Shown: in pieces, positions 1 through 64,000 of the stretch
Layout: every line of letters starts with the position of its first letter
How positions within the stretch are numbered: the stretch's first letter is position 1
DNA from: Alcanivorax sp. DP30
GTDB lineage: Bacteria; Pseudomonadota; Gammaproteobacteria; Pseudomonadales; Alcanivoracaceae
Length of the DNA stretch: 64,000 bases
Reading direction: 5' to 3'
Assembly: GCF_009882945.1 (NCBI RefSeq)
Contig: NZ_WTUY01000002.1
Coordinates: 699,325-763,324 of the forward strand
Program-made: the position numbers and the translations under genes
The notes under the pieces: model-generated
Seen by the model: only the letters and a program-made list of their open reading frames with translations
The model's database searches: none
Told to the model about the DNA's origin: nothing

Positions 1-1310
1 CGGCCATTGAGGTTTCCGGACAGAACTGCGCCAGTACCGGCTCCAGCGGATTGCCATCGGCACCCGGCAGGCCACCGCCGCCCGGGGCAAAGCCTCCGGC
101 TGCTTCTTCAAAGCAAGCTGCGGGATCAATCGGGCTGTTCGCCGCGGCTTCCGGGCACAGTTGCTCGGTCAGCGGGTTGGAGCCTAGCAGCAGGTCCTGC
201 ACGTCGCCAAAGTTACCTCCGGCTTCGGTCAGACAGTCGATCGGTGTGGTCGGACCCAGGTCCGCCTCGGAGGTGTCAGGGCAGAACTGGGCCAGTACCG
301 GCTCCAGCGGATTGCCATCGGCACCCGGCAGGCCACCGCCGCCCGGGGCAAAGCCGCCGGCCGCTTCTTCGAAGCAGGCAGCCGGATCAATCGGGCTGTT
401 CGCCGCCGCTTCCGGGCACAGTTGCTCGGTCAGCGGGTTGGAACCCAGCAGCAGGTCCTGCACGTCGCCGAAGTTACCACCGGCTTCGGTCAGACAGTCG
501 ATCGGTGTGGTCGGACCCAGATCTGCTTCGGAGGTGTCCGGGCAGAATTGCGCCAGTACCGGTGCCAGCGGGTTGCCGTCGGCACCAGGCAGGCCACCAC
601 CACCCGGGTTGAAGCCGCTGGCCGCTTCCATAAAGCAGGCAGCAGGATCAATCGGGCTGTTCGCTGCCGCTTCCGGACACAGTTGCTCGGTAAGCGGGTT
701 GGCGCCCAGCAGCAGATCCTGCACGTCGCCAAAGTTACCACCAGCCTCGGTCAGACAGTCGATCGGCGTGGTCGGACCCAGGTCCGCCTCGGAGGTGTCC
801 GGGCAGAACTGTGCCAGTACCGGCTCCAGCGGATTGCCGTCGGCACCCGGCAGGCCGCCGCCGCCCGGAGCAAAGCCTCCGGCTGCTTCAGAGAAGCAGG
901 CTGCGGGGTCGATCGGGCTGCTGGCTGCCGCTTCCGGGCACAGTTGCTCGGTCAGCGGGTTGGCGCCCAGCAGCAGATCCTGAACGTCCTGGAAATTGCC
1001 GCCGGCTTCCGCCAGGCAGTCAATCGGTGTGGATGGTCCAAGGTCCGCCATGGCTGTTTCCGGGCAGAACTGCTCGAGGGCAGGTGCGAACGGATTGCTC
1101 CCACCGTCGCCGCCACCGCCACCATCGCCGCCATCTGGAATACCGCCACCCATCAGGGCTTCAGCAAAACACTGGGGCGGATCAATGCGGCCATCCTTAG
1201 CATCATCGGGGCAAATCTGCTCGGTCAGTGGATTAGTGGCGGTGAGCATATCGTAGATTTCTACGTAGGCACGGCTGGCCTCGTTGAGACAGTTGACAGG
1301 CGTTTCCGGG
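1..1310 (-). repeat. 261-bp in-frame tandem repeats
   Basis: The same sequence register recurs exactly every 261 bp, with the shared word beginning TTGCC(A/G)TCGG on the plus strand at 51, 312, 573 and 834, and a degenerate copy at 1095. Units nearest the left edge are almost identical at DNA level, including third positions. Those toward the N-terminus of the gene are diverged. The array continues beyond position 1. 261 is a multiple of three, so unit gain or loss keeps the frame. Confidence 0.9.
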
Positions 1311-1975
1311 CCCAACTCCTGTTCGCCGGTTTCCGGGCAGAGCTGAGCAAGAAGCTGGTCAGAACCGGGCAGACCGCCATCGCCACCGGGCAAGTCGCCA
1401 CCGCCACCTACGGCTTCCGTGAAGCAGGCAGCAGGATCAATCGGGCTATTTGCCGCCGCTTCCGGGCACAGTTGCTCGGTCAGCGGGTTGGAGCCACCGA
1501 TCATGTCACCGATGTTCTGGAAATTACCGGCAGCTTCCTGCAGACAGGCTGCCGGGAAGGTGGCGGAGCCGTCGAATGAAGTATCGGTATCGTAAATGAA
1601 ATCCTGATCCAGCAGTTCACCATTAAAGGTAAGCGTGGCATCGAAAGCCTCAGCGGCTTGCGGGCAGAACTGCTGAACCACAGGATTCAGGGACAGCTCA
1701 TAGCCGGTATCTTCTTCAGCGCCGTCCTCGCCTTCCTCAAGACAGGCTTCCGGGCTGATGTCCCCCAGCTCATCCGGAGCGGCGCTGGTCAACGGACACA
1801 GGGCATCGGTGAGTGGATTTTCCTGATCGATAATCGCTGCGATCTCAGGTGGCAGTGCGCGGGGTGCTGCGCCGGCATCTGCAGCCGGCGTGGAGCTGCT
1901 GCCCCCGCCACCACAGGCTGTCAGCAGTGCCGCCAGGGCGCTGGTGCCGACCATGAGTTTGATTTGATTGGCCAA
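1..1975 (-). CDS. Cys-patterned tandem-repeat lipoprotein (C-terminal end outside window)
   Basis: Partial gene that runs off the left edge; about 658 codons are visible. The N-terminus has a hydrophobic segment ending in lipobox LTAC (Cys21), followed by Gly/Ser, so an outer-membrane-type lipoprotein is expected. The start chosen is TTG at 1975 because GGAGGGG lies 6 nt upstream; an in-frame ATG at 1990 would put that motif inside the gene, and ATG at 1954 leaves a very short signal. After a divergent N-terminal part the protein is a tandem array of about 87-residue units. Each unit is two half-repeats of the form NPL-x-CP-x-(P)xxC-x-EAxGxF joined by a Gly-rich GGGGLPG linker, so four Cys recur per unit, probably disulfide-paired in the periplasm. 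I do not recognise the family, and no catalytic motif is visible. A surface or structural role is inference only. Confidence 0.8.
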   Translation of the reverse strand, partial: MANQIKLMVGTSALAALLTACGGGGSSSTPAADAGAAPRALPPEIAAIIDQENPLTDALCPLTSAAPDELGDISPEACLEEGEDGAEEDTGYELSLNPVVQQFCPQAAEAFDATLTFNGELLDQDFIYDTDTSFDGSATFPAACLQEAAGNFQNIGDMIGGSNPLTEQLCPEAAANSPIDPAACFTEAVGGGGDLPGGDGGLPGSDQLLAQLCPETGEQELGPETPVNCLNEASRAYVEIYDMLTATNPLTEQICPDDAKDGRIDPPQCFAEALMGGGIPDGGDGGGGGDGGSNPFAPALEQFCPETAMADLGPSTPIDCLAEAGGNFQDVQDLLLGANPLTEQLCPEAAASSPIDPAACFSEAAGGFAPGGGGLPGADGNPLEPVLAQFCPDTSEADLGPTTPIDCLTEAGGNFGDVQDLLLGANPLTEQLCPEAAANSPIDPAACFMEAASGFNPGGGGLPGADGNPLAPVLAQFCPDTSEADLGPTTPIDCLTEAGGNFGDVQDLLLGSNPLTEQLCPEAAANSPIDPAACFEEAAGGFAPGGGGLPGADGNPLEPVLAQFCPDTSEADLGPTTPIDCLTEAGGNFGDVQDLLLGSNPLTEQLCPEAAANSPIDPAACFEEAAGGFAPGGGGLPGADGNPLEPVLAQFCPETSMA

Positions 1976-2279
1976 GATGAACCCCTCCATCATGCTTTGT
2001 CATTATGTCTCACGTGGTATACGGGAGCGTGCATGATGGACTATGGGAGGGATGTGCAATCTACTGTAGAACATGGAGGTTGGCGATCTGTAACCATGCG
2101 TAGCCTGCGTAACCATTCCGTGTCTGACTCTGGCTCAAAACTACACACTGCAAAAAAGTGGCGATTATTTAGCCTCTTTGCTGGTCAGGAAATGACCGGG
2201 CTAATCGTTTTTCATCTCTTTATTCAGCACGCAAACAACATGACACATGCAGCCGAAACCTGACGCATCCAGGACTGGA

Positions 2280-3293
2280 TTACTCTCGTCCGCGAACAAC
2301 TCTGGCATGGGCGCGGACATGCCCTTGGTCATCACGCTGGCTGAGATGATCATGAACAAAGGCGCCAATTTCCTGCAGCGCCCGTTGCGCTTCCGGGATC
2401 CATGAGGCCAGTGCATGGAATACATGAGGCATGTTCTCCCACACCTGGAGTTGACAGGGAACGCCCGCTCTTTTCGCCTGTTCTGCTACCCGTTCAGCAT
2501 CACTCAGTAACACTTCTGTACTTCCCACCTGCACCAGGATGGGAGGCAGACCAGTGTAATCAGCAAAAACGGGGGAGATCAGCGGCGACGCAGGGTCGTG
2601 CTCCCGGCTGTAGGAGCCGGAGACAAAATTCAGCGCCCCCATGGGAATCAGTGGATCACGATCTCCATTGGTAGCGACACTGTCACCGGAACAGGTGAGG
2701 TCTCCCCATGGGCTGATCAACACCGCACAGGAAGGTTGCGGCAGACCAAGTTCGCGCAGACGCAGCATGGTAACCAACGACAGGTTGCCGCCGGCGGAAT
2801 CCCCGGCAAAGACAATGTGATCGGGATCGTAGCCCAGCTCCAGCAACGCCTTGTAGGCACGCACCGCATCATCTATGGGTGCCGGGTAAGCCCAATCCGG
2901 TGGCTGGCGATAATCCAGCGCCAGTACCTTGGCCTTGCAGTACTGGCTCATACGCCAGGTCACTGCCCGGTGGGATCGCGGCGATCCAAAGAAATACGCG
3001 CCGCCATGAAAATACAGCACCACCCGGTTGGAACGAACACCCCGCCCGGCAATCAGCCACTCACCCGGCACACCACCGACCAGGGCCGGCGAGATGTGAA
3101 CATCAGAGTGAACCGGCAACGCCAGCGTGACGGTGTCAAAACCCAGCTGGGAAAACTTCATGAAGCGCCGGCTGAAACGGATCCGGCTCACCACCGGTTT
3201 CACCAGGGATCGCATGGCCGTGGTAATCACCTTGCCCTGCCAGCTGGTTGCCGGGAACACCGTATTGTTGTTTTTGTTCATCTTGGTATGCAC
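2280..3293 (-). CDS. HSL-family alpha/beta-hydrolase (carboxylesterase)
   Basis: A 337-residue hydrolase of the hormone-sensitive-lipase / alpha/beta-hydrolase-3 family, which cleaves short to medium acyl esters. HGGA at residues 96-99 is the oxyanion-hole motif, GDSAGG with Ser166 is the nucleophile elbow, an Asp follows in the LLSDAER stretch, and the MPHVFHA motif near residue 308 supplies the catalytic His. There is no convincing signal peptide, so it is probably cytoplasmic or membrane-associated. The longest frame starts at GTG 3293; ATG 3281 is equally possible and neither has a strong ribosome site. It is a single-gene unit, divergent from the potassium channel. The natural substrate cannot be read from sequence; lipid or alkane-derived esters would fit the suspected host. 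Confidence 0.85.
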   Translation of the reverse strand: MHTKMNKNNNTVFPATSWQGKVITTAMRSLVKPVVSRIRFSRRFMKFSQLGFDTVTLALPVHSDVHISPALVGGVPGEWLIAGRGVRSNRVVLYFHGGAYFFGSPRSHRAVTWRMSQYCKAKVLALDYRQPPDWAYPAPIDDAVRAYKALLELGYDPDHIVFAGDSAGGNLSLVTMLRLRELGLPQPSCAVLISPWGDLTCSGDSVATNGDRDPLIPMGALNFVSGSYSREHDPASPLISPVFADYTGLPPILVQVGSTEVLLSDAERVAEQAKRAGVPCQLQVWENMPHVFHALASWIPEAQRALQEIGAFVHDHLSQRDDQGHVRAHARVVRGRE

Positions 3294-3388
3294 TCAATAT
3301 GGCTGCCATTCAGACTAAGTGGTCATCCGATTCGTAACAAGCCACAATAGCTGCAGCTTTGTTGATACAACGAGATCAGAGAACCTGC

Positions 3389-4216
3389 ATGGAAAGTCTG
3401 CGACAGCGCTGGCGGCACATTATCTTCGGAACGGACACCCCTGCGGGTCAGATGTTCGATGTCATCCTGATCGTTGCGATTCTGGGCAGCGTCATTGCCG
3501 TGATGCTGGACAGCGTCTCCAGCCTGCATGATGACTACGGTGTCTGGCTCTACGCCGCAGAGTGGTTCTTTACCATACTGTTCACGGTGGAATACGGCAT
3601 TCGACTTTGGGTCAGCGAGCGCCCTCTGCGCTATGCGCGAAGCTTCTTTGGGGTGGTGGACCTGCTCTCCATCATCCCCACCTACCTGAGCCTGTTCGTG
3701 GTGGGCTCCAATTATCTGCTCACCATTCGGGCGCTACGGGTATTACGCGTCTTCCGGGTCATGAAACTGGCCAAGTTCATGGGAGAAGCCAATCAACTTG
3801 GCCTCGCGCTGGTCCGCACCCGCCGCAAGATCGCCATCTTCATGTTCTCGGTGTTCGTGGTGATCATCATCTTCGGCAGCATCATGTATGTGGTGGAAGG
3901 CCCTAAAAACGGGTTTACCAGTATTCCGCGCAGTATCTACTGGGCGATTGTGACGATTACCACGGTGGGCTACGGTGATATTTCACCGCAAACGCCCTTT
4001 GGCCAGTTTATCGCCTCCCTGGCGATGATTACCGGCTATGCCATCATTGCTGTTCCTACCGGCATCGTCACCGCCGAGATTTCAGCAGCACGCACCAGCA
4101 TGCAGTACGAGCGCGAGTGCACCCAATGCCATCGCCACTCTCATGACCCGGATGCCCGGTTCTGCAAACAATGCGGAAATGAGCTGCCGAAGTTGTCGTT
4201 AACGGGCCAAGAATGA
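3389..4216 (+). CDS. Voltage-gated potassium channel with C-terminal zinc ribbon
   Basis: A 275-residue six-transmembrane K+ channel. S1 to S3 lie at about residues 20-105, and the S4 voltage sensor at 114-127 has Arg every third position (RALRVLRVFRV). The pore loop carries the selectivity filter TVGYGD at 192-197, followed by S6. The soluble C-terminus is not an RCK domain but a short zinc-ribbon-like tail with CxxC pairs at 244/247 and 259/262. The start is ATG 3389 behind an AGAGAA motif; TTG 3359 only lengthens the frame. It is probably inner-membrane and tetrameric, with a role in membrane potential or K+ homeostasis. The metal-binding tail is visible, but its function is unknown. Confidence 0.87.
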   Translation: MESLRQRWRHIIFGTDTPAGQMFDVILIVAILGSVIAVMLDSVSSLHDDYGVWLYAAEWFFTILFTVEYGIRLWVSERPLRYARSFFGVVDLLSIIPTYLSLFVVGSNYLLTIRALRVLRVFRVMKLAKFMGEANQLGLALVRTRRKIAIFMFSVFVVIIIFGSIMYVVEGPKNGFTSIPRSIYWAIVTITTVGYGDISPQTPFGQFIASLAMITGYAIIAVPTGIVTAEISAARTSMQYERECTQCHRHSHDPDARFCKQCGNELPKLSLTGQE

Positions 4217-4228
4217 GTATCGCATTCC

Positions 4229-5071
4229 TCAGATCAACTCTCTATCCATCAGCACCCTGATAAACAGTGATGGCTCAGGGCGAACCCGGTAGTTATCGGT
4301 GAGGTGCTGATAGATCAGGCGCCCTTCCCCATCCAGAATCAGTACCGTCGGCATCACCGTGTCACTGTCATACCCTAACGCTTCCAACCCTGCCGGTGTG
4401 CCGCCGGCATCAATGATGCCGAGAACGTTTGCCGCCTGGTTGTCATCATCGCGCAGGTACTCAAACTGCACCGAAAACTGTTTCGCCAGTTGTGCCGACT
4501 GCTTGTGGGATTGCGGGCTAACCAGCGCCACACGGATCCCTTTCTCCTGCAAAGACTGATATTCCGCCGCCACTTCCCGGATCTGCGCCATGCAGAGTGG
4601 GCACCAGTTACCTCGAAAGAAAAGCAGCACCAGAGGCTGACCCGCAAAGCTTTGCGGCGTAATGACCTTCCCTTCCAGATTCGTGAAGCTTACCGGTGGC
4701 AAGGGCTCGCCCAACTGGACCACGGGCCCCCTTTGTTCATAACGGCTGTACCAACGGATATAGAGGTGCACTCCGATCAGGTTGAGTACCGCCAGGGTGG
4801 TCATCAACCAGCAGGCATGCCCAAGCGCAAACAGCACTAACACCAATAGGGTTCCCGCCAGGCTCGGCCAGAAGACCCACGGCAAATTGGCACTGGTGCG
4901 TGCCGGCTGCCTAAGAAATAACCAACCCAGAAAAACCAACAGCGGCAGCGCCGGCAACAACAACGCCGGTGCCCAGAGATTGCCGCCAGCGGTGAGCCAG
5001 ACCGCCACAATCACAGAACCAACTGCCAGCGTAATCTGACCTGAAATAAACAGAGACTTGAGACTTTTCAT
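4229..5071 (-). CDS. Membrane-anchored AhpC/TSA peroxiredoxin-like protein
   Basis: A 280-residue protein with three or so transmembrane segments (about 8-29, 32-53 and 70-105), followed by a thioredoxin-fold domain of the AhpC/TSA redoxin group. The active site is GNWCPLC with Cys157 and Cys160, a CxxC pair typical of bacterioferritin-comigratory and thioredoxin-like redoxins. The C-terminal part has the expected PTVLILDGEGRL strand-turn. The start is ATG 5071 because a GCGGGG motif sits just upstream; GTG 5089 adds six residues of no obvious use. It probably reduces peroxide or disulfides at the membrane surface. It stands between the K+ channel (convergent, 12-bp gap) and nasA, and has no evident operon partner. 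Confidence 0.78.
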   Translation of the reverse strand: MKSLKSLFISGQITLAVGSVIVAVWLTAGGNLWAPALLLPALPLLVFLGWLFLRQPARTSANLPWVFWPSLAGTLLVLVLFALGHACWLMTTLAVLNLIGVHLYIRWYSRYEQRGPVVQLGEPLPPVSFTNLEGKVITPQSFAGQPLVLLFFRGNWCPLCMAQIREVAAEYQSLQEKGIRVALVSPQSHKQSAQLAKQFSVQFEYLRDDDNQAANVLGIIDAGGTPAGLEALGYDSDTVMPTVLILDGEGRLIYQHLTDNYRVRPEPSLFIRVLMDRELI

Positions 5072-5127
5072 GGAAACCCCGCAATACACTCTTGTTTCGA
5101 TGCACTGCAGGGTATGTTGTTACAGCA

Positions 5128-7743
5128 TCAGACCGCTAAGGTTTCCAGCAGACCGCGCAGTTCAGGAATGCAGGAGCCACAGTTGGTGCCTGCCTTACAG
5201 CACAGGCCGATGGCCTCTACGGTATCCGCGCCCTCTTCCACCGACGCCTCGATGGTCTTCTGACGCACTTGGTGGCAACTGCAGATCACCGGCCCAAGAT
5301 CCGGACCGGCATCGGCGGGTTGCCCTGCCAGAATGGACAAGGGTTGCACATCTTCCACTCCGGCAAAGCAGCTTGCCAGCCATTCCACATCACACAGCGG
5401 CAGGCTTTCTCCGATGGCCAGCCAGGCGATGAGCTTGCCTCCAGCATCCAGTGCCGCGCGACGGTAATGGCCGGTGGAGGGATCATTCAGCGCCAGCCAT
5501 TGCGCCGCCTCCGGCATCCATTCATGAAGTTGTTGTTCAGTTAGGTCCGCATCACCGGCCAGCCGATAGCGTTGTACCTGGCCCGCCTGCAAAAATGCAT
5601 CGACGGGAACTCGGGCCCAGTACTCCACAGCGGGCGGGGTAGCCGCTGTGAACAACCAGCCATGCCAGCGGGGTTGCCAGTCGCTGACATTAACCGGCGT
5701 ATGTTTGAACGCAGGCTGGCCGGAATGCGGATCCAGACGTGCCGGCACCAGGGCATCCACCCTGGCCCGGCGAGAAAACTGATCAGTCCAGTGCATGGGC
5801 ATGAAGGCGGTTCCGGGGCGCTGCCCGGCATCACTTTTCACCCGCACCAGGGCATCACCGACCTTGCTGGTGAGGCGGACAAAACCACCATCACTGAGTC
5901 GATAACGCTCGATATCGTTGGGATGCAGCGCCGTAAACGGTTCACTCAAGTGGGCAAACAATCGCCCCGCGCGGCCTGTACGCGTCATGGTGTGCCACTG
6001 ATCACGAATACGACCACTGTTAAGAATAATCGGGAAGGCCTCCCCGATCTTGTGCACGACGGGGTTCTCACAGACGATGAACCGGCCACGGCCATCCGGT
6101 GTCGCGAATTGGCCATCACCGAAGCAGCGCGAGCCCCCGTTGAGAGGCCACTGTTGCGGTTGCCAATTTTCATATTGGTCGGCGCTCAATTCCGCGGCAG
6201 CAGTCAGATCAAGCCGCTTGCCAAACCGTCCTGCCAGGGCGGTGAGCGCCGAGTACTCGGCAAAAATTTCGTGTTCGTTCTGGTACGCAAACGCCGTGGC
6301 AAATCCCATACGTCGAGCCACTTCGGTAATAATCCACCAATCGGCTTTCGCTTCACCCGGCGGGGCGACAAAAGGCCGCTGGCGGGACACACAGCGCTCA
6401 GAATTTGTCACCATGCCGGACTTTTCTCCCCAGCCCAGCGCAGGTAGTCGAATGTCGGCACAAGCCAGCGTATCGCCGCTGGCGACACAGTCGGAGACCA
6501 CGACGGTGTCACAGGCCATCAAGGCATGGCGAACCCGATCTGCCTCTGGCAGTGAGTCCACCGGGTTGGTCGCCATGATCCACACGGCTTTCACCTGGCC
6601 ACTTTCTACTGCATTAAACAGATCGACGGCAGTCAGACCATTCTTGGTGGCAAGAGTCTCTGTCTGCCAGAAATCGGCAACCGCAGCATGATGCTCGGCG
6701 TTATCAATATCCAGGTGTACGGCTAGCTGGTTGGCCAGTCCTCCGACTTCCCTGCCCCCCATTGCATTGGGCTGACCGGTAATGGAAAACGGGCTGGCAC
6801 CGGGCTTGCCCACCCGGCCAGTGGCCAGGTGCGCATTGATGATGGCATTACCTTGATCGGATCCATTGCGAGCCTGATTAACGCCCTGGGAGAAGACCGT
6901 TACGGTACGTTCGCAGGCAGCAAACCAGTGATAAAACGTGGTGAGATCGACGTGGGAAACGCCCAGCTGGTTTGCCAGGGCATCCCAGTCATTGCCCTGT
7001 TCACGGGCTGTCGCCAGAGCGGCATCAAAACCAGAGGTATGCGCATTGATATAGCCTGTATCCAGCGCATTATGGTCGTCGAGCCAGGTCAGCAAGCCAT
7101 TGAACAGCGGCACGTCCTGACCGGGCCGTATCGCGATATGCAGATCGGCCAAATCGCAGGTGGCTGTTCGGCGGGGATCGATGACCACCACCTTCATTTC
7201 CGGGCGAGCCTGCTTGGCAGCGGCAATACGCTGGTAGACGATCGGGTGTGCCCAGGCCGTATTGGAACCGGTGAGGATCACAAGATCGGCAATTTCCAGA
7301 TCTTCATAGCAACCGGGCACCACGTCTTCGCCGAAGGCACGCTTGTGCGCCACCACCGCGCTGCTCATGCACAAACGGGAATTGGTATCGATGTTGGCGC
7401 TACCGATGTAGCCCTTCATCAACTTGTTGGCAACGTAATAATCTTCGGTGAGCAGTTGGCCTGATACGTAAAATGCCACCGAATCCGGGCCGTGCTCTTC
7501 GACAATACGGCGAAAGCGCTCGGCCACTTCGTCCAGTGCCTGATCCCAGGTCACTCGCTCGCCATCAACGTCCGGATACAGAAGGCGATCCTGATCGCCT
7601 AGCGTTTCCAGTACCGAGGAGCCCTTCACACACAGACGGCCGCCATTGGCAGGATGGATTTCATCCCCCTGAAGGGTCTTGCCATCGGTGCGAATGCCGC
7701 AACCCACGCCACAGTAGGGACAAGTGGTACAGATACTACTCAT
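5128..7743 (-). CDS. nasA: Assimilatory nitrate reductase, catalytic subunit
   Basis: Molybdenum (bis-MGD) nitrate reductase that reduces nitrate to nitrite in the cytoplasm for nitrogen assimilation. The 871-residue protein starts with the [4Fe-4S] motif CxxCxxxC at residues 8-15, and the fourth Cys is in RLCVKG. The molybdopterin oxidoreductase and dinucleotide-binding domains follow. About residues 815-868 form a BFD-like [2Fe-2S] domain with CSCHQ and CxxC elements, as in Klebsiella NasA-type enzymes. Its start overlaps the stop of the upstream FAD oxidoreductase by 4 nt, so the two are probably translationally coupled. It is last in the nirB-nirD-oxidoreductase-nasA operon and should follow the sigma-54 promoter before nirB. 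Confidence 0.96.
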   Translation of the reverse strand: MSSICTTCPYCGVGCGIRTDGKTLQGDEIHPANGGRLCVKGSSVLETLGDQDRLLYPDVDGERVTWDQALDEVAERFRRIVEEHGPDSVAFYVSGQLLTEDYYVANKLMKGYIGSANIDTNSRLCMSSAVVAHKRAFGEDVVPGCYEDLEIADLVILTGSNTAWAHPIVYQRIAAAKQARPEMKVVVIDPRRTATCDLADLHIAIRPGQDVPLFNGLLTWLDDHNALDTGYINAHTSGFDAALATAREQGNDWDALANQLGVSHVDLTTFYHWFAACERTVTVFSQGVNQARNGSDQGNAIINAHLATGRVGKPGASPFSITGQPNAMGGREVGGLANQLAVHLDIDNAEHHAAVADFWQTETLATKNGLTAVDLFNAVESGQVKAVWIMATNPVDSLPEADRVRHALMACDTVVVSDCVASGDTLACADIRLPALGWGEKSGMVTNSERCVSRQRPFVAPPGEAKADWWIITEVARRMGFATAFAYQNEHEIFAEYSALTALAGRFGKRLDLTAAAELSADQYENWQPQQWPLNGGSRCFGDGQFATPDGRGRFIVCENPVVHKIGEAFPIILNSGRIRDQWHTMTRTGRAGRLFAHLSEPFTALHPNDIERYRLSDGGFVRLTSKVGDALVRVKSDAGQRPGTAFMPMHWTDQFSRRARVDALVPARLDPHSGQPAFKHTPVNVSDWQPRWHGWLFTAATPPAVEYWARVPVDAFLQAGQVQRYRLAGDADLTEQQLHEWMPEAAQWLALNDPSTGHYRRAALDAGGKLIAWLAIGESLPLCDVEWLASCFAGVEDVQPLSILAGQPADAGPDLGPVICSCHQVRQKTIEASVEEGADTVEAIGLCCKAGTNCGSCIPELRGLLETLAV

Positions 7744-8966
7744 GCGGCAATTTCCTCCTCGCCGTCACCGCCTGCTGCCTTGCAGAACGCCTCGCCCATT
7801 AGCAGAACCTGGCGCAACGATGCAATATTGGTGCGCTCCCGCCACAGGTTTTCGTAATACGCAGCGTCAGTCACATCGCCATACAGCACCATACCGACAA
7901 TCCTGTCATCGACGATCTGCAGACGGCGATAGCTGCCCGGCAAAGACAGTTGCAACATCTGCCCCTGTCCATCGAAATCGCCCAGCGAGACGAGATCGAT
8001 CCCGGAGATTTTCAGGCGAGTGGCGTTATCGGCAAACAGGTAGCGCCGATGACCCAATTCCGCCAGATGACTGGCGCAGACCGCAGCCTGCTCATACAGT
8101 GGCGCCACAAGGCCAAAGGTACGGTTACGGTGCTCCACGCATTCGCCAATGGCGTAAATGGCAGGGTCAAACGTTTGCAAGGTATCGTCCACGCGCACAC
8201 CTTGGTTAACGGTTAAGCCTGCTTGATCGGCCAGCTCAGTCCGCGGCAAGATTCCCACGGCCTGAACCACATAATCCGCGGGCAGAACCTGGCCATCCGC
8301 CAGATTCACGGCAGTGACAGCGCCCTGCCCGTTATCCTGGATGGATTCAGTACGAGCCTGCATGACAAACTTCACGCCCCGTTTTTCCAGGTCATGTTGC
8401 AGACGATGGCCCGCCTCTTCATCCAGCTGTTGGTTGAGCAGGTGGCCGCGGCTGTGAACCAGGGTCACGTCATGCCCCTGTTTGACCAGCGCATCGGCAG
8501 CCTCCAACCCCAAAAAGCCGCCGCCAACGACCACCACACGGGCGGCCGAGAGCGACAACAACTTGCGCACGTCATAGAGATCACGAAAGCTCATGACGCC
8601 ATTTAATTCGTTGCCCTCAATGGGCAATTGGCGGGGCGCAGCCCCGGTAGCCAGCACCAGGCGGTCGTAGTCCAGCTTGTGGCCGGCGGCGGTGACCACC
8701 TGACGACGGTGGCGGCGGATAGCCACCACCGGTGAACCGGTTATGAGTCGAATATTCCGGTCCCGGTACCACTGGTGCGGGTGGGTGGTGATAGCGACTT
8801 CGTCGGTACCGCCACCCAGTAAAGGCGAGAGCATGACCCGGTTGTAACCGGCAAAAGGTTCGTCGCCCACTACCGTGATCTGATACAGATCCGGCGCCAG
8901 ACGTGTCACCTCTTCAAGCAGGCGAATCGCCGCCATGCCGTTACCGATTACCACCAGTTTTTTCAT
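7740..8966 (-). CDS. NAD(P)H/FAD oxidoreductase, nitrate reductase electron-transfer partner
   Basis: A 408-residue pyridine nucleotide-disulfide oxidoreductase of the rubredoxin-reductase / NirB N-terminal type. An FAD-binding GxGxAA motif lies at the N-terminus (VIGNGMAAI), and a second Rossmann motif VVVGGGFLGLEAA near residue 145 binds NAD(P)H. The sequence resembles the first 400 residues of NirB but lacks its Fe-S and siroheme parts. Its position, overlapping nasA by 4 nt and 19 nt after nirD, argues that it passes electrons from NAD(P)H to NasA, like Klebsiella NasC. That role is inferred from context and family. Confidence 0.88.
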   Translation of the reverse strand: MKKLVVIGNGMAAIRLLEEVTRLAPDLYQITVVGDEPFAGYNRVMLSPLLGGGTDEVAITTHPHQWYRDRNIRLITGSPVVAIRRHRRQVVTAAGHKLDYDRLVLATGAAPRQLPIEGNELNGVMSFRDLYDVRKLLSLSAARVVVVGGGFLGLEAADALVKQGHDVTLVHSRGHLLNQQLDEEAGHRLQHDLEKRGVKFVMQARTESIQDNGQGAVTAVNLADGQVLPADYVVQAVGILPRTELADQAGLTVNQGVRVDDTLQTFDPAIYAIGECVEHRNRTFGLVAPLYEQAAVCASHLAELGHRRYLFADNATRLKISGIDLVSLGDFDGQGQMLQLSLPGSYRRLQIVDDRIVGMVLYGDVTDAAYYENLWRERTNIASLRQVLLMGEAFCKAAGGDGEEEIAA

Positions 8967-8985
8967 TACTGCATCGCCCTTGCGG

Positions 8986-9336
8986 TCAGTGTGTGGCTGA
9001 GACAGCCACTTCGATCACGTCACCCTCCACCCGAACCGGGTAGACATTCAGGCTGACGGTTTCGTCTTCGAGACACTGACCGGTTTCCAGATCAAAGTGC
9101 TGTTTGTAAATCGGTGAGGCGACCACTTTCTTGCCCGCCAGAGAACCCAGCAGACCCCGACTCAGGACATTGGCGTGGCTGAATGGGTCCATATTATCCA
9201 GCGCAAAGAATTTACCATCGCGGGTACAGAACAGGGCTGCCTGGCCCTGGGGCAGGCGCACGCCAACCCCAGTGCCCGGCAACACATCGCTGACGTTACA
9301 AACGGCTTTCCATTCCACAGCAACAGAACTATTCAT
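8986..9336 (-). CDS. nirD: Nitrite reductase [NAD(P)H] small subunit
   Basis: A 116-residue NirD of normal length with the Rieske-like fold of the nitrite reductase small subunit, including the conserved DNMDPFSHANVLSRG region near residues 45-60 and the PIYKQHFDLETG strand. As in other NirD proteins, the Rieske Cys/His cluster ligands are missing, so it is structural or accessory rather than redox-active. It begins 2 nt after the nirB stop codon and works with NirB to reduce nitrite to ammonium in the cytoplasm. Confidence 0.95.
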   Translation of the reverse strand: MNSSVAVEWKAVCNVSDVLPGTGVGVRLPQGQAALFCTRDGKFFALDNMDPFSHANVLSRGLLGSLAGKKVVASPIYKQHFDLETGQCLEDETVSLNVYPVRVEGDVIEVAVSATH

Positions 9337-9338
9337 GA

Positions 9339-11867
9339 TCAGGCCTCCTCCACCAATTCAATCCGTTCGTGATCATAGGCCGGACGACGCTGGCCACGTT
9401 CACGGACATACTTGAGGTTGTCATCCGCGGCATCATCGTTGACGAAATGCTTGAAGCGTTTTAGCGCTTCCTCGTCTTCAATGGTGGTCTTCCACTCACA
9501 CTGGTAGGTGGCGATGACATGCTGCATCTGCGCTTCCAGCTCGTCGCCAATACCCAGAGAGTCGTTAAGAATGACGTCTTTCAGGTAATCAAGGCCGCCT
9601 TCCAGATTCTCCAGCCAGACGCTGGTACGCTGCAGACGATCTGCCGTCTTGATGTAGAACATCAGGAAGCGGTCGATGGTTTTGATCAGTTCTTCGTCGG
9701 AAAGATCGGACGCAAACAAATCGGCGTGACGAGGGCGCATGCCACCGTTACCACACACATAAAGGTTCCAGCCCTTTTCGGTGGCGATTACCCCCACATC
9801 CTTGCTCTGGGCTTCGGCACACTCACGGGTGCAACCACTGAACGCCATCTTGAGTTTGTGCGGGCTACGCAGCCCCTTGTAGCGCTCTTCCACCTGAATG
9901 GCTGTACCCACGGAGTCTTTCACCCCGTAGCGGCACCAGGTGGAACCTACACAGGATTTCACGGTACGCAGGGACTTGCCGTAGGCATGACCGGTTTCAA
10001 ACCCGGCATCCACAAGAATTTTCCAGATCTCGGGGAGCTGGTCGACGCGGGCACCGAACAGATCCACACGCTGACCACCGGTGATCTTTGTGTAGAGGTC
10101 GTACTGCTTGGCCACTTCACCCAGAACGATCAGCTTGTCCGGGGTAATTTCGCCACCCGCCACACGGGGCACGATGGAGTAGGTACCATCGCGCTGCATG
10201 TTACCGAGGAAGTAATCATTGGTATCCTGCAAGCCGGCGTGGGGCTTCTCGAGAATATAATCGTTCCAGCAGGATGCGAGGACAGAGCCCACGGTGGGCT
10301 TGCAGATATCACAGCCGTCACCACTACCGTGTTTTTCCAGCATCTGGTCAAACGTCTTGATCTCGCCCACACGCACCAGGTGATAGATCTCTTCACGGGA
10401 ATAGGCGAAGTGTTCACACAGGTGGTTGTTGACTTCCACACCGCGTTTTTCCAGTTCACTGTCCAGCACCTGTTTCACCAGCGCCGTACAACCGCCACAG
10501 GTAGCAGAGGCCTTGGTGCATGACTTGAGATCACCAACCGTCATGGCGCCATCGTCGATGGCCGCGCACAGATCGCCTTTGGACACGTTATTACAGGAAC
10601 AAATCTGCGCGGTGTCGGGCAGTGCATCGGCCCCCAGCAGCGGCGCGCCATCGGAAACCGGCGCAACCAGTGCCGCCGGCTCTCCAGGCAGATCCATCTC
10701 ATTCAAGCAAAGCTGCAGCAGATTGCCGTAATCGGCAGCATCGCCCACCAGCACAGCGCCGAGCAATTTCTTGCCGCACTCACTGATGACCGCCTTCTTG
10801 TAGACGCCGGCGGTCTGATCCATGAACACGGTGCTGCGACAGCCGGGGGTGTTGCCATGGGCGTCACCGATAGACGCCACATCCACCCCCATCAATTTCA
10901 GTTTGGTGCTCATATCCGCACCCTGGAAGGCATTCTCACTCTTGCCCATCAGGTGCTCGGCGGCCACTTCTGCCATCTGGTAACCGGGCGCCACCAGACC
11001 GAAGATGCGGCCATTCCACAGCGCCACTTCACCGATCGCATAAATGTCTTCATCGGACGTGACGCAGTGATCGTTGACCACAATGCCGCCCCGCTCGCCC
11101 AGTTCAAGCTCACAGGCGCGAGCCAGCGCGTCCTGCGGACGGATACCGGCGGAGAAGACGATGACATCGGTTTCCAGATGCTTGTCATCGCCGAAGTTCA
11201 TGCGATGTTTGCAGCTCTCGCCGTCGATAATTTCCTGGGTACCGGTGCTGGTATGCACGGTCACACCCAGTTCCTGAATCTTGTCTTTCAGCAGGCCGCC
11301 ACCAAAGTCATCGACCTGTACGGCCATCAGACGCGGAGCAAATTCAACGACGTGGGTCTCAAGCCCCAGGTCATGCAGCGCCTTGGCGGCTTCCAGACCC
11401 AGCAAGCCCCCACCCACCACGGTGCCCACCTTGCCGTCCTTGCTGGCGGCAATCATGGCATCCAGATCGTCGATGGTCCGGTAGACGAAACAGTTCTCAC
11501 GATCATTACCCGGGATCGGCGGAACGAACGGATAAGAACCGGTAGCAAATACCAGCTTGTCGTAACTGAGCGTCTCACCCGTATTGGTGGTTACGGTTTT
11601 CGCTGCCCGGTCGATACTGTCGGCACGGGTCTTGAGTTTCAGCGAGATGTCATGCTCTTCAAAGAAACCCAGCGGCACCAGGGACAGATCATCCGCGGTC
11701 TTGCCGCTGAAGTAGCTGGTCAGCCCTACCCGGTCATAGGCCGGCAGCGGCTCTTCACAAAGAACGGTAATGTCGTATTGCTCACGGCCGCCCTGGGCAA
11801 CCAGCGATTCCAGATATCGCTGACCTACCATCCCGTGACCGATCAAAAGAAGTTGTTGCTTTGCCAT
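9339..11867 (-). CDS. nirB: Nitrite reductase [NAD(P)H] large subunit
   Basis: An 842-residue assimilatory nitrite reductase (nitrite to ammonium, six electrons from NAD(P)H). In order it has an FAD/NAD-binding oxidoreductase module, a BFD-like [2Fe-2S] domain at about 420-475 (CSCNN and CxxC in ATCGGC), a ferredoxin-like half, and the siroheme/[4Fe-4S] domain with SGCTREC and YVCGNGG ligands near residues 675-715. The start is ATG 11867 with GAGGGTGAG about 8 nt upstream; GTG 11876 lies inside that motif. It is the first gene of the nitrate assimilation operon. A sigma-54 promoter match ends about 30 nt upstream of the start, which implies nitrogen (Ntr) control. Confidence 0.96.
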   Translation of the reverse strand: MAKQQLLLIGHGMVGQRYLESLVAQGGREQYDITVLCEEPLPAYDRVGLTSYFSGKTADDLSLVPLGFFEEHDISLKLKTRADSIDRAAKTVTTNTGETLSYDKLVFATGSYPFVPPIPGNDRENCFVYRTIDDLDAMIAASKDGKVGTVVGGGLLGLEAAKALHDLGLETHVVEFAPRLMAVQVDDFGGGLLKDKIQELGVTVHTSTGTQEIIDGESCKHRMNFGDDKHLETDVIVFSAGIRPQDALARACELELGERGGIVVNDHCVTSDEDIYAIGEVALWNGRIFGLVAPGYQMAEVAAEHLMGKSENAFQGADMSTKLKLMGVDVASIGDAHGNTPGCRSTVFMDQTAGVYKKAVISECGKKLLGAVLVGDAADYGNLLQLCLNEMDLPGEPAALVAPVSDGAPLLGADALPDTAQICSCNNVSKGDLCAAIDDGAMTVGDLKSCTKASATCGGCTALVKQVLDSELEKRGVEVNNHLCEHFAYSREEIYHLVRVGEIKTFDQMLEKHGSGDGCDICKPTVGSVLASCWNDYILEKPHAGLQDTNDYFLGNMQRDGTYSIVPRVAGGEITPDKLIVLGEVAKQYDLYTKITGGQRVDLFGARVDQLPEIWKILVDAGFETGHAYGKSLRTVKSCVGSTWCRYGVKDSVGTAIQVEERYKGLRSPHKLKMAFSGCTRECAEAQSKDVGVIATEKGWNLYVCGNGGMRPRHADLFASDLSDEELIKTIDRFLMFYIKTADRLQRTSVWLENLEGGLDYLKDVILNDSLGIGDELEAQMQHVIATYQCEWKTTIEDEEALKRFKHFVNDDAADDNLKYVRERGQRRPAYDHERIELVEEA

Positions 11868-11907
11868 AAGGCTCACCCTCGCGGTGCGTAACTGACAGCG
11901 CTACCTG

Positions 11908-11923
11908 AGCAAGGCCTATGCCA
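11908..11923 (-). promoter_or_regulatory. Sigma-54 (-24/-12) promoter for the nirBD-nasA operon
   Basis: The minus strand reads TGGCATAGGCCTTGCT. This matches the RpoN consensus TGGCACR-N4-TTGCW with one mismatch and exact GG/GC spacing. Transcription would begin near 11897, leaving a leader of about 30 nt to the nirB ATG. Confidence 0.8.
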
Positions 11924-12007
11924 AATCAATAACCCCCTGTTTTTAATATATTTATTTATTTATTCTTATAATTCTTCACTTAGCCATGCATTGATTTAAT
12001 GCGCAGA

Positions 12008-12036
12008 TGCACGACGAAGATGCACTTTTTCGTGCA
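12008..12036. promoter_or_regulatory. Candidate NtrC enhancer sites (nirB side)
   Basis: Two overlapping dyads sit here: TGCAC-N7-ATGCA at 12008-12024 and TGCAC-N6-GTGCA at 12021-12036. The known NtrC site form is TGCAC-N7-GTGCA, so one half-site base or one spacer base deviates in each. They lie about 119 and 131 bp upstream of the predicted nirB start point, the usual distance for NtrC enhancers. Confidence 0.55.
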
Positions 12037-12356
12037 CCTTTATGAGTCAATTGCGCAGATCCGCGAAGCACAGCACTGAAAACCAGCACCCGCTCCGTTC
12101 CATAAACTCATAACACAATATGGATCCGCCTCTTACCAGGCCGCTCCCTTTCCGATCTTTGATCTGGACAACTGTCTGGAAAGGTATTTCCCGATCAGAA
12201 TGCCATCATCGCTCTGCCTGCATACCGCGAGTGCGTATGCGGTCCACGCCTTGGTAGATGCTGCATCGCATCCAAAACACGACGACAAACACACCGGCAC
12301 ATTTTGGGCGCCCAACCGGAGCCCTCATATAAGGCAGAAATCAAAAACAAGATATT

Positions 12357-12373
12357 TGCACGTATTTTGGGCA
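12357..12373. promoter_or_regulatory. Candidate NtrC site (transporter side)
   Basis: TGCAC-GTATTTT-GGGCA is a 17-bp imperfect dyad differing from TGCAC-N7-GTGCA by one base. It is centred about 142 bp upstream of the predicted start point of the nitrate transporter transcript. Dyad quality is modest. Confidence 0.4.
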
Positions 12374-12480
12374 AAATTTTCGCCCCATCATGCAGCCTCA
12401 AGCATCACGATCCCGCACTAAAATCACAGAACAGCAACGCCAACCCAAGATTTTCCAATAAATATCAACAAGTTAAATAT

Positions 12481-12496
12481 TGGCACGAGCATTGCT
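12481..12496 (+). promoter_or_regulatory. Sigma-54 (-24/-12) promoter for the nitrate transporter
   Basis: TGGCACGAGCATTGCT matches the RpoN consensus TGGCACR-N4-TTGCW at every defined position. Transcription is expected near 12507, 32 nt before the transporter ATG. It faces away from the nirB promoter; the 557 bp between them hold the NtrC-like dyads and an AT-rich stretch at 11940-12000. Confidence 0.88.
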
Positions 12497-12538
12497 TTGC
12501 CATAGCCCATCGACCAACCGCCCGTGGACGGAGTGATC

Positions 12539-14008
12539 ATGAGCGCCGACAAACTGAATCTTCTTAATTTTTCTGCACCGCGAATCCGGCTGCTTCATCT
12601 GAGCTGGATCGCATTCTTCATCACCTTTGTGGTGTGGTTTTCACACGCACCACTGATGGGACACCTGCGCGAGGCCTTTGACCTCACCACGGACCAGGTC
12701 AAGGCGCTTCTGATCCTCAATGTGGCACTGACCATTCCAGCACGCGTGATCATCGGCTCCCTGGTAGACCGCTTTGGTCCGCGCAAGGTATTCGGCCTCC
12801 TGCTGATCATTTCAGCATTTCCATGTTGGGCATTTGCCATGTCCACCAGCTTCGAACAGCTGGCCGTGACCCGATTGCTAATGGGCTTTGTCGGTGCCGG
12901 ATTTGTGGTGGGTATTCGCCTGATCGGTGAGTGGTTCCCTGCACGCGAAGTGGGACTGGCCGAAGGGGTATATGGTGGCTGGGGTAACTTTGGTTCTGCC
13001 GCTGCGGCAATCACACTACCCACTGTAGCCATGCTGTTTGGTGGTGAAGACGGCTGGCGATGGGCCATTGCCAGCACCGGCCTGATCGCGATGATCTACG
13101 GCGCGATTTTCCTGTGGCGCGCACGCAACACCCCCCAAGGCTCCTCCTACTTCAAGCCAAAGCGCAGTGCCGCCCTGGAAGTCAGCACCAAGCGCGACCT
13201 GTATTTCTACCTGGCCATGAGCGTGCCACTGTATGCGGCCCTGCTGGTCATCGTATGGCGCCTGGGTCCAACCAATCTTGCCCTGTTCGGCACCACGGCC
13301 CAATACATACTGGTCTCCCTGATCCTTGCACTGGGTATCGTGCAGATCGGTCAGGCCTGGCGGGTAAACCGCGAGCATCTTAAAGAAGGTGTGGATGAAC
13401 AGGATCGTTACAGCTTCAAGCAGGTCGCCATCCTGGATCTGTCCTATCTGGTGACATTCGGCTCCGAGCTTGCGGTCGTCTCCATGTTGCCGCTGTTCTT
13501 TGCTGACACATTCAAGCTAGAACCGGTAATGGCAGGCTTGCTGGCGTCCGGCTATGCCTTCATGAACCTGGCGGCCCGCCCTAGTGGTGGCTGGTTGTCA
13601 GATAAATTCGGCCGCAAGAAATCGTTGATCATTCTCCTCGCCGGACTGATGGTCGGCTATGGCCTGATGAGCCAGATCAGCAGCACCTGGCCGCTGGCAC
13701 TGGCAGTGATCGCCACCATGTGTTGTTCCTTCTTCGTGCAGGCAGGCGAAGGCGCGGTATTTGCCACTGTTCCTCTGATCAAGCGCCGCCTGACCGGCCA
13801 GATTGCGGGCATGGTGGGAGCCTACGGAAACACCGGTGCGGTCATTTTCCTTACCGTGCTGACCTTTGTAGAGCCAAGCACCTTCTTCCTGGTTATTGCA
13901 GCCAGCGCCGCCGTTGCCTTCGTGGCCGTGCAATTCCTGGATGAACCCAAGGGACACATTGCCGAAATTGACGAGACCGGACAGGTCCAGCTGATCAACG
14001 TGGGCTAA
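12539..14008 (+). CDS. MFS nitrate/nitrite transporter (NarK/NasA type)
   Basis: A 489-residue major-facilitator protein of the nitrate/nitrite porter family with about 12 transmembrane helices. The family signatures are present: the FSHAPLMG region in TM1, [15 protein letters not shown] after TM2, [16 protein letters not shown] in TM4 and the [13 protein letters not shown] loop. It imports nitrate for assimilation. The start is ATG 12539 with GGAG 5 nt upstream; GTG 12524 is upstream of that motif. A perfect sigma-54 promoter precedes it, and the PP2C/kinase gene follows after about 56 bp, probably in the same transcript. Confidence 0.93.
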
Positions 14009-14064
14009 GATGATAATGGCCGGCCCTGGGCCGGTCTGTTCAGGATTGAGCACAGGGAATGACC

Positions 14065-15789
14065 ATGGACGTTTCGATTGCAACGCAAACGCCCGATGCC
14101 GTGAATGATTCCCCTATCAAAAGGGAACCGGAGCTGGCACCCCGGGTACGCATTGGCCAATACAGTGACAGTGGCCCCAAGCTCCACAATCAGGATGCGC
14201 TGGCCATGCGGATTCCCGAAGGGAGCCTGCTGCGCACCAAGGGCATCGTGTCAGCACTGGCTGATGGTCTATCCACAGCGGGCGCTGCACGAGAAGCAGC
14301 CGAATCCTGCGTGCTGGGCTTTATCAGTGATTACTATGCGACACCGGCATTATGGAGTGTTCCTCGCTCTGCCCAGAAAGTGCTTGAAGCATTGAATCGC
14401 TGGTTGTGTCGGCAAACCCTTGCCGGTGAAAGTCACCTCTGCACCCTGTCCCTGCTGATCCTGCGATCACAAACCGCTCACCTGTTTCAGGTGGGCGATT
14501 CCCGCATCTGGCGCCTGCGTAACGACAAGCTGGAATGTCTGACCCGCGATCACAGCCGCATGCTCGGTGATAACCGCCAGGTGCTGACCCGCGTCATGGG
14601 AGGAGACACCCGCCTGGATGTGGACTACTGCAGCAGCGATCTTCAGGTCGGTGATATCTTCCTGCTGACCAGTGATGGCGTGCACGGCTTTCTCAGTCGC
14701 TCGCGGATGCAGGGGATCCTGAGGGGTTGCTCCAAACCGGAGATCTGCTCCCAGGCATTGGTGGAAGCCGCGATCGCCAACGGCAGCGATGACAATGTCA
14801 GCTGCCAGGTTCTGACCATCGACGCCCTGCCCGATGCCGGTGCCGATGAAGTGTTACGGCAACGGGGCAATCTGCCCCTGCCGCCTCCACTCACTCCCGG
14901 TGTCCGTGTAGATGGTTTCACAGTCATTCGTGAATTGTATGCCAGCGTGCGCAGTCATCTTTATCTGGTGGAAGATGCGGACGGAGAGCGCTCGGTGCTG
15001 AAAACCCCCTCTGTCAATCTGGAGGATGACCGCTTTTCCCTTGAACGGTTTGTCATGGAGGGCTGGGTTGGCAACCGGCTGCGCAACCCACATCTGCTCC
15101 GCTACCTGCCTATTCAGGATAACCCCAGTTGCCTGTACCAGCGCCTGGAATTCATTGATGGCGTTACCCTCAAGCAATGGTTGAACGACCACCCCGACGC
15201 CCCGGTGGAAGAAAAACTCTACCTGGCGGATCAACTGCTCAACGGTATCCGGGCCCTGCACCGAGCCGATGTAATCCATGGTGATTTGAAACCCGACAAC
15301 ATCATGGTGGACAGCAACGGCTTGGTCCGAATCGTGGACTTTGGCAGCTGCCACTGCCGGGGCATGGAGCAGATAAACGCGGGTATTCCCCTTGGCACCC
15401 GTGATTACAGTGCACCTGAGCTGGTGGAAGGCACAACCCCGTCAGAGCAGAGCGATTTATTTTCAGTGGGTGTCATCATCCACGAGATGCTCACCAGCGC
15501 CCTGCCCTGGCACGGCCGCTACGAGAAAGCCACGCATCAACCCTTGCCAGCGCTGCAGGGACAAAATGCCTTTATCCCCCTGTGGATCAACAACGTGCTG
15601 CAAATCGCCTTGCATCGCCAGCCCAATCAGCGCTTCGCGGACGCCGCCGAATTCCGTGACGCCCTGCGCCGGCCAGTGCGCAGCACCAAAGCGGCGAAGG
15701 ATAGCAGCGTCAATGAATTACGGCTTTGGAAAGGAGCATGCGTAGTACTGGTGATGTTGCTGTTAATCAGTGTCAGCCTTAATCAATGA
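14065..15789 (+). CDS. Fused PP2C phosphatase / Ser-Thr protein kinase, membrane-tethered
   Basis: A 574-residue bifunctional signalling protein. Residues about 30-255 form a PP2C-type phosphatase (HNQDA, ADG, LTSDGVHGF and DDN metal-site motifs). Residues about 280-545 form a eukaryotic-like kinase with a Lys in VLKTPS, the catalytic loop HGDLKPDN (HGD in place of HRD), a DFG Mg-binding motif and SAPEL. One hydrophobic helix at about 553-572 ends the chain, so it is tail-anchored with the enzymes in the cytoplasm. ATG 14065 is preferred to ATG 14059 because AGGGA lies 6 nt upstream. A homologous kinase occupies the nitrate locus of Pseudomonas aeruginosa (recalled). Control of nitrate uptake or reduction by phosphorylation is inference. 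Confidence 0.88.
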   Translation: MDVSIATQTPDAVNDSPIKREPELAPRVRIGQYSDSGPKLHNQDALAMRIPEGSLLRTKGIVSALADGLSTAGAAREAAESCVLGFISDYYATPALWSVPRSAQKVLEALNRWLCRQTLAGESHLCTLSLLILRSQTAHLFQVGDSRIWRLRNDKLECLTRDHSRMLGDNRQVLTRVMGGDTRLDVDYCSSDLQVGDIFLLTSDGVHGFLSRSRMQGILRGCSKPEICSQALVEAAIANGSDDNVSCQVLTIDALPDAGADEVLRQRGNLPLPPPLTPGVRVDGFTVIRELYASVRSHLYLVEDADGERSVLKTPSVNLEDDRFSLERFVMEGWVGNRLRNPHLLRYLPIQDNPSCLYQRLEFIDGVTLKQWLNDHPDAPVEEKLYLADQLLNGIRALHRADVIHGDLKPDNIMVDSNGLVRIVDFGSCHCRGMEQINAGIPLGTRDYSAPELVEGTTPSEQSDLFSVGVIIHEMLTSALPWHGRYEKATHQPLPALQGQNAFIPLWINNVLQIALHRQPNQRFADAAEFRDALRRPVRSTKAAKDSSVNELRLWKGACVVLVMLLLISVSLNQ

Positions 15790-15803
15790 ACGACAGGATA
15801 ATT

Positions 15804-15935
15804 AATAATGAATAGCTGCGCGAGCAGCGACTGTCTTCATACCAAGCAATGAGGCCGCGCCCAAACTCTGGGCGCGGCCTCATGCGATTCAAAACACGAA
15901 AACCCGTCTTGCGACGTTATTAACTATTCATTATT
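15804..15935. repeat. 12-bp inverted repeat flanking the hairpin
   Basis: AATAATGAATAG at 15804-15815 is exactly complementary to CTATTCATTATT at 15924-15935. The arms bracket the hairpin at 15851 and the right arm reaches the stop codon of the DUF1285 gene. Confidence 0.6.
15851..15881. terminator. Hairpin between convergent genes
   Basis: A 13-bp perfect GC-rich stem, GAGGCCGCGCCCA, pairs with TGGGCGCGGCCTC around a 5-nt loop. There is no long U tract on either strand, so it may work as a bidirectional stop or simply as an RNA 3' barrier. The core GAGGCCGCG recurs in the hairpin at 23418. Confidence 0.6.
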
Positions 15936-16477
15936 CATTCTTCCAGAGCCCCCAACTCAAACCGCTCCCCGCCACTCTCAACCACCAACCTGCCACCCTC
16001 TTCCCTACCCCAGTCGATCAGCTGGTAGAAAGCACTGCGGCCAATAAGGGCTTCAAGGTTCTTGCGTACAGTGATGTAGGGGGATGGTTCACCGGTTTCA
16101 GGATCAGTCACTACCCGGATGGGGTGCTCGGCAGAGGCGACAACGTGGCTACCCACATTGGTGGTGAAGACCAGTTTGCCATCCACCCGTTGCACCTCTC
16201 CCGCCACGAAAGGCGCATCATCCACCTGGATACGCAGCTTCTCCACCGGGGTAATGAGAAAGTAATCATCCCCTTCGAGCAGCAGGATGGTGGAGAACAA
16301 GGCCACCATTCGCTCGCGCTCAATGGCTGAGCCTTCGTAGTACCAGGTACCATCACGGGCAATGCGCATATCAATGTCCGCATGACGCTCCGGCTTCCAC
16401 TGCTCCACCGGCGGCAAACCCTGCTCGTCCAGGCCTGCTTTGTCCAGCAGCGTGAGCAGGTCTTCCGTCTTGCTCAT
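15935..16477 (-). CDS. DUF1285 family protein
   Basis: A 180-residue soluble protein that matches the DUF1285 family pattern, including the DGTWYYEGSAIERERMV segment near residues 42-60, GDDYFLITPVEKLRIQVDD near 69-90 and the YITVRKNLEALI stretch. The family is widespread in Proteobacteria and has no assigned reaction. The ATG overlaps the stop of the upstream TetR gene by 4 nt, so the two are co-translated. Conserved coupling to a TetR regulator is the main functional clue available here. Confidence 0.88.
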   Translation of the reverse strand: MSKTEDLLTLLDKAGLDEQGLPPVEQWKPERHADIDMRIARDGTWYYEGSAIERERMVALFSTILLLEGDDYFLITPVEKLRIQVDDAPFVAGEVQRVDGKLVFTTNVGSHVVASAEHPIRVVTDPETGEPSPYITVRKNLEALIGRSAFYQLIDWGREEGGRLVVESGGERFELGALEE

Positions 16478-17109
16478 CGCGGGCCCCGCTGGCCCTTGTT
16501 ACCCATGCGGATGCCTATCTCGATCAGGAAATCGAGGAAATCTTCCTTGTCCTCGATCAACCGCTTGTAAAACGGCGATTCCATCAGCGCTACCGCACCG
16601 TGGGCCAGCGCCCAGGCGGAACAGATATGGTAGATGGGTGGCACCTCTTCCAGGGAGCCTTCTGCCATCCGGGCTTCCACAATTTCGGTAAGACGGGCGA
16701 AATTGGCCTCGCGAATGCTATGCAGCTTTTCCACCAGCTCTGGCAAGGCATGATCCTTGATCACCTTGTTTTCCAGGCGATCAAACAGCTGGTAGCGCTT
16801 GGGGTCGGAAATGCGGAAGCGGAAGTATTCACGCACCAGCCTTTCCTTGTTGTCCGCATCCGAGATCTGCTTGAATACATCCGCCAGATCTTCCTCGTAG
16901 CGGATCATCAGGAGCAAATAGATCTCGTTCTTGGTCTCGAAGTGCTTGTAGATGGTGCCCTTACCAATCCCTACCCGGTCGGCAATCATCTCCACTGTTA
17001 CCCGGTCTTCGCCTTCCTCAAGAAACAATTCCAGAGCGGCATCAAGAATCTGCCGTTCACGCTGACGAAATTCCTGCGCTTTTCGCGTGGCTTTTTCCAG
17101 GTCACCCAT
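16474..17109 (-). CDS. TetR-family transcriptional regulator
   Basis: A 211-residue TetR/AcrR regulator. The N-terminal helix-turn-helix lies at about residues 18-65, with the conserved IADRVGIGKGTIYKHFETKNEIY recognition region. The C-terminal ligand and dimer domain is less conserved. ATG 17109 is chosen because AAGGAG lies about 7 nt upstream; the longer frame from 17127 runs over that motif. It is co-transcribed with the DUF1285 gene and divergent from the PLP enzyme. Targets are unknown; autoregulation through the 240-bp divergent region is plausible. Confidence 0.88.
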   Translation of the reverse strand: MGDLEKATRKAQEFRQRERQILDAALELFLEEGEDRVTVEMIADRVGIGKGTIYKHFETKNEIYLLLMIRYEEDLADVFKQISDADNKERLVREYFRFRISDPKRYQLFDRLENKVIKDHALPELVEKLHSIREANFARLTEIVEARMAEGSLEEVPPIYHICSAWALAHGAVALMESPFYKRLIEDKEDFLDFLIEIGIRMGNKGQRGPR

Positions 17110-17350
17110 CCAATTCTCCTTGAGCACAACAGGGCTGCTAAGCGCCCCGAAACCATCCGGATTCAGGCTGATTGGTGCTGCCTGGCGTTTTCCGGTGTTT
17201 TGCAGGTGTGATTCTAACGTATTCCTTTTTTGTACGCATACGGCAGCAGCAGATTACCGGCAAACTGTTACCCTGTTAAACAGTCACTGAATAACGCCTT
17301 CAAGGCCGGTAGCATGACATCAACGTGTTACCTCCACAGGAGCCACCAGG

Positions 17351-18469
17351 ATGTCGTTCCCAGCCGATCACCCGGACTTTCCCCAACAGGAAGACCTTGT
17401 CTACCTGAATCACGCCGCAGTGGCCCCCTGGCCAGAGCGCACCCGCCAGGCCGTTCATGCCTTTGCCGACGAGAATTGTCGGATTGGGGCACGCGATTAC
17501 CCGCAATGGCTAAGGGTAGAGCAGCGCCTGCGCCAGCGGCTGGCCTGGCTGATCGGAGGCGTGAACACCGATGAGGTTGCCCTTCTGAAGAACACCTCGG
17601 AGGGGCTGTCCGTCATCGCCCAGGGCCTGACGTGGCAAGCCGGGGACCAGATCGTGATCAGTGACCAGGAATTCCCGTCCAATCGTATCCCCTGGCAGGC
17701 ACTGGCCCAACAGGGGGTCGAGGTTATCGAAGTCAGCCTGGATGCGGATGACCCCGAACAGGCGGTCATTGATGCACTGGGCGAGAAAACCCGGCTGGTT
17801 TCTCTGTCTGCCGTGCAATACGGTAGCGGCCTGCTGATGAACATGGCGCGAATCGGCCAGGCCTGCCGTGAACGCGACATTCTCTTCTGCGTTGATGCCA
17901 TCCAGATTCTTGGTGCCCTGCCCTTCGATGCCCGCGAAGCCTGCGCCGACTTTGTCGTGGCCGACGGCCATAAATGGATGCTCGGACCGGAGGGGCTGGC
18001 GCTCTTTTATTGCCGGCAGGAGCTGCAATCGCACCTCATTCTGCGCCAGCATGGCTGGCACATGATTGCCAGGGCCGGCGACTACACGCAGAACCAGTGG
18101 CAAATCGCTGACAACGCCAAACGGTTCGAATGCGGTAGCCCGAACATGCTGGGTATACACGCGCTGGATGCATCGCTGTCCCTGTTACAGGAAACCGGCA
18201 TGCAGGCTGTACAAAGCGAGCTGCAGGCACGGGTTCAGTATCTGATCGACGGACTGAAGCAGAAAGGCGCCACCCTTCTCAGCCCCACCAGCACAGAACG
18301 CCGGGCAGGTATCGTGACATTTTCAATGCCCCATGAATCACCCGCCGAGACCTTCCAGCGACTCAAGCAGCAAGGGGTAGTCTGTGCAGAACGGGGCGGA
18401 GGCATTCGCTTTTCTCCGCACTTTTACACGGCATTTTCTGTCATCGACCGGGCGCTGGGGCTGTTGTAA
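17351..18469 (+). CDS. Class V aminotransferase-fold PLP enzyme (cysteine desulfurase-like)
   Basis: A 372-residue fold-type I PLP enzyme of the class V aminotransferase / cysteine desulfurase superfamily. YLNHAAVAP near the N-terminus, VDAIQ with Asp182, and DGHKWMLGPEG with the Schiff-base Lys208 are clear. Unlike IscS or SufS it lacks an obvious catalytic Cys loop near residue 330, where RRAGIVTF occurs instead. An isopenicillin-N-epimerase-like or selenocysteine-lyase-like reaction is therefore as likely as sulfur transfer. The ribosome site is AGGAG about 9 nt before ATG. It is divergent from tetR and 41 bp before the papain-fold gene. The substrate is not determinable. Confidence 0.83.
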   Translation: MSFPADHPDFPQQEDLVYLNHAAVAPWPERTRQAVHAFADENCRIGARDYPQWLRVEQRLRQRLAWLIGGVNTDEVALLKNTSEGLSVIAQGLTWQAGDQIVISDQEFPSNRIPWQALAQQGVEVIEVSLDADDPEQAVIDALGEKTRLVSLSAVQYGSGLLMNMARIGQACRERDILFCVDAIQILGALPFDAREACADFVVADGHKWMLGPEGLALFYCRQELQSHLILRQHGWHMIARAGDYTQNQWQIADNAKRFECGSPNMLGIHALDASLSLLQETGMQAVQSELQARVQYLIDGLKQKGATLLSPTSTERRAGIVTFSMPHESPAETFQRLKQQGVVCAERGGGIRFSPHFYTAFSVIDRALGLL

Positions 18470-18510
18470 GCTGCCTGCAATGTGGAACAAACCATGAACA
18501 GCGAGCAACA

Positions 18511-19359
18511 ATGAGCAAACAGCGGGCGGTGTATGAATGGTGCTGTCGACAGCTTCAACGTGATGAAAGCCACAGCGGCCAGCCCAGTGCTGACCTGGAC
18601 AGCCTGCGTACCGTAATCCGGTCCTGTGATGTACTTCTGGTCGCCGGCCACAGCAGCATTGATCGCACCTTCAAGGTGATCGGCGACAGCCGTTATGCTC
18701 GCGCCGTACTTTATGTGGGGCGTTTGCACGACGTGGCTGACCCTGCCCTGCGTGCCCTGCTTGCCGATTACACCCCCTGCGAACCGGACACCCAGCTGGT
18801 TATTGATGCCAATCTTGAGCGCGGCCTGATCGTGGAACCGCTGTCCGCACTTGAGGGTCGCCAGCTTCGCGTGTGCCGTGCCCAGGGTCTGAGTGACAAC
18901 GAAGCACAAGACGTGCTGCGTTATGCCATCAGCCGGATCGGTGCCGGAGGTGGCCGCTCCTGGGGCGCGCTCAGTCTGATGGCACTGATTCCCTGGCGCT
19001 GGATGCCGCTGCGCTGGCGCAGCGGACTGTTTCGCCGTTGGGCTGGCGACTTGATCAAGGCACTGAGTGGCACCGTAATTTCCGATGCCTTCAGCTTTGT
19101 GCAATTTCCGGTATTACCCCTGGTGAAGGAAGATGGCGCAGGGGCTCGACTACTGCGCCTGCAGCCCCGCGCAGTCACTGCGGCGGACTTCGATCATTCA
19201 CCCTACTTTGAAATCATCAAGGCGCCTTTCCAGCTGGCGGCCATCCCCAAGGGAATGGATGCCGTGCCCTGGAAAGGCAACCAGGGCGCGCTGGCACCAG
19301 AGCGTCAGCGCCACCTGTCACTGGTTGAGACCCCGGCGAACGGCGCCCCCAACCACTAG
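18511..19359 (+). CDS. YiiX/YebB-like permuted papain-fold protein, catalytic residues altered
   Basis: A 282-residue protein whose pattern matches the lipo-like / YiiX-type NlpC-P60 (permuted papain) family: CDVLLVAGHSSI near residue 39, the LYVG strand at 67-70, VIDANLERG near 97-105, and a C-terminal ISDAFSFVQFP helix near 190-200. Family members usually have a SHAALYVG His and an AICSTLIAQAF Cys (recalled). Here those places hold Arg64 and Ser186, so the hydrolase may be inactive or changed. No signal peptide is seen. Its 3' end overlaps the convergent protease gene by 42 bp. Family assignment is from memory and should be checked by profile search. Confidence 0.6.
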   Translation: MSKQRAVYEWCCRQLQRDESHSGQPSADLDSLRTVIRSCDVLLVAGHSSIDRTFKVIGDSRYARAVLYVGRLHDVADPALRALLADYTPCEPDTQLVIDANLERGLIVEPLSALEGRQLRVCRAQGLSDNEAQDVLRYAISRIGAGGGRSWGALSLMALIPWRWMPLRWRSGLFRRWAGDLIKALSGTVISDAFSFVQFPVLPLVKEDGAGARLLRLQPRAVTAADFDHSPYFEIIKAPFQLAAIPKGMDAVPWKGNQGALAPERQRHLSLVETPANGAPNH

Positions 19360-20967
19360 CAGCAACACCAGGCCTGACAGCGCACCGCCTCCACCACTGC
19401 CTGACCCCGCCCCGGCGTCGGTGGCACTACTGTTACTGACCACACTCCTGGCAAGCGCCGGGTAGCTGGCCGCCTGGTTGTCCCCACTGGGGAAATCGCC
19501 GTTATCGGTCCAGACCTTGATGGACACCAGGCCATTCCCCTGGCCTTTCATAATCAGTTGCTGCACAACGACTGCGCCTGGTGCCAGATCACCCAGCCCA
19601 CACTGCACCAACGTCTCCCCGAAACAGCTCTCTGGCACCTGTGCCTGCCAGCCATTCGGCATCTGGAAGCCCAACCGAACGCGAGATGCCGCTCGATGAG
19701 TCGCCGCATTCTCTACACGGGCTGTCATCACTACCCGACCATCCGCCCGGCGTTGACTGGACACATTCAGCACCACATCGGGTTGATCACTGAACACCAG
19801 TTTGAAACTTTCGGACGCCACGCTGAAATAGTCATGACCATCACTATAAGGCAACACACTGACATTACCTGCCCATTGCTGGCCATCGTTTCTGAAACGC
19901 AGGGCAATCGAACCCAGATCATCTCCCACATAAAGATTTCTGCCTGCTGTGCAACGGGTCTGTTCAGCCCCCATCGCCACACAGCTCCAGCCCGGCACGG
20001 AAACCGCCAGACCCGCAGCGTGACGCACGGTGACCCCCACATTGGTGGCCTTGTTGATAATGCTGCGATTCACCAAACCCGCGCTCAGGCTCAGTGTGGT
20101 CCCTGGCGCTTGATAATGCTTCTCCGGCAAACCAACCGTCTCCAGATCTACCAACAGGCCGGACGTGGCGCTCTCCAACCAGTCAAGGTAGCTATCAATA
20201 CGGGTATACACCGCCGGCACACCGCGGGTGGCGCAGGTTTCATGGCCGTAACTGGTAACCCCCACAAGCCACTGCTGGCCGTCTTGGTTGTAGATCAGTG
20301 GGCCGCCACTATCACCACGGCAGGTATCCTGAGGCTGCGGCGCAGGGTCCATTTCTCCAGCACAGATCTGCCCTTTCCAAAGCTGGCTCCACTGGCTGGC
20401 ACAATAGCTGTCAGAAACATAATCCAGCTGGACTTGCTGCAGGGTATCGGACAGTGTGCCGTTGCTATTGCTGGTATAGCCCCAGCCCAGTGCCAGCAGC
20501 GACTCCTTCGGACTGGCAGCAACCGACTTGATCACTTCGGTCTTGGCCAGATCCAGAGTCTGCAATTTGCTGACCGACCCCAGACGCAGCAAGGCAATAT
20601 CGTTGTGGTAGTTATCGGAACGGTAGTCGGGATGCACCAGTACAGCGCTGACGGCATGTTGCTCCAGAGCACGACCAAGACGATGGGTTCCGCCCAAAGA
20701 GACGAAGAGAATATTCGGTGCAAGTTTGACACCTTCACCCACGACACAATGTGCCGCCGTCACGACCCACTGGGGTGCAATCAGGGTGCCACCACACAAT
20801 GTGGAAGAATTGACCGGGTCTCCGGATCGGCTGATTTCCACCTCGGCCATCCACGGCCTGATCGTTGTTACATCCTGTCCCCCGATGATGCGGGGCTGGG
20901 CGTCTATTGCCGATGCCGTCTGAACCAGCCCCGCACAAAGACACAGAACCACCATCAAACGATACAT
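19318..20967 (-). CDS. Secreted trypsin-like serine protease with GlyGly-CTERM tail
   Basis: A 549-residue exported S1-family protease. The signal peptide is residues 1-20 (ending TASA). The mature enzyme begins near RIIGG at 26-30, so it may be a zymogen with a very short propeptide. The catalytic triad is His73 in TAAHC, Asp123 in NDIALL and Ser220 in GDSGGP. A long beta-rich region follows. The C-terminus is a Gly/Ser-rich stretch, a hydrophobic helix and Arg-Arg, the GlyGly-CTERM pattern processed by rhombosortase and linked to type II secretion. It is a single-gene unit. Its targets are unknown; extracellular or surface proteolysis is expected. Confidence 0.9.
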   Translation of the reverse strand: MYRLMVVLCLCAGLVQTASAIDAQPRIIGGQDVTTIRPWMAEVEISRSGDPVNSSTLCGGTLIAPQWVVTAAHCVVGEGVKLAPNILFVSLGGTHRLGRALEQHAVSAVLVHPDYRSDNYHNDIALLRLGSVSKLQTLDLAKTEVIKSVAASPKESLLALGWGYTSNSNGTLSDTLQQVQLDYVSDSYCASQWSQLWKGQICAGEMDPAPQPQDTCRGDSGGPLIYNQDGQQWLVGVTSYGHETCATRGVPAVYTRIDSYLDWLESATSGLLVDLETVGLPEKHYQAPGTTLSLSAGLVNRSIINKATNVGVTVRHAAGLAVSVPGWSCVAMGAEQTRCTAGRNLYVGDDLGSIALRFRNDGQQWAGNVSVLPYSDGHDYFSVASESFKLVFSDQPDVVLNVSSQRRADGRVVMTARVENAATHRAASRVRLGFQMPNGWQAQVPESCFGETLVQCGLGDLAPGAVVVQQLIMKGQGNGLVSIKVWTDNGDFPSGDNQAASYPALARSVVSNSSATDAGAGSGSGGGGALSGLVLLLVVGGAVRRGLNQ

Positions 20968-21246
20968 AGTTAATACCCATAGCTAGACACTCGTTACAAA
21001 TGGATACTAACCAAGGGCTAAGGGGTTTACATGTGACGGAGTTCTGATATTACGACGATAGTACGAGCGCTCTAGATGGCACTCTTTTGCGACTGACAAG
21101 TCAGGTCACTTTGTTGGATTTTCGGTGCAAGATGTGGACATTTGGCGGCATATTTAAAATATTTTTATTGCTATTTCATTTATTAAAACTATTTTTATAT
21201 AAAGTAAACATTTTACATTTCGGCACGACATTGTTCGACAGACCCG
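20968..21246. other. AT-rich intergenic region upstream of protease
   Basis: 279 bp without a credible gene. The part at about 21145-21225 is strongly AT-rich (A/T runs of up to 10), unlike the surroundings. It separates the rmuC stop codon from the protease start and probably holds the protease promoter. No operator-like dyad was clear. Confidence 0.5.
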
Positions 21247-22560
21247 TCAGTCAGGTGAATCTTCTTCATCAGATCGTGGCAACGCCCGGCGCGCCTTGGC
21301 ACCGAGATCAATCAGCTGATTGGCCTGACGCAACAGGTTGCCCCTGCCCTGGGTAAGGCGATTGTGGGTGGTTTCCCAGGCGCTGTGCGCCTTTTCGAGC
21401 TTGTCGCCCAGATCCCCCAGCGACTCATCGATCAAGGACACCTGATCGCAGATCTTGCCAGCACGATCTGCGATATCCAGCGCATTACGGTTCTGGTATT
21501 CATAGCGCCAGATGTTCTGGATCGTGCGCAACGTCACCAACAAGGTTGTTGGGCTGACCAACACGATATTGCGCGCAAACGCATCCGTGTAGAGACTCGA
21601 ATCCTGCTCCATGGCCACCATAAAGGCGCCTTCGATGGGGATGAACAACAACACGAAGTCCAGACTCTGAATGCCCTCCAGACCACTGTAGTCCTTGATA
21701 TCCAGGCCCTTGATGTGACTGCGCAGGGAAGCAAGATGCTCGCGCAAGGCCTGTTCCCGCTCTTCCTGTGTCGTGGCTGAGGACAATCGCTCATAGGCCA
21801 ACAGGGACACTTTGGCGTCCACTACCACGTCCTTGTTTTCCGGCAAACGCACGATGGCATCCGGCAACCGCCGCTGGCCACTTTCATCCTTGAACGCTAT
21901 CTGGGTTTCGTATTCACGTCCTCGGGTCAGGCCGGACGATTCCAGCACCCGCTCAAGTATCATTTCGCCCCAGTTGCCCTGGGTCTTCACTTGCCCCTTG
22001 AGCGCGTCGGTCAGATTCCTGGCGTCCTCATGCATTTGCTGGTTAAGCCCCTTGAGCTGGCTCAACTGCTCCATCAGCGTGGCCTGGGTGCGGGTCTCGT
22101 CACTGTGGATCTGATCCACCCGGCGGCGGAAATCGGTTAGCTGCTCTCGGAACGGTTTCAGCACACCATCCAGCCCCTGATGTTGCTGTTCCTGAAGTTG
22201 CTTGCTGCGTTGCTCGAAAATTTTCGCGGACAGATTCTCGAATTCCTGTTTGAGCAGCTCGCGACTTTTCTCAGCGAAAGCCAGTTTCTCTTCCTGGCCG
22301 GCCAGGCGTTCCTCCAGACGGGCTTTCTCTGCCGCCAGGTGTTGAGCTCGCTGCTCGGCTTCTCGTTGCTGCCGGCTGGCGTTACCCAGTTGCTCCTTGA
22401 GCAGCGGCAACTGCGCCAGGGGTTCTCGCAGCGCGTGTTTTTCCTCCTGCCACTGCAGAGCCAGACTCCCCTGCCTGCGACGCTCCAGCAGCCAGACCAG
22501 AATCGCAGCCAGTACCGCACCGGCCAGCGCCGCGAGAGCAAGCATCAGGGTTTGATTCAT
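21247..22560 (-). CDS. rmuC: DNA recombination protein RmuC
   Basis: A 437-residue RmuC homologue: one N-terminal transmembrane helix (about residues 4-24), a long coiled coil at about 30-180 rich in Gln, Glu and Arg, and then the conserved RmuC domain (NWGEMILERVLESSGL and VDAKVSLLAYERL near 195-255). RmuC limits DNA inversions in E. coli and is predicted to have a nuclease-like fold. The start codon overlaps the tatD stop by 4 nt, so it is co-expressed with a second DNase. An AT-rich 280-bp gap with no recognisable gene separates its end from the protease promoter region. Confidence 0.93.
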   Translation of the reverse strand: MNQTLMLALAALAGAVLAAILVWLLERRRQGSLALQWQEEKHALREPLAQLPLLKEQLGNASRQQREAEQRAQHLAAEKARLEERLAGQEEKLAFAEKSRELLKQEFENLSAKIFEQRSKQLQEQQHQGLDGVLKPFREQLTDFRRRVDQIHSDETRTQATLMEQLSQLKGLNQQMHEDARNLTDALKGQVKTQGNWGEMILERVLESSGLTRGREYETQIAFKDESGQRRLPDAIVRLPENKDVVVDAKVSLLAYERLSSATTQEEREQALREHLASLRSHIKGLDIKDYSGLEGIQSLDFVLLFIPIEGAFMVAMEQDSSLYTDAFARNIVLVSPTTLLVTLRTIQNIWRYEYQNRNALDIADRAGKICDQVSLIDESLGDLGDKLEKAHSAWETTHNRLTQGRGNLLRQANQLIDLGAKARRALPRSDEEDSPD

Positions 22561-23348
22561 CGTTGTGCCTTGTTAAACAGGGTAAAGAAATTATCCGCGG
22601 TGATGTCGGCCAGGGTCTCCACACTCACGCCTTTCAACTCTGCCACGCACTCTGCCACCTTGGCTACAAACCGCGGCTCGTTGGGCTTGCCACGAAATGG
22701 CACCGGCGCCAGCCAGGGGGAGTCGGTTTCAATCAGCAGTTTTTCGATGGGCAACGCCTTGACGGTTTCACGCAGGGACTCCGCGTTGCGAAAGGTGACA
22801 ATACCGGAAATTGAAATATAGAACCCCAACTCGATGGCCTGCTGCGCCATGTCCAGATCTTCCGTAAAGCAGTGGAGCACACCCGTCACTTCGCCACCGC
22901 CATGCTCGCGGAGCAGGTTCAGGGTGTCTTCCTTGGCACCGCGAGTATGCACCACCAGCGGAAGGCCCGTTTCCCGCGCCGCCTGAATGTGAGCGATAAA
23001 ATAACGCTTCTGCCAGTCCCGCTCTTCCTTGGCATAGAAGTAATCCAGGCCGGTCTCGCCGATGGCGACCACCTTGGGATGACTGGCACGCTCCAGCAAC
23101 TCAGAGACTGAAGGCTCACGGGATTCCTTGTAAAGCGGATGCACACCGACGCTGGCGAATACCTGCGGGTAGCGCTCAGCCAGTGCCTGAACATCCGCAA
23201 AGCTTTCCAGGTCCACACCGATGCACAACATATGGCTGACCCCAGCTTCTGCTGTGGCCTCCATCATGGCCGAAAAATCTCCGCCATGGGCATCCAGGTT
23301 GAGGCGATCAAGGTGACAGTGGGAATCCACAAAAGTGGCAACCGACAT
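22557..23348 (-). CDS. TatD-family metal-dependent DNase (YcfH type)
   Basis: A 263-residue TIM-barrel hydrolase. The N-terminal DSHCHLD metal motif, the EIGETGLD-like GETGLDYF segment near residue 95, HTRGA near 130, HCFTE near 160 and ETDSPWL near 207 give the two-metal TatD site. The family has 3'-5' exonuclease activity. ATG 23348 is chosen because CGGAG lies about 7 nt upstream; the longer frame from 23390 has no support. It sits at the end of the holB-pilZ direction and upstream of rmuC, as in Pseudomonas apart from the rmuC insertion. Confidence 0.92.
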   Translation of the reverse strand: MSVATFVDSHCHLDRLNLDAHGGDFSAMMEATAEAGVSHMLCIGVDLESFADVQALAERYPQVFASVGVHPLYKESREPSVSELLERASHPKVVAIGETGLDYFYAKEERDWQKRYFIAHIQAARETGLPLVVHTRGAKEDTLNLLREHGGGEVTGVLHCFTEDLDMAQQAIELGFYISISGIVTFRNAESLRETVKALPIEKLLIETDSPWLAPVPFRGKPNEPRFVAKVAECVAELKGVSVETLADITADNFFTLFNKAQR

Positions 23349-23417
23349 GAAGGACTCCGTATAAGCCGCACCACGCAGCACGCAAAACACAAAAAAACAT
23401 CAAGAATTTAAACGTCA

Positions 23418-23441
23418 GAGGCCGCGCTCATGCGCGGCCTC
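23418..23441. terminator. Hairpin between pilZ and tatD
   Basis: GAGGCCGCG pairs with CGCGGCCTC around a 6-nt loop. There is no clear U tract. It lies 64 bp beyond the pilZ stop codon and could stop transcription arriving from pilZ on the minus strand. Confidence 0.5.
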
Positions 23442-23504
23442 CGGGGATAATACAATAACAGAAACATAGCCTGCGTTGTTACGACACGCGAGGTGCGTGA
23501 AGCA

Positions 23505-23852
23505 TCACATCGTATGCGTTGGTCGATCCGATTCCAGTGAACCGGCCAAGTGGTTCTCAATGGTGACGCGGGCGGTGTCATCCTGATCCGAGAACTGTAC
23601 ACCAATACCCGCGCTGCGATTGCCCTGGGCGCCTTTCGGGGTGATCCAGACTACCTTGCCGGCCACCGGGATCTTGTCCGCCTCGTCCATGATGTTGAGC
23701 AACAGGAAGATCTCTTCACCCAGCTTGTATTGCTTTTCGGTGGGAATAAACAGGCCACCATTGGTGATAAAGGGCATATACGCCGAATACAGTACGGCCT
23801 TGTCCTTGATGGACAGTGAAAGAATCCCGCTTCGTCCGCCGGGCATCTTCAT
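23505..23852 (-). CDS. pilZ: PilZ-domain type IV pilus protein
   Basis: A 115-residue PilZ protein of the Pseudomonas PilZ / Xanthomonas XC1028 type, needed for type IV pilus assembly. The LFIPT, GEEIFLLLNI and GIGVQFSD segments are visible. The c-di-GMP motif RxxxR is not evident at the N-terminus, as in other pilus PilZ proteins, which do not bind the dinucleotide directly. ATG 23852 gives the family length; the frame extends to 23894 without benefit. It follows holB by 77 bp, the conserved Pseudomonas order. Confidence 0.9.
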   Translation of the reverse strand: MKMPGGRSGILSLSIKDKAVLYSAYMPFITNGGLFIPTEKQYKLGEEIFLLLNIMDEADKIPVAGKVVWITPKGAQGNRSAGIGVQFSDQDDTARVTIENHLAGSLESDRPTHTM

Positions 23853-23929
23853 AGGGGTTGCCTCGTGGTCGTTGTGGCTGCCATGACAGGGCAAACCGGT
23901 ACGACTTTATTATTAAAGTTGTCTAAAGG

Positions 23930-26600
<2,671 letters not shown>

Positions 26601-26668
26601 AGAAGAATTGTAGGGCCTGTTAACAGGAAAGCTAGCGGGAATGATTTCGGGAGGTACGCTCTGGGCGA

Positions 26669-27484
26669 TCAGGCGCCAAACAAGGCATCCACCCGACTTT
26701 GCAGGTTACGCACCGAAGTCGGCACACTCCACTGCCACTGCGCCAGTTTACGCACCGGGAGCACGCCGACAACACTGTTGGTGAGAAACACGGCCTGCGC
26801 GTGGCGAAGCTGTGACAGCGGCCTCAGATCGCATTGTACCGGCTCTGCACGGGTATTCAGGTGATCCAGCAACCAGTCACGCATGACACCCGCCACGCCA
26901 GTGTTGGCCGCGACCAGGTCCGGGGTCCACCACCCATCTTCAAACCGGGCAAACAGGTTCATGGCTGTTGCCTCCAGTGGCTGACGACGAGCCGACAGCA
27001 GCAAGCCTTCCTGCCAGCCCTGTCGGGCCACCTCGGCGCGGGCCTGCACCTGGGCCAGACGGTTGAGATGTTTGTGGCCGGCAAAAGGATCGACCTGCAA
27101 CGGCCGGGAACAGAGCCCCATCACGATGCCCTCGCGTCGATCGCGGTCATTCCAGACCGGCAGCTTGCCGGTTTGCCAGAGCAAGGAGGGTGTTGGATCC
27201 GCCGGCGGCAGGTAGCCCCTGCCCCCCACGCCCCGGGTAACCATAAGCTTGATGAGGCCCTCACCGGCCAGAGACGCCCGCGCCTTTTCAACAGCCAGCT
27301 CCAGTCGTGCCGTGGAGGGAACGGGAATACCCAGCGCCTGGGCACCTCGTCCCAGCCGCAGGAGATGCCATGCCAGTAGCGGGATGCTCCCATCCGCCGC
27401 CACCCGCATGGTTTCAAACAACCCGTCACCGTAGGCAAGGCCCCGATCACTACTATCAAGCATGGCCGGTTGCCGCTGACTCAT
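26669..27484 (-). CDS. pabC: Aminodeoxychorismate lyase
   Basis: A 271-residue class IV PLP enzyme that converts 4-amino-4-deoxychorismate to p-aminobenzoate for folate synthesis. The DRGLAYGDGLFETMR N-terminal motif, GHKHLNRL with the PLP Lys near residue 140, and the NSVVGVLPV C-terminal motif identify it. GGAG lies about 6 nt before ATG. It stands 21 bp after fabF, the usual place for pabC next to fatty-acid genes. Confidence 0.93.
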   Translation of the reverse strand: MSQRQPAMLDSSDRGLAYGDGLFETMRVAADGSIPLLAWHLLRLGRGAQALGIPVPSTARLELAVEKARASLAGEGLIKLMVTRGVGGRGYLPPADPTPSLLWQTGKLPVWNDRDRREGIVMGLCSRPLQVDPFAGHKHLNRLAQVQARAEVARQGWQEGLLLSARRQPLEATAMNLFARFEDGWWTPDLVAANTGVAGVMRDWLLDHLNTRAEPVQCDLRPLSQLRHAQAVFLTNSVVGVLPVRKLAQWQWSVPTSVRNLQSRVDALFGA

Positions 27485-27505
27485 GGCTGCTCCATGGGCA
27501 ATGAC

Positions 27506-28744
27506 TCAAACCTTCTTGAACAGCAGCGAACCGTTGGTGCCACCAAAGCCGAAGGAATTGGACAGCGCATAGTCGATATTGCGCTCCTGGGCCACGTTCG
27601 CCACCAGGTTCAGATCGCAGCCCTCGTCCGGGTTATCCAGGTTGATGGTCGGCGGTGCAATGGAGTCACGCATGGCCAGAATGGAGAAAATCGCTTCCAC
27701 CGCCCCTGCTGCACCGAGCAGGTGACCAATCATGGACTTGGTAGAGCTCATGCACAGCACGTTGGCGTGCTCGCCGAAAAGGGTTTTCACCGCCGCCACT
27801 TCGGCCAGATCCCCCATCTGTGTGGAGGTACCGTGGGCATTGATGTAATCCACTTTCTCCGGCGCCACACCGGCATTCTGCAGGGCGTTGCGCATGGCGC
27901 GCATGGCGCCGTCACCGCCCTCAGCCGGGGCGGTAATATGATAGGCATCATCGCTCATGCCATAACCCGCCACTTCGGCGTAAATGGTGGCGCCACGAGC
28001 CTTGGCGTGTTCATACTCTTCGAGTACTACAGCACCGGCGCCGTCGGCCAGTACAAAACCGTCACGGTCCTTGTCCCAAGGACGGCTGGCCGCCTCGGGG
28101 TCATCATTTCGGGTAGACAGCGCACGGGCGGCGGAGAACCCACCCAGACCCAGGGGCGTAGAACCTTTCTCGGCGCCACCAGCCACCATCACGTCGGCCT
28201 GGCCCAGCTGGATCTGCTGGGCGGCGAAACCAATGTTGTGGGTACCGGTGGTACAGGCGGTGACGGTGGCGAAGTTCGGGCCTTTCATGCCGTACATGAT
28301 GGCCAGGTTGCCAGCAATCATGTTGATGATGGTACCCGGGACAAAGAACGGACTCAGCTTGCGCGGGCTGCCGTTCAGCATCTTGATGTGGTTCTCTTCG
28401 ATATTAGTCAGACCACCAATACCAGAGCCGATGGCGGCACCAATGCGCTCGGCGTTTTCCTTTTCCATGTCCAGGCCGCTATCACGCACCGCCTGAATGG
28501 CTGCAATGAGTCCGTACTGAATAAAAATATCCATCTTGCGAGCGTCTTTCGGAGAAAGATACTCAGAGACATCAAAATCCGGCACAAGACCGGCAAAGCG
28601 GGTGGCAAAGGGCTCGGTATCAAAGTGTTCGATGTTGCGAATACCACTCTTGCCTGCCTTGATAGCTTCCCACGTGGAAGCCACATCAGCACCCAGCGGA
28701 GTCAGCATTCCCATCCCTGTGATTACAACACGCCGTAATGTCAC
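27506..28744 (-). CDS. fabF: Beta-ketoacyl-ACP synthase II
   Basis: A 412-residue elongating condensing enzyme (malonyl-ACP plus acyl-ACP). The Cys-His-His triad is visible: Cys in [11 protein letters not shown] near residue 163, His in [11 protein letters not shown] near 303 and His in [14 protein letters not shown] near 340. The start codon is GTG at 28744 with GGAGGAAT about 7 nt upstream. It is separated from acpP by 204 bp that include the acpP terminator, so it probably has its own promoter. Confidence 0.97.
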
Positions 28745-28888
28745 CCGAATTCCTCCAGTACGCTCAAATGTGGAGCATTAAACTCTATTGAATGCGACAA
28801 GATTACTACAAAGCCGCAGAGATCACGCCGCGATTATGTAAGCGGCTGTTATGTTTACCCAGACAAGAGGCTACCTGAAAACCAGCCA

Positions 28889-28920
28889 CAAAAAAGCCGC
28901 AAGTTCGTGGAACCTGCGGC
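28889..28920 (-). terminator. Intrinsic terminator after acpP
   Basis: On the minus strand GCCGCAGGTTC pairs with GAACTTGCGGC around a CAC loop, with one mismatch, and is followed by TTTTTTG. It is a classic rho-independent terminator 28 bp beyond the acpP stop codon. Confidence 0.88.
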
Positions 28921-28948
28921 CCTTTCATGTTGCTCAGCAGCTAAAGAA

Positions 28949-29182
28949 TTAGCTGTGGGCTTTGATGTAGTCAACAGCGGACTGAACGGTGCTGATTTTC
29001 TCAGCTTCCTCGTCCGGGATCTCGGTCTCGAATTCCTCTTCGAGAGCCATCACCAGCTCAACGGTGTCCAGGGAGTCGGCACCCAGATCTTCAACGAAGG
29101 ACGCTTCAGATTTTACGTCTTCCGGCTTAACACCCAGTTGTTCTACGATGATTTTTTGTACGCGCTCTTCGATGCTGCTCAT
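28949..29182 (-). CDS. acpP: Acyl carrier protein
   Basis: The 77-residue acyl carrier protein that holds growing acyl chains on 4'-phosphopantetheine attached to Ser37 in the [11 protein letters not shown] motif. It is highly acidic and of normal length. Its own promoter and terminator bracket it between fabG and fabF, so it can be expressed more strongly than the neighbouring enzymes, as is usual for ACP. Confidence 0.98.
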
Positions 29183-29231
29183 GATCCTATAACTCTCCTG
29201 ATTGATGGTGTGCTAGCACCTGTCAGCGGCT

Positions 29232-29261
29232 ATTCTAGGTGAACGCCGTTTGCGCTTGCAA
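29232..29261 (-). promoter_or_regulatory. Candidate sigma-70 promoter for acpP
   Basis: On the minus strand TTGCAA, an 18-nt spacer and TAGAAT are followed by a leader of about 43 nt containing AGGAGAG before the acpP ATG. Confidence 0.6.
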
Positions 29262-29369
29262 GCGAACTGACCCGGTGCGGTTCCTTCAAGTTTTTCCAAA
29301 TATTTTTCTCAGTAAAAACAGTAGATTACACTGCCCCACAGAGAAACACTCTTCTGCCCACTTTTAACG

Positions 29370-30101
29370 CTAGCCGGTAAACATACCGCCATTCACGTGC
29401 AAAGTGGTACCGGTAACGTAGCCGCCACCGTCGCTGGCAAGCCAGGCAACTGCACTGGCAATCTCTTCCGGCTGCCCCAAACGGCCCAGCGGAATACCTG
29501 ACAGCAGAGACTCTTTCTGGGCTTCCGGCAATGCATCCGTCATGTCGGTCTGGATGAAACCCGGTGCCACGGAGTTCACCGTGATGTTACGCGAGCCCAC
29601 TTCGCGAGCCAGCGCACGGGTAAAGCCTTCCACCCCGCCCTTGGCAGCCGCATAGTTGGCTTGTCCCGCGTTACCCATGGTGCCTACCACAGAACTAATA
29701 TTGATGATCCGCCCCCAACGTGCCTTGGTCATGCCTTTCAGGCAGCCCTTGCTGACACGATAAAGGGAATTGAGATTGGTGTTGATCACATCCTCCCACT
29801 CATCATCCTTCATCCGCAGCATGATGTTGTCACGGGTGATGCCGGCATTGTTCACCAGTACCAACGGCGCACCATGCTCCTCAGCAATGCTTTTCAGCGT
29901 TTCAGCAACGGATTCCTTGTCGGTCACATTCAGCACCTTGCCGGCACCGTTAGCGCCCAGGGCTTCACCGATGGCCGCAGCGCCCTGCTCGGTAGTCGCA
30001 GTCCCTACAACAAAGAAACCGTCTTCGATCAACTTGTTGGCAATGGCGCGGCCAATGCCTCGGCTGGCGCCGGTGACCAGCGCCACTTTCTTGTCTGACA
30101 T
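29370..30101 (-). CDS. fabG: 3-oxoacyl-ACP reductase
   Basis: A 243-residue short-chain dehydrogenase that reduces 3-oxoacyl-ACP with NADPH. The cofactor motif TGASRGIG lies near residue 12, NNAGITRD near 85, and the Ser-Tyr-Lys catalytic set is in NISSVVG and YAAAKGG near 137-155. ATG 30101 is chosen because AGGAGA lies about 8 nt upstream; the frame from 30119 would include that site. It is 24 bp after fabD and probably in the same operon. Confidence 0.97.
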   Translation of the reverse strand: MSDKKVALVTGASRGIGRAIANKLIEDGFFVVGTATTEQGAAAIGEALGANGAGKVLNVTDKESVAETLKSIAEEHGAPLVLVNNAGITRDNIMLRMKDDEWEDVINTNLNSLYRVSKGCLKGMTKARWGRIINISSVVGTMGNAGQANYAAAKGGVEGFTRALAREVGSRNITVNSVAPGFIQTDMTDALPEAQKESLLSGIPLGRLGQPEEIASAVAWLASDGGGYVTGTTLHVNGGMFTG

Positions 30102-30125
30102 CCTGTTTTCTCCTGGCAAATCCGT

Positions 30126-31052
30126 TTACAGGCCCAGCGCCTTCTCGAACGCATCGCTGCTTTCCAGCGGGCTGGCTGTTATCTCGCGATCAATACGCTT
30201 GATCAATCCGCTCAACACCTTGCCCGGGCCGCACTCATACACGTTAGCAACACCCTGCTCTTTCAGCGCCTGGATGGTTTCCACCCAGCGAACCGGAGAA
30301 TACAACTGACGCACCAGCGCATCACGGATCTGTTCCGGAGCAGTTTCTGCCACCACATCCACATTGTTGATAACCGGGATTTCTGCAGCATGAAACTTGG
30401 TGGCATTGAGCGCTTCAGCCAGTTTTTCTGCAGCGGGCTTCATCAGCGCACAATGGGATGGCACGCTCACCGGCAGCGGCATGGCACGTTTGGCGCCCGC
30501 CTCTTTACAAGCCCCGATGGCGCGTTCTACCGCGTCGGCAGCACCAGCAATCACCACCTGACCCGGCGCATTAAAGTTGACTGCTTCAACCACAGAGCCC
30601 TCTGCCGCCTTGTCACAGGCCGCACGGACCTGATCATCATCCAGCCCCAGAACTGCGGCCATCTTGCCTTCGCCTTCAGCCACCGCCTGTTGCATCAGCT
30701 GACCGCGGGTACGCACCAGACGCACCGCATCACCCAGATTGATGACACCGGCGCAAGTCAGTGCGGTGTACTCGCCCAGGCTGTGACCGGCCAGAAAATG
30801 CGGACGCGGGCCACCACTCTGCTCCCACAAGCGCCACAGCGCCATCCCGGCGGTGAGCAGCAAGGGTTGGGTATTTTCGGTCTGGTTCATGCGTTCCTGA
30901 GGACCTTCCTGGCACATGGCCCAGAGATCCAGTTCCAGTGCGCCGGACGCTTCCTGGAAGGTCTGCTTGACCGCAGGGCGGTCAGCAAAATCCGCCAGCA
31001 TTCCCAGTGACTGGGAACCCTGACCGGGAAAAATAAAGGCTGTCTTGGACAT
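30126..31052 (-). CDS. fabD: Malonyl-CoA:ACP transacylase
   Basis: A 308-residue enzyme that transfers malonyl from CoA to ACP. The FPGQGSQ N-terminal motif, the nucleophilic Ser in GHSLGEYTAL near residue 92, an Arg near 117 and the His in VPSHCALM near 200 form the active site. GAGGATAAGAG stands before the ATG. It lies 82 bp downstream of plsX and 24 bp upstream of fabG. Confidence 0.97.
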   Translation of the reverse strand: MSKTAFIFPGQGSQSLGMLADFADRPAVKQTFQEASGALELDLWAMCQEGPQERMNQTENTQPLLLTAGMALWRLWEQSGGPRPHFLAGHSLGEYTALTCAGVINLGDAVRLVRTRGQLMQQAVAEGEGKMAAVLGLDDDQVRAACDKAAEGSVVEAVNFNAPGQVVIAGAADAVERAIGACKEAGAKRAMPLPVSVPSHCALMKPAAEKLAEALNATKFHAAEIPVINNVDVVAETAPEQIRDALVRQLYSPVRWVETIQALKEQGVANVYECGPGKVLSGLIKRIDREITASPLESSDAFEKALGL

Positions 31053-31134
31053 CTCTTATCCTCATTTCACGCGCCGCAGTATGCCCGGTTTACCGTGATC
31101 TGTCCGGGCAAGGCTGCAACAAAGTATTGCCAAA

Positions 31135-32163
31135 TCAGGCGTTAACGTCTGCTGTCTCTTGCGGCGCCAGCGCATCACGGATCAGGGCCGGCACATTGCG
31201 CCGCGCCTCCAGCTCTGCCACTTCCAGCGCACTGATAAAGCCCTCGATACTGGTGCCGCCGTGACTCTTCACCACAACACCTTTCAGACCCACCAGGCTG
31301 GCGCCATTATAACGATCCGGATCCATACGCTTCTTGAGGCCAGCAAGCACCGGCAAGGCCAGCAGACCGCTGAGTTTACGCAGCCAGGACTGACCAATTT
31401 CCTCACGGATCATGTTGCCAATCATCTTGGCGACACCTTCCATGGTCTTCAGGGAAACGTTGCCAACGAAGCCGTCACAAACCACCACGTCTGCCTCTCC
31501 GGCGAAAATGCCGTTACCTTCCACGAAGCCCACGTAGTTCATGTCTTCGCTGGCTCGCAACAACGCCGCCGCTTCCTTGATCTGCTCGTTGCCCTTGATG
31601 TCTTCCTCACCAATATTGAGCAGCGCCACACTAGGCTGTTTCACACCATCCACTGCGCGCACCAATGCCTGGCCCATGAGCGCAAACTGGACCAGATGAG
31701 CCGGCTCGGAGTCTACATTTGCGCCCAGATCGAGCATGTGACAGTGGCCTGTGGCCGTAGGAATCGCCGTACAGATAGCCGGACGATCCACCCCCGGCAG
31801 CGTCTTCAGTACAAAGCGACTGACCGCCATCAGAGCACCGGTGTTACCGGCACTGACTGCCGCCTGGGCCTTGCCCTCCTTGACCTGATTGATGGCCACG
31901 CGCATGGAGGAATCTTTTTTCTGGCGTAACGCCACCGCCACAGGGTCATCCATGGCCACCACTTCGGCAGCAGGCTGAATGATGATGCGATCATGCCCCT
32001 GCAGGCCATGTTGTTTGATAGCCTCGGCCAGCGCTGCAGGCTGACCAACGAGAATGATATTCAGATGATCATGGCGGGAAAGCATCCGCGCTACGGCGGG
32101 CACCGTCACGGACAAACCGTGGTCGCCCCCCATGGCGTCAACCGCCAACGTCACAACCGACAT
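31135..32163 (-). CDS. plsX: Phosphate acyltransferase PlsX
   Basis: A 342-residue peripheral membrane enzyme that makes acyl-phosphate from acyl-ACP, linking fatty-acid to phospholipid synthesis. The N-terminal LAVDAMGGDHG motif, the SAGNTGALM motif near residue 102 and DGFVGNVSLKTMEG near 228 are typical. AGGAAG precedes the ATG. Two terminators separate it from rpmF, and a TTGTCA / TAATAAT pair in the 90-bp gap is a possible promoter. Confidence 0.96.
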   Translation of the reverse strand: MSVVTLAVDAMGGDHGLSVTVPAVARMLSRHDHLNIILVGQPAALAEAIKQHGLQGHDRIIIQPAAEVVAMDDPVAVALRQKKDSSMRVAINQVKEGKAQAAVSAGNTGALMAVSRFVLKTLPGVDRPAICTAIPTATGHCHMLDLGANVDSEPAHLVQFALMGQALVRAVDGVKQPSVALLNIGEEDIKGNEQIKEAAALLRASEDMNYVGFVEGNGIFAGEADVVVCDGFVGNVSLKTMEGVAKMIGNMIREEIGQSWLRKLSGLLALPVLAGLKKRMDPDRYNGASLVGLKGVVVKSHGGTSIEGFISALEVAELEARRNVPALIRDALAPQETADVNA

Positions 32164-32224
32164 GGGCTGCTTCCTATATATGCGATTATTAGATTTGAGG
32201 CCGACATTCTGACAAAAAACGCGC

Positions 32225-32241
32225 AGGGAAACAGGTTCCCT
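32225..32241. promoter_or_regulatory. 17-bp palindrome upstream of plsX (possible operator)
   Basis: AGGGAA and TTCCCT are perfect 6-bp arms around a 5-bp centre, in the gap between the rpmF terminators and the plsX start. It lies just upstream of the likely plsX promoter. No regulator is identified. Confidence 0.35.
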
Positions 32242-32253
32242 TGTATCCGCTTA

Positions 32254-32278
32254 CAAAAAATCCTCCCGGAGGAGGATT
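32254..32278 (-). terminator. Second terminator after rpmF
   Basis: On the minus strand AATCCTCC pairs with GGAGGATT around a 4-nt loop, followed directly by a TTTTTT run. Confidence 0.75.
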
Positions 32279-32297
32279 CAAGTGGCCCATACAGACC

Positions 32298-32325
32298 AAA
32301 ACAAAACGGGAGCCTTGGCTCCCGT
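32298..32325 (-). terminator. First terminator after rpmF
   Basis: On the minus strand ACGGGAGCC pairs with GGCTCCCGT (8-9 bp stem, tiny loop), followed by TTTGTTTT, 13 bp beyond the rpmF stop codon. Confidence 0.8.
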
Positions 32326-32337
32326 TGTTTGAAGATT

Positions 32338-32529
32338 TTACTCTTCGTCGTCAGTCTCAGCCTGACGAATCACCTGACGGCCACGGTACATGCCATCCGG
32401 AGAAATGTGGTGACGACGGTGCACTTCACCAGTGTTGGTGTCCTCAGTCAGCGCAGCAGAAGTCAGCGCATCGTGGGAACGGCGCATGCCGCGCTTGGAA
32501 CGGGTTTTACGGTTCTTTTGAACAGCCAT
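32338..32529 (-). CDS. rpmF: 50S ribosomal protein L32
   Basis: A 63-residue L32 with the standard start [20 protein letters not shown] and a basic body. The four zinc-binding Cys found in some L32 proteins are absent, so this is the C-minus form. It lies 33 bp after yceD, and the yceD-rpmF pair is a conserved ribosome/fatty-acid operon head. Two terminators follow it. Confidence 0.97.
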
Positions 32530-32562
32530 TTCGAGCTCCTCGGGCGTTAAATCAGCCTGAAT

Positions 32563-33078
32563 TTACTTGCCTTGACCCTTTAACTGGGCCAGCACGGCAA
32601 AAGGATTATCCGCGTTTTCGTGTTTCTCAGGTTCACCGCTGTCATGCGGTAAAGCTGTCGGGCAAGGGTCATGCAGTGCCACCAACGGCATGGCCAGCAA
32701 GAGCTCCTCTTCGAGCAGATCAGTGAGAACCATGGGGTCATCGCCAATCAGCCAGGGGTCCAGTCGCTCCGGCAGCGCCTTGGCCTGATCCTCATTCCAC
32801 ACCAGTGCCACATCGATCATGGCCTTGACGTCATAAGTCACCGGCTCCAGGCAGCGCTGACATGGCAGCACCAGTTTCGTGCTGACCTCGCCCTCAATAC
32901 GCCGATGCCCCTCTTCGTCACGGCCGAACGCCAGCGATATCACTACCGGCTGGTCCAGACTGTCCTTGTAATCCTGCAGGCGAGGCAGGTCGCGGACAGT
33001 GAGCTGGCCTTCAACGACGCGACCCTGATCCGCGTATTTACGGGGGTCGAGGAACTGTGGCAGTTGCCCTGAAAACAT
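32563..33078 (-). CDS. yceD: YceD / DUF177 protein (23S rRNA accumulation)
   Basis: A 171-residue DUF177 family member; E. coli YceD is required for normal 23S rRNA levels. The CQRCLEPV motif near residue 95 and the acidic ED(L)LLAMPLVALHD region near 130-145 are family hallmarks. The start aligns with family N-termini (LDPRKYAD-type beginning). No ribosome-binding site is visible, and a strong promoter ends only about 10 bp upstream, which suggests a leaderless message. It heads the rpmF-plsX-fab gene run. Confidence 0.93.
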   Translation of the reverse strand: MFSGQLPQFLDPRKYADQGRVVEGQLTVRDLPRLQDYKDSLDQPVVISLAFGRDEEGHRRIEGEVSTKLVLPCQRCLEPVTYDVKAMIDVALVWNEDQAKALPERLDPWLIGDDPMVLTDLLEEELLLAMPLVALHDPCPTALPHDSGEPEKHENADNPFAVLAQLKGQGK

Positions 33079-33087
33079 AAGCGCGCA

Positions 33088-33116
33088 ATTCTAGGGCTGA
33101 GAGGCCCATCTGTCAA
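33088..33116 (-). promoter_or_regulatory. Strong sigma-70 promoter immediately before yceD
   Basis: On the minus strand TTGACA, a 17-nt spacer and TAGAAT match the consensus at 11 of 12 positions with ideal spacing. The start point would be near 33081, about 3 nt before the yceD ATG. Confidence 0.75.
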
Positions 33117-33299
33117 AGTTAATGTAAGGCGCTAACCACTTGAACCGTAAAGATTTTTTCCAAAACGCGAAAAACTCTTTACCTTTACTGAGTGTTTTTT
33201 GCCCGGCGGCGGGCATTTTACCCTAAATCCGGGCCAACAAACCTTCTTCCGGCAATATAAAATCACTACACTCTGCCCGCTCACAGCGGAGATCGAACC

Positions 33300-33890
33300 A
33301 TGACCCACACCCCTGCCCTGCTACTTGCCTCTTCATCCCCGTTTCGGCGGGAACTGCTGGGTAAACTGAAGCTGGATTTCAGCCACCAGAGTCCGGACAT
33401 CGACGAAACCCGGCATGAGGGCGAATCCGCCACCGAGCTGGTCAGCCGGCTGGCCAGGGAAAAAGCCGCCGCCTTGGCTGACGCCCACCCTGATACCCTG
33501 ATCATCGGTTCCGACCAGGTGGCGGTACTCGGTGACAAGGTGCTGGGCAAACCGGGCACTCGGGAAAACGCCATCGAACAGCTGAGCGCCGCCAGCGGAC
33601 AGCGAGTCACCTTCCTGACAGGCCTGTGCCTGCTGAACACCTCCACCGGCCGCACCCAAACCGCCTGCGAACCCTTCAATGTGCAATTCCGCACTCTCAA
33701 GCCCGCCCAGATTGAACGCTACGTGGATCTGGAACAGCCGCTCAACTGCGCCGGCAGCTTCAAGTCTGAAGGCTTGGGGATTGTCCTTTTCAAGGCGCTG
33801 GAAGGTCGCGATCCGAACAGTCTGATCGGACTACCGCTGATCACTCTGACCGAGTTTCTGGCGGCGGAAGGCGTTCAGCTGCCGCTATAG
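33300..33890 (+). CDS. maf: Maf/YceF-type nucleoside triphosphate pyrophosphatase
   Basis: A 196-residue Maf-like house-cleaning pyrophosphatase, probably the YceF subfamily that hydrolyses 7-methyl-GTP. The LLASSSPFRRELL N-terminal motif, ESATELVSRLAREKA, SDQVAVLGDKVLGKPG near residue 62-77 and the catalytic-site CAGSFKSEGLG near 145 are present. It is divergent from yceD, as in Pseudomonas and E. coli. The stop codon opens straight into a 7-bp tandem repeat. Confidence 0.94.
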   Translation: MTHTPALLLASSSPFRRELLGKLKLDFSHQSPDIDETRHEGESATELVSRLAREKAAALADAHPDTLIIGSDQVAVLGDKVLGKPGTRENAIEQLSAASGQRVTFLTGLCLLNTSTGRTQTACEPFNVQFRTLKPAQIERYVDLEQPLNCAGSFKSEGLGIVLFKALEGRDPNSLIGLPLITLTEFLAAEGVQLPL

Positions 33891-33940
33891 CTACGAGCTA
33901 CGAGCTACGAGCTACGAGCTACGAGCTACGAGCTACGAGC
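33890..33940. repeat. (GCTACGA)7 microsatellite
   Basis: Seven perfect copies of GCTACGA plus a partial copy begin at the last base of the maf stop codon and end before TTTCAG. The unit gives the word CGAGCTACGAG, similar in style to the inverted repeat at 62687. Confidence 0.95.
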
Positions 33941-33980
33941 TTTCAGAATGATGATCCAAGCAGACTAAAGCGCAATCCTT

Positions 33981-34018
33981 AAAAGCAAAAAACCCGGCGC
34001 CGCCGGGTTTTTGCTTTT
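33981..34018. terminator. Bidirectional terminator between maf and sppA
   Basis: AAAAGCAAAAAACCCGGCG pairs with CGCCGGGTTTTTGCTTTT. The GC core is flanked by A tracts and T tracts, giving a U run on either strand for the convergent genes. Confidence 0.88.
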
Positions 34019-34052
34019 CCTTGTAGCTGGAAGCTCGTCGCTCACAGCTGCT

Positions 34053-35033
34053 TTACCGAATACTCGGCACCGCCGCGTCCAACCCGATCTGGCTGGCAAT
34101 ACCCGCGCCGATTGATACCCCGAACTTGCGCAGAAGCTCCTCCATGGGAGAACGGCTGGCGCTGTAATTCACCAGCTCATCCAGGCCCACCACATCACGC
34201 GCAACGTCGCCCGGGCTCTTCAGGCCATCGATCAACCCCATGGCCTCCGCTCGCTCGCCCGTCCAGAACAGGCCGGAGAAGATTTCCGGGTTCTCGGCTT
34301 CCTTGAGGCGATCTCCGCGACCGTTGCGTACCGCAGTGATGAACTGCTGATGAATCTCGTTGAGCATGGTTTCCATGTGCTTGCGATCCGAGGGGCGGAT
34401 CGGTGAGAACGGATCCATGATGGCCTTGTTGTCGCCGGCCGTGAGCACACGGCGCTCCACTCCCAGCTTGTCCGCGGCCTCTTCCAGCCCGAAACCAGCC
34501 ATGATGACACCGATAGAACCCACGATGCTGGCCGGATCGGCATAGATTTCATCCGCTGCAGAAGCGATATAGTAAGCACCGGACGCGCCCACATCGGTAA
34601 TCGCCGCATACAGTTTCTTGTCCGGATATTCGGCGCGCAGTCGCTTGATCGAGTTGTAGACCTGATTGGACTGCACCGGTGAACCACCGGGACTGTTGAT
34701 CTTGAGCAACACGGCCTTGCTGTTTTCGGCCTCAAACGCGCGGGTCAGCCCGGTGACGATAAGATCCGCACTGGCATCCTGATCCGGCGCAATCACCCCG
34801 TTCACCGTGACCACCGCCACATGGTCCTCCACAGAGGAAAGACCGGTGGAAGAACCACGCCCAGACAACATCATGCTAAGCAAGGCAAACAGATAGACAA
34901 ACGTGAGGATCTTGAAAAATATACCCCAGCGTCGTGACTTGCGGTGTTCTTCCTGGGCCTGGCCCAGCAGCTTCTCAATGAGTTTCCACTCTTTCTCATC
35001 AGCGGGACGCTGCGAGGAACTCTGGTTTTCCAT
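34053..35033 (-). CDS. sppA: Signal peptide peptidase SppA (S49)
   Basis: A 326-residue S49 membrane protease of the short SppA form. It has one N-terminal transmembrane helix at about residues 40-58 and a serine-protease domain. The nucleophilic Ser is in DVGASGAYYIA near residue 155, and the general base Lys is expected near DNKAIMDPFSP around 205. It degrades cleaved signal peptides in the inner membrane. The start codon directly follows the stop of the HAD phosphatase frame, and the order rluC-phosphatase-sppA matches Pseudomonas. Confidence 0.92.
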   Translation of the reverse strand: MENQSSSQRPADEKEWKLIEKLLGQAQEEHRKSRRWGIFFKILTFVYLFALLSMMLSGRGSSTGLSSVEDHVAVVTVNGVIAPDQDASADLIVTGLTRAFEAENSKAVLLKINSPGGSPVQSNQVYNSIKRLRAEYPDKKLYAAITDVGASGAYYIASAADEIYADPASIVGSIGVIMAGFGLEEAADKLGVERRVLTAGDNKAIMDPFSPIRPSDRKHMETMLNEIHQQFITAVRNGRGDRLKEAENPEIFSGLFWTGERAEAMGLIDGLKSPGDVARDVVGLDELVNYSASRSPMEELLRKFGVSIGAGIASQIGLDAAVPSIR

Positions 35034-35705
35034 TTACTGGCTCTCCATGGACAATTCATCCGCTCCCAAAAGCGGCAGCAAGTCGTTCAATCTATCAATC
35101 ACTGCCAAGGGTTCACAAGGCAGAAGCCGATCGACGGGGTGCGCACCATAGCTGACTGCCACCCGATCAACACCGGCATTACGCGCCATATCCAGGTCAA
35201 AGGTGGTGTCACCGACCACCACTGCACGCTCTGCAGGCACGGCCATTTCTTCCAGCAGTTCAAGCACCATGTGCGGCTCAGGTTTGGAGCGGCTCTCGTC
35301 AGCACAGCGTGAGGCATGAAAGTAGCGATCCAGACCGGTATTACCCCATACCCGCTGCAAACCCTTGCGACTTTTTCCGGTGGCCACCGCCAGCCTGAAC
35401 CCCCGCTCGCGCAACGTAGTCAGTAACGATTCGGCCCCGGGGTACAAGGCGCTGGGGGTACTTTCTGCGGCGATAAAATGAAACGCATATCGCTCACGCA
35501 TGCGTTCGATATCATGACCACCCAACACCGGATACAGCGTCGCAATGGCCTCCGGCAAACCCAGCCCAATGATGTCCCGCACCGTCTGATCTGGAAGTGA
35601 AGGCAACCCCAGGTCCGTTGCAGCCAGATGCATGCAGCTGACAATACGGCCAGTAGAGTCCATTACCGTGCCATCCCAGTCAAAAATCACCAGGTCATAG
35701 TTCAT
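35034..35705 (-). CDS. HAD-family phosphatase (phosphoglycolate phosphatase-like)
   Basis: A 223-residue HAD hydrolase of the Gph / beta-phosphoglucomutase class. Motif I is FDWDGTVMDS near residue 8, motif II the Thr in AVATGKS near 115, motif III the Lys in RSKPEPHM near 145 and motif IV GDTTFDLDMA near 170. The start used is ATG 35705, 5 bp after the rluC stop codon; the frame opens earlier at 35762 inside rluC. The substrate could be phosphoglycolate or another small phosphate ester. Confidence 0.88.
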   Translation of the reverse strand: MNYDLVIFDWDGTVMDSTGRIVSCMHLAATDLGLPSLPDQTVRDIIGLGLPEAIATLYPVLGGHDIERMRERYAFHFIAAESTPSALYPGAESLLTTLRERGFRLAVATGKSRKGLQRVWGNTGLDRYFHASRCADESRSKPEPHMVLELLEEMAVPAERAVVVGDTTFDLDMARNAGVDRVAVSYGAHPVDRLLPCEPLAVIDRLNDLLPLLGADELSMESQ

Positions 35706-35709
35706 GGGG

Positions 35710-36666
35710 TCAGGCCTTCTTCTTGCGCAGTGCGGCCAGGATGACGTCAAAGTCCTCATCAAGAGGGGCAGTTACCGCGATTTTCTTGCCGGTGTCCGGA
35801 TAAGGGAAGCTCAGGCTACGGGCATGAAGACACAGACGCCGGCGGCCAATCTGCTCAAGCAAGGCGGCCCCTTTGGCTGTACCGTATTTGTCATCGCCAA
35901 GCAGCGGAAAGCCGCCAAACTGGCTATGCACCCGAATCTGGTGAGTACGGCCGGTTTCCAGCAATGCTTCAACCAGCTGCGCCTCCTGCAGGCGCTCGAT
36001 CATGCGGAAATGGGTAACCGAGGCTTTCCCCTCCCGGGAAACCCGCACCACCCGCTCATTCCCGTTCTGCATCTTCAGAAGCGGTGCATCCAGGGTGCGC
36101 TCATTGCCCTTGAACCCCTGACAGATGAGCCAGTAACGCTTCTCAACCTTGCCGCTCTGCATCAGCTTCTGCAGTTTGCGCAGAAAGGAACGGCGACGGG
36201 CGACCATGATCAGGCCACTGGTATCCCGGTCCAGGCGATGCACCAGCTCCAGCTCACGCTCCTGGGGGTAGATCACCCTCAGCGCCTCAATCAGCCCGAG
36301 ACTGACCCCGCTACCGCCGTGCACTGCAAGACCAGCAGGCTTGTTGAAGATATAAAGGTTGTCATCCTCATACACACAGGCACGGGCAAGGCGCTCGGTA
36401 AGACCATCACTGACCTTGGGAGGCGCATCGGACTCACTGGTGCGAATGGGAGGAACCCTGACCACATCCCCGGCTGACAACCGGGTTGTCTGCTTGGCGC
36501 GCCCCTTGTTCACCCGTACCTCTCCGGATCGGATGATCCGGTAGATACGCGACTTGGGCACCCCTTTGAGATGGGTAAACAGGAAATTATCAAGGCGCTG
36601 ACCCTGCCGCCCTTCGTCAATGGTGACGAAGCTGACACGGTCCGCCGCTGGGGCATCATTTGGCAT
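35710..36666 (-). CDS. rluC: 23S rRNA pseudouridine(955/2504/2580) synthase
   Basis: A 318-residue RluA-family pseudouridine synthase. An N-terminal S4 RNA-binding domain lies at about 20-80, and the catalytic domain has the nucleophilic Asp in LVHRLDRDTSGLI near residue 145. Length and the divergent position opposite rne identify it as RluC rather than RluD or RluA. Confidence 0.94.
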   Translation of the reverse strand: MPNDAPAADRVSFVTIDEGRQGQRLDNFLFTHLKGVPKSRIYRIIRSGEVRVNKGRAKQTTRLSAGDVVRVPPIRTSESDAPPKVSDGLTERLARACVYEDDNLYIFNKPAGLAVHGGSGVSLGLIEALRVIYPQERELELVHRLDRDTSGLIMVARRRSFLRKLQKLMQSGKVEKRYWLICQGFKGNERTLDAPLLKMQNGNERVVRVSREGKASVTHFRMIERLQEAQLVEALLETGRTHQIRVHSQFGGFPLLGDDKYGTAKGAALLEQIGRRRLCLHARSLSFPYPDTGKKIAVTAPLDEDFDVILAALRKKKA

Positions 36667-37407
36667 GCGGCGATTCTATAGAAACCGGTGAAAAGTGAAT
36701 AGCCAACAATCCATGACCTGATCTGCGCGGGGCTTGCCGGCCAAGCCATCCAAGAGCATAAATAGCATCAGACTTATGTTTTTTGGTTATCAGGCATCTT
36801 CAAACCACTGTTAACTGCCTTTATCTATCTGATTGATCACACAAGCCTTTTGTTGCTATAGTCAAGCGTCGACCTGAATTAAGGCAACGGCGACGCGCAG
36901 CGAACATTCGCCGTGTGGCCCGCTCCGGCACAGCCGAGAACGACATGGGCCCCGCCTCATCAAGGTCTGACAGATAGCGTTACCGCCTGCCCCTCTCCCC
37001 ACAAGGGCAAGAGCCAGGCAACAACGCTGCAGCGCAATCCATTTAAACAGCGTCCATGTATGGACCCTGAACATTAACATTGGTGGCCTGCAGCGCCGGT
37101 CGAATGACCTGGAAAACAGACAGACAAGAGTTTACATATTGTTGTGCAGCCCTGGAGCGAACACAGTCTCCCACCGCCACAGCAATCGCGTGAAGTATTA
37201 CCCGCTGGCCACATTGCCAGCCACAATTACGCACTAAACATTGCAAACAACTCGGAGAGACGCTCACTCAGGCACTGAATCACCCAGGAAAGCGAAACCC
37301 ACGTACTGCGTGCGCCCTGGCCGTGAGAGGCCTGAAGCCCTCCCCCTGGTCTGCTACCGGTTGTAACCCGGCCCTGCCCAGTGCCACCACTAACGTGTGG
37401 TAGCACC
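36667..37407 (+). promoter_or_regulatory. Divergent rluC/rne region: rne promoter and long leader
   Basis: No gene is credible in these 741 bp. TTGATC at 36833, an 18-nt spacer and TATAGT at 36857 form a candidate rne promoter, giving a leader of about 540 nt. The leader contains several inverted segments, for example CGGCGA...TCGCCG around 36889-36914, and a 9-of-10-bp hairpin at 37381-37406 that ends 1 nt before the rne ATG. E. coli rne also has a long autoregulatory leader bound by RNase E. Confidence 0.6.
37381..37406 (+). ncRNA. Hairpin abutting the rne start codon
   Basis: GTGCCACCAC pairs with GTGGTAGCAC (9 of 10 bp) around TAACGT. The stem occupies the whole ribosome-binding region upstream of the rne ATG at 37408, and no other ribosome site is visible. 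Confidence 0.55.
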
Positions 37408-40400
37408 ATGAAACGTATGCTTATTAACGCCACTCACCCTGAAGAGGTTCGGGTGGCACTTGTCGATGGCCAGCGTCTGTATGACCTGGATATTGAACAC
37501 AGAACTCGCATTCAGAAAAAATCCAACATCTACAAGGGCAAGATCACCCGCGTAGAACCCTCTCTCGAAGCCGCCTTTGTGGACTTTGGTGCCGAACGTC
37601 ACGGCTTCCTGCCGCTGAAAGAAATTTCTCGCCAGTACTTCCAGAAAGACCCGAAAGACATTCAGGGTCGCATCAACATCAAGGAAGTGATCAAGGAAGG
37701 CCAGGAAGTCATCATCCAGGTCTCCAAGGAAGAACGTGGCAACAAGGGCGCGGCCCTGACCACTTTCATCAGCCTGGCCGGTCGCTATCTGGTACTGATG
37801 CCAAACAACCCCCGTGCCGGCGGTATTTCCCGTCGCATCGAAGGTGAAGAGCGTGCCCAGCTTAAAGAAGCCATGAGCGCCCTCACCGTGCCGGATGAAA
37901 TGGGCGTTATCGTCCGCACCGCCGGCCTGGGCCGCAGCGCGGAAGAGCTGCAGTGGGATCTGGACTTCCTGCTCAAGCAGTGGAGCTCCATCGATGAAGC
38001 GGCCAAGGAACGCAAGGCGCCCTTCCTGATCTATCAGGAATCCAATGTCATCATCCGCGCCATTCGCGACTACCTGCGCAAGGACATCGGCGAAGTACTG
38101 ATCGACTCCGAGAAGGTGTTCGCCGAAGCCCAGGGCTTCGTCCAGCAGGTGATGCAGGACTTCCAGAGCAAGATCAAGCTCTACAATGACGAAACCCCGT
38201 TGTTCTCGCGCTTTCAGATCGAATCCCAGATCGAGACGGCGTTCGAGCGTGAAGTGAAGCTGCCCTCCGGGGGGTCCATCGTTATCGATCCGACCGAAGC
38301 CCTGGTCTCCATCGACATCAACTCCTCCCGTGCCACCAAGGGCGCGGACATCGAGGAAACCGCCCTGCAGACCAACCTGGAAGCGGCCGAGGAAATTGCC
38401 CGTCAGTTGCGCCTGCGCGATATCGGCGGCCTGATTGTGGTGGATTTCATCGACATGGGTCCGGCACGCAACCAGCGTGAAGTGGAAAACCGCATGCGCG
38501 ATGCTCTCGAAGCTGACCGTGCGCGTATCCAGCTGGGCCGCATTTCCCGCTTTGGTCTGCTGGAACTGTCCCGTCAGCGCCTGCGTCCAAGCCTGGGCGA
38601 GACCTCCAGCATTGTCTGCCCCCGCTGTGACGGCCAGGGCCATATCCGTGATGTGAAATCCCTCGCCCTGAGCATCCTGCGCCTCATCGAAGAAGAGGTA
38701 ATGAAGGAGCGCACCGGCGAAATACAGGCCCAGGTTCCGGTCGCCGTTGGCACCTACCTGCTGAACGAAAAGCGTGACCCGTTGCGCGCCATCGAGCAGA
38801 ACCACAAGGTTCGCGTCGTGATCATCCCAAACCCGAACCTGGAAACCCCGCACTTCGAAGTGGAACGCATCCGTGACGATCAGGTGGTCTCCCAGCTGAG
38901 TCACGAGATGGATCTGATGGAAGGTGCCGCCGAAGGCGAAGCTCCCAATAGCCAGGATCCCGGCGTCAAACCGCAGGAACCGGCCGTGAAACTGATGGCA
39001 CCGGACACCGCACCGCCGCCGCCCAAGCCCGCTGCGCCGGCCCCCGCAGCCCCTGCCGCTGCCCAGAACCTGGGCTTGCTGGCACGCTTCTTCACCTGGC
39101 TGGCTCAGGTCTTTACTGCCCAGCCCAAGCCGGAGAAAAAGGCCAAGCCCCAGCAGAAAGGCAATAAGGGACAGCAGAACAACCGTAACCGCAGCGCTGG
39201 CGGCAACAACCGCAACCGCAATGACAACCGCGGCGGCCGTAACGACAACCGCAACAAGCTGGATGGTGGGCGTAACGGCAACAAGGGTGGTGACAAGGAC
39301 AATCGCAACACCCGTAACCGCAAGCCACAACAGGACAAGGACGACAACCGCAAGGACTCCCGCCAGTCTGACAACAAGCGCAATGATGCCCGTGACGACA
39401 GCGGCAATGAGCAACGTCGTGGCCGCGATAACCGTCGCAACAAGCAGGACAGCGGCAAGAGCGGTGATAATAACGACAACCGCAACAACCGTAATCGCAA
39501 GCAACAGGATAACAAGCCTGACAACAAGGCCGACAAGTCCGAAGGCGGTAACAAAGGTGGCAATAACGACAGAGGCGCCAAGGCCCCTCGTCGCACTGAC
39601 GCCAAGGATGACCGTCCGCTGCGCGAGCGCAAGCGTCCGAACAAACAGCAGGCAAGCGAGAAACCCGCTGGCGAGCAGCCACCGGCCAGGCAGGAAAAGC
39701 CACAAGCAGCTCCGGCTCCGGTAGAAGATAACCATCAGCTGCAGGGCGCAGAAAGCCACCCACCCGCCAAGCTGGTTCCCGAGCAGGAGCCCGGCAAGGC
39801 CAACGCTGAACAGAAAACCAGCGCCCAGCCCAAGGCTAATCCAGCCCCCGCCCAGCCGAAGCCGGCAGCGGAGAAAGCTCAGCCCAACCAGGCAGTAGCA
39901 GAAACCCGCCAGCAAGCTGAGCAGGCCCCCAAGGCCGCCGCGGCAGAGAAAACCGAGGCTGCACCGCAAGCAGAGAGCAAGCCGGCGGAGACTCAACCTG
40001 TGGCGGAGAAACCCGCGCCGCAAGCTGAACAGCCTGCACCGGCTGCAGAGCCTCAACAGGCAGCAGTGAAAAGCGAGGCGAAGCCGGAAGCCAAGGCTGA
40101 AGCAAAACCTGAGCCGACGACGCAAGCCCAGGCAGAGCCGAAGCCTGCCGAAGCACCCGGACAGCCCCCCCAGGCCAAGGCGGAAGAAGCGCCGGCAGCA
40201 GATTCAGCGGAACCGGTTCGCGCGAGCAACGATCCACGCTCCCCGAACTACAAGCCGCAGCAGCATGCTCCGCGTCAGAAGGCCGAGAAACCGAAGCCTG
40301 CTCCGGAAGCAAATCCGCTGCCGAGCCGCGCTACTGAAGTGAAGCCTGCCGCCGCCCAGGCCCAGCCCGCTGCCGCCGAGCAAGGCCGTGCGTCCAATGA

Positions 40401-40500
40401 CCCGCGCGCCCGTCGTCGCCAACAGCAGGCAGAAGCTGCTGCGGCCAAGGCTGCGGAACAGGCGGAGAGCCCGTCCGAGGAAACGTCCTCGGACAGCTAA
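37408..40500 (+). CDS. rne: Ribonuclease E
   Basis: A 1030-residue endoribonuclease for mRNA turnover and rRNA/tRNA maturation. The N-terminal half has the S1 domain (about 35-125), 5' sensor and DNase-I-like catalytic region with VSIDINS (Asp near 303) and FIDM (Asp near 346). The zinc-link Cys of CPRC fall at residues 404 and 407, as in E. coli. The C-terminal half is disordered: an Arg/Asn/Asp-rich tract at about 585-745, likely RNA-binding, then a Pro/Ala/Lys/Glu tract. Two copies of RASNDPR lie at about 938 and 994. It scaffolds the degradosome at the membrane. ATG 37408 is chosen by family alignment; the frame opens at 37381 but runs through the leader hairpin. Confidence 0.97.
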
Positions 40501-40512
40501 ATTTGTTGCGAA

Positions 40513-40554
40513 GCCCACAAAAAAGCCCCGCAAGAGCGGGGCTTTTTTGTGGGC
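40513..40554. terminator. Strong bidirectional terminator after rne
   Basis: A 19-bp stem joins GCCCACAAAAAAGCCCCGC to its complement around an AAGA loop. It has U runs on both strands, so it can end rne and also transcripts arriving from the murB side. Confidence 0.93.
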
Positions 40555-40600
40555 CTCAACATGCTTCACGCAACACGCCTGACGCCAACAATCGTAACCC

Positions 40601-40668
40601 CGCAGGAGCCAACCTGCTGGCGAATGCAGCCTGGAGACAAGGTTATCGCTTGCAGGCAAGCCCTTCCG
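40601..40668. repeat. REP-like intergenic element
   Basis: GCAGGAGCCAACCTGC forms a small hairpin at 40602-40617, followed by ATCGCTTGCAGGCAAGC at 40645-40661. The latter 17-mer is the exact complement of 55699-55715. Layout resembles the paired REP units of Pseudomonas and relatives. Confidence 0.65.
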
Positions 40669-40693
40669 GCAGGAAGCGGGGAAAGCCAGGCTT

Positions 40694-40915
40694 TCAGAGG
40701 CTGGGCGGATACCCTGAATGCTGCATCAGGAGAGGCCGCGGATTACGGTTGCAAGGAAGTCGAAAGAAAATGATTTCGGGCTGGTCGGCTAGGCTACCCA
40801 CACACAATCGGCACTCACCGGTTTCAGGCACAGAGCCTTCCACGTAACGGACCCGGTGACGGCCACCGCCCCGGTTACTGGATACCTGAAAGATCCGATC
40901 ACGCTCGTCGCTCAT
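40694..40915 (-). CDS. Small uncharacterised protein after murB (73 aa)
   Basis: A 73-codon frame with a very good ribosome site: GGAGG lies 6 nt before ATG 40915, and the gene starts 20 nt after the murB stop codon. The N-terminal part is basic (RGGGRHRVR), followed by GECRLCVG with a CxxC pair near residues 34-37 and a PEIIFFRL strand. I do not recognise a family. The CxxC may bind metal or be redox-active. The gene would be the last in the kdsB-ptp-murB unit. Codon choice is less clearly coding in the last 20 residues. Confidence 0.5.
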   Translation of the reverse strand: MSDERDRIFQVSSNRGGGRHRVRYVEGSVPETGECRLCVGSLADQPEIIFFRLPCNRNPRPLLMQHSGYPPSL

Positions 40916-40935
40916 GCCATGCCTCCGCATCCCTT

Positions 40936-41955
40936 TCAGGGTAGCACAACAGGCTCTTGCTCCAGCTGGACACCAAAACGCTGCCAGACATCGCCGCGCA
41001 CGGCTGAGGCCAGCACCTGCACATCGGAGGGCGTCGCTCCCCCATAGTTGACCAGCACCAGAGCCTGCTCCCGGTGCATACCCACAGGGCCCAACTGCTT
41101 GCCTTTCCATCCCGCGGCCTCAATTAACCAGCCTGCGGCCAGTTTCACACCGTCTTGCTGGGCATAACACACCAGCCCGGGAAACGCTGCCTTGAGTGAT
41201 TCAGCCTTGTCGGCACTCACCACGGGATTCTTGAAAAAACTGCCGGCATTGGCCAGTTCCGCTGGATCCGGCAACTTGCTTTGCCGAATGGCAATGACCT
41301 GGTTGCGCACCGCTGCCGCCGTTACGGCCTGTGGCGGTTGATCCGCAAAATGCTGCTCGAGGGGCCCATAGCTGATATTGCAATGCGCCTGGCGATTCAG
41401 CTTCAACTCGATACCGGTAATGATGTAACGGCCCTTGTCACGCCCCTTGAAACGACTGTCCCGATAGGCGAACTCACATTCTTCACAGGAATAATGGGTA
41501 ACTTTTCCGGTGGCGATTTCCATCACCGTCACCTGCTCCAGTACCTGGGCAAGTTCGACACCATAAGCGCCGATGTTCTGATAGGGGGCCGCACCGGCGG
41601 TTCCCGGGATCAGGGACAAGTTTTCCAGCCCCTGCCAGCCCTGCTCCACCGTCCAGGCCACCAGATCATCCCAGTGAACGCCTGCGCCAGCCGCCACCCA
41701 GACATGCTGGTCGGTTTCCTTCACCCTGGTCATTCCATCAATGGCCAGCGAGATGGTCAGCCCGGGAAGATCGCCCTGAAGAACCAGATTGCTGCCTTCT
41801 CCGATCACATACAGCGGCGCATTCGGATCACGATCCGCCAGCACCTGCTCCAGTGCGTCCAGTGTCGTCGGGCGAACCAGGCATGCCGCCCGGGCCGGCA
41901 GGCCCAGCGTATTCAAACGGCTCAGATCGGCATTGTACTCCAGACGCAGACTCAC
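40936..41955 (-). CDS. murB: UDP-N-acetylenolpyruvoylglucosamine reductase
   Basis: A 339-residue type I MurB that makes UDP-MurNAc with NADPH and FAD. The FAD-binding VIGEGSNLVL near residue 50, YQNIGAYGVEL near 125, CEFAYRDSRFKG near 160 and the catalytic Ser region NAGSFFKNPVV near 230 are clear. It overlaps the phosphatase stop by 4 nt. It is the usual kdsB-ptp-murB order. Confidence 0.96.
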   Translation of the reverse strand: MSLRLEYNADLSRLNTLGLPARAACLVRPTTLDALEQVLADRDPNAPLYVIGEGSNLVLQGDLPGLTISLAIDGMTRVKETDQHVWVAAGAGVHWDDLVAWTVEQGWQGLENLSLIPGTAGAAPYQNIGAYGVELAQVLEQVTVMEIATGKVTHYSCEECEFAYRDSRFKGRDKGRYIITGIELKLNRQAHCNISYGPLEQHFADQPPQAVTAAAVRNQVIAIRQSKLPDPAELANAGSFFKNPVVSADKAESLKAAFPGLVCYAQQDGVKLAAGWLIEAAGWKGKQLGPVGMHREQALVLVNYGGATPSDVQVLASAVRGDVWQRFGVQLEQEPVVLP

Positions 41956-42425
41956 AGACGCTCCTGCAGGGACACCAGCAAACCGTCTGCGCCCTCTTCC
42001 ACAAGATTGAGCACTGCAGCAAAGCCATCCTCACCACCATAGTAAGGATCAGGGACTTCGCGCAGGTCACTGTGGGGGGCGTAATCCAGGAAACGCTTGA
42101 GGATCACTGAGGAACCGGGAGGCTGCATGGCGACCAAATCTGCCAGATTGGCATCATCCATGGCCAACAACACGTCAAACCTGGCAAAGTCGTCCACGGT
42201 CACCTGGCGCGCACGCAGGCTGCTCATGTCATAGCCTCGCTCTGCTGCCGCATCCTGGGTGCGCGGGTCCGGCGCACGGCCAATGTGCCAGTCTCCGGTT
42301 CCGGCGCTATCAATCAGGATGTGTTGCTCCAGTCCGGCAGCCCGAACCCTGTCGCGAAATACGACTTCCGCCGTGGGAGAGCGACAGATGTTGCCCAGAC
42401 AGACAAAAAGTACTGATATCGTCAC
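41952..42425 (-). CDS. Low-molecular-weight protein tyrosine phosphatase
   Basis: A 157-residue LMW-PTP. The P-loop CLGNICRSP with catalytic Cys9 is at the N-terminus, and the general acid Asp is in VPDPYYGG near residue 127. It starts at GTG 42425 with AGGAG 8 nt upstream and 13 bp after kdsB; a longer frame reaches back inside kdsB without support. Members can dephosphorylate tyrosine kinases of polysaccharide export, but the genomic partner here is only murB. Confidence 0.93.
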   Translation of the reverse strand: MTISVLFVCLGNICRSPTAEVVFRDRVRAAGLEQHILIDSAGTGDWHIGRAPDPRTQDAAAERGYDMSSLRARQVTVDDFARFDVLLAMDDANLADLVAMQPPGSSVILKRFLDYAPHSDLREVPDPYYGGEDGFAAVLNLVEEGADGLLVSLQERL

Positions 42426-42438
42426 GCCCGATCTCCTG

Positions 42439-43194
42439 TTACTTCGCTGCCAGCAAGGCCTGCACCCGCTGCAGGTCTTGGGGGGTATCAATCCCGCCAG
42501 GCACAGGTTCGCAGGACGGGGCGATATGAATGGATTCACCATTGGCCATGGCACGAAGCTGCTCAAGAGACTCCAACTTCTCCAGTGCCGCCGGCGCCCA
42601 GGTCACATAGCGATGCAGGAAAGCCACCCGGTAGGCGTAGATGCCGATATGACGCCACCACTGCCCACCGGAGGTGTCACGGGCACCGTCAGCAAAGGCA
42701 TCACGGTGCCAGGGAATCGGCGCCCGAGAGAAATACAGCGCCTTGCCATTGTCATCGAACACCACCTTGACCACATTGGGGTTGAAGACATCCTCGCTAT
42801 GCTCAATGGGTTCACACAACGTGGCCATCTGGCAATCCGGGTTGGCCGCAAGATTGCGGGCGACCTGATTGATAACGGCAGCAGGAATGAGTGGCTCATC
42901 CCCCTGTACATTAACGATGATATCGTCATCGGCAAGGCCAAGGCTTACGGCCACTTCCTGCAGCCGGTCTGTCCCGGAAGGATGGTTGTCGCGGGTCATG
43001 ACCACCGACACCAAACCCTCCAGGGCATCAGCAATGCGCTGATCGTCCGTAGCCACATAGACGCTGTCAGCCTCACTCAGCTGACAGCGCTCCGCCGCCC
43101 GCGCCACCATGGGTTTGCCTGCCAGATCCGCCAGCGGTTTACCGGGAAGTCGTGTAGATGCATATCGCGCCGGCACCACCACATAAAAGCTCAT
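42439..43194 (-). CDS. kdsB: 3-deoxy-manno-octulosonate cytidylyltransferase
   Basis: A 251-residue CMP-KDO synthetase for lipopolysaccharide inner-core assembly. [16 protein letters not shown] at the N-terminus is the nucleotide-binding motif, and VNVQGDEPL near 93 and HIGIYAYR near 185 are conserved. The 45-bp gap to lpxK contains a small inverted repeat, but no Trm112-like gene, which stands here in Pseudomonas (recalled). Confidence 0.96.
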
Positions 43195-43221
43195 GAACCA
43201 CCTCTTTGACTAATTCAGGCG

Positions 43222-43246
43222 GAGTTGAAAGTTTAACGTTCAACTC
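43222..43246. repeat. Small inverted repeat between lpxK and kdsB
   Basis: GAGTTGAA and TTCAACTC are 8-bp arms around AGTTTAACG, overlapping the lpxK stop codon. A similar word, GTTGAAAGTGTAAAC, occurs at 63964. Confidence 0.55.
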
Positions 43247-44235
43247 TCCTTTTCATCCCTTCCCAGCGCCCGATCCAGCATCTGATCCAGCAACCCGTCA
43301 GGCAAATCCGCCGTCACCGGTAAAAACCACCAGTGGGGCTCTGCAAACGCCGCACACTTTACCGCATCCTTTTCCGTCATCAGCACCGGCAGGCCATCGG
43401 CAAACGCCAGGTCTGCGGGTTGATAGGCATGGTGGTCCGGAAAAACATGGGGCTGGGTACTGAGACCAATAATACTGAGAAGATTGAAAAAGCGGCGGGG
43501 GTTGCCAATGCCGGCGACAGCATGGACAGCGGGGTGCTCGCGAAGAAAGGCGCTGACATCCAGGGTACGTCCATCAGCCAGATTTTCGATCTCACCCGGT
43601 CGCATGATCATTGGATAGGCGCCGCTCCAGCCTCCGCCGGTGCTGATGACAAAGTCCACTTCCTTGAGCCTGGACGCGGGCTCCCGAAGCGGCCCTTCCG
43701 GCAGGCAATGGCCATTACCGAGACCGCGCTGACCATCGACCACAACGATTTCAGCGCTGCGAGGCAAGGCATAGTGCTGCAGGCCATCATCACTGATGAC
43801 CAGATCCGGATTAAAGTGATTGATGGCCACATCCAGGGCATTACGGCGATCCGGATCGAGCACCACCGGCACACCCGTGCGGCGAGCGATCAGGACAGGC
43901 TCATCCCCCACCTCCAGCGCGACGCTGTCGGCGGTGACGGTTATCGGGTACTGGTCCGTCTTGCCGCCATATCCACGGGATACCACAACCACCTTCAGGT
44001 CCCTTTGCCGGGCAGCCTGCACCAGCGCGATCACCAACGGGGTCTTGCCGGTGCCACCCACAGTGATATTACCCACAACCAATACCGGCACTGGCGGGCT
44101 GGGCCGCTGGGCATTGAAACGACGCAAACGTCGACGCGCTTCCAGAGACACCAGCATGGACAGCGGGCGCAAGGGCACTAGCCAGGGACTCCCCTTGTAC
44201 CACCCTTGTTGAATCCAGTCGCTAACCTTGCTCAT
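43240..44235 (-). CDS. lpxK: Tetraacyldisaccharide 4'-kinase
   Basis: A 331-residue inner-membrane kinase that phosphorylates the lipid A precursor at the 4' position. The P-loop GNITVGGTGKTPL is near residue 55, and SDDGLQHYAL with the catalytic Asp near 145 follows. It lies 36 bp after msbA, the conserved lipid A export/kinase pair. Confidence 0.95.
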   Translation of the reverse strand: MSKVSDWIQQGWYKGSPWLVPLRPLSMLVSLEARRRLRRFNAQRPSPPVPVLVVGNITVGGTGKTPLVIALVQAARQRDLKVVVVSRGYGGKTDQYPITVTADSVALEVGDEPVLIARRTGVPVVLDPDRRNALDVAINHFNPDLVISDDGLQHYALPRSAEIVVVDGQRGLGNGHCLPEGPLREPASRLKEVDFVISTGGGWSGAYPMIMRPGEIENLADGRTLDVSAFLREHPAVHAVAGIGNPRRFFNLLSIIGLSTQPHVFPDHHAYQPADLAFADGLPVLMTEKDAVKCAAFAEPHWWFLPVTADLPDGLLDQMLDRALGRDEKES

Positions 44236-44271
44236 GAACCTGCTCGACCTGATACGCCATTAGAATTGCAA

Positions 44272-46014
44272 TTACTCTTCGGCAAAATCCATCCGGTACA
44301 ACTGGGTATAAATACCATTACGGGCCAGCAGCTCTTCATGGGTACCCTGCTCCATCAGCTGCCCCTGATCGAGAACCAGAATCCGGTCCGCCTTTTCGAT
44401 GGTGGACAGACGGTGCGCAATCACCAGCGTCGTGCGCCCTGCCATCACCCTTTCCAGGGCCTGCTGGATGTGATGTTCTGACTCGGTATCCAGAGCACTG
44501 GTGGCTTCGTCCAGAATCAGTAACGGGGAGTCCTTGAGTAACGCCCGTGCGATCGCAATGCGTTGACGCTGACCACCTGACAGCTGCACGCCGTCCTGCC
44601 CAAGACGCGTATCCAGGCCATGCTCCAACTGCTCAATAAAGCGCCAGGCATGGGCATCACGAGCCGCTTTTTCAATGGTCGCATCATCGGCGATTCGCAG
44701 TTCACCATAGGCGATATTATTGCGGACTGTGTCGTTGAATAGCACCACCCGCTGGCTGACCATTGCAATCTGGTGACGCAATTCAGCAAGGCGGTATTCC
44801 GACAGCGGCACGCCATCCAGCAGAATGCGCCCGTGATCAGGATCAAAAAAACGCGGCAACATGGCGCTGATAGTGCTCTTGCCCGCGCCGGAGCGTCCCA
44901 CCAGTGCCACGGTCTCCCCGGCCTTGATGGTAAACGACAGATTGCGCAGCACCGGCGACTCCGGCTCATAGCCAAAGGTGACGCCGTCAAATTCCACATC
45001 CCCACGCACTCGCTGGGCCGGCACATAGCTGCCGGTATCCACTTCTTCAGGCGTATCCAGCAATTCAAACAGACTGGACGCACCTGTGACACCGCGCTGC
45101 ACCTTCACATTCACATCAGTGAGCTGCTTGAGGGGTTTCTGGATCATCCCGGCGGCAGCAATGTAGGACAGGAAGCCCCCTACTGTGAGATTTTCTCCCA
45201 TCAGGTGAATATACAGGTAGGTAATGGCACCAATGCCCACAGCCACGAACAGCTGAACGATCACCGTGCTGGCGATCTTGCTGGCATTGAGCTTGACGTT
45301 CTGCTTGGCGAAACTGCGGCTAACCGTATGAAAGCGACCGGCCTCCTGCTCCTGTCCACCGAAGATTTTCACCTCACCACTGCCTTCAATGGCCTCTCCC
45401 AGAAAATGGGTAATGTTGGACATGGAAGACTGGATACGGCGGCTGATCTTGCGGAAACGTTTGCTGGTGATATTCACCACCAGTGCGATCAGCGGCGCCA
45501 CTGACACCAGGATTAACGTCAGCTTCCAGTTTTGCCAGAGCAGAAAGGAAAAGAGACCGATAACCGTCAACCCTTCTCGCACAATGACGATAATGGCATC
45601 GGTGCCGGCACTGGTGACCTGCTGCGCATCAAAGATGATTTTCGACATGATGCGCCCGGAAGCATTGCGGTGATATTCCGACTGAGGCAGTTTGAGCACA
45701 TGGCCAAACACATCGTTACGCAGCACGTAGACCAGTTGCTGGGCGACCCAGTTCATACTGTAGCTGCCCATAAACTGTCCCAGCCCCTGAAAGATCACCA
45801 GCACCAGGGGCGCAATGGACACCACCATGACGCGGAAGTCCGTGGGATTGACAATGGTATCGCCCAAAAAACCGGCCAGTTGTGCCCCTCCAGCCTGGGT
45901 AGCGGCATACAGCGCATAGCCAATCACACTGATCAGCAGCATGAACCAGTGGGGACGGACATAGGACAGCAACCGTTTATAGGTTGGCCATACGTCATCG
46001 TTGGAATGACTCAT
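44272..46014 (-). CDS. msbA: Lipid A export ABC transporter/permease
   Basis: A 580-residue half-transporter that flips core-lipid A across the inner membrane. Six transmembrane helices lie in the first 320 residues. The ABC domain has Walker A GRSGAGKST near residue 376, signature LSGGQRQR near 480 and Walker B LLILDEATSALD near 500. Its start overlaps exbD by 4 nt. Confidence 0.96.
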   Translation of the reverse strand: MSHSNDDVWPTYKRLLSYVRPHWFMLLISVIGYALYAATQAGGAQLAGFLGDTIVNPTDFRVMVVSIAPLVLVIFQGLGQFMGSYSMNWVAQQLVYVLRNDVFGHVLKLPQSEYHRNASGRIMSKIIFDAQQVTSAGTDAIIVIVREGLTVIGLFSFLLWQNWKLTLILVSVAPLIALVVNITSKRFRKISRRIQSSMSNITHFLGEAIEGSGEVKIFGGQEQEAGRFHTVSRSFAKQNVKLNASKIASTVIVQLFVAVGIGAITYLYIHLMGENLTVGGFLSYIAAAGMIQKPLKQLTDVNVKVQRGVTGASSLFELLDTPEEVDTGSYVPAQRVRGDVEFDGVTFGYEPESPVLRNLSFTIKAGETVALVGRSGAGKSTISAMLPRFFDPDHGRILLDGVPLSEYRLAELRHQIAMVSQRVVLFNDTVRNNIAYGELRIADDATIEKAARDAHAWRFIEQLEHGLDTRLGQDGVQLSGGQRQRIAIARALLKDSPLLILDEATSALDTESEHHIQQALERVMAGRTTLVIAHRLSTIEKADRILVLDQGQLMEQGTHEELLARNGIYTQLYRMDFAEE

Positions 46015-46436
46015 TGTGCCTCGTTGGGGGATTCACGGGTGGTGAGTGACAGCTTAACAAAACCCAGCTGCCCCGCCACATCATAGACTCGGACCACCGA
46101 CTGATAAGCCACATTGGCATCCGCATAGATTTGCAAAGGCATATCTGCCTTGTCCTGCCCCAGCGACATCAGCGCAGTGCGCAAGGTCTTGCTGTCAGAC
46201 GCTGCCAGCTTCTCCCCGTTCACCAGATAATCGCCGGTAGAGGTAACTGTCACCGTCACCTGATCGGCAGACTGCGCCAGCGCAGCCCCATCGGCTTCCG
46301 GCAAGGTGATGGAAAGCTGTGTCTTGTCATCAAAGGTGGTAGATACCATGAAGAAGATCAGCAACAGAAACACCACATCAATTAGTGGTGTCAGGTTAAC
46401 GCTGATCTCTTCCTGGCTGGGCCGAGGGAACTTCAC
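46011..46436 (-). CDS. exbD: ExbD/TolR biopolymer transport protein
   Basis: A 141-residue ExbD. One transmembrane helix at about 16-36 has the proton-path Asp in NLTPLIDVVFLLLIFFM, and the periplasmic domain follows. Together with ExbB it uses the proton-motive force. There is no TonB nearby; the link to msbA and comEC is the conserved Pseudomonas order. It overlaps exbB by 4 nt. Confidence 0.92.
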   Translation of the reverse strand: MKFPRPSQEEISVNLTPLIDVVFLLLIFFMVSTTFDDKTQLSITLPEADGAALAQSADQVTVTVTSTGDYLVNGEKLAASDSKTLRTALMSLGQDKADMPLQIYADANVAYQSVVRVYDVAGQLGFVKLSLTTRESPNEAQ

Positions 46437-47083
46437 GCCTGCTCTCCCGGCTCGGCTTCACGATCACCATGTACCAGATCCACCACGTGGACGGCGCTTT
46501 GCTCAAGCTCCACGGTAATTTCTTCCACCCTGCGAACAAAGAAGCGATGAAAAAAGATCGCCGGAATTGCCACTACCAGGCCCGCAGCCGTGGTCAGCAG
46601 CGCCTGCGAAATGCCTCCGGCCAGCTGGGCTGCATCACCGGTGCCATGAATCATGATGGCAGCAAACACATCAATCATGCCCACCACGGTACCCAATAGC
46701 CCCAGCAGCGGAGTGATGGCCGCAATGGAACCCAGCGTGCTGAGAAATTTTTCCAGCTCATGAATCACACCGGTAGCGGATTCCTGAATGCTTTCCTTCA
46801 TGATCTCGCGACCATGTTTGGCATTGGACAGGCCCGTGGCCAGAATCCGGCCCAGCGGAGAACTGTCACGCAACTTGATCAGATTCGCGCTGTTCAACAG
46901 GCCTCGTTTCAGCAATGTCTGCACCTGCGGCACAGTATCGGCCGGAGCCAACTTGCTGGGACGCAATGTCCAGAAACGCTCAGCCACGATGGCCAATGCC
47001 ACCACTGAACAGATCAGGATCGGGAGCATCATCCAGCCCCCGGACTGCAAAAGATCCTGCACCTTGTCTCTCCCCTTACTCAC
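46433..47083 (-). CDS. exbB: ExbB/TolQ/MotA-type proton channel protein
   Basis: A 216-residue three-helix membrane protein with the MotA/TolQ/ExbB domain (AAITPLLGLLGTVVGMIDVF near 118-138 and AGLVVAIPAIFFHRFF near 170). It forms the proton channel with ExbD. It is the first gene of the exbB-exbD-msbA-lpxK run and lies 27 bp after comEC. Confidence 0.93.
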   Translation of the reverse strand: MSKGRDKVQDLLQSGGWMMLPILICSVVALAIVAERFWTLRPSKLAPADTVPQVQTLLKRGLLNSANLIKLRDSSPLGRILATGLSNAKHGREIMKESIQESATGVIHELEKFLSTLGSIAAITPLLGLLGTVVGMIDVFAAIMIHGTGDAAQLAGGISQALLTTAAGLVVAIPAIFFHRFFVRRVEEITVELEQSAVHVVDLVHGDREAEPGEQA

Positions 47084-47110
47084 TACATTGCCCGGTTGGG
47101 CATAGTCGGG

Positions 47111-49342
47111 TTACCAGAAACGCCAGCCGGCTGGCTGTTGCCACGGCCGGACATACTCTTGGCGCCATTTTGTTATAAGCGGAACATTATCGTGGCCGTA
47201 CCCGCGAAACACAATCATGCCGTCTTCGTCGGTACGCAGAACTGTGACTCCCGACTTGGCAAGACGCGCCAATACCTCCGCATGTGGATGACCAAAATAA
47301 TGCTGGTAGCCCGCACTGGCCAGCGCCCAGGAGGGGGCCACTTCCCGCAGTAACGCGGCGGAGGTACTGGATTTGCTGCCATGATGAGCCAGCACCAGCA
47401 GATCCACCTGCGGCCAGTTACCCAGCAGCTGATATTCCACATCTCGCCCCACATCACCGGGCAACAGTAAACTCATGCCGTTGCCCTCGACCAGAATCAC
47501 ACAACTGGCATCGTTTCCCTGTGGGGCTGTCAGTGGAGGCCAAAGCACCGAGAAACGCACTCCATCCCACACCCATTGGTCACCAGCAACGCAGGGAACA
47601 CTGCCACTCACCCGCTCTGGCTCGCCACTCAACCGGGGAATAGCGGCATCAAAGTCACGGTTACCCCCGGCATGATCGTTATCACCATGGCTGACCACCA
47701 GCCGATCAGGCGTTAATTGATTACGCGACAACCAGGGCACGATGATGGATTGGGCCATACTGCCGCCGGACCACGAAGCGCCGGTGTCATACAGCAGAAG
47801 GTGATCACGGGTGCGAACCGCCAGCGCCAGGCCCTGCCCCACATCGAAGGCCGTCAACTCCCACTGTCCCTGCTCAAGCGGCGGCAGCGATTGCGTTAGC
47901 CAGGGCAATAGCCAGAACGGCAGCAATCGCCGTGGAAACGGCACCGCTGGCAACAGTAAAAGAAACAGCCCGGCCATAAGACAGAGCGCACTCGCCAACT
48001 CAGGCAGAGGTAAAATCTTGGCCAGCGGTTCCGACCACCGTGATAACCCCTCCATGATCACTACCGACAATTCCACAGCCGCCCCTGCCCCTTGCAGCAA
48101 CACCTCCAGGCCAGTAATCGCTCCAAGAAGGGTCAAGGGAATAATCAACAGGGAATAAAGCGGAATCAGCAACAGATTGGCCAGCGGCGAAAGCAAAGAC
48201 CACTGGCCGAACAAGGCAGCAGATAACAGTGTCATCAAGACCGGTAACAACAACATCAACCGGCGCCCACTGTGCCCGTTCATCAAGGCAGCAATCACCG
48301 CCACCGCAGCAAAGGACAGCCACAGGCTTTCTGACAGCGCCGACAACGGCTGCAACAGCAACACCACCAGTAAAGCCCAGCCCAGACTGGACCACAGACT
48401 CACCTCGCGCCGGCACAGGCTGGCCAACGCCACCACTGACAACATGACAAGGGCGCGCTGCGTGGGCAGGCTGAACCCGGCCAGTGCACTGTACCCCAAT
48501 GCCACCCCAAGCGCGGGCAACCACCCCAGTTGCTGCTGGGTCAGGCGCCGGGACCTCGGCCACAGCCAATGACACAGTGGCCCGAACACGCCCCTGCCGA
48601 ACCACCAGACAGCGCCCGCGACTATTGCCACATGCAAACCGGAGATTGCCAGCAGATGTGCCGCACCGGTGGACTGAAACCCGGACATTAACGTCGTATC
48701 GAGCCCGGAACGGTCTCCCACTACCAGTGCTGGCAGCACACCGCGGGCCGCCGGCGATGTCTGTACCGCGCGGTAGATGGAAGCGGACAACTGCTGACGC
48801 CAGTAAGCAAGACCTTGCCCTTCGGAAATCAGAACCGCTTTTTTTAATGTGGATCGGGCAGCAATCCCCGCCGCCAAATCATGGCGAGCCAAATCCATAC
48901 CTGTGGCGTTATACAGCCCACGTCCTGCTTTGAGCTTCAGACTGAGCCGTAAATGTTCGCCGGCGTTTACCAGCCTGTCGGGCCCATAGCTACTGATGCG
49001 TATCCGGTGCTCGCCGGGCCAGCGCGGATGGTTCCCGGCCTGAAAGATAAAATGCTGTTCCTGCTGCAAGCGCCCGAAGCGAAAGCGTTCGCGGTTCTCA
49101 GGTACCGACATCACGGTACCTGCCATGGTCAGAATCTCGCCTTCCAGACCGGCCGGAAGCCGCTGTTGAACGCCAAGCTGCAAATGCCAGGCACCGTAGA
49201 AACAAGCCACAGGCAGCAATAACCAGATGTTGAGGCGACCACGTGCCAACAGCAAGGCAATCAACAGGCAAGCCAGTACAGCCCCCAAGGCACCCGTCCC
49301 GCTGCCGGCAATCATGGCAAACGCCATTCCCCATCGTCGCAT
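47111..49342 (-). CDS. comEC: ComEC/Rec2 DNA uptake channel
   Basis: A 743-residue inner-membrane protein for transport of single-stranded DNA in natural transformation. It has an N-terminal DUF4131 region, the competence domain with about ten helices (LLAISGLHVAI near 205 is diagnostic), and a C-terminal metallo-beta-lactamase domain (SHGDNDHAGG near 550, LAHHGSKSS near 650) predicted to degrade the other strand. ATG 49342 is chosen because GGGAGAGG is just upstream; the frame from 49459 includes a non-membrane extension. Whether the host is naturally competent is not shown. Confidence 0.93.
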   Translation of the reverse strand: MRRWGMAFAMIAGSGTGALGAVLACLLIALLLARGRLNIWLLLPVACFYGAWHLQLGVQQRLPAGLEGEILTMAGTVMSVPENRERFRFGRLQQEQHFIFQAGNHPRWPGEHRIRISSYGPDRLVNAGEHLRLSLKLKAGRGLYNATGMDLARHDLAAGIAARSTLKKAVLISEGQGLAYWRQQLSASIYRAVQTSPAARGVLPALVVGDRSGLDTTLMSGFQSTGAAHLLAISGLHVAIVAGAVWWFGRGVFGPLCHWLWPRSRRLTQQQLGWLPALGVALGYSALAGFSLPTQRALVMLSVVALASLCRREVSLWSSLGWALLVVLLLQPLSALSESLWLSFAAVAVIAALMNGHSGRRLMLLLPVLMTLLSAALFGQWSLLSPLANLLLIPLYSLLIIPLTLLGAITGLEVLLQGAGAAVELSVVIMEGLSRWSEPLAKILPLPELASALCLMAGLFLLLLPAVPFPRRLLPFWLLPWLTQSLPPLEQGQWELTAFDVGQGLALAVRTRDHLLLYDTGASWSGGSMAQSIIVPWLSRNQLTPDRLVVSHGDNDHAGGNRDFDAAIPRLSGEPERVSGSVPCVAGDQWVWDGVRFSVLWPPLTAPQGNDASCVILVEGNGMSLLLPGDVGRDVEYQLLGNWPQVDLLVLAHHGSKSSTSAALLREVAPSWALASAGYQHYFGHPHAEVLARLAKSGVTVLRTDEDGMIVFRGYGHDNVPLITKWRQEYVRPWQQPAGWRFW

Positions 49343-49590
49343 TGCCTCTCCCGAAGACGAATCCTGCTGCAGGTGTATGCCTTTTCTGTTCGAGTGGGCA
49401 TAATAGCCAGCCGCAGGCATCAACCGGGTAAGCTTCTGACCCGATCTTCTGCCAGCCATTGGCTACACCCCTGTCGTGCAATCACGGCAACATGACCAAG
49501 GTCTGACAGGCTGATCAGAGGATTTCTGACAGTCTTGACCCCAAACCGGAACGCCGCCACCCGACAGTGGTGGCCAGCAGATGCGAATAC

Positions 49591-50202
49591 ATGCCTAGAA
49601 GGATTTTTCGTAAATACCTGCCCAAACCGGAACGACTGCGAGAGCACAAGTCGTTAAGTTTTCTGGGTGAGGTTCTCTCTGATCCCAACCTCTGGCATAT
49701 CAACCGGCGGTCACTGGCGGGTGCCGCCTTTATCGGGATTTTTGCCGGTCTGCTGCCCATCCCCTTGCAGATGGGCCTTGCCGCCCTGCTTGCGGTTCGC
49801 TTCCACTGCAACCTCCCGCTTTCCGTGGTACTGGTGTGGATTTCCAATCCGGTTACCTATGTACCGATTTTCTACTTCAATTACCGTATTGGCGCCTGGC
49901 TAATGGGAATGCCCCCCCACAGCGGGGATGCCATTACCGTCGCCTGGTTTGTTGAGCAACTGGTGCCTCTCTGGCTGGGCTCGACGCTCTGTGCAGTGGT
50001 ATTTGGTGGGGCCGCCTATCTGACGGTAAAGATTGCCTGGCGCCTGGCGGTGATCCGCAGCTGGAACCTGCGCGCGCGCAATCGCGAGCGCATCCTGCGC
50101 AGGGAAGCCAGGAAGGCGGAAAAAGTAGAGAAGGAACAACAAAAACGACAGGATGAGCAGTCACAGACCACCCTGCCCAACAACGATTCTGACAACCACT
50201 GA
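49591..50202 (+). CDS. DUF2062 membrane protein
   Basis: A 203-residue protein with the DUF2062 domain. MPRRIFRKYLPKPE is a typical family start, so ATG 49591 is used rather than GTG 49567. About three transmembrane helices span residues 45-155, and a highly charged Lys/Glu/Gln/Arg coiled tail ends the protein. Its role is unknown. It is the only plus-strand gene in this envelope block; it is convergent with lolD by an 8-bp gap. Confidence 0.87.
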   Translation: MPRRIFRKYLPKPERLREHKSLSFLGEVLSDPNLWHINRRSLAGAAFIGIFAGLLPIPLQMGLAALLAVRFHCNLPLSVVLVWISNPVTYVPIFYFNYRIGAWLMGMPPHSGDAITVAWFVEQLVPLWLGSTLCAVVFGGAAYLTVKIAWRLAVIRSWNLRARNRERILRREARKAEKVEKEQQKRQDEQSQTTLPNNDSDNH

Positions 50203-50210
50203 AGTCCGTC

Positions 50211-50900
50211 TCAGACCCGGTTCAGCAGACCATCATGTAATTCGTACTGCTGCGGACAACGTGCCGCAAACTCCCGATCGTGGGTCACGATCATGAATGC
50301 GGTATTCAGCGATTTATTCAGATCCAGCATCAGTGCTTGCACTTGCTCGGCCGTTCGCTCATCCAGATTGCCGGTGGGTTCGTCTGCCATCACCAGAGCC
50401 GGTTCCGTGACCAACGCACGGGCAATTGCCACACGTTGACGCTCACCGCCACTAAGCGCAGAAGGCTTGTGTGTCAGACGATGGCCCAGCCCAACCTTCT
50501 CCAGCATGGTCGCCGCCCTCCCCTGACAATCCGCCGGTTTGTCACCGCGAATCAGCAACGGCATGGCCACGTTCTCCAGTGCGGTGAATTCCGGCAACAG
50601 GTGGTGAAACTGATAAACGAAACCCAGGTAACGGTTGCGCAAGCGCCCGGTACTCCGGTCATTCAGGGTACTCAGATCATTACCGGCGATCATCACCTTG
50701 CCACGGGTGGCATCATCCAGCCCCCCCAGCAAATTCAACAGCGTGGACTTGCCCGAGCCGGACGCCCCGATGATGGCCAGAATGTCACCTTCCAATACCG
50801 TAAGGTCTACCCCGCGCAGCACCTCCAGCTCGCTGGGGCCTTCCTCGTAACACTTCACCAATTGCGCAGCCTGTAAAACAGGCACGACGGCATCATTCAT
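50211..50900 (-). CDS. lolD: Lipoprotein-releasing ABC ATPase
   Basis: A 229-residue LolD that energises release of outer-membrane lipoproteins to LolA. Walker A GASGSGKST lies near residue 44, the LolD-specific YQFHHLLPEFTALEN near 95, signature LSGGERQR near 150 and Walker B VMADEPTGNLD near 172. ATG 50900 lies within the lolC stop region (8-nt overlap); the frame to 50990 is a shadow extension. Confidence 0.96.
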   Translation of the reverse strand: MNDAVVPVLQAAQLVKCYEEGPSELEVLRGVDLTVLEGDILAIIGASGSGKSTLLNLLGGLDDATRGKVMIAGNDLSTLNDRSTGRLRNRYLGFVYQFHHLLPEFTALENVAMPLLIRGDKPADCQGRAATMLEKVGLGHRLTHKPSALSGGERQRVAIARALVTEPALVMADEPTGNLDERTAEQVQALMLDLNKSLNTAFMIVTHDREFAARCPQQYELHDGLLNRV

Positions 50901-52137
50901 AACGCAGGGCCTCCGCAGGCTGCACCCGGCTGGCGCGCCAGGATGGATACAGGGTGGCCGCAAAGCTGATAAACAGGGCGATGGCGACAATGGTGGTCAC
51001 ATCCCCCCACTGCAGCTCCGACGGCAGGTAATTGACGAAGTAGGCATCGAACAAACGGGTATTGAATGTCTTCTCGATCCACGCGGCCAGATTGCTCACA
51101 TTGGTCGCCAACAGCACTCCGAGCAAGGTACCCAGCAAGGTACCCACAAACCCAATCAATGTGCCCTGCACCATGAAGATTCGCATGATCGCACCCGGCG
51201 ATGCGCCGAGGGTGCGCAATACTGCGATATTGCCGCGCTTCTCGGTGACCAGCATCACCTGGCTGGAAATGATATTGAAGGCCGCCACCGCCACGATAAA
51301 GCTGAGAAGCAGCGTCATCATGGTTTTTTCCATCTTGATCGCCTGGAACAGATTACCGTGGGTGCGGGTCCAGTCACTGGTGTAGTAGCCCGGCCCCAGT
51401 TCGCGCTGCAAGCGCCAGCCCAGTGTGGGAGCGGAGAACAGATCTTTCAGGCGCAACCGCAGCCCCTGCACCGCCCCCGCTTCGCGCGCCAGCTTGGCCG
51501 CATCTTTCACATTCACATAGGCATAGAGCGAGTCGACTTCAGCACGAACACGGAAAATGCCAGTGACCGTAAAGCGCTTGAAGCGAGGCATCACGCCCGC
51601 CGGAGAAATAGTGGCTTCTGGCAACACCAGCGTCACCTTGTCCCCCATATCCAGCCCCAGCCGGCGCGCCAGACCATAACCGATGACCATGCCAAACTCG
51701 CCAGGCGCCAGTGACTCCAGCCGACCCTGATCCATGTAGTCCCCGACGATGGATACCTTGCGCTCCGCCTCAGGCTCAATGCCGTGAATCAAGGCCCCGG
51801 CCACTTCACCACTGTGAGTCAGCATGCCTTCGAGCTGGACGAATGGAGACACCGCTTCGATTTCATCATGATGGTCCAGTCGTTGTGCCAGCGCTTGCCA
51901 GTCCTGAACGGGCTCACGGCCGTGAACAGTCAAATGGGTGACCATGCCGAGAATGCGCGTCTGCAACTCCCGGTCAAAACCATTCATGACGGATAACACG
52001 GTAATCAGCACCGCCACCCCCAGCATCAGGCCAAGGGCGGAGATCAGCGTGATCACCGAAATAAAACTGTTTCGGGCTCTGGCGCCGGTATAGCGCAGGC
52101 CGATATATACGGAGAGAGGTCTGAACATGGAGCGCAT
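50893..52137 (-). CDS. lolC: Lipoprotein-releasing permease (LolC/LolE/LolF type)
   Basis: A 414-residue four-helix permease with a large MacB-like periplasmic domain between TM1 (about 25-50) and TM2 (about 270-295). FRPLSVYIGLRYTGA at the N-terminus and VLRTLGASPGAIMRIF near 313 are family signatures. ATG 52137 is the longest start; ATG 52128 matches the family better, and neither has a good ribosome site. Only one permease gene is present, so the complex may be a LolF2D2-type homodimer or lolE lies elsewhere. Confidence 0.9.
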   Translation of the reverse strand: MRSMFRPLSVYIGLRYTGARARNSFISVITLISALGLMLGVAVLITVLSVMNGFDRELQTRILGMVTHLTVHGREPVQDWQALAQRLDHHDEIEAVSPFVQLEGMLTHSGEVAGALIHGIEPEAERKVSIVGDYMDQGRLESLAPGEFGMVIGYGLARRLGLDMGDKVTLVLPEATISPAGVMPRFKRFTVTGIFRVRAEVDSLYAYVNVKDAAKLAREAGAVQGLRLRLKDLFSAPTLGWRLQRELGPGYYTSDWTRTHGNLFQAIKMEKTMMTLLLSFIVAVAAFNIISSQVMLVTEKRGNIAVLRTLGASPGAIMRIFMVQGTLIGFVGTLLGTLLGVLLATNVSNLAAWIEKTFNTRLFDAYFVNYLPSELQWGDVTTIVAIALFISFAATLYPSWRASRVQPAEALRYE

Positions 52138-52307
52138 TTAACCCGAATCCCGACACAAATACTACGCCCAGCCTCCGCGCGGATAGCGGGAATGGTGGTC
52201 TTGTTCACCTTTGTGAACCGGGTCTGCGTCCGGCTTCTAGCAAAATGGTTGAATAAGTAAGCCTAACTTTCTAATATCGAAAGAAAATACCTTCGCCGGG
52301 GGAAAGA

Positions 52308-53315
52308 ATGAAAACGAGAATAAAGCCGCTGCTGGCCATTGCTGCGCTGGTAATGCCCGCTGCAGCCCTGTCGGCAGAGATCCCCCAACGGGGTCTGACA
52401 GAGTCCCAGGTCCGTAACCAGTTCGGTTCACCCAGCTCCACCCGAGGACCAGTCGGCACTCCGTCCATCACCCGCTGGAACTATGATGGCTTCACCGTCT
52501 ACTTCGAAAACGGCATCAGTCTTCATACGGTGGTCGACCGCCCGGCTCAACAGGCACCTGACGTTGTCTCCGGCGCCGATGCCCTGCCCCCTATTGATGA
52601 AGTGAGCGAAAAGGCCACAGCTCCTGCAGCAACAGCGGTACCGGAAACACCTGCGGCCGCGCCTGAGGCGGAGATGGCCTTCGACCCGGTGAGTGGGCGC
52701 TTTGTACCCACCGAAGCCACACAGCCGCCTGCAGCCGCCGGCCAAAAGGCCGAGGAAACAGATACACAACCTGAAGCCAGGAACGCAGCGGCGGCTGAAG
52801 GAACGTCCGTCGCCAGTGAGACCACCGAAAGCTCGGAGGTCGCCGAACAGGCTGCAACCCCAGAACCCGCTCCGGCCCCTGAGCCCGCTGCAACCCCGCA
52901 ACCAGAACCTGAGCCAAAACCCGAACCCAAGCCCGTTGAGAAACCCGCTTCTGCGCCACCACAGCCCCCTGCAGCAGCACCAGCGTCGGACGGAGAATTC
53001 CGCTTCGATCCGGTAACGGGTCGCATCATTATCGCTGGCGAAGAAACCCCCGCACAGGCTGCTGCCCAATCCGAAGCTGATGCAGCCATTGCCAAAGCCA
53101 AGGAAGAAGCCGTGAAAGCCTCCGCAGAAGAAGCGGCTGAGGACGCCAGGGCCACGACAGAAAAAGCGATTGAAGATGCCTCTGAAACCGTCGACAAAGC
53201 CGCAGAATCTGGCGCCAAAGCCAAGCAGGAAGCCGTGGACAAAGCCGCCGATGAAGCTTCCGATGCCGCCGAAGACGAAGGTGGTTTCTATATTGACTGG
53301 GGCGCCCGTCAGTAG
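52308..53315 (+). CDS. Secreted low-complexity protein, uncharacterised
   Basis: A 335-residue exported protein. The signal peptide is about residues 1-23 (ALSA). Residues 24-80 form a small globular unit (ESQVRNQFGSP, NYDGFTVYFENG) resembling the beta-rich GxP / V-F repeat of small OmlA-like domains. Then comes a Pro/Ala/Glu-rich spacer containing two copies of FDPV(S/T)GR near residues 125 and 233, and a charged Ala/Glu/Lys-rich helix to the end (WGARQ). It is preceded by GGGGGAAAG-like ribosome sequence. I do not recognise a family beyond this. It may be an envelope-spanning spacer protein; this is a guess. Confidence 0.75.
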   Translation: MKTRIKPLLAIAALVMPAAALSAEIPQRGLTESQVRNQFGSPSSTRGPVGTPSITRWNYDGFTVYFENGISLHTVVDRPAQQAPDVVSGADALPPIDEVSEKATAPAATAVPETPAAAPEAEMAFDPVSGRFVPTEATQPPAAAGQKAEETDTQPEARNAAAAEGTSVASETTESSEVAEQAATPEPAPAPEPAATPQPEPEPKPEPKPVEKPASAPPQPPAAAPASDGEFRFDPVTGRIIIAGEETPAQAAAQSEADAAIAKAKEEAVKASAEEAAEDARATTEKAIEDASETVDKAAESGAKAKQEAVDKAADEASDAAEDEGGFYIDWGARQ

Positions 53316-53358
53316 CACACTCGCGCGCATGTGACTTCCCTGATGGAACCTCCCTCCC

Positions 53359-54366
53359 ATGCGCCGATTCCTACCTGAATGGCACCCCCAGTGGGGGGTG
53401 CTGCTCGCCTGGCCCGATCCTGATACCGACTGGGCTGATCACCTTGCCGAAGCCGAACAGTGCTACCTGAGTCTATTGGCTGCGCTGCTTGATCACGAAC
53501 ATGTCCTGCTGATCTGCCGCAACGAGACTCTCAGCAATCGCATCCAGCGTCTGGTTGCCCAACGCGGCATCCCTACAGAGCGACTGCGCCTCATCATTGC
53601 AGATTACAACGATACCTGGGCACGGGACTTTGGCCCACTGGCCGTGGAAAGCAGCGGCACGGTAGAACTGCTGAACTATACCTTCACAGGTTGGGGCGGC
53701 AAGTTTCAGGCCGACAGGGATAATGCACTTAACGCCTCCCTACCCTGGTCCCTGCCTCTGCATACTCAGGATCTGGTCCTTGAGGGTGGCGCCGTGGACA
53801 CCGATGGTCAGGGCCATCTGCTGACAACGCGCCACTGTCTGCGCAATCCCAACCGCAATCCGGCTCTGACCGACGAAGCACTCACCGCCCAGCTCAAGGA
53901 ACAACTGGGGGTAAAGGAGATCTGGTGGCTGGAGCATGGTGAGCTGGAAGGCGATGACACTGATGCGCACGTGGATACCCTTGCCCGCTTCGTGGATGCC
54001 CGCACCATTGCCTATGTGCAGTGCACAGATGCCAGTGACAGTCATCATCCCTCCCTGCAACGCATGGAAAAGGAGCTGCAGACGCTTGCCCACAAGCATA
54101 ACCTGAGTCTGGTGCCGCTGCCGCTGCCTGTCGCCCAGTACAGCCGTGAGGGCGAGCGGCTGCCTGCCACCTATGCCAATTTCCTCATTACCAACGAAAA
54201 GATTCTGCTGCCGGTGTATGGCTGTGAAACCGATCAGGCAGCCATTGATGCGCTGAGTGCCGTAGCCGGAGAGCGCAGGGTGACACCGGTGGATTGCCGG
54301 GTCTTGATCGAACAACATGGCAGCCTGCATTGTGTCACCATGCAGCTGCCCCAGGGCGCCCTGTAA
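53359..54366 (+). CDS. aguA: Agmatine deiminase / peptidylarginine deiminase family
   Basis: A 335-residue PAD_porph-type hydrolase that converts agmatine to N-carbamoylputrescine and ammonia. WARDFGP near residue 89, EGGAVDTDGQGHLL near 140, HVDTLARF near 205 and the catalytic Cys in GSLHCVTMQ near 325 are present. It starts 44 bp after the secreted protein and is followed after 37 bp by the amidase gene for the next step. Confidence 0.92.
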   Translation: MRRFLPEWHPQWGVLLAWPDPDTDWADHLAEAEQCYLSLLAALLDHEHVLLICRNETLSNRIQRLVAQRGIPTERLRLIIADYNDTWARDFGPLAVESSGTVELLNYTFTGWGGKFQADRDNALNASLPWSLPLHTQDLVLEGGAVDTDGQGHLLTTRHCLRNPNRNPALTDEALTAQLKEQLGVKEIWWLEHGELEGDDTDAHVDTLARFVDARTIAYVQCTDASDSHHPSLQRMEKELQTLAHKHNLSLVPLPLPVAQYSREGERLPATYANFLITNEKILLPVYGCETDQAAIDALSAVAGERRVTPVDCRVLIEQHGSLHCVTMQLPQGAL

Positions 54367-54403
54367 GCGCACTGCTTTTCACATTATTCAGGAAGGATCA
54401 GCA

Positions 54404-55297
54404 ATGCGAGTTGCCGTTATCCAGCAGAAAAACAGTGCGGATCTTTCCGCCAATCTGGATCACTCCCTGTCCCTGGTGCGCCAGGCGGCCAGTGCGGGCG
54501 CGGAATTGGTAATGCTCCAGGAACTACACCGCAGTCTGTATTTCTGCCAGACCGAAGACACCTCGGTGTTCGATCTGGCAGAAAGCATTCCCGGGCCCAG
54601 CACCGACAAGCTTGGCTGCCTGGCCAAAGAGCTGGGCATCGTCATCGTCGGCAGCCTGTTCGAAAAGCGCGCCACCGGCCTGTACCACAATACCGCCGTG
54701 GTTCTCGAAAAGGACGGCAGCCTGGCAGGCATCTATCGAAAGATGCACATTCCAGACGATCCGGGCTTCTACGAGAAATTCTACTTCACCCCCGGCGACG
54801 CAAATTTCAATGAGGGACGCAGTGGTTTCAGCCCCATTGATACCAGTGTCGGTAAACTTGGCCTGCTAGTGTGCTGGGATCAGTGGTACCCGGAAGCGGC
54901 ACGCCTGATGGCATTGGCGGGGGCGGATCTGCTGCTCTACCCCACCGCCATCGGCTGGGACCCGGAAGACGACAGGGACGAGCAACAGCGACAACTCGAC
55001 GCCTGGATCACCATTCAGCGCGCCCATGGTGTTGCCAACGGTCTCCCCGTGCTGGTGGCTAACCGTACGGGTTTCGAACAGAGCCCTGCTGATGACAGTG
55101 GTATCCGTTTCTGGGGCAACAGCTTCGTCTGCGGCCCCCAGGGCGAGTTCCTCGCCCAGGCCGACAGCGACAGCGAGCAGGTACTGCTCGCCGATGTGGA
55201 CATGCAGCGCAGCGAATCAGTACGCCGCATCTGGCCCTATCTGCGTGACCGCCGCGTGGATGCCTACCAGGATCTGAGCAAACGCTATCGGGATTGA
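54404..55297 (+). CDS. aguB: N-carbamoylputrescine amidase
   Basis: A 297-residue nitrilase-superfamily amidase that releases putrescine, CO2 and ammonia. The Glu-Lys-Cys triad is Glu in LQELHRSLYF near 44, Lys in YRKMHIPDD near 117 and Cys in LLVCWDQWYPE near 153. ATG 54404 is preceded by AGGAAGGA 7 nt upstream; an overlapping longer frame starts inside aguA. With aguA it makes polyamine from arginine-derived agmatine. Confidence 0.94.
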   Translation: MRVAVIQQKNSADLSANLDHSLSLVRQAASAGAELVMLQELHRSLYFCQTEDTSVFDLAESIPGPSTDKLGCLAKELGIVIVGSLFEKRATGLYHNTAVVLEKDGSLAGIYRKMHIPDDPGFYEKFYFTPGDANFNEGRSGFSPIDTSVGKLGLLVCWDQWYPEAARLMALAGADLLLYPTAIGWDPEDDRDEQQRQLDAWITIQRAHGVANGLPVLVANRTGFEQSPADDSGIRFWGNSFVCGPQGEFLAQADSDSEQVLLADVDMQRSESVRRIWPYLRDRRVDAYQDLSKRYRD

Positions 55298-55337
55298 AGC
55301 CAAGATCCATACCCACTTATGAACGGGCGCCAAAAAC

Positions 55338-55676
55338 ATGCGTTCGTCCTTGCTACTCGTCGCCGTGACTGCACTCCTGAGCGCCTGTGCCACCCCGTCC
55401 ACCACCCGCTTAGCGGGTGGAGAGCCGCCCCGGGGCACCCGTGGTCATGGCCTGTGACTACATCTGATGCAACGCCCGAAAGTGGATTGGCACCAGGGCT
55501 TGCAGAAAACCTCGGGGCAATGTCAGCGTTGGGGGTACAACGGCGCTATTCCAGCTGGCAAACCCAGCCAGCGTTGCAAGACCGAAACCCAGCAAGGCAA
55601 TTCCATCGGCTGGGCCTACAGCGCCGACTTTGAGTGCCCCGCCCCGGCAGAACAAAAATTTGAACGCCTTAGGTAA
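55338..55676 (+). pseudogene. YecR-like lipoprotein gene, broken
   Basis: ATG 55338 opens a lipoprotein signal (lipobox LSAC, Cys17) but hits TGA at 55455. The same frame resumes after it and reads ...VDWHQGLQ, CQRWGYNGAI and SADFECP to TAA, like the C-terminal part of YecR-like lipoproteins. Between about 55438 and 55463 another frame reads VVMACDY, which fits the family pattern GTV-x-Y better. One extra C near 55438-55440 and one missing base near 55462 would restore a single frame of about 112 codons. So this is a decayed gene, or two compensating sequence errors. A 9-bp perfect hairpin sits just before, at 55402-55420. Confidence 0.55.
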
Positions 55677-55691
55677 AACACAACCATTCAC

Positions 55692-55763
55692 CGTGGGAGC
55701 TTGCCTGCAAGCGATTTGCCCTGCAAAAAGCTTTATCGCATACAGGCGAGCTCTTACAGAAGT
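55692..55763. repeat. REP-like element pair
   Basis: GTGGGAGCTTGCCTGCAAG starts the first unit, and a partly complementary unit ATCGCATACAGGCGAGCTC ends the element, so two units face each other. The internal GCTTGCCTGCAAGCGAT at 55699-55715 is the exact complement of 40645-40661. Confidence 0.65.
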
Positions 55764-55839
55764 TTCATGGAAATACAGCAATCCGGAACGTTAAACCCTT
55801 TCCCAATCGAATCGAGCATAGGTCATAGCTGACACGGAC

Positions 55840-57096
55840 TTAATCCACCATGCTGAACTCGTAACCCTCTTCCTTGCGCTTCACATACTCACTCACCAGA
55901 AATGCCGGCTTGAGGACGTTGTAGAGGTTTTCATCCGTCACTTCCATATACTCACGGCGCTCGCGTTCAAAAGCGCGAAAACTCTGCTTGTAGTTCAGAT
56001 AGTAATCCTGGATTTCCTTGAAACGCTTGGCAGCATACATGGAGTCCAGTGCTTCCATAGCCGACTTGGGATGGATACCAATGGCGGTGTTGAACTGGTC
56101 AAAAGCACGATAGATGTCACGATTGCGATTCACATAAATCAGAGAATTAGCGTACTCGTAGTGAACAATGGCGAGGTCATCTTCCTGCCGGAAAGAGGCT
56201 TCAAACCCATCTTCCACCCGGCTCAAGCGCGCCCCAAACGTGAGCCGGCCAAGCAGCTTGCCCACCACGCGGATAATATTGGCATCCTTGGCGGCCTGCA
56301 TTGCCAGCGCCACGGGGTGGTCGGGATCGATTTCAACGGCATCATCAAGAGCCCGGCTGACCTTGAACAGATAGTTATTCATCAGCGCTTCCATGGGCGT
56401 CGCTTCTTCTGCCAGCCGGCCAATGGCAAACGCATAACCAAGACGCAGGACCATATAGTCATCACGGAACTCAGGCTCATCCTTCATACCTTTGAGCACG
56501 TCCACATAGTCGGCAATCTGGTTGGTCACATCGTTCAGCATTTCCAGCTTTTCATCCCGACTCTCAGTCAGATACAGGGCCTGGATACTCTGCGCAAGAT
56601 ACGCCGGCAGCTTGCCATAGGCCCCTAGCTGAACACCGAAGTCCTTGGCTGCACGAAAGTCACCACGGAAAAACAGACGCCAGGTGTGCAATACCTGTTG
56701 AGACAGGGCCTCGTAGTCACCATCAAAATCTGGCCCCAGTTCTTCTCTGAGGACCGGGAATCGCTCAATTCTTACCTGTAGATATTCCGGAGAGGGATAA
56801 GGCACTCGAATCGCCCGGGTCAAATCAGACCAACGAGCCTTGAGTTTTTCTGGCGGGTAGTCGAAATAACGAGTCTGGAACGGCACGGCATTCCAGGCAC
56901 CCTCAATCACCGATTCGTCGACATCCACTTTTTCCGTCTGCCAGACATCATTCTCATCAACTGATTTACGGCTCTTCTCAGCCATGGCCCTGAGCTCACT
57001 GCGGCTGTAATCCTCATAATTCTTTTCAGCCAGCACCTGACCGGAGACAACAAAACCGGCAATGGTCAGCAGGGTGATACCAACGTGACGTTTCAT
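55840..57096 (-). CDS. Exported helical-repeat (TPR-like) protein, uncharacterised
   Basis: A 418-residue protein with a signal peptide (about 1-23, ending QVLA) and no membrane segment, so it is periplasmic. The body is almost all helix, with TPR-like patterns such as DDAVEIDPDHPVALAMQAA near 257-275 and FDQFNTAIGIHPKSAMEAL near 330-350. A charged segment at 24-60 is rich in Glu, Lys and Arg. I do not recognise the family. It is a monocistronic gene; 206 bp without a gene separate it from the DUF2334 gene. Confidence 0.75.
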   Translation of the reverse strand: MKRHVGITLLTIAGFVVSGQVLAEKNYEDYSRSELRAMAEKSRKSVDENDVWQTEKVDVDESVIEGAWNAVPFQTRYFDYPPEKLKARWSDLTRAIRVPYPSPEYLQVRIERFPVLREELGPDFDGDYEALSQQVLHTWRLFFRGDFRAAKDFGVQLGAYGKLPAYLAQSIQALYLTESRDEKLEMLNDVTNQIADYVDVLKGMKDEPEFRDDYMVLRLGYAFAIGRLAEEATPMEALMNNYLFKVSRALDDAVEIDPDHPVALAMQAAKDANIIRVVGKLLGRLTFGARLSRVEDGFEASFRQEDDLAIVHYEYANSLIYVNRNRDIYRAFDQFNTAIGIHPKSAMEALDSMYAAKRFKEIQDYYLNYKQSFRAFERERREYMEVTDENLYNVLKPAFLVSEYVKRKEEGYEFSMVD

Positions 57097-57302
57097 ATCC
57101 CTTTTCCGTATTGTTATTTTTGATAACTGAATGACTGAACCGTCAAAAAGTATCGCGTCCAGCAGAGGGAATGAATGTTCTGTTTTATCTCAAAATGACA
57201 TCATCCTACACCCAGCCGACCAGTGGGGCTTTGCAGGAGAAAAAGTAAACACTTCAGGCAGAAGCGTAAGCGCCTGAGGGACAAAGGACAGGACGAAACC
57301 GG

Positions 57303-58061
57303 CTAGAGCAACTGACGCGGTAGCCACTCAGGATCCCCCAGTGCGGCATAGTCGTGAAATTCCGTCACGCGAGCAATCAGGTTAGGGATCTGTGACGCCA
57401 GATGGCTGGAAAGATCGAAGGGATGCAGCCCAATCCGAACCGGCATCTGCTGTGCCTTGGCACGAGCCACATTGTAGCCATTGAAAAGTTTCAGAAACCA
57501 GGCGCGAAATACCGTATCCGCCTCAAAGCCTACCAGCGGCAATCGAGTCAGGGTTCCGCTTTGGGTATCCAGCACGCCGGCGAGAGTTTCCAGATAACGG
57601 AACGGCAGCTGGTGATAGTGCTCCGGCCGCAGACTGCCCAATGCCCAGGCTGGTGGAACATACAGTGGCGACACGCTCAGACCCTGTTCCGCAAACCAGC
57701 CATGACAATCATTCATCAGCTGGATAACCCCGTCAGCACTGAACGATAAATGCTCGGCAACCTGACGGGACAACAGGGCACTGTGAAGCTTGTGATAGAG
57801 GGTAACCGGCGGTTGGCATTGATGAATCCAGCCGTGGCCGGCAAGAGGATGCCCAACTTGCTGAAGTCCGCGCAACCAGACCAAATCATCCCTGGACCAG
57901 TGCCTGCCCGGCACCACCAGCAATGTGACGGCCTGGGCAGGCAACGACAACGAGGCCAGCATGGCGCTGACCTGGGGACGGGTTTCCGGCATCACATCAT
58001 GGATGCTGAGTAACGCTTTCAGACCGGTCATACCCTGCGCCATCCCACGACTTTCAGGCAT
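57303..58061 (-). CDS. DUF2334 polysaccharide-deacetylase-like protein
   Basis: A 252-residue NodB-fold-like protein. SIHDVMPET near residue 19 holds the metal Asp and His, AGHGWIHQ near 74 gives a second His, YVPPAWALG near 134 and IGLHPFDLS near 213 complete the pattern seen in DUF2334 proteins. No signal peptide is found, so it is probably cytoplasmic. Its ATG overlaps the glycosyltransferase stop by 8 nt, so the two are coupled. The deacetylase reaction and substrate are inferred from fold only. Confidence 0.82.
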   Translation of the reverse strand: MPESRGMAQGMTGLKALLSIHDVMPETRPQVSAMLASLSLPAQAVTLLVVPGRHWSRDDLVWLRGLQQVGHPLAGHGWIHQCQPPVTLYHKLHSALLSRQVAEHLSFSADGVIQLMNDCHGWFAEQGLSVSPLYVPPAWALGSLRPEHYHQLPFRYLETLAGVLDTQSGTLTRLPLVGFEADTVFRAWFLKLFNGYNVARAKAQQMPVRIGLHPFDLSSHLASQIPNLIARVTEFHDYAALGDPEWLPRQLL

Positions 58062-59217
58062 GGTGACTGCTCAAGCGTCGCAGCAATGCCAGCGTTGGCG
58101 AAGGCAGGCTCGAAGGCACCGGTTTCATGGCGGCACAGTGCGCAAGCACCGATCCCCAGTGAGCAATGGCATCGTTGTTCATCACACAGGCTGCCTCACG
58201 GGCATCAAGGGCTTTTGCCTGGCGCTGGTTTGCGGACAATTCCTTGAGACGGTCCAGGGTCGCAGACAGGTTTTCCCCCTCTTCCATGATCCACAGACCA
58301 CGAGCCAATGCAGGCCACTCATTGATGCCACAGGCGGGTGTAGTGATCACCAGTCGCTGTCTTGCCATTGCCTCCAGCGCTACGGTGCCGAAGGCTTCCA
58401 CCGACGATGGCAGCACCAGTACCTGGCTGCGGTCAATGAGTTCCACCACCTGTGCACGGCTACACCAACCCAGCAAAGTGAGGTTGTCATGCCGTTTGCA
58501 CGCTTCTTCAACCTTGCTGCGCAATGGACCATCCCCAGCCACTTCAAACTGGAGATCCGGGCGACAAGCAGCCAGCTCAAGGAAGGATTCAATATTCTTT
58601 TCCGCTGCCAGGCGGCCCACATAGCATACCCGCCGCACATCCCCAGCCAGCGGCTGAACCGGCGTCTGCACAAACTCCCGTGCCAGCGGTGTGCCGACCA
58701 ACTGAGGGTTGCGCGCGCCCGCGGTTCGCGCCTGGGCAATCATGGATTCGCAGATGGTGGCCGCCGTTTCGCTGCCCTGGAACAGGGTGCGATTGACCCA
58801 GTTCAGAAAACCGCCCGCCAGACGCGCCAGACGCTTGCCCCAGTACAGTTCTACCAGGCGGTTGTAATCGGTCTGGAAGGTGACACAAACCGGGATACCC
58901 CACTTCTTGGCAATCCAGTAACCGATCATGGAGAAGATGCCGGGGCCAGGAATGACAATCACATGGGGCTTCATTTCCCATACCAGGGCACAGAGCTCCC
59001 TGATTTTTGGAAAGAACAGCCGCTGGGTCGGATCGCCGGGAATCGGCATGGAAACCCCCTGACAGGGATGGGGATCCTGCAGACAGGGTTGCACCAGCTC
59101 AACCCGCTCGACCTGGCCTTCCAGATGCGACACCAGATCCTGGAAATAGGCGCCGACGCCATTCCGACCTTTGATCGCATCCACCACAAAAAGTACTCGA
59201 AGCGTTTTGGTATCCAT
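58054..59217 (-). CDS. GT4-family glycosyltransferase
   Basis: A 387-residue GT-B glycosyltransferase of family GT4. The N-terminal domain has VDAIKGRNGVGAYF near 10-24, MPIPGDPTQRLFFP near 58 and CVTFQTDYNRLVE near 112. The C-terminal nucleotide-sugar domain has GRLAAEKNIE near 207, GDGPL near 231 and PSSVEAFGTVALEAMA near 275. The pattern is like GT4 enzymes acting on lipid acceptors (MgtA/PimB/Agt type), but the sugar and acceptor are not determined. ATG 59217 is used; GTG 59232 is an alternative. Upstream sequence holds weak Pho-box-like repeats. Confidence 0.85.
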   Translation of the reverse strand: MDTKTLRVLFVVDAIKGRNGVGAYFQDLVSHLEGQVERVELVQPCLQDPHPCQGVSMPIPGDPTQRLFFPKIRELCALVWEMKPHVIVIPGPGIFSMIGYWIAKKWGIPVCVTFQTDYNRLVELYWGKRLARLAGGFLNWVNRTLFQGSETAATICESMIAQARTAGARNPQLVGTPLAREFVQTPVQPLAGDVRRVCYVGRLAAEKNIESFLELAACRPDLQFEVAGDGPLRSKVEEACKRHDNLTLLGWCSRAQVVELIDRSQVLVLPSSVEAFGTVALEAMARQRLVITTPACGINEWPALARGLWIMEEGENLSATLDRLKELSANQRQAKALDAREAACVMNNDAIAHWGSVLAHCAAMKPVPSSLPSPTLALLRRLSSHHA

Positions 59218-59343
59218 GGGGCGAGTATTCACCCCGGGTATGTCGAAAATGTGACACCAGGAAAACCGGTAGCATCAAGATGTGACAGAATTTTTCAGCG
59301 GTGAGACAGAGACTGAGTGATAGCGCGCCAGGAGGCGTTGGCG

Positions 59344-60495
59344 TCATTTCACGGGACGGGGAAAACCGAAACGCTCATACACCCAACCAAAGGTGGCGTT
59401 CAGGGTCTCCGCATCCACCCCCAGGTTTTCCAGCGAATAGGTATGAGCACTCTGGTATTTTCGGGCCTTGTGATCCTGCTCAAGCAGTCGGGTATGGAAT
59501 GCCTCATCCACCTGCCAGCCAAAGACATCATAGAAGCCCAGCACCGTGGCGGCGGGCGCCTTGGTCAGTTCTTCCATCACAGACAACGATTGACGCTGTG
59601 ATGGCATGGATTCCAAAGCAGACAACAGGTGCCGATAATAGTAGTCCAGCATGGCAAGAAAGCCCTGTCGCCAATAGACCGTGGTATCCCGCCCATCAAA
59701 GAGCTTCGCGCCGATAAGTATCGAGTTAATCTGTGACGGCACTGCCTGGTTCGGGCTGCGCAGGCAACCTATGAAACGGGCATCAGGAAAGCCTTCCGAT
59801 AGCGTCTCCAGCCAGGGCGTAAAAGACGGATTTTTGGAGAGCAGCTGTTTGTGTTCGCCATGGAAGTAGAGATGACGTTGTATGAAACGGCGATAGGCGG
59901 TCATTACCCGCACCTTTTCCTCTGCGCTGCCATCACGGTCCAGGAATGTCAGTCGCCACAGTGCCGGTACCGGCACTACCAGCACCAGCAGGAAACAGCC
60001 CCATACCGGGATCAAACCCAGATAGTCCTCTTCCGGGTCAAGCAGCCCGGTCTTGTGGACATCATCCAGCCCCCCCAGCAGCCGTCGCTCCAGCCATCCC
60101 AGCAACCGGCCAAGAGGTCGCCCGACAGCACGATCCAGTCTGGCCAGCCCTGTCCAGAAGTAGCGCTGTGTAATGGACGGGGCAAACAGCAGTTCCCACA
60201 ATGCGGTGGTGGTAAAGCCCTCATCCAGCGCTAACAACCGATGGAGAAACGTGGTGCCGCTACGCGGCACACCTACCACAAAGAGAGGTTCGCGCACCTG
60301 CACCCGCCGGAAATCGGGAAACAACACATGATCCAGCATCAAGCCAATGCCATTGATACCCTGCACCATCAGAAACAACGGCCAGAACACCAGCATGACC
60401 AGCCAGCGCTGCACTGAGCCCCCCTTTATCCTGCCCTCGTAATCCGGCAACCAGCTGGCGAGAAAGTAGCGCCCATAATCCCTGATCAGTGACAA
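59344..60495 (-). CDS. Sulfotransferase-family protein
   Basis: A 383-residue protein with the PAPS-binding 5'-phosphosulfate loop VGVPRSGTTFLHRL near residues 73-86 and the 3'-phosphate region GCLRSPNQAV near 242. A hydrophobic segment near 28-55 and another near 165-185 suggest membrane attachment. It lies 127 bp upstream of the glycosyltransferase on the same strand, and is divergent from the glycerophosphodiesterase. Many bacterial members sulfate lipids, glycans or small molecules; the acceptor here is unknown. Confidence 0.85.
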   Translation of the reverse strand: MSLIRDYGRYFLASWLPDYEGRIKGGSVQRWLVMLVFWPLFLMVQGINGIGLMLDHVLFPDFRRVQVREPLFVVGVPRSGTTFLHRLLALDEGFTTTALWELLFAPSITQRYFWTGLARLDRAVGRPLGRLLGWLERRLLGGLDDVHKTGLLDPEEDYLGLIPVWGCFLLVLVVPVPALWRLTFLDRDGSAEEKVRVMTAYRRFIQRHLYFHGEHKQLLSKNPSFTPWLETLSEGFPDARFIGCLRSPNQAVPSQINSILIGAKLFDGRDTTVYWRQGFLAMLDYYYRHLLSALESMPSQRQSLSVMEELTKAPAATVLGFYDVFGWQVDEAFHTRLLEQDHKARKYQSAHTYSLENLGVDAETLNATFGWVYERFGFPRPVK

Positions 60496-60590
60496 AGTGC
60501 CTCCGCCTCTTCATGTCTTCGAGGTTGAACATGACACGCAGGTTACACCGTTAAAAAGTCACAAAAATGACACCTTGCCCTCTTGTATCC

Positions 60591-60608
60591 GGGTCATAGC
60601 GCTGTCAT
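60591..60608 (+). promoter_or_regulatory. Candidate Pho box before glycerophosphodiesterase
   Basis: GGGTCAT-AGCG-CTGTCAT matches 12 of 14 half-site positions of the PhoB pattern CTGTCAT-N4-CTGTCAT. AACAAT begins 11 bp after it and could be a weak -10. Confidence 0.5.
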
Positions 60609-60630
60609 CTTTCTCGAAAACAATGTGACC

Positions 60631-61422
60631 ATGAATATTGCGATGACACAGCCACTCAATGCATTCCATTCCCCCGCCCTGGTGGGCCACCGCGGTGCCC
60701 GTGGGGAAGCACCGGAAAATACCCTCGCCAGCTTTCAGGTTGCTGTGGAAGCAGGGGTCACGGAAATGGAGCTGGATGTACGGTTGTCATCCGATGGTCA
60801 ATTGATTGTACTGCACGACAGTGACATCACCCGTACAACCGGCATGAAAGGCAATGTGCGTCAGTACACCCGTGCCCAGCTGGGCGTAATGGACGCTCGC
60901 CGTAACACGCCGGGCTGGCACAGCCCCACCGGCATCCCTTCGCTACAGGAAGTGGTGGATCTGTGCGGTCCTGACATGCGCTTCCAGTTCGAGGTCAAAG
61001 GGGCCGATCGCATCATCCTGCATCAACTGGCCCATCACCTGACACACATGATCCATGAACAGCAGCTGCAGGCCAGAGTTGTGGTCACCTCCAGCCATAC
61101 CGGCTTCCTGCGCATGATGGCCACCATGGCACCGGATATTGAGCGGGGGTATGTCTGTCAGTACCGTTATCTTCAACCCACCCGGCGCGCACGGGCGCTG
61201 GGCTGCAGCTGGTTGATTGCCCACTACTCGCTGGTCACTCCGGCCTTGATGCGTCGTGCCCGCAAACGCGGACTGAAAGTCTCCGTATGGACGGTGAACG
61301 ATCTCACTGAAGCCGACCGCCTGAGCCGCTTGAAAGTCGACAGCATCATCACCGACTATCCCACCAGCTTCGTCACCCACTTCCTACGCAAACACCGTTA
61401 TGAGGATTCGGCCTCCGTCTGA
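60631..61422 (+). CDS. Glycerophosphodiester phosphodiesterase
   Basis: A 263-residue GDPD of the UgpQ / cytoplasmic type that hydrolyses glycerophosphodiesters to glycerol-3-phosphate and an alcohol. GHRGARGEAPENT near residue 20 and MELDVRLSSDGQLIVLHD near 48 hold the catalytic His pair and metal Glu/Asp. VWTVND near 225 is also conserved. No signal peptide is apparent. ATG 60631 or 60643 may be used; neither has a clear ribosome site. Convergent with the patatin gene, overlapping by 25 bp. Confidence 0.9.
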   Translation: MNIAMTQPLNAFHSPALVGHRGARGEAPENTLASFQVAVEAGVTEMELDVRLSSDGQLIVLHDSDITRTTGMKGNVRQYTRAQLGVMDARRNTPGWHSPTGIPSLQEVVDLCGPDMRFQFEVKGADRIILHQLAHHLTHMIHEQQLQARVVVTSSHTGFLRMMATMAPDIERGYVCQYRYLQPTRRARALGCSWLIAHYSLVTPALMRRARKRGLKVSVWTVNDLTEADRLSRLKVDSIITDYPTSFVTHFLRKHRYEDSASV

Positions 61423-62588
61423 TTGTCCCCTGCCCCGGTTTCCAGCAACGGTTCCTGACTGAAAAACGCCTCTATCTCTTCCTTACGGGCCATGGCATCC
61501 CTGTAACCCATGTCGATCAGAGCCCCGGTGAAACCCGGCTCAAACAGCAGGTAACTCATGGCACTGGCTCCCGGGGAACGGGTGGCCCCCGACCCGCGGA
61601 GAAAGAAACGCAAGGTACGCGGCAATTCCTTAAGGTGCTCGGCGGCGATTTCATCGATGGGACGGGACGGATAGATTTTCAGCACATCCACTTCCCGTAA
61701 GGTAATGCCATGCTTGCGGCGGGCCCGCTCCCCCAGCGCTGAGAGGGTATGATTGATGCGCTCCAGCCGTTCCACATCCCCTTCCAGGGTGTCGACAAAA
61801 ACACTGTTGAGCACATGGCCGAGCACCTGGGCCATGGACGGGTAACCACTGAGTATCCGCTGACGGCCAGCCGTGGCATTGCCGGAGACACCTATCACCA
61901 GCAGCCGCGAAGCGCCCAGATGCACCGCCGGGCTCAATGGCGCCAACTGGCGCAGAGCGCCATCGCCGTAGTAGCCACCATCCACCTTGCCGGCGGGAAA
62001 AAGGATTGGAATTGCCGCAGAGGCCAGCAGATGCTCGACCCCAATACGGGATCGCTTGCCCTTGCGACGGGCACGGACCCAGTCCGCCAGTTCCGGGGCA
62101 CCCTGGAAAAAACTTTCCGATTCACCGGTGGCATAGTTGGATGCAGTAATGGAGATAGCGCGCAGGTGCCCCAGGTCAATGTTTTGCTGAATGCGCTGGA
62201 AATTGACCACAAGAGTCAACAGCCGCTGTAGGGGAAGATTATCCAGCAGGGCACTTCGATCCGGTGTGCGTCCAGTGGTAAAACCGGAAAACAGCCAACG
62301 CACGATGCCTTTGATACAGGCATAAAGATCCGTCCGGTATACCTGCTCTGCCGTCAGGTTCGCCCAAACCCGCTCAAGGCCACGTACCGCAGTGCGATAG
62401 TTTCCGGCATTGGCCGCCAGTGCTGCCGCATTGATGGCGCCAGCAGAAGTGCCGCAGATGATCGGGAAAGGGTTGGGTGTGCCACGATCCAGCAACTCGG
62501 CAATCGCCGACAGCACACCCACCTGATAGGCCCCGCGGGCCCCGCCCCCAGAGAGCACAAGCCCCCGAACCGGATCCTGTTGCGGCAT
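61398..62588 (-). CDS. Patatin-like phospholipase
   Basis: A 396-residue patatin-family acyl hydrolase. The oxyanion motif SGGGARGAYQVG lies near residue 13, the nucleophilic Ser in CGTSAGAIN near 43-51 and the Asp of the dyad in YYGDGALRQL near 200. A C-terminal alpha-helical extension of about 150 residues follows. ATG 62588 is chosen because AGGAGGGA lies 5 nt upstream; the frame from 62732 covers repeat sequence. It probably cleaves phospholipid acyl chains, perhaps at the inner membrane. Confidence 0.9.
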   Translation of the reverse strand: MPQQDPVRGLVLSGGGARGAYQVGVLSAIAELLDRGTPNPFPIICGTSAGAINAAALAANAGNYRTAVRGLERVWANLTAEQVYRTDLYACIKGIVRWLFSGFTTGRTPDRSALLDNLPLQRLLTLVVNFQRIQQNIDLGHLRAISITASNYATGESESFFQGAPELADWVRARRKGKRSRIGVEHLLASAAIPILFPAGKVDGGYYGDGALRQLAPLSPAVHLGASRLLVIGVSGNATAGRQRILSGYPSMAQVLGHVLNSVFVDTLEGDVERLERINHTLSALGERARRKHGITLREVDVLKIYPSRPIDEIAAEHLKELPRTLRFFLRGSGATRSPGASAMSYLLFEPGFTGALIDMGYRDAMARKEEIEAFFSQEPLLETGAGDNQTEAESS

Positions 62589-62686
62589 TACGTCCCTCCT
62601 GATTAATGACTTCAGTATGCCGCGGGTACGACGTGGCTGCCACACCGGCGGGTAATGCTTATGTGATTCAGGGTCCTTTCTGATTT

Positions 62687-62776
62687 CGAGTTGCGAGAAG
62701 CGAGTTTCGAAACGCAGAAACGGTGGCTTCATAGGGGTTTTGCTCTTTCTCTTCGAGACTCGCTTCTCGCAACTCG
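62687..62776. repeat. 18-bp perfect inverted repeat
   Basis: CGAGTTGCGAGAAGCGAG at 62687-62704 is exactly complementary to 62759-62776, and pairing extends inward about 8 bp with two mismatches. It lies in the 272-bp divergent gap between the patatin gene and the GNAT/C39 gene. Confidence 0.9.
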
Positions 62777-62860
62777 CCCTCGTATCAGTTACGCCAAGAT
62801 TCCTCTAGCCCGTCATATCGCTGTTGTCTTATGCTGGGCCACTCTCAAGGAACAAGGATC

Positions 62861-63958
62861 ATGTGCCCCGTCACCCTCCGCCCTGCCCTTCCCAGCGATC
62901 TGGATGCGCTCACTGCACTGGAACAACGTTGCTTCGATTCGGACCGTTTATCCCGTCGCAGTTTCCAGAAATGGATCAATCGTCATCATGATGGCCTCAT
63001 CGTGGCGCAAACCGATCAGCGCCAGCTGGCCGGGTACGCGCTGGTACTGTTGCAGCCGGGTACCCGTTTGGCGCGCCTGTATTCCATTGCCGTGGATCCA
63101 GCCCAGCGCGGACAACGACTGGGCGAACAGCTGATGGAAGCTGCCGAAGACTATGCCCATCAGGAACGACGACTCTACTTGCGTCTGGAAGTCCGCAAGG
63201 ACAACCAGGGCGCCATCGCGCTTTATGAGAAACGTGGCTACCGTCTGTTTGGCCTGGCTCCAGACTATTACGAAGATCACCAGGATGCCCTGCGCTACCA
63301 GAAGCGGCTGCACTACCAGCCCGCCAACGACGCACAGCTTCACCTGCCCTGGGTGCAGCAAAGCACACCGTTTACCTGTGGCCCGGCCTGCCTGCTGATG
63401 GCGCTGGCGGCTTTGAAGGGACACACCCCGGACACCACCGAGGAACTGCTGCTGTGGCGAGAGGCCACCACTATCTACATGACCGCTGGCCACGGTGGCT
63501 GCCACCCCATGGGGCTGGCCATTGCGGCTCGCCGGCGTGGACTTGCAGCCACGGTGTGGTGCAACCAGAAGGGCCCCTTGTTTGTGGATTCGGTACGCGA
63601 TCATGACAAGAAGGACGTCATCACCACCCTGCACCACTACTTTGTCAAAACCTGCAAGCAGGAAGGCATCGCCGTTAACTATCAGGACTTCACCGCAGAC
63701 GATCTGGATAATGCCATCAGCGCCGGAAAAATTGTGCTGGTTCTGATCAGTACCTGGCGCCTGGATGGCCGCAAGGCGCCTCACTGGGTCGCCATTAGCG
63801 GCAATGATGAAGAATGCTTCTACATCCATGACCCGGACCCCGGGGAAGACCAGGTGCCGCTGGACTGCCAGCATGTGCCAATCACACGGGAAAAATTCGA
63901 GCAGATGCGTAAATACGGCCAGGCCAAATTGCGCACGGCGGTGGTGCTGGGGGGCTGA
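62861..63958 (+). CDS. GNAT acetyltransferase - peptidase C39 fusion protein
   Basis: A 365-residue two-domain protein. Residues about 1-150 are a GNAT domain of RimI type (SIAVDPAQRGQRLGEQLM is the acetyl-CoA loop near 75-93). Residues about 160-365 are a C39-like papain-fold domain with Cys173 in FTCGPAC, His308 in PHWVAI and Asp near 324. There is no ABC exporter part. ATG 62861 with AAGGA close upstream is preferred to ATG 62831. The substrate is unknown; protein or peptide N-terminal processing and acetylation is suggested by the domains. Neighbours to the right lie outside the window. Confidence 0.88.
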   Translation: MCPVTLRPALPSDLDALTALEQRCFDSDRLSRRSFQKWINRHHDGLIVAQTDQRQLAGYALVLLQPGTRLARLYSIAVDPAQRGQRLGEQLMEAAEDYAHQERRLYLRLEVRKDNQGAIALYEKRGYRLFGLAPDYYEDHQDALRYQKRLHYQPANDAQLHLPWVQQSTPFTCGPACLLMALAALKGHTPDTTEELLLWREATTIYMTAGHGGCHPMGLAIAARRRGLAATVWCNQKGPLFVDSVRDHDKKDVITTLHHYFVKTCKQEGIAVNYQDFTADDLDNAISAGKIVLVLISTWRLDGRKAPHWVAISGNDEECFYIHDPDPGEDQVPLDCQHVPITREKFEQMRKYGQAKLRTAVVLGG

Positions 63959-64000
63959 GAGTCGTTGAAAGTGTAAACTTGAAAAGCGCGAGCTTTACAG

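Follow-up and report, generated by a model that had tools for sequence, protein, structure and literature searches.

Predicted divergent sigma-54 promoters with NtrC-type dyads between nirB and a nitrate transporter gene in Alcanivorax

The Escherichia coli glnAp2 enhancer consists of two TGCAC-N7-GTGCA dyads located upstream of a -24/-12 promoter. In Pseudomonas aeruginosa, genes of a NasA transporter and of a kinase adjoin the nitrite reductase operon. As outlined in a review (PMC12830290), the Pseudomonas nirBD leader NalA is a target of NasT, and the transcript originates from an NtrC-dependent sigma-54 promoter. In the account given for Pseudomonas stutzeri A1501, NtrC activates the nas genes including nasT, and the putative NtrC sites are composed of GC and GC elements with a spacing of 11 nt (PMC8443478). 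No title among the literature matches listed concerned the Alcanivorax nirB/narK promoter pair, the subscription literature lying largely outside the scope of the search; combining Alcanivorax, nitrate assimilation and NtrC in the literature searched returned one paper, which deals with ectoines.

The window analysed here is a stretch of 64,000 nucleotides from Alcanivorax sp. DP30 (genome of 3.62 Mb). It exhibits nirB and a narK-family transporter gene in divergent orientation, separated by a gap of 648 bp (Table 1). The longest ORFs open at GTG codons (11876 for nirB, 12524 for narK); ATG codons are conserved at 11867 for nirB and at 12539 for narK.

Table 1. Genes, predicted promoters and dyads of the nirB-narK region, in window coordinates
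Feature	Coordinates	Strand or place	Remarks
Molybdopterin nitrate reductase-like ORF	5128-7743	(-), behind the FAD reductase-like ORF	matched model below its cut-off
FAD reductase-like ORF	7740-8966	(-), behind nirD	matched model below its cut-off
nirD	8986-9336	(-), behind nirB	above TIGR02378 cut-off
nirB, NAD(P)H nitrite reductase large subunit	9339..11867	(-)	two cut-offs exceeded (1345, 1119 bits)
Putative sigma-54 (-24/-12) promoter of nirB, TGGCATAGGCCTTGCT	11923-11908	(-)	10/12; predicted +1 ~11897, leader ~30 nt
Conserved dyad TGCATTGATTTAATGCG, GC-N11-GC	11987-12003	centre ~-98 of nirB	TGC-N9-ATGCG; 21 bp from next dyad
NtrC-type dyad TGCACGACGAAGATGCA, GC-N11-GC	12008-12024	centre ~-119 of nirB	9/10 arm bases, N7
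Overlapping dyad TGCACTTTTTCGTGCA, GC-N10-GC	12021-12036	centre ~-131 of nirB	10/10 arm bases, N6
NtrC-type dyad TGCACGTATTTTGGGCA	12357-12373	centre ~-142 of narK	9/10 arm bases, N7
Putative sigma-54 promoter of narK, TGGCACGAGCATTGCT	12481-12496	(+)	12/12; predicted +1 ~12507, leader ~32 nt
NarK-family (NasA-like) MFS nitrate/nitrite transporter	12539..14008	(+)	TIGR00886 332 bits, cut-off 312
PP2C/kinase fusion	14059-15789	after narK	model matches below cut-offs

The initial annotation of this gap had placed a sigma-54 site before each gene, the one before the transporter being an exact consensus match. We scored such sites by their matches at 12 positions of the sigma-54 consensus TGGCACGNNNNTTGCW and, to obtain the chance level, dinucleotide-shuffled the 648-bp gap 3000 times. 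A full score of 12 was reached on the + strand in no shuffle, and on either strand in 0.03% of them. A score of 10 on the - strand was found in 10.5% of the shuffles, so that the nirB-side site alone is not significant; 12 on one strand together with at least 10 on the other was never obtained. Both sites exhibit the expected features, namely GG at -24, GC at -12, the TGGCAC/TTGC context and the fixed spacing. Transcription starts were predicted as 12 nt past the -12 base, and distances were computed by hand.

As shuffling leaves the nirB-side site without significance of its own, it is the conservation throughout the genus that settles its reality. Both sites score at least 10/12 at a constant distance from their genes in every genome of our genus sample (17 Alcanivorax genomes, DP30 counted), which bears out the two sites of the initial annotation. 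We compared 20 nirB-narK gaps in total, adding those of Alloalcanivorax, A. limicola and the MAG DS1.3.55 to the 17 of the genus. The nirB-side site scores at least 10/12 in all 20 of them; its position within the cut sequence is 59-61 throughout the 17 genus genomes, 70 in Alloalcanivorax, 276 in limicola and 189 in DS1.3.55. The narK side also holds a site of at least 10/12 in 20/20 gaps, those of limicola and DS1.3.55 being doubtful, more than 200 bp from the gene. Outside the family, 65 loci were collected (L025-L089), and we scanned the 15 whose divergent neighbour is nirB or a relative; two (L027, L030) were excluded with nirB farther off, and the other 48 were without nirB within the stretch examined. 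These outgroup loci exhibit a nirB-side site of at least 10/12 in 15/15 cases and a narK-side site of at least 9/12 in 14/15, the neighbour being merely a 34-38% NirB relative in four of them (L038, L040, L042, L044).

TGCAC-type dyads had been reported at 12008-12036 and 12357-12373, each at an enhancer-like distance from one promoter. They are present as described, at about -119 and -131 of nirB and -142 of narK. With the score defined over the ten arm positions of TGCAC-N-GTGCA, the window holds two N7 dyads of at least 9/10 for 0.037 in the shuffles, and one N6 dyad, again for 0.037. Counted by spacer (0 to 15) over 24 related and non-independent gap sequences, dyads of at least 9/10 number 17 for spacer 6 and 26 for spacer 7, and at most 4 for any other. 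We identified a further conserved dyad (11987-12003) absent from the initial annotation. Its block 11994-12003 exhibits a mean identity of 0.95 over 18 aligned sequences, and TTTAATGCG is found in all 17 Alcanivorax rows and is absent from Alloalcanivorax. The centre of this dyad is 21 bp, or two helical turns, from that of the dyad at 12008-12024. TGCACTTTTTCGTGCA has a spacer one base below the usual NtrC spacing and shares its left arm with TGCACGACGAAGATGCA; with its N10 spacing and this overlap, two dimers could not both bind there in the classical manner. On the narK side, TGCACGTATTTTGGGCA opens a degenerate second array (array B) extending to TTTTCGCCCCAT and ending at 12388, of which the third half-site is CGCCCC. 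The dyads of the two sides lie about 100-150 bp upstream, as expected of an NtrC-activated promoter.

Most probably (about 0.9), the gap carries a divergent pair of sigma-54 promoters that would be activated by phosphorylated NtrC under nitrogen shortage; the binding of NtrC, the start points, the looping and the physiology in the scheme that follows are predicted. RpoN polymerase would wait in its closed form at the -24/-12 elements, some 30 nt ahead of each of the two genes. When nitrogen is limiting, NtrB would phosphorylate NtrC, and phosphorylated NtrC would oligomerise on the TGCAC dyads, with array A (11987-12036) acting on nirB-nirD-nitrate reductase and array B (12357-12388) on narK. 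NtrC would then loop onto the RpoN polymerase and open it through ATP hydrolysis. Sufficient ammonium would turn off both sides together.

Comparing this gap across related genomes for conserved dyads had been proposed as a check, and it located the nirB-side array in 17/17 genomes of the genus and the narK-side dyad in 5/6 of those with a long gap. In alignments, the array TGCAC-N8-TGCAC-N7-TGCAC occupies one genus-wide place. It is weakest in hongdengensis, and one or two arm changes are seen in many short-gap genomes. In the window, S6407, nanhaiticus, G007 and G012, a distance of 123-124 bp separates the narK-side dyad from the sigma-54 site; the arms of the dyad (9-10/10) and the trailing TTTTCGCCCCA are kept, and its seven middle bases vary between lineages. 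No narK-side dyad was found in A. profundi, the sixth long-gap genome. Outside the family, dyads of at least 9/10 occur in only 4/15 outgroup loci.

Eleven genus genomes have a short gap of about 300 bp, seven with one narK and four with an extra paralog. Relative to the predicted starts, their main array is at about -119 of nirB and about -144 of the adjacent transporter gene. The enhancer distance of the transporter is therefore nearly constant, whether the array is its own (about -142) or shared. The initial annotation had also supposed that the dyads could serve both sides. One array likely serves both promoters in these relatives with gaps of about 300 bp, as judged from their single main array. 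In the DP30 genome each promoter has its own dyads, and sharing is less likely there, given the 648-bp gap and the narK dyad at about -142. We also considered that array A drives both promoters in this genome too, the dyad at 12357 being a relic. This agrees with the one main array of the 11 short-gap genomes (among which DG881 has an additional 9/10 dyad at position 204), with the degeneracy of array B and with its absence from profundi. However, the arms of the narK dyad and its distance from the promoter are kept in five genomes despite the drift of the middle bases, and in the window about 480-510 bp of unconserved DNA separate array A from the narK start. We hold a relic to be unlikely, and retain the reading of separate dyads for the two predicted NtrC-activated promoters.

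A second narK paralog is located between nirB and narK in four genomes, and a sigma-54 site precedes this second gene in 4/4. Loci L012, L014, L024 and L107 have such tandem paralogs, placed between nirB and the gene that follows. In the short-gap genomes the promoter is of the type seen at the upstream paralog, but the protein mostly resembles the downstream one. This suggests that a paralog was lost by recombination between narK copies.

The regulators that this scheme would need are encoded in the DP30 genome: RpoN (241 bits, cut-off 22.8), NtrC (746 bits for a cut-off of 559) and NtrB (378 for 240; NCBIfam). Control of nirB and the transporter by RpoN/NtrC, as first proposed, is supported by these genes, by the conserved promoters and by dyads at nitrogen loci. 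Dyads of the same type were identified upstream of the known targets glnA, glnK-amtB, ntrB and nasT. The perfect palindrome TGCAC-N7-GTGCA occurs five times in this genome, twice upstream of glnK-amtB, once upstream of ntrB, once inside ntrB and once upstream of nasT. Over the 17 genomes it is found 53 times, for 3 occurrences of the reversed control; 16/17 genomes possess it and one has none. The dyad upstream of glnA belongs to a group of three at 9/10, two of them 31 bp apart, with a sigma-54 site of 10. The arms of the nasT array are 13, 13 and 12 bp apart, the same plan as in the nirB array (13, 12). At glnK-amtB the dyads are present and the scan gave no sigma-54 site of at least 9; the nrtA promoter exhibits a sigma-54 site of 10 with dyads of merely 8/10. 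A triple-array pattern gave one exact match, which says little, as the pattern was derived from the nirB array itself; with two mismatches allowed, eight further places match, glnK-amtB and nasT included.

Could the dyads be occupied by an enhancer-binding protein other than NtrC, on promoters that remain sigma-54-dependent? TGCAC arms by themselves name no protein, and the genome encodes at least two further NtrC-class sigma-54 activators (L116 and L117, 385 and 322 bits). However, the dyads recur at the classical NtrC targets listed above, and all five perfect palindromes of the genome are at nitrogen loci, which makes another activator highly improbable.

Two details of these loci may be recorded. 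The palindrome inside ntrB lies at L144:3913-3929, and palindrome pairs at an equal spacing of 337 bp are found in G005 and G012. The longest nasT ORF begins upstream of its own sigma-54 site (L145:5564-5593); the true nasT start is probably the later MALKIMLVDDQ.

A putative nitrate-responsive layer is encoded elsewhere in the genome, where the genes of an ANTAR response regulator (NasT-like) and of a NasS-like protein adjoin nrtABC and a gene for a porin-like protein. At E-values up to 1e-40 the NasT-, NasS- and NrtA-like proteins and the porin were without an NCBIfam match, so that their names are tentative and derive from the ANTAR match, from the nitrate-transporter models matched by the neighbouring permease and ATPase, and from gene order. 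In the nrtA leader (L145:10641-10827), a hexaloop hairpin and an intrinsic terminator of the NasT/ANTAR type come after a sigma-54 site; the leader folds into an AAUGGC-loop hairpin and a strong terminator (z -4.4). Against Rfam it gave sub-threshold matches only, among them narK RNA and Pseudomonas sRNA P11. The 15-base terminator arm directly precedes the nrtA ortholog in 15/17 genus genomes, by a pattern that also matched places which context or fold marks as non-attenuators and that misses attenuators of other sequence; the remaining two genomes (assemblies 93 and 92% complete) hold merely 39% and 37% matches to NrtA. By a simple scan, the hexaloop-and-terminator leader was found at nrtA in 4/4 genus genomes scanned and in limicola (L210), and in 0/3 outgroup nrtA loci. 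In G010 (L195), one of the two genomes outside the 15, an attenuator leader directly precedes the porin-like gene; the search gave no nrtA ortholog there, and the arrangement looks as though nrtABC had been excised. In G009 (L181) the NrtA match is in two pieces in different frames; this nrtA may be frameshifted or misassembled.

At nirB, such a leader is present in 2/15 loci scanned, those of A. limicola and DS1.3.55 (L020 and L022), where the attenuator is placed after the sigma-54 promoter and ahead of nirB; the genus of the window differs in this. Limicola seems to have an attenuator at both nirB and nrtA. A loss of the nirB attenuator in Alcanivorax was considered and is weakened by 12/12 further loci with none at nirB (11 outgroup loci and Alloalcanivorax); as outgroup loci also have none, the pattern does not clearly point to such a loss. 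With a looser scan, weak terminator-like matches appeared at two loci, in the nirB leader of L062 and upstream of L044. That nitrate additionally controls nirB of the window by way of a NasT attenuator in the leader, as described for Pseudomonas nirBD (PMC12830290), would fit the NasT/NasS-like genes and the nirB leaders of the two relatives outside the genus, but we consider it very doubtful, since the predicted leaders of about 30 nt leave no room for an attenuator at nirB or narK, a simple scan of both gave no hexaloop hairpin or terminator, and Rfam gave no match in 9000-14500. By promoter position alone, the other 16 nirB leaders of the genus are likewise left with about 30 nt.

A tentative extension of NtrC/sigma-54 control, which we regard as possible though somewhat short of an even chance, is that NasT would attenuate nrtABC only, that the reductase operon and NarK would answer to nitrogen status alone, and that array A would be a compact two-way enhancer (arms every 12-13 bp) in the short-gap relatives. 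If so, nitrogen-starved Alcanivorax would produce the enzymes even when nitrate is absent.

Other candidate elements of the gap were set aside. One sigma-70-type site was found on the + strand for 1.4 in shuffles, and two terminator-like sites at 12280-12312 (-), upstream of the nirB promoter, for 0.9 in shuffles. A blastn search (E-value up to 1) for remnants of another narK gene in mid-gap returned no match for the window and only short ones for other genomes, and tblastn gave nothing convincing.

Alcanivorax are oil-degrading marine bacteria, of which the growth on hydrocarbons is often nitrogen-limited. The present analysis provides a well-supported regulatory annotation of nitrate use in this genus. 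The gaps, ranging from about 300 to 1000 bp, form a natural series for asking under which conditions a single enhancer acts on two promoters. The NasT-type leader varies in its place as well: it stands at nrtA in the genus, at nirB in DS1.3.55 and in Pseudomonas, and apparently at both in limicola. This variation offers a small instance of regulatory rearrangement that can be tested.

The initial interpretation is very probably right, and the locus is an ordinary, well-preserved example of known NtrC/sigma-54 control, useful mainly as annotation. Compared with E. coli glnAp2, the likeness is at glnA of the DP30 genome, with its dyads 31 bp apart, whereas at nirB distances of 21 and 12.5 bp separate the dyad centres, and two of these dyads have a common arm. 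The PP2C/kinase fusion after narK, with its model matches below cut-offs, is comparable to the kinase gene in the P. aeruginosa neighbourhood. The 11-nt spacing given for the putative P. stutzeri A1501 sites (PMC8443478) is found in three of the four window dyads (11987-12003, 12008-12024, 12357-12373), and the fourth (12021-12036) has 10 nt. In contrast to Pseudomonas nirBD as reviewed (PMC12830290), nirB of the window has no NalA-like attenuator, such a leader preceding nrtA instead; the likeness is a nitrite reductase operon placed at an NtrC-type sigma-54 promoter, here a predicted one. On its sequence features, nirB of the window would lack the second layer (the attenuator) of the Pseudomonas scheme and possess the first, NtrC/sigma-54.
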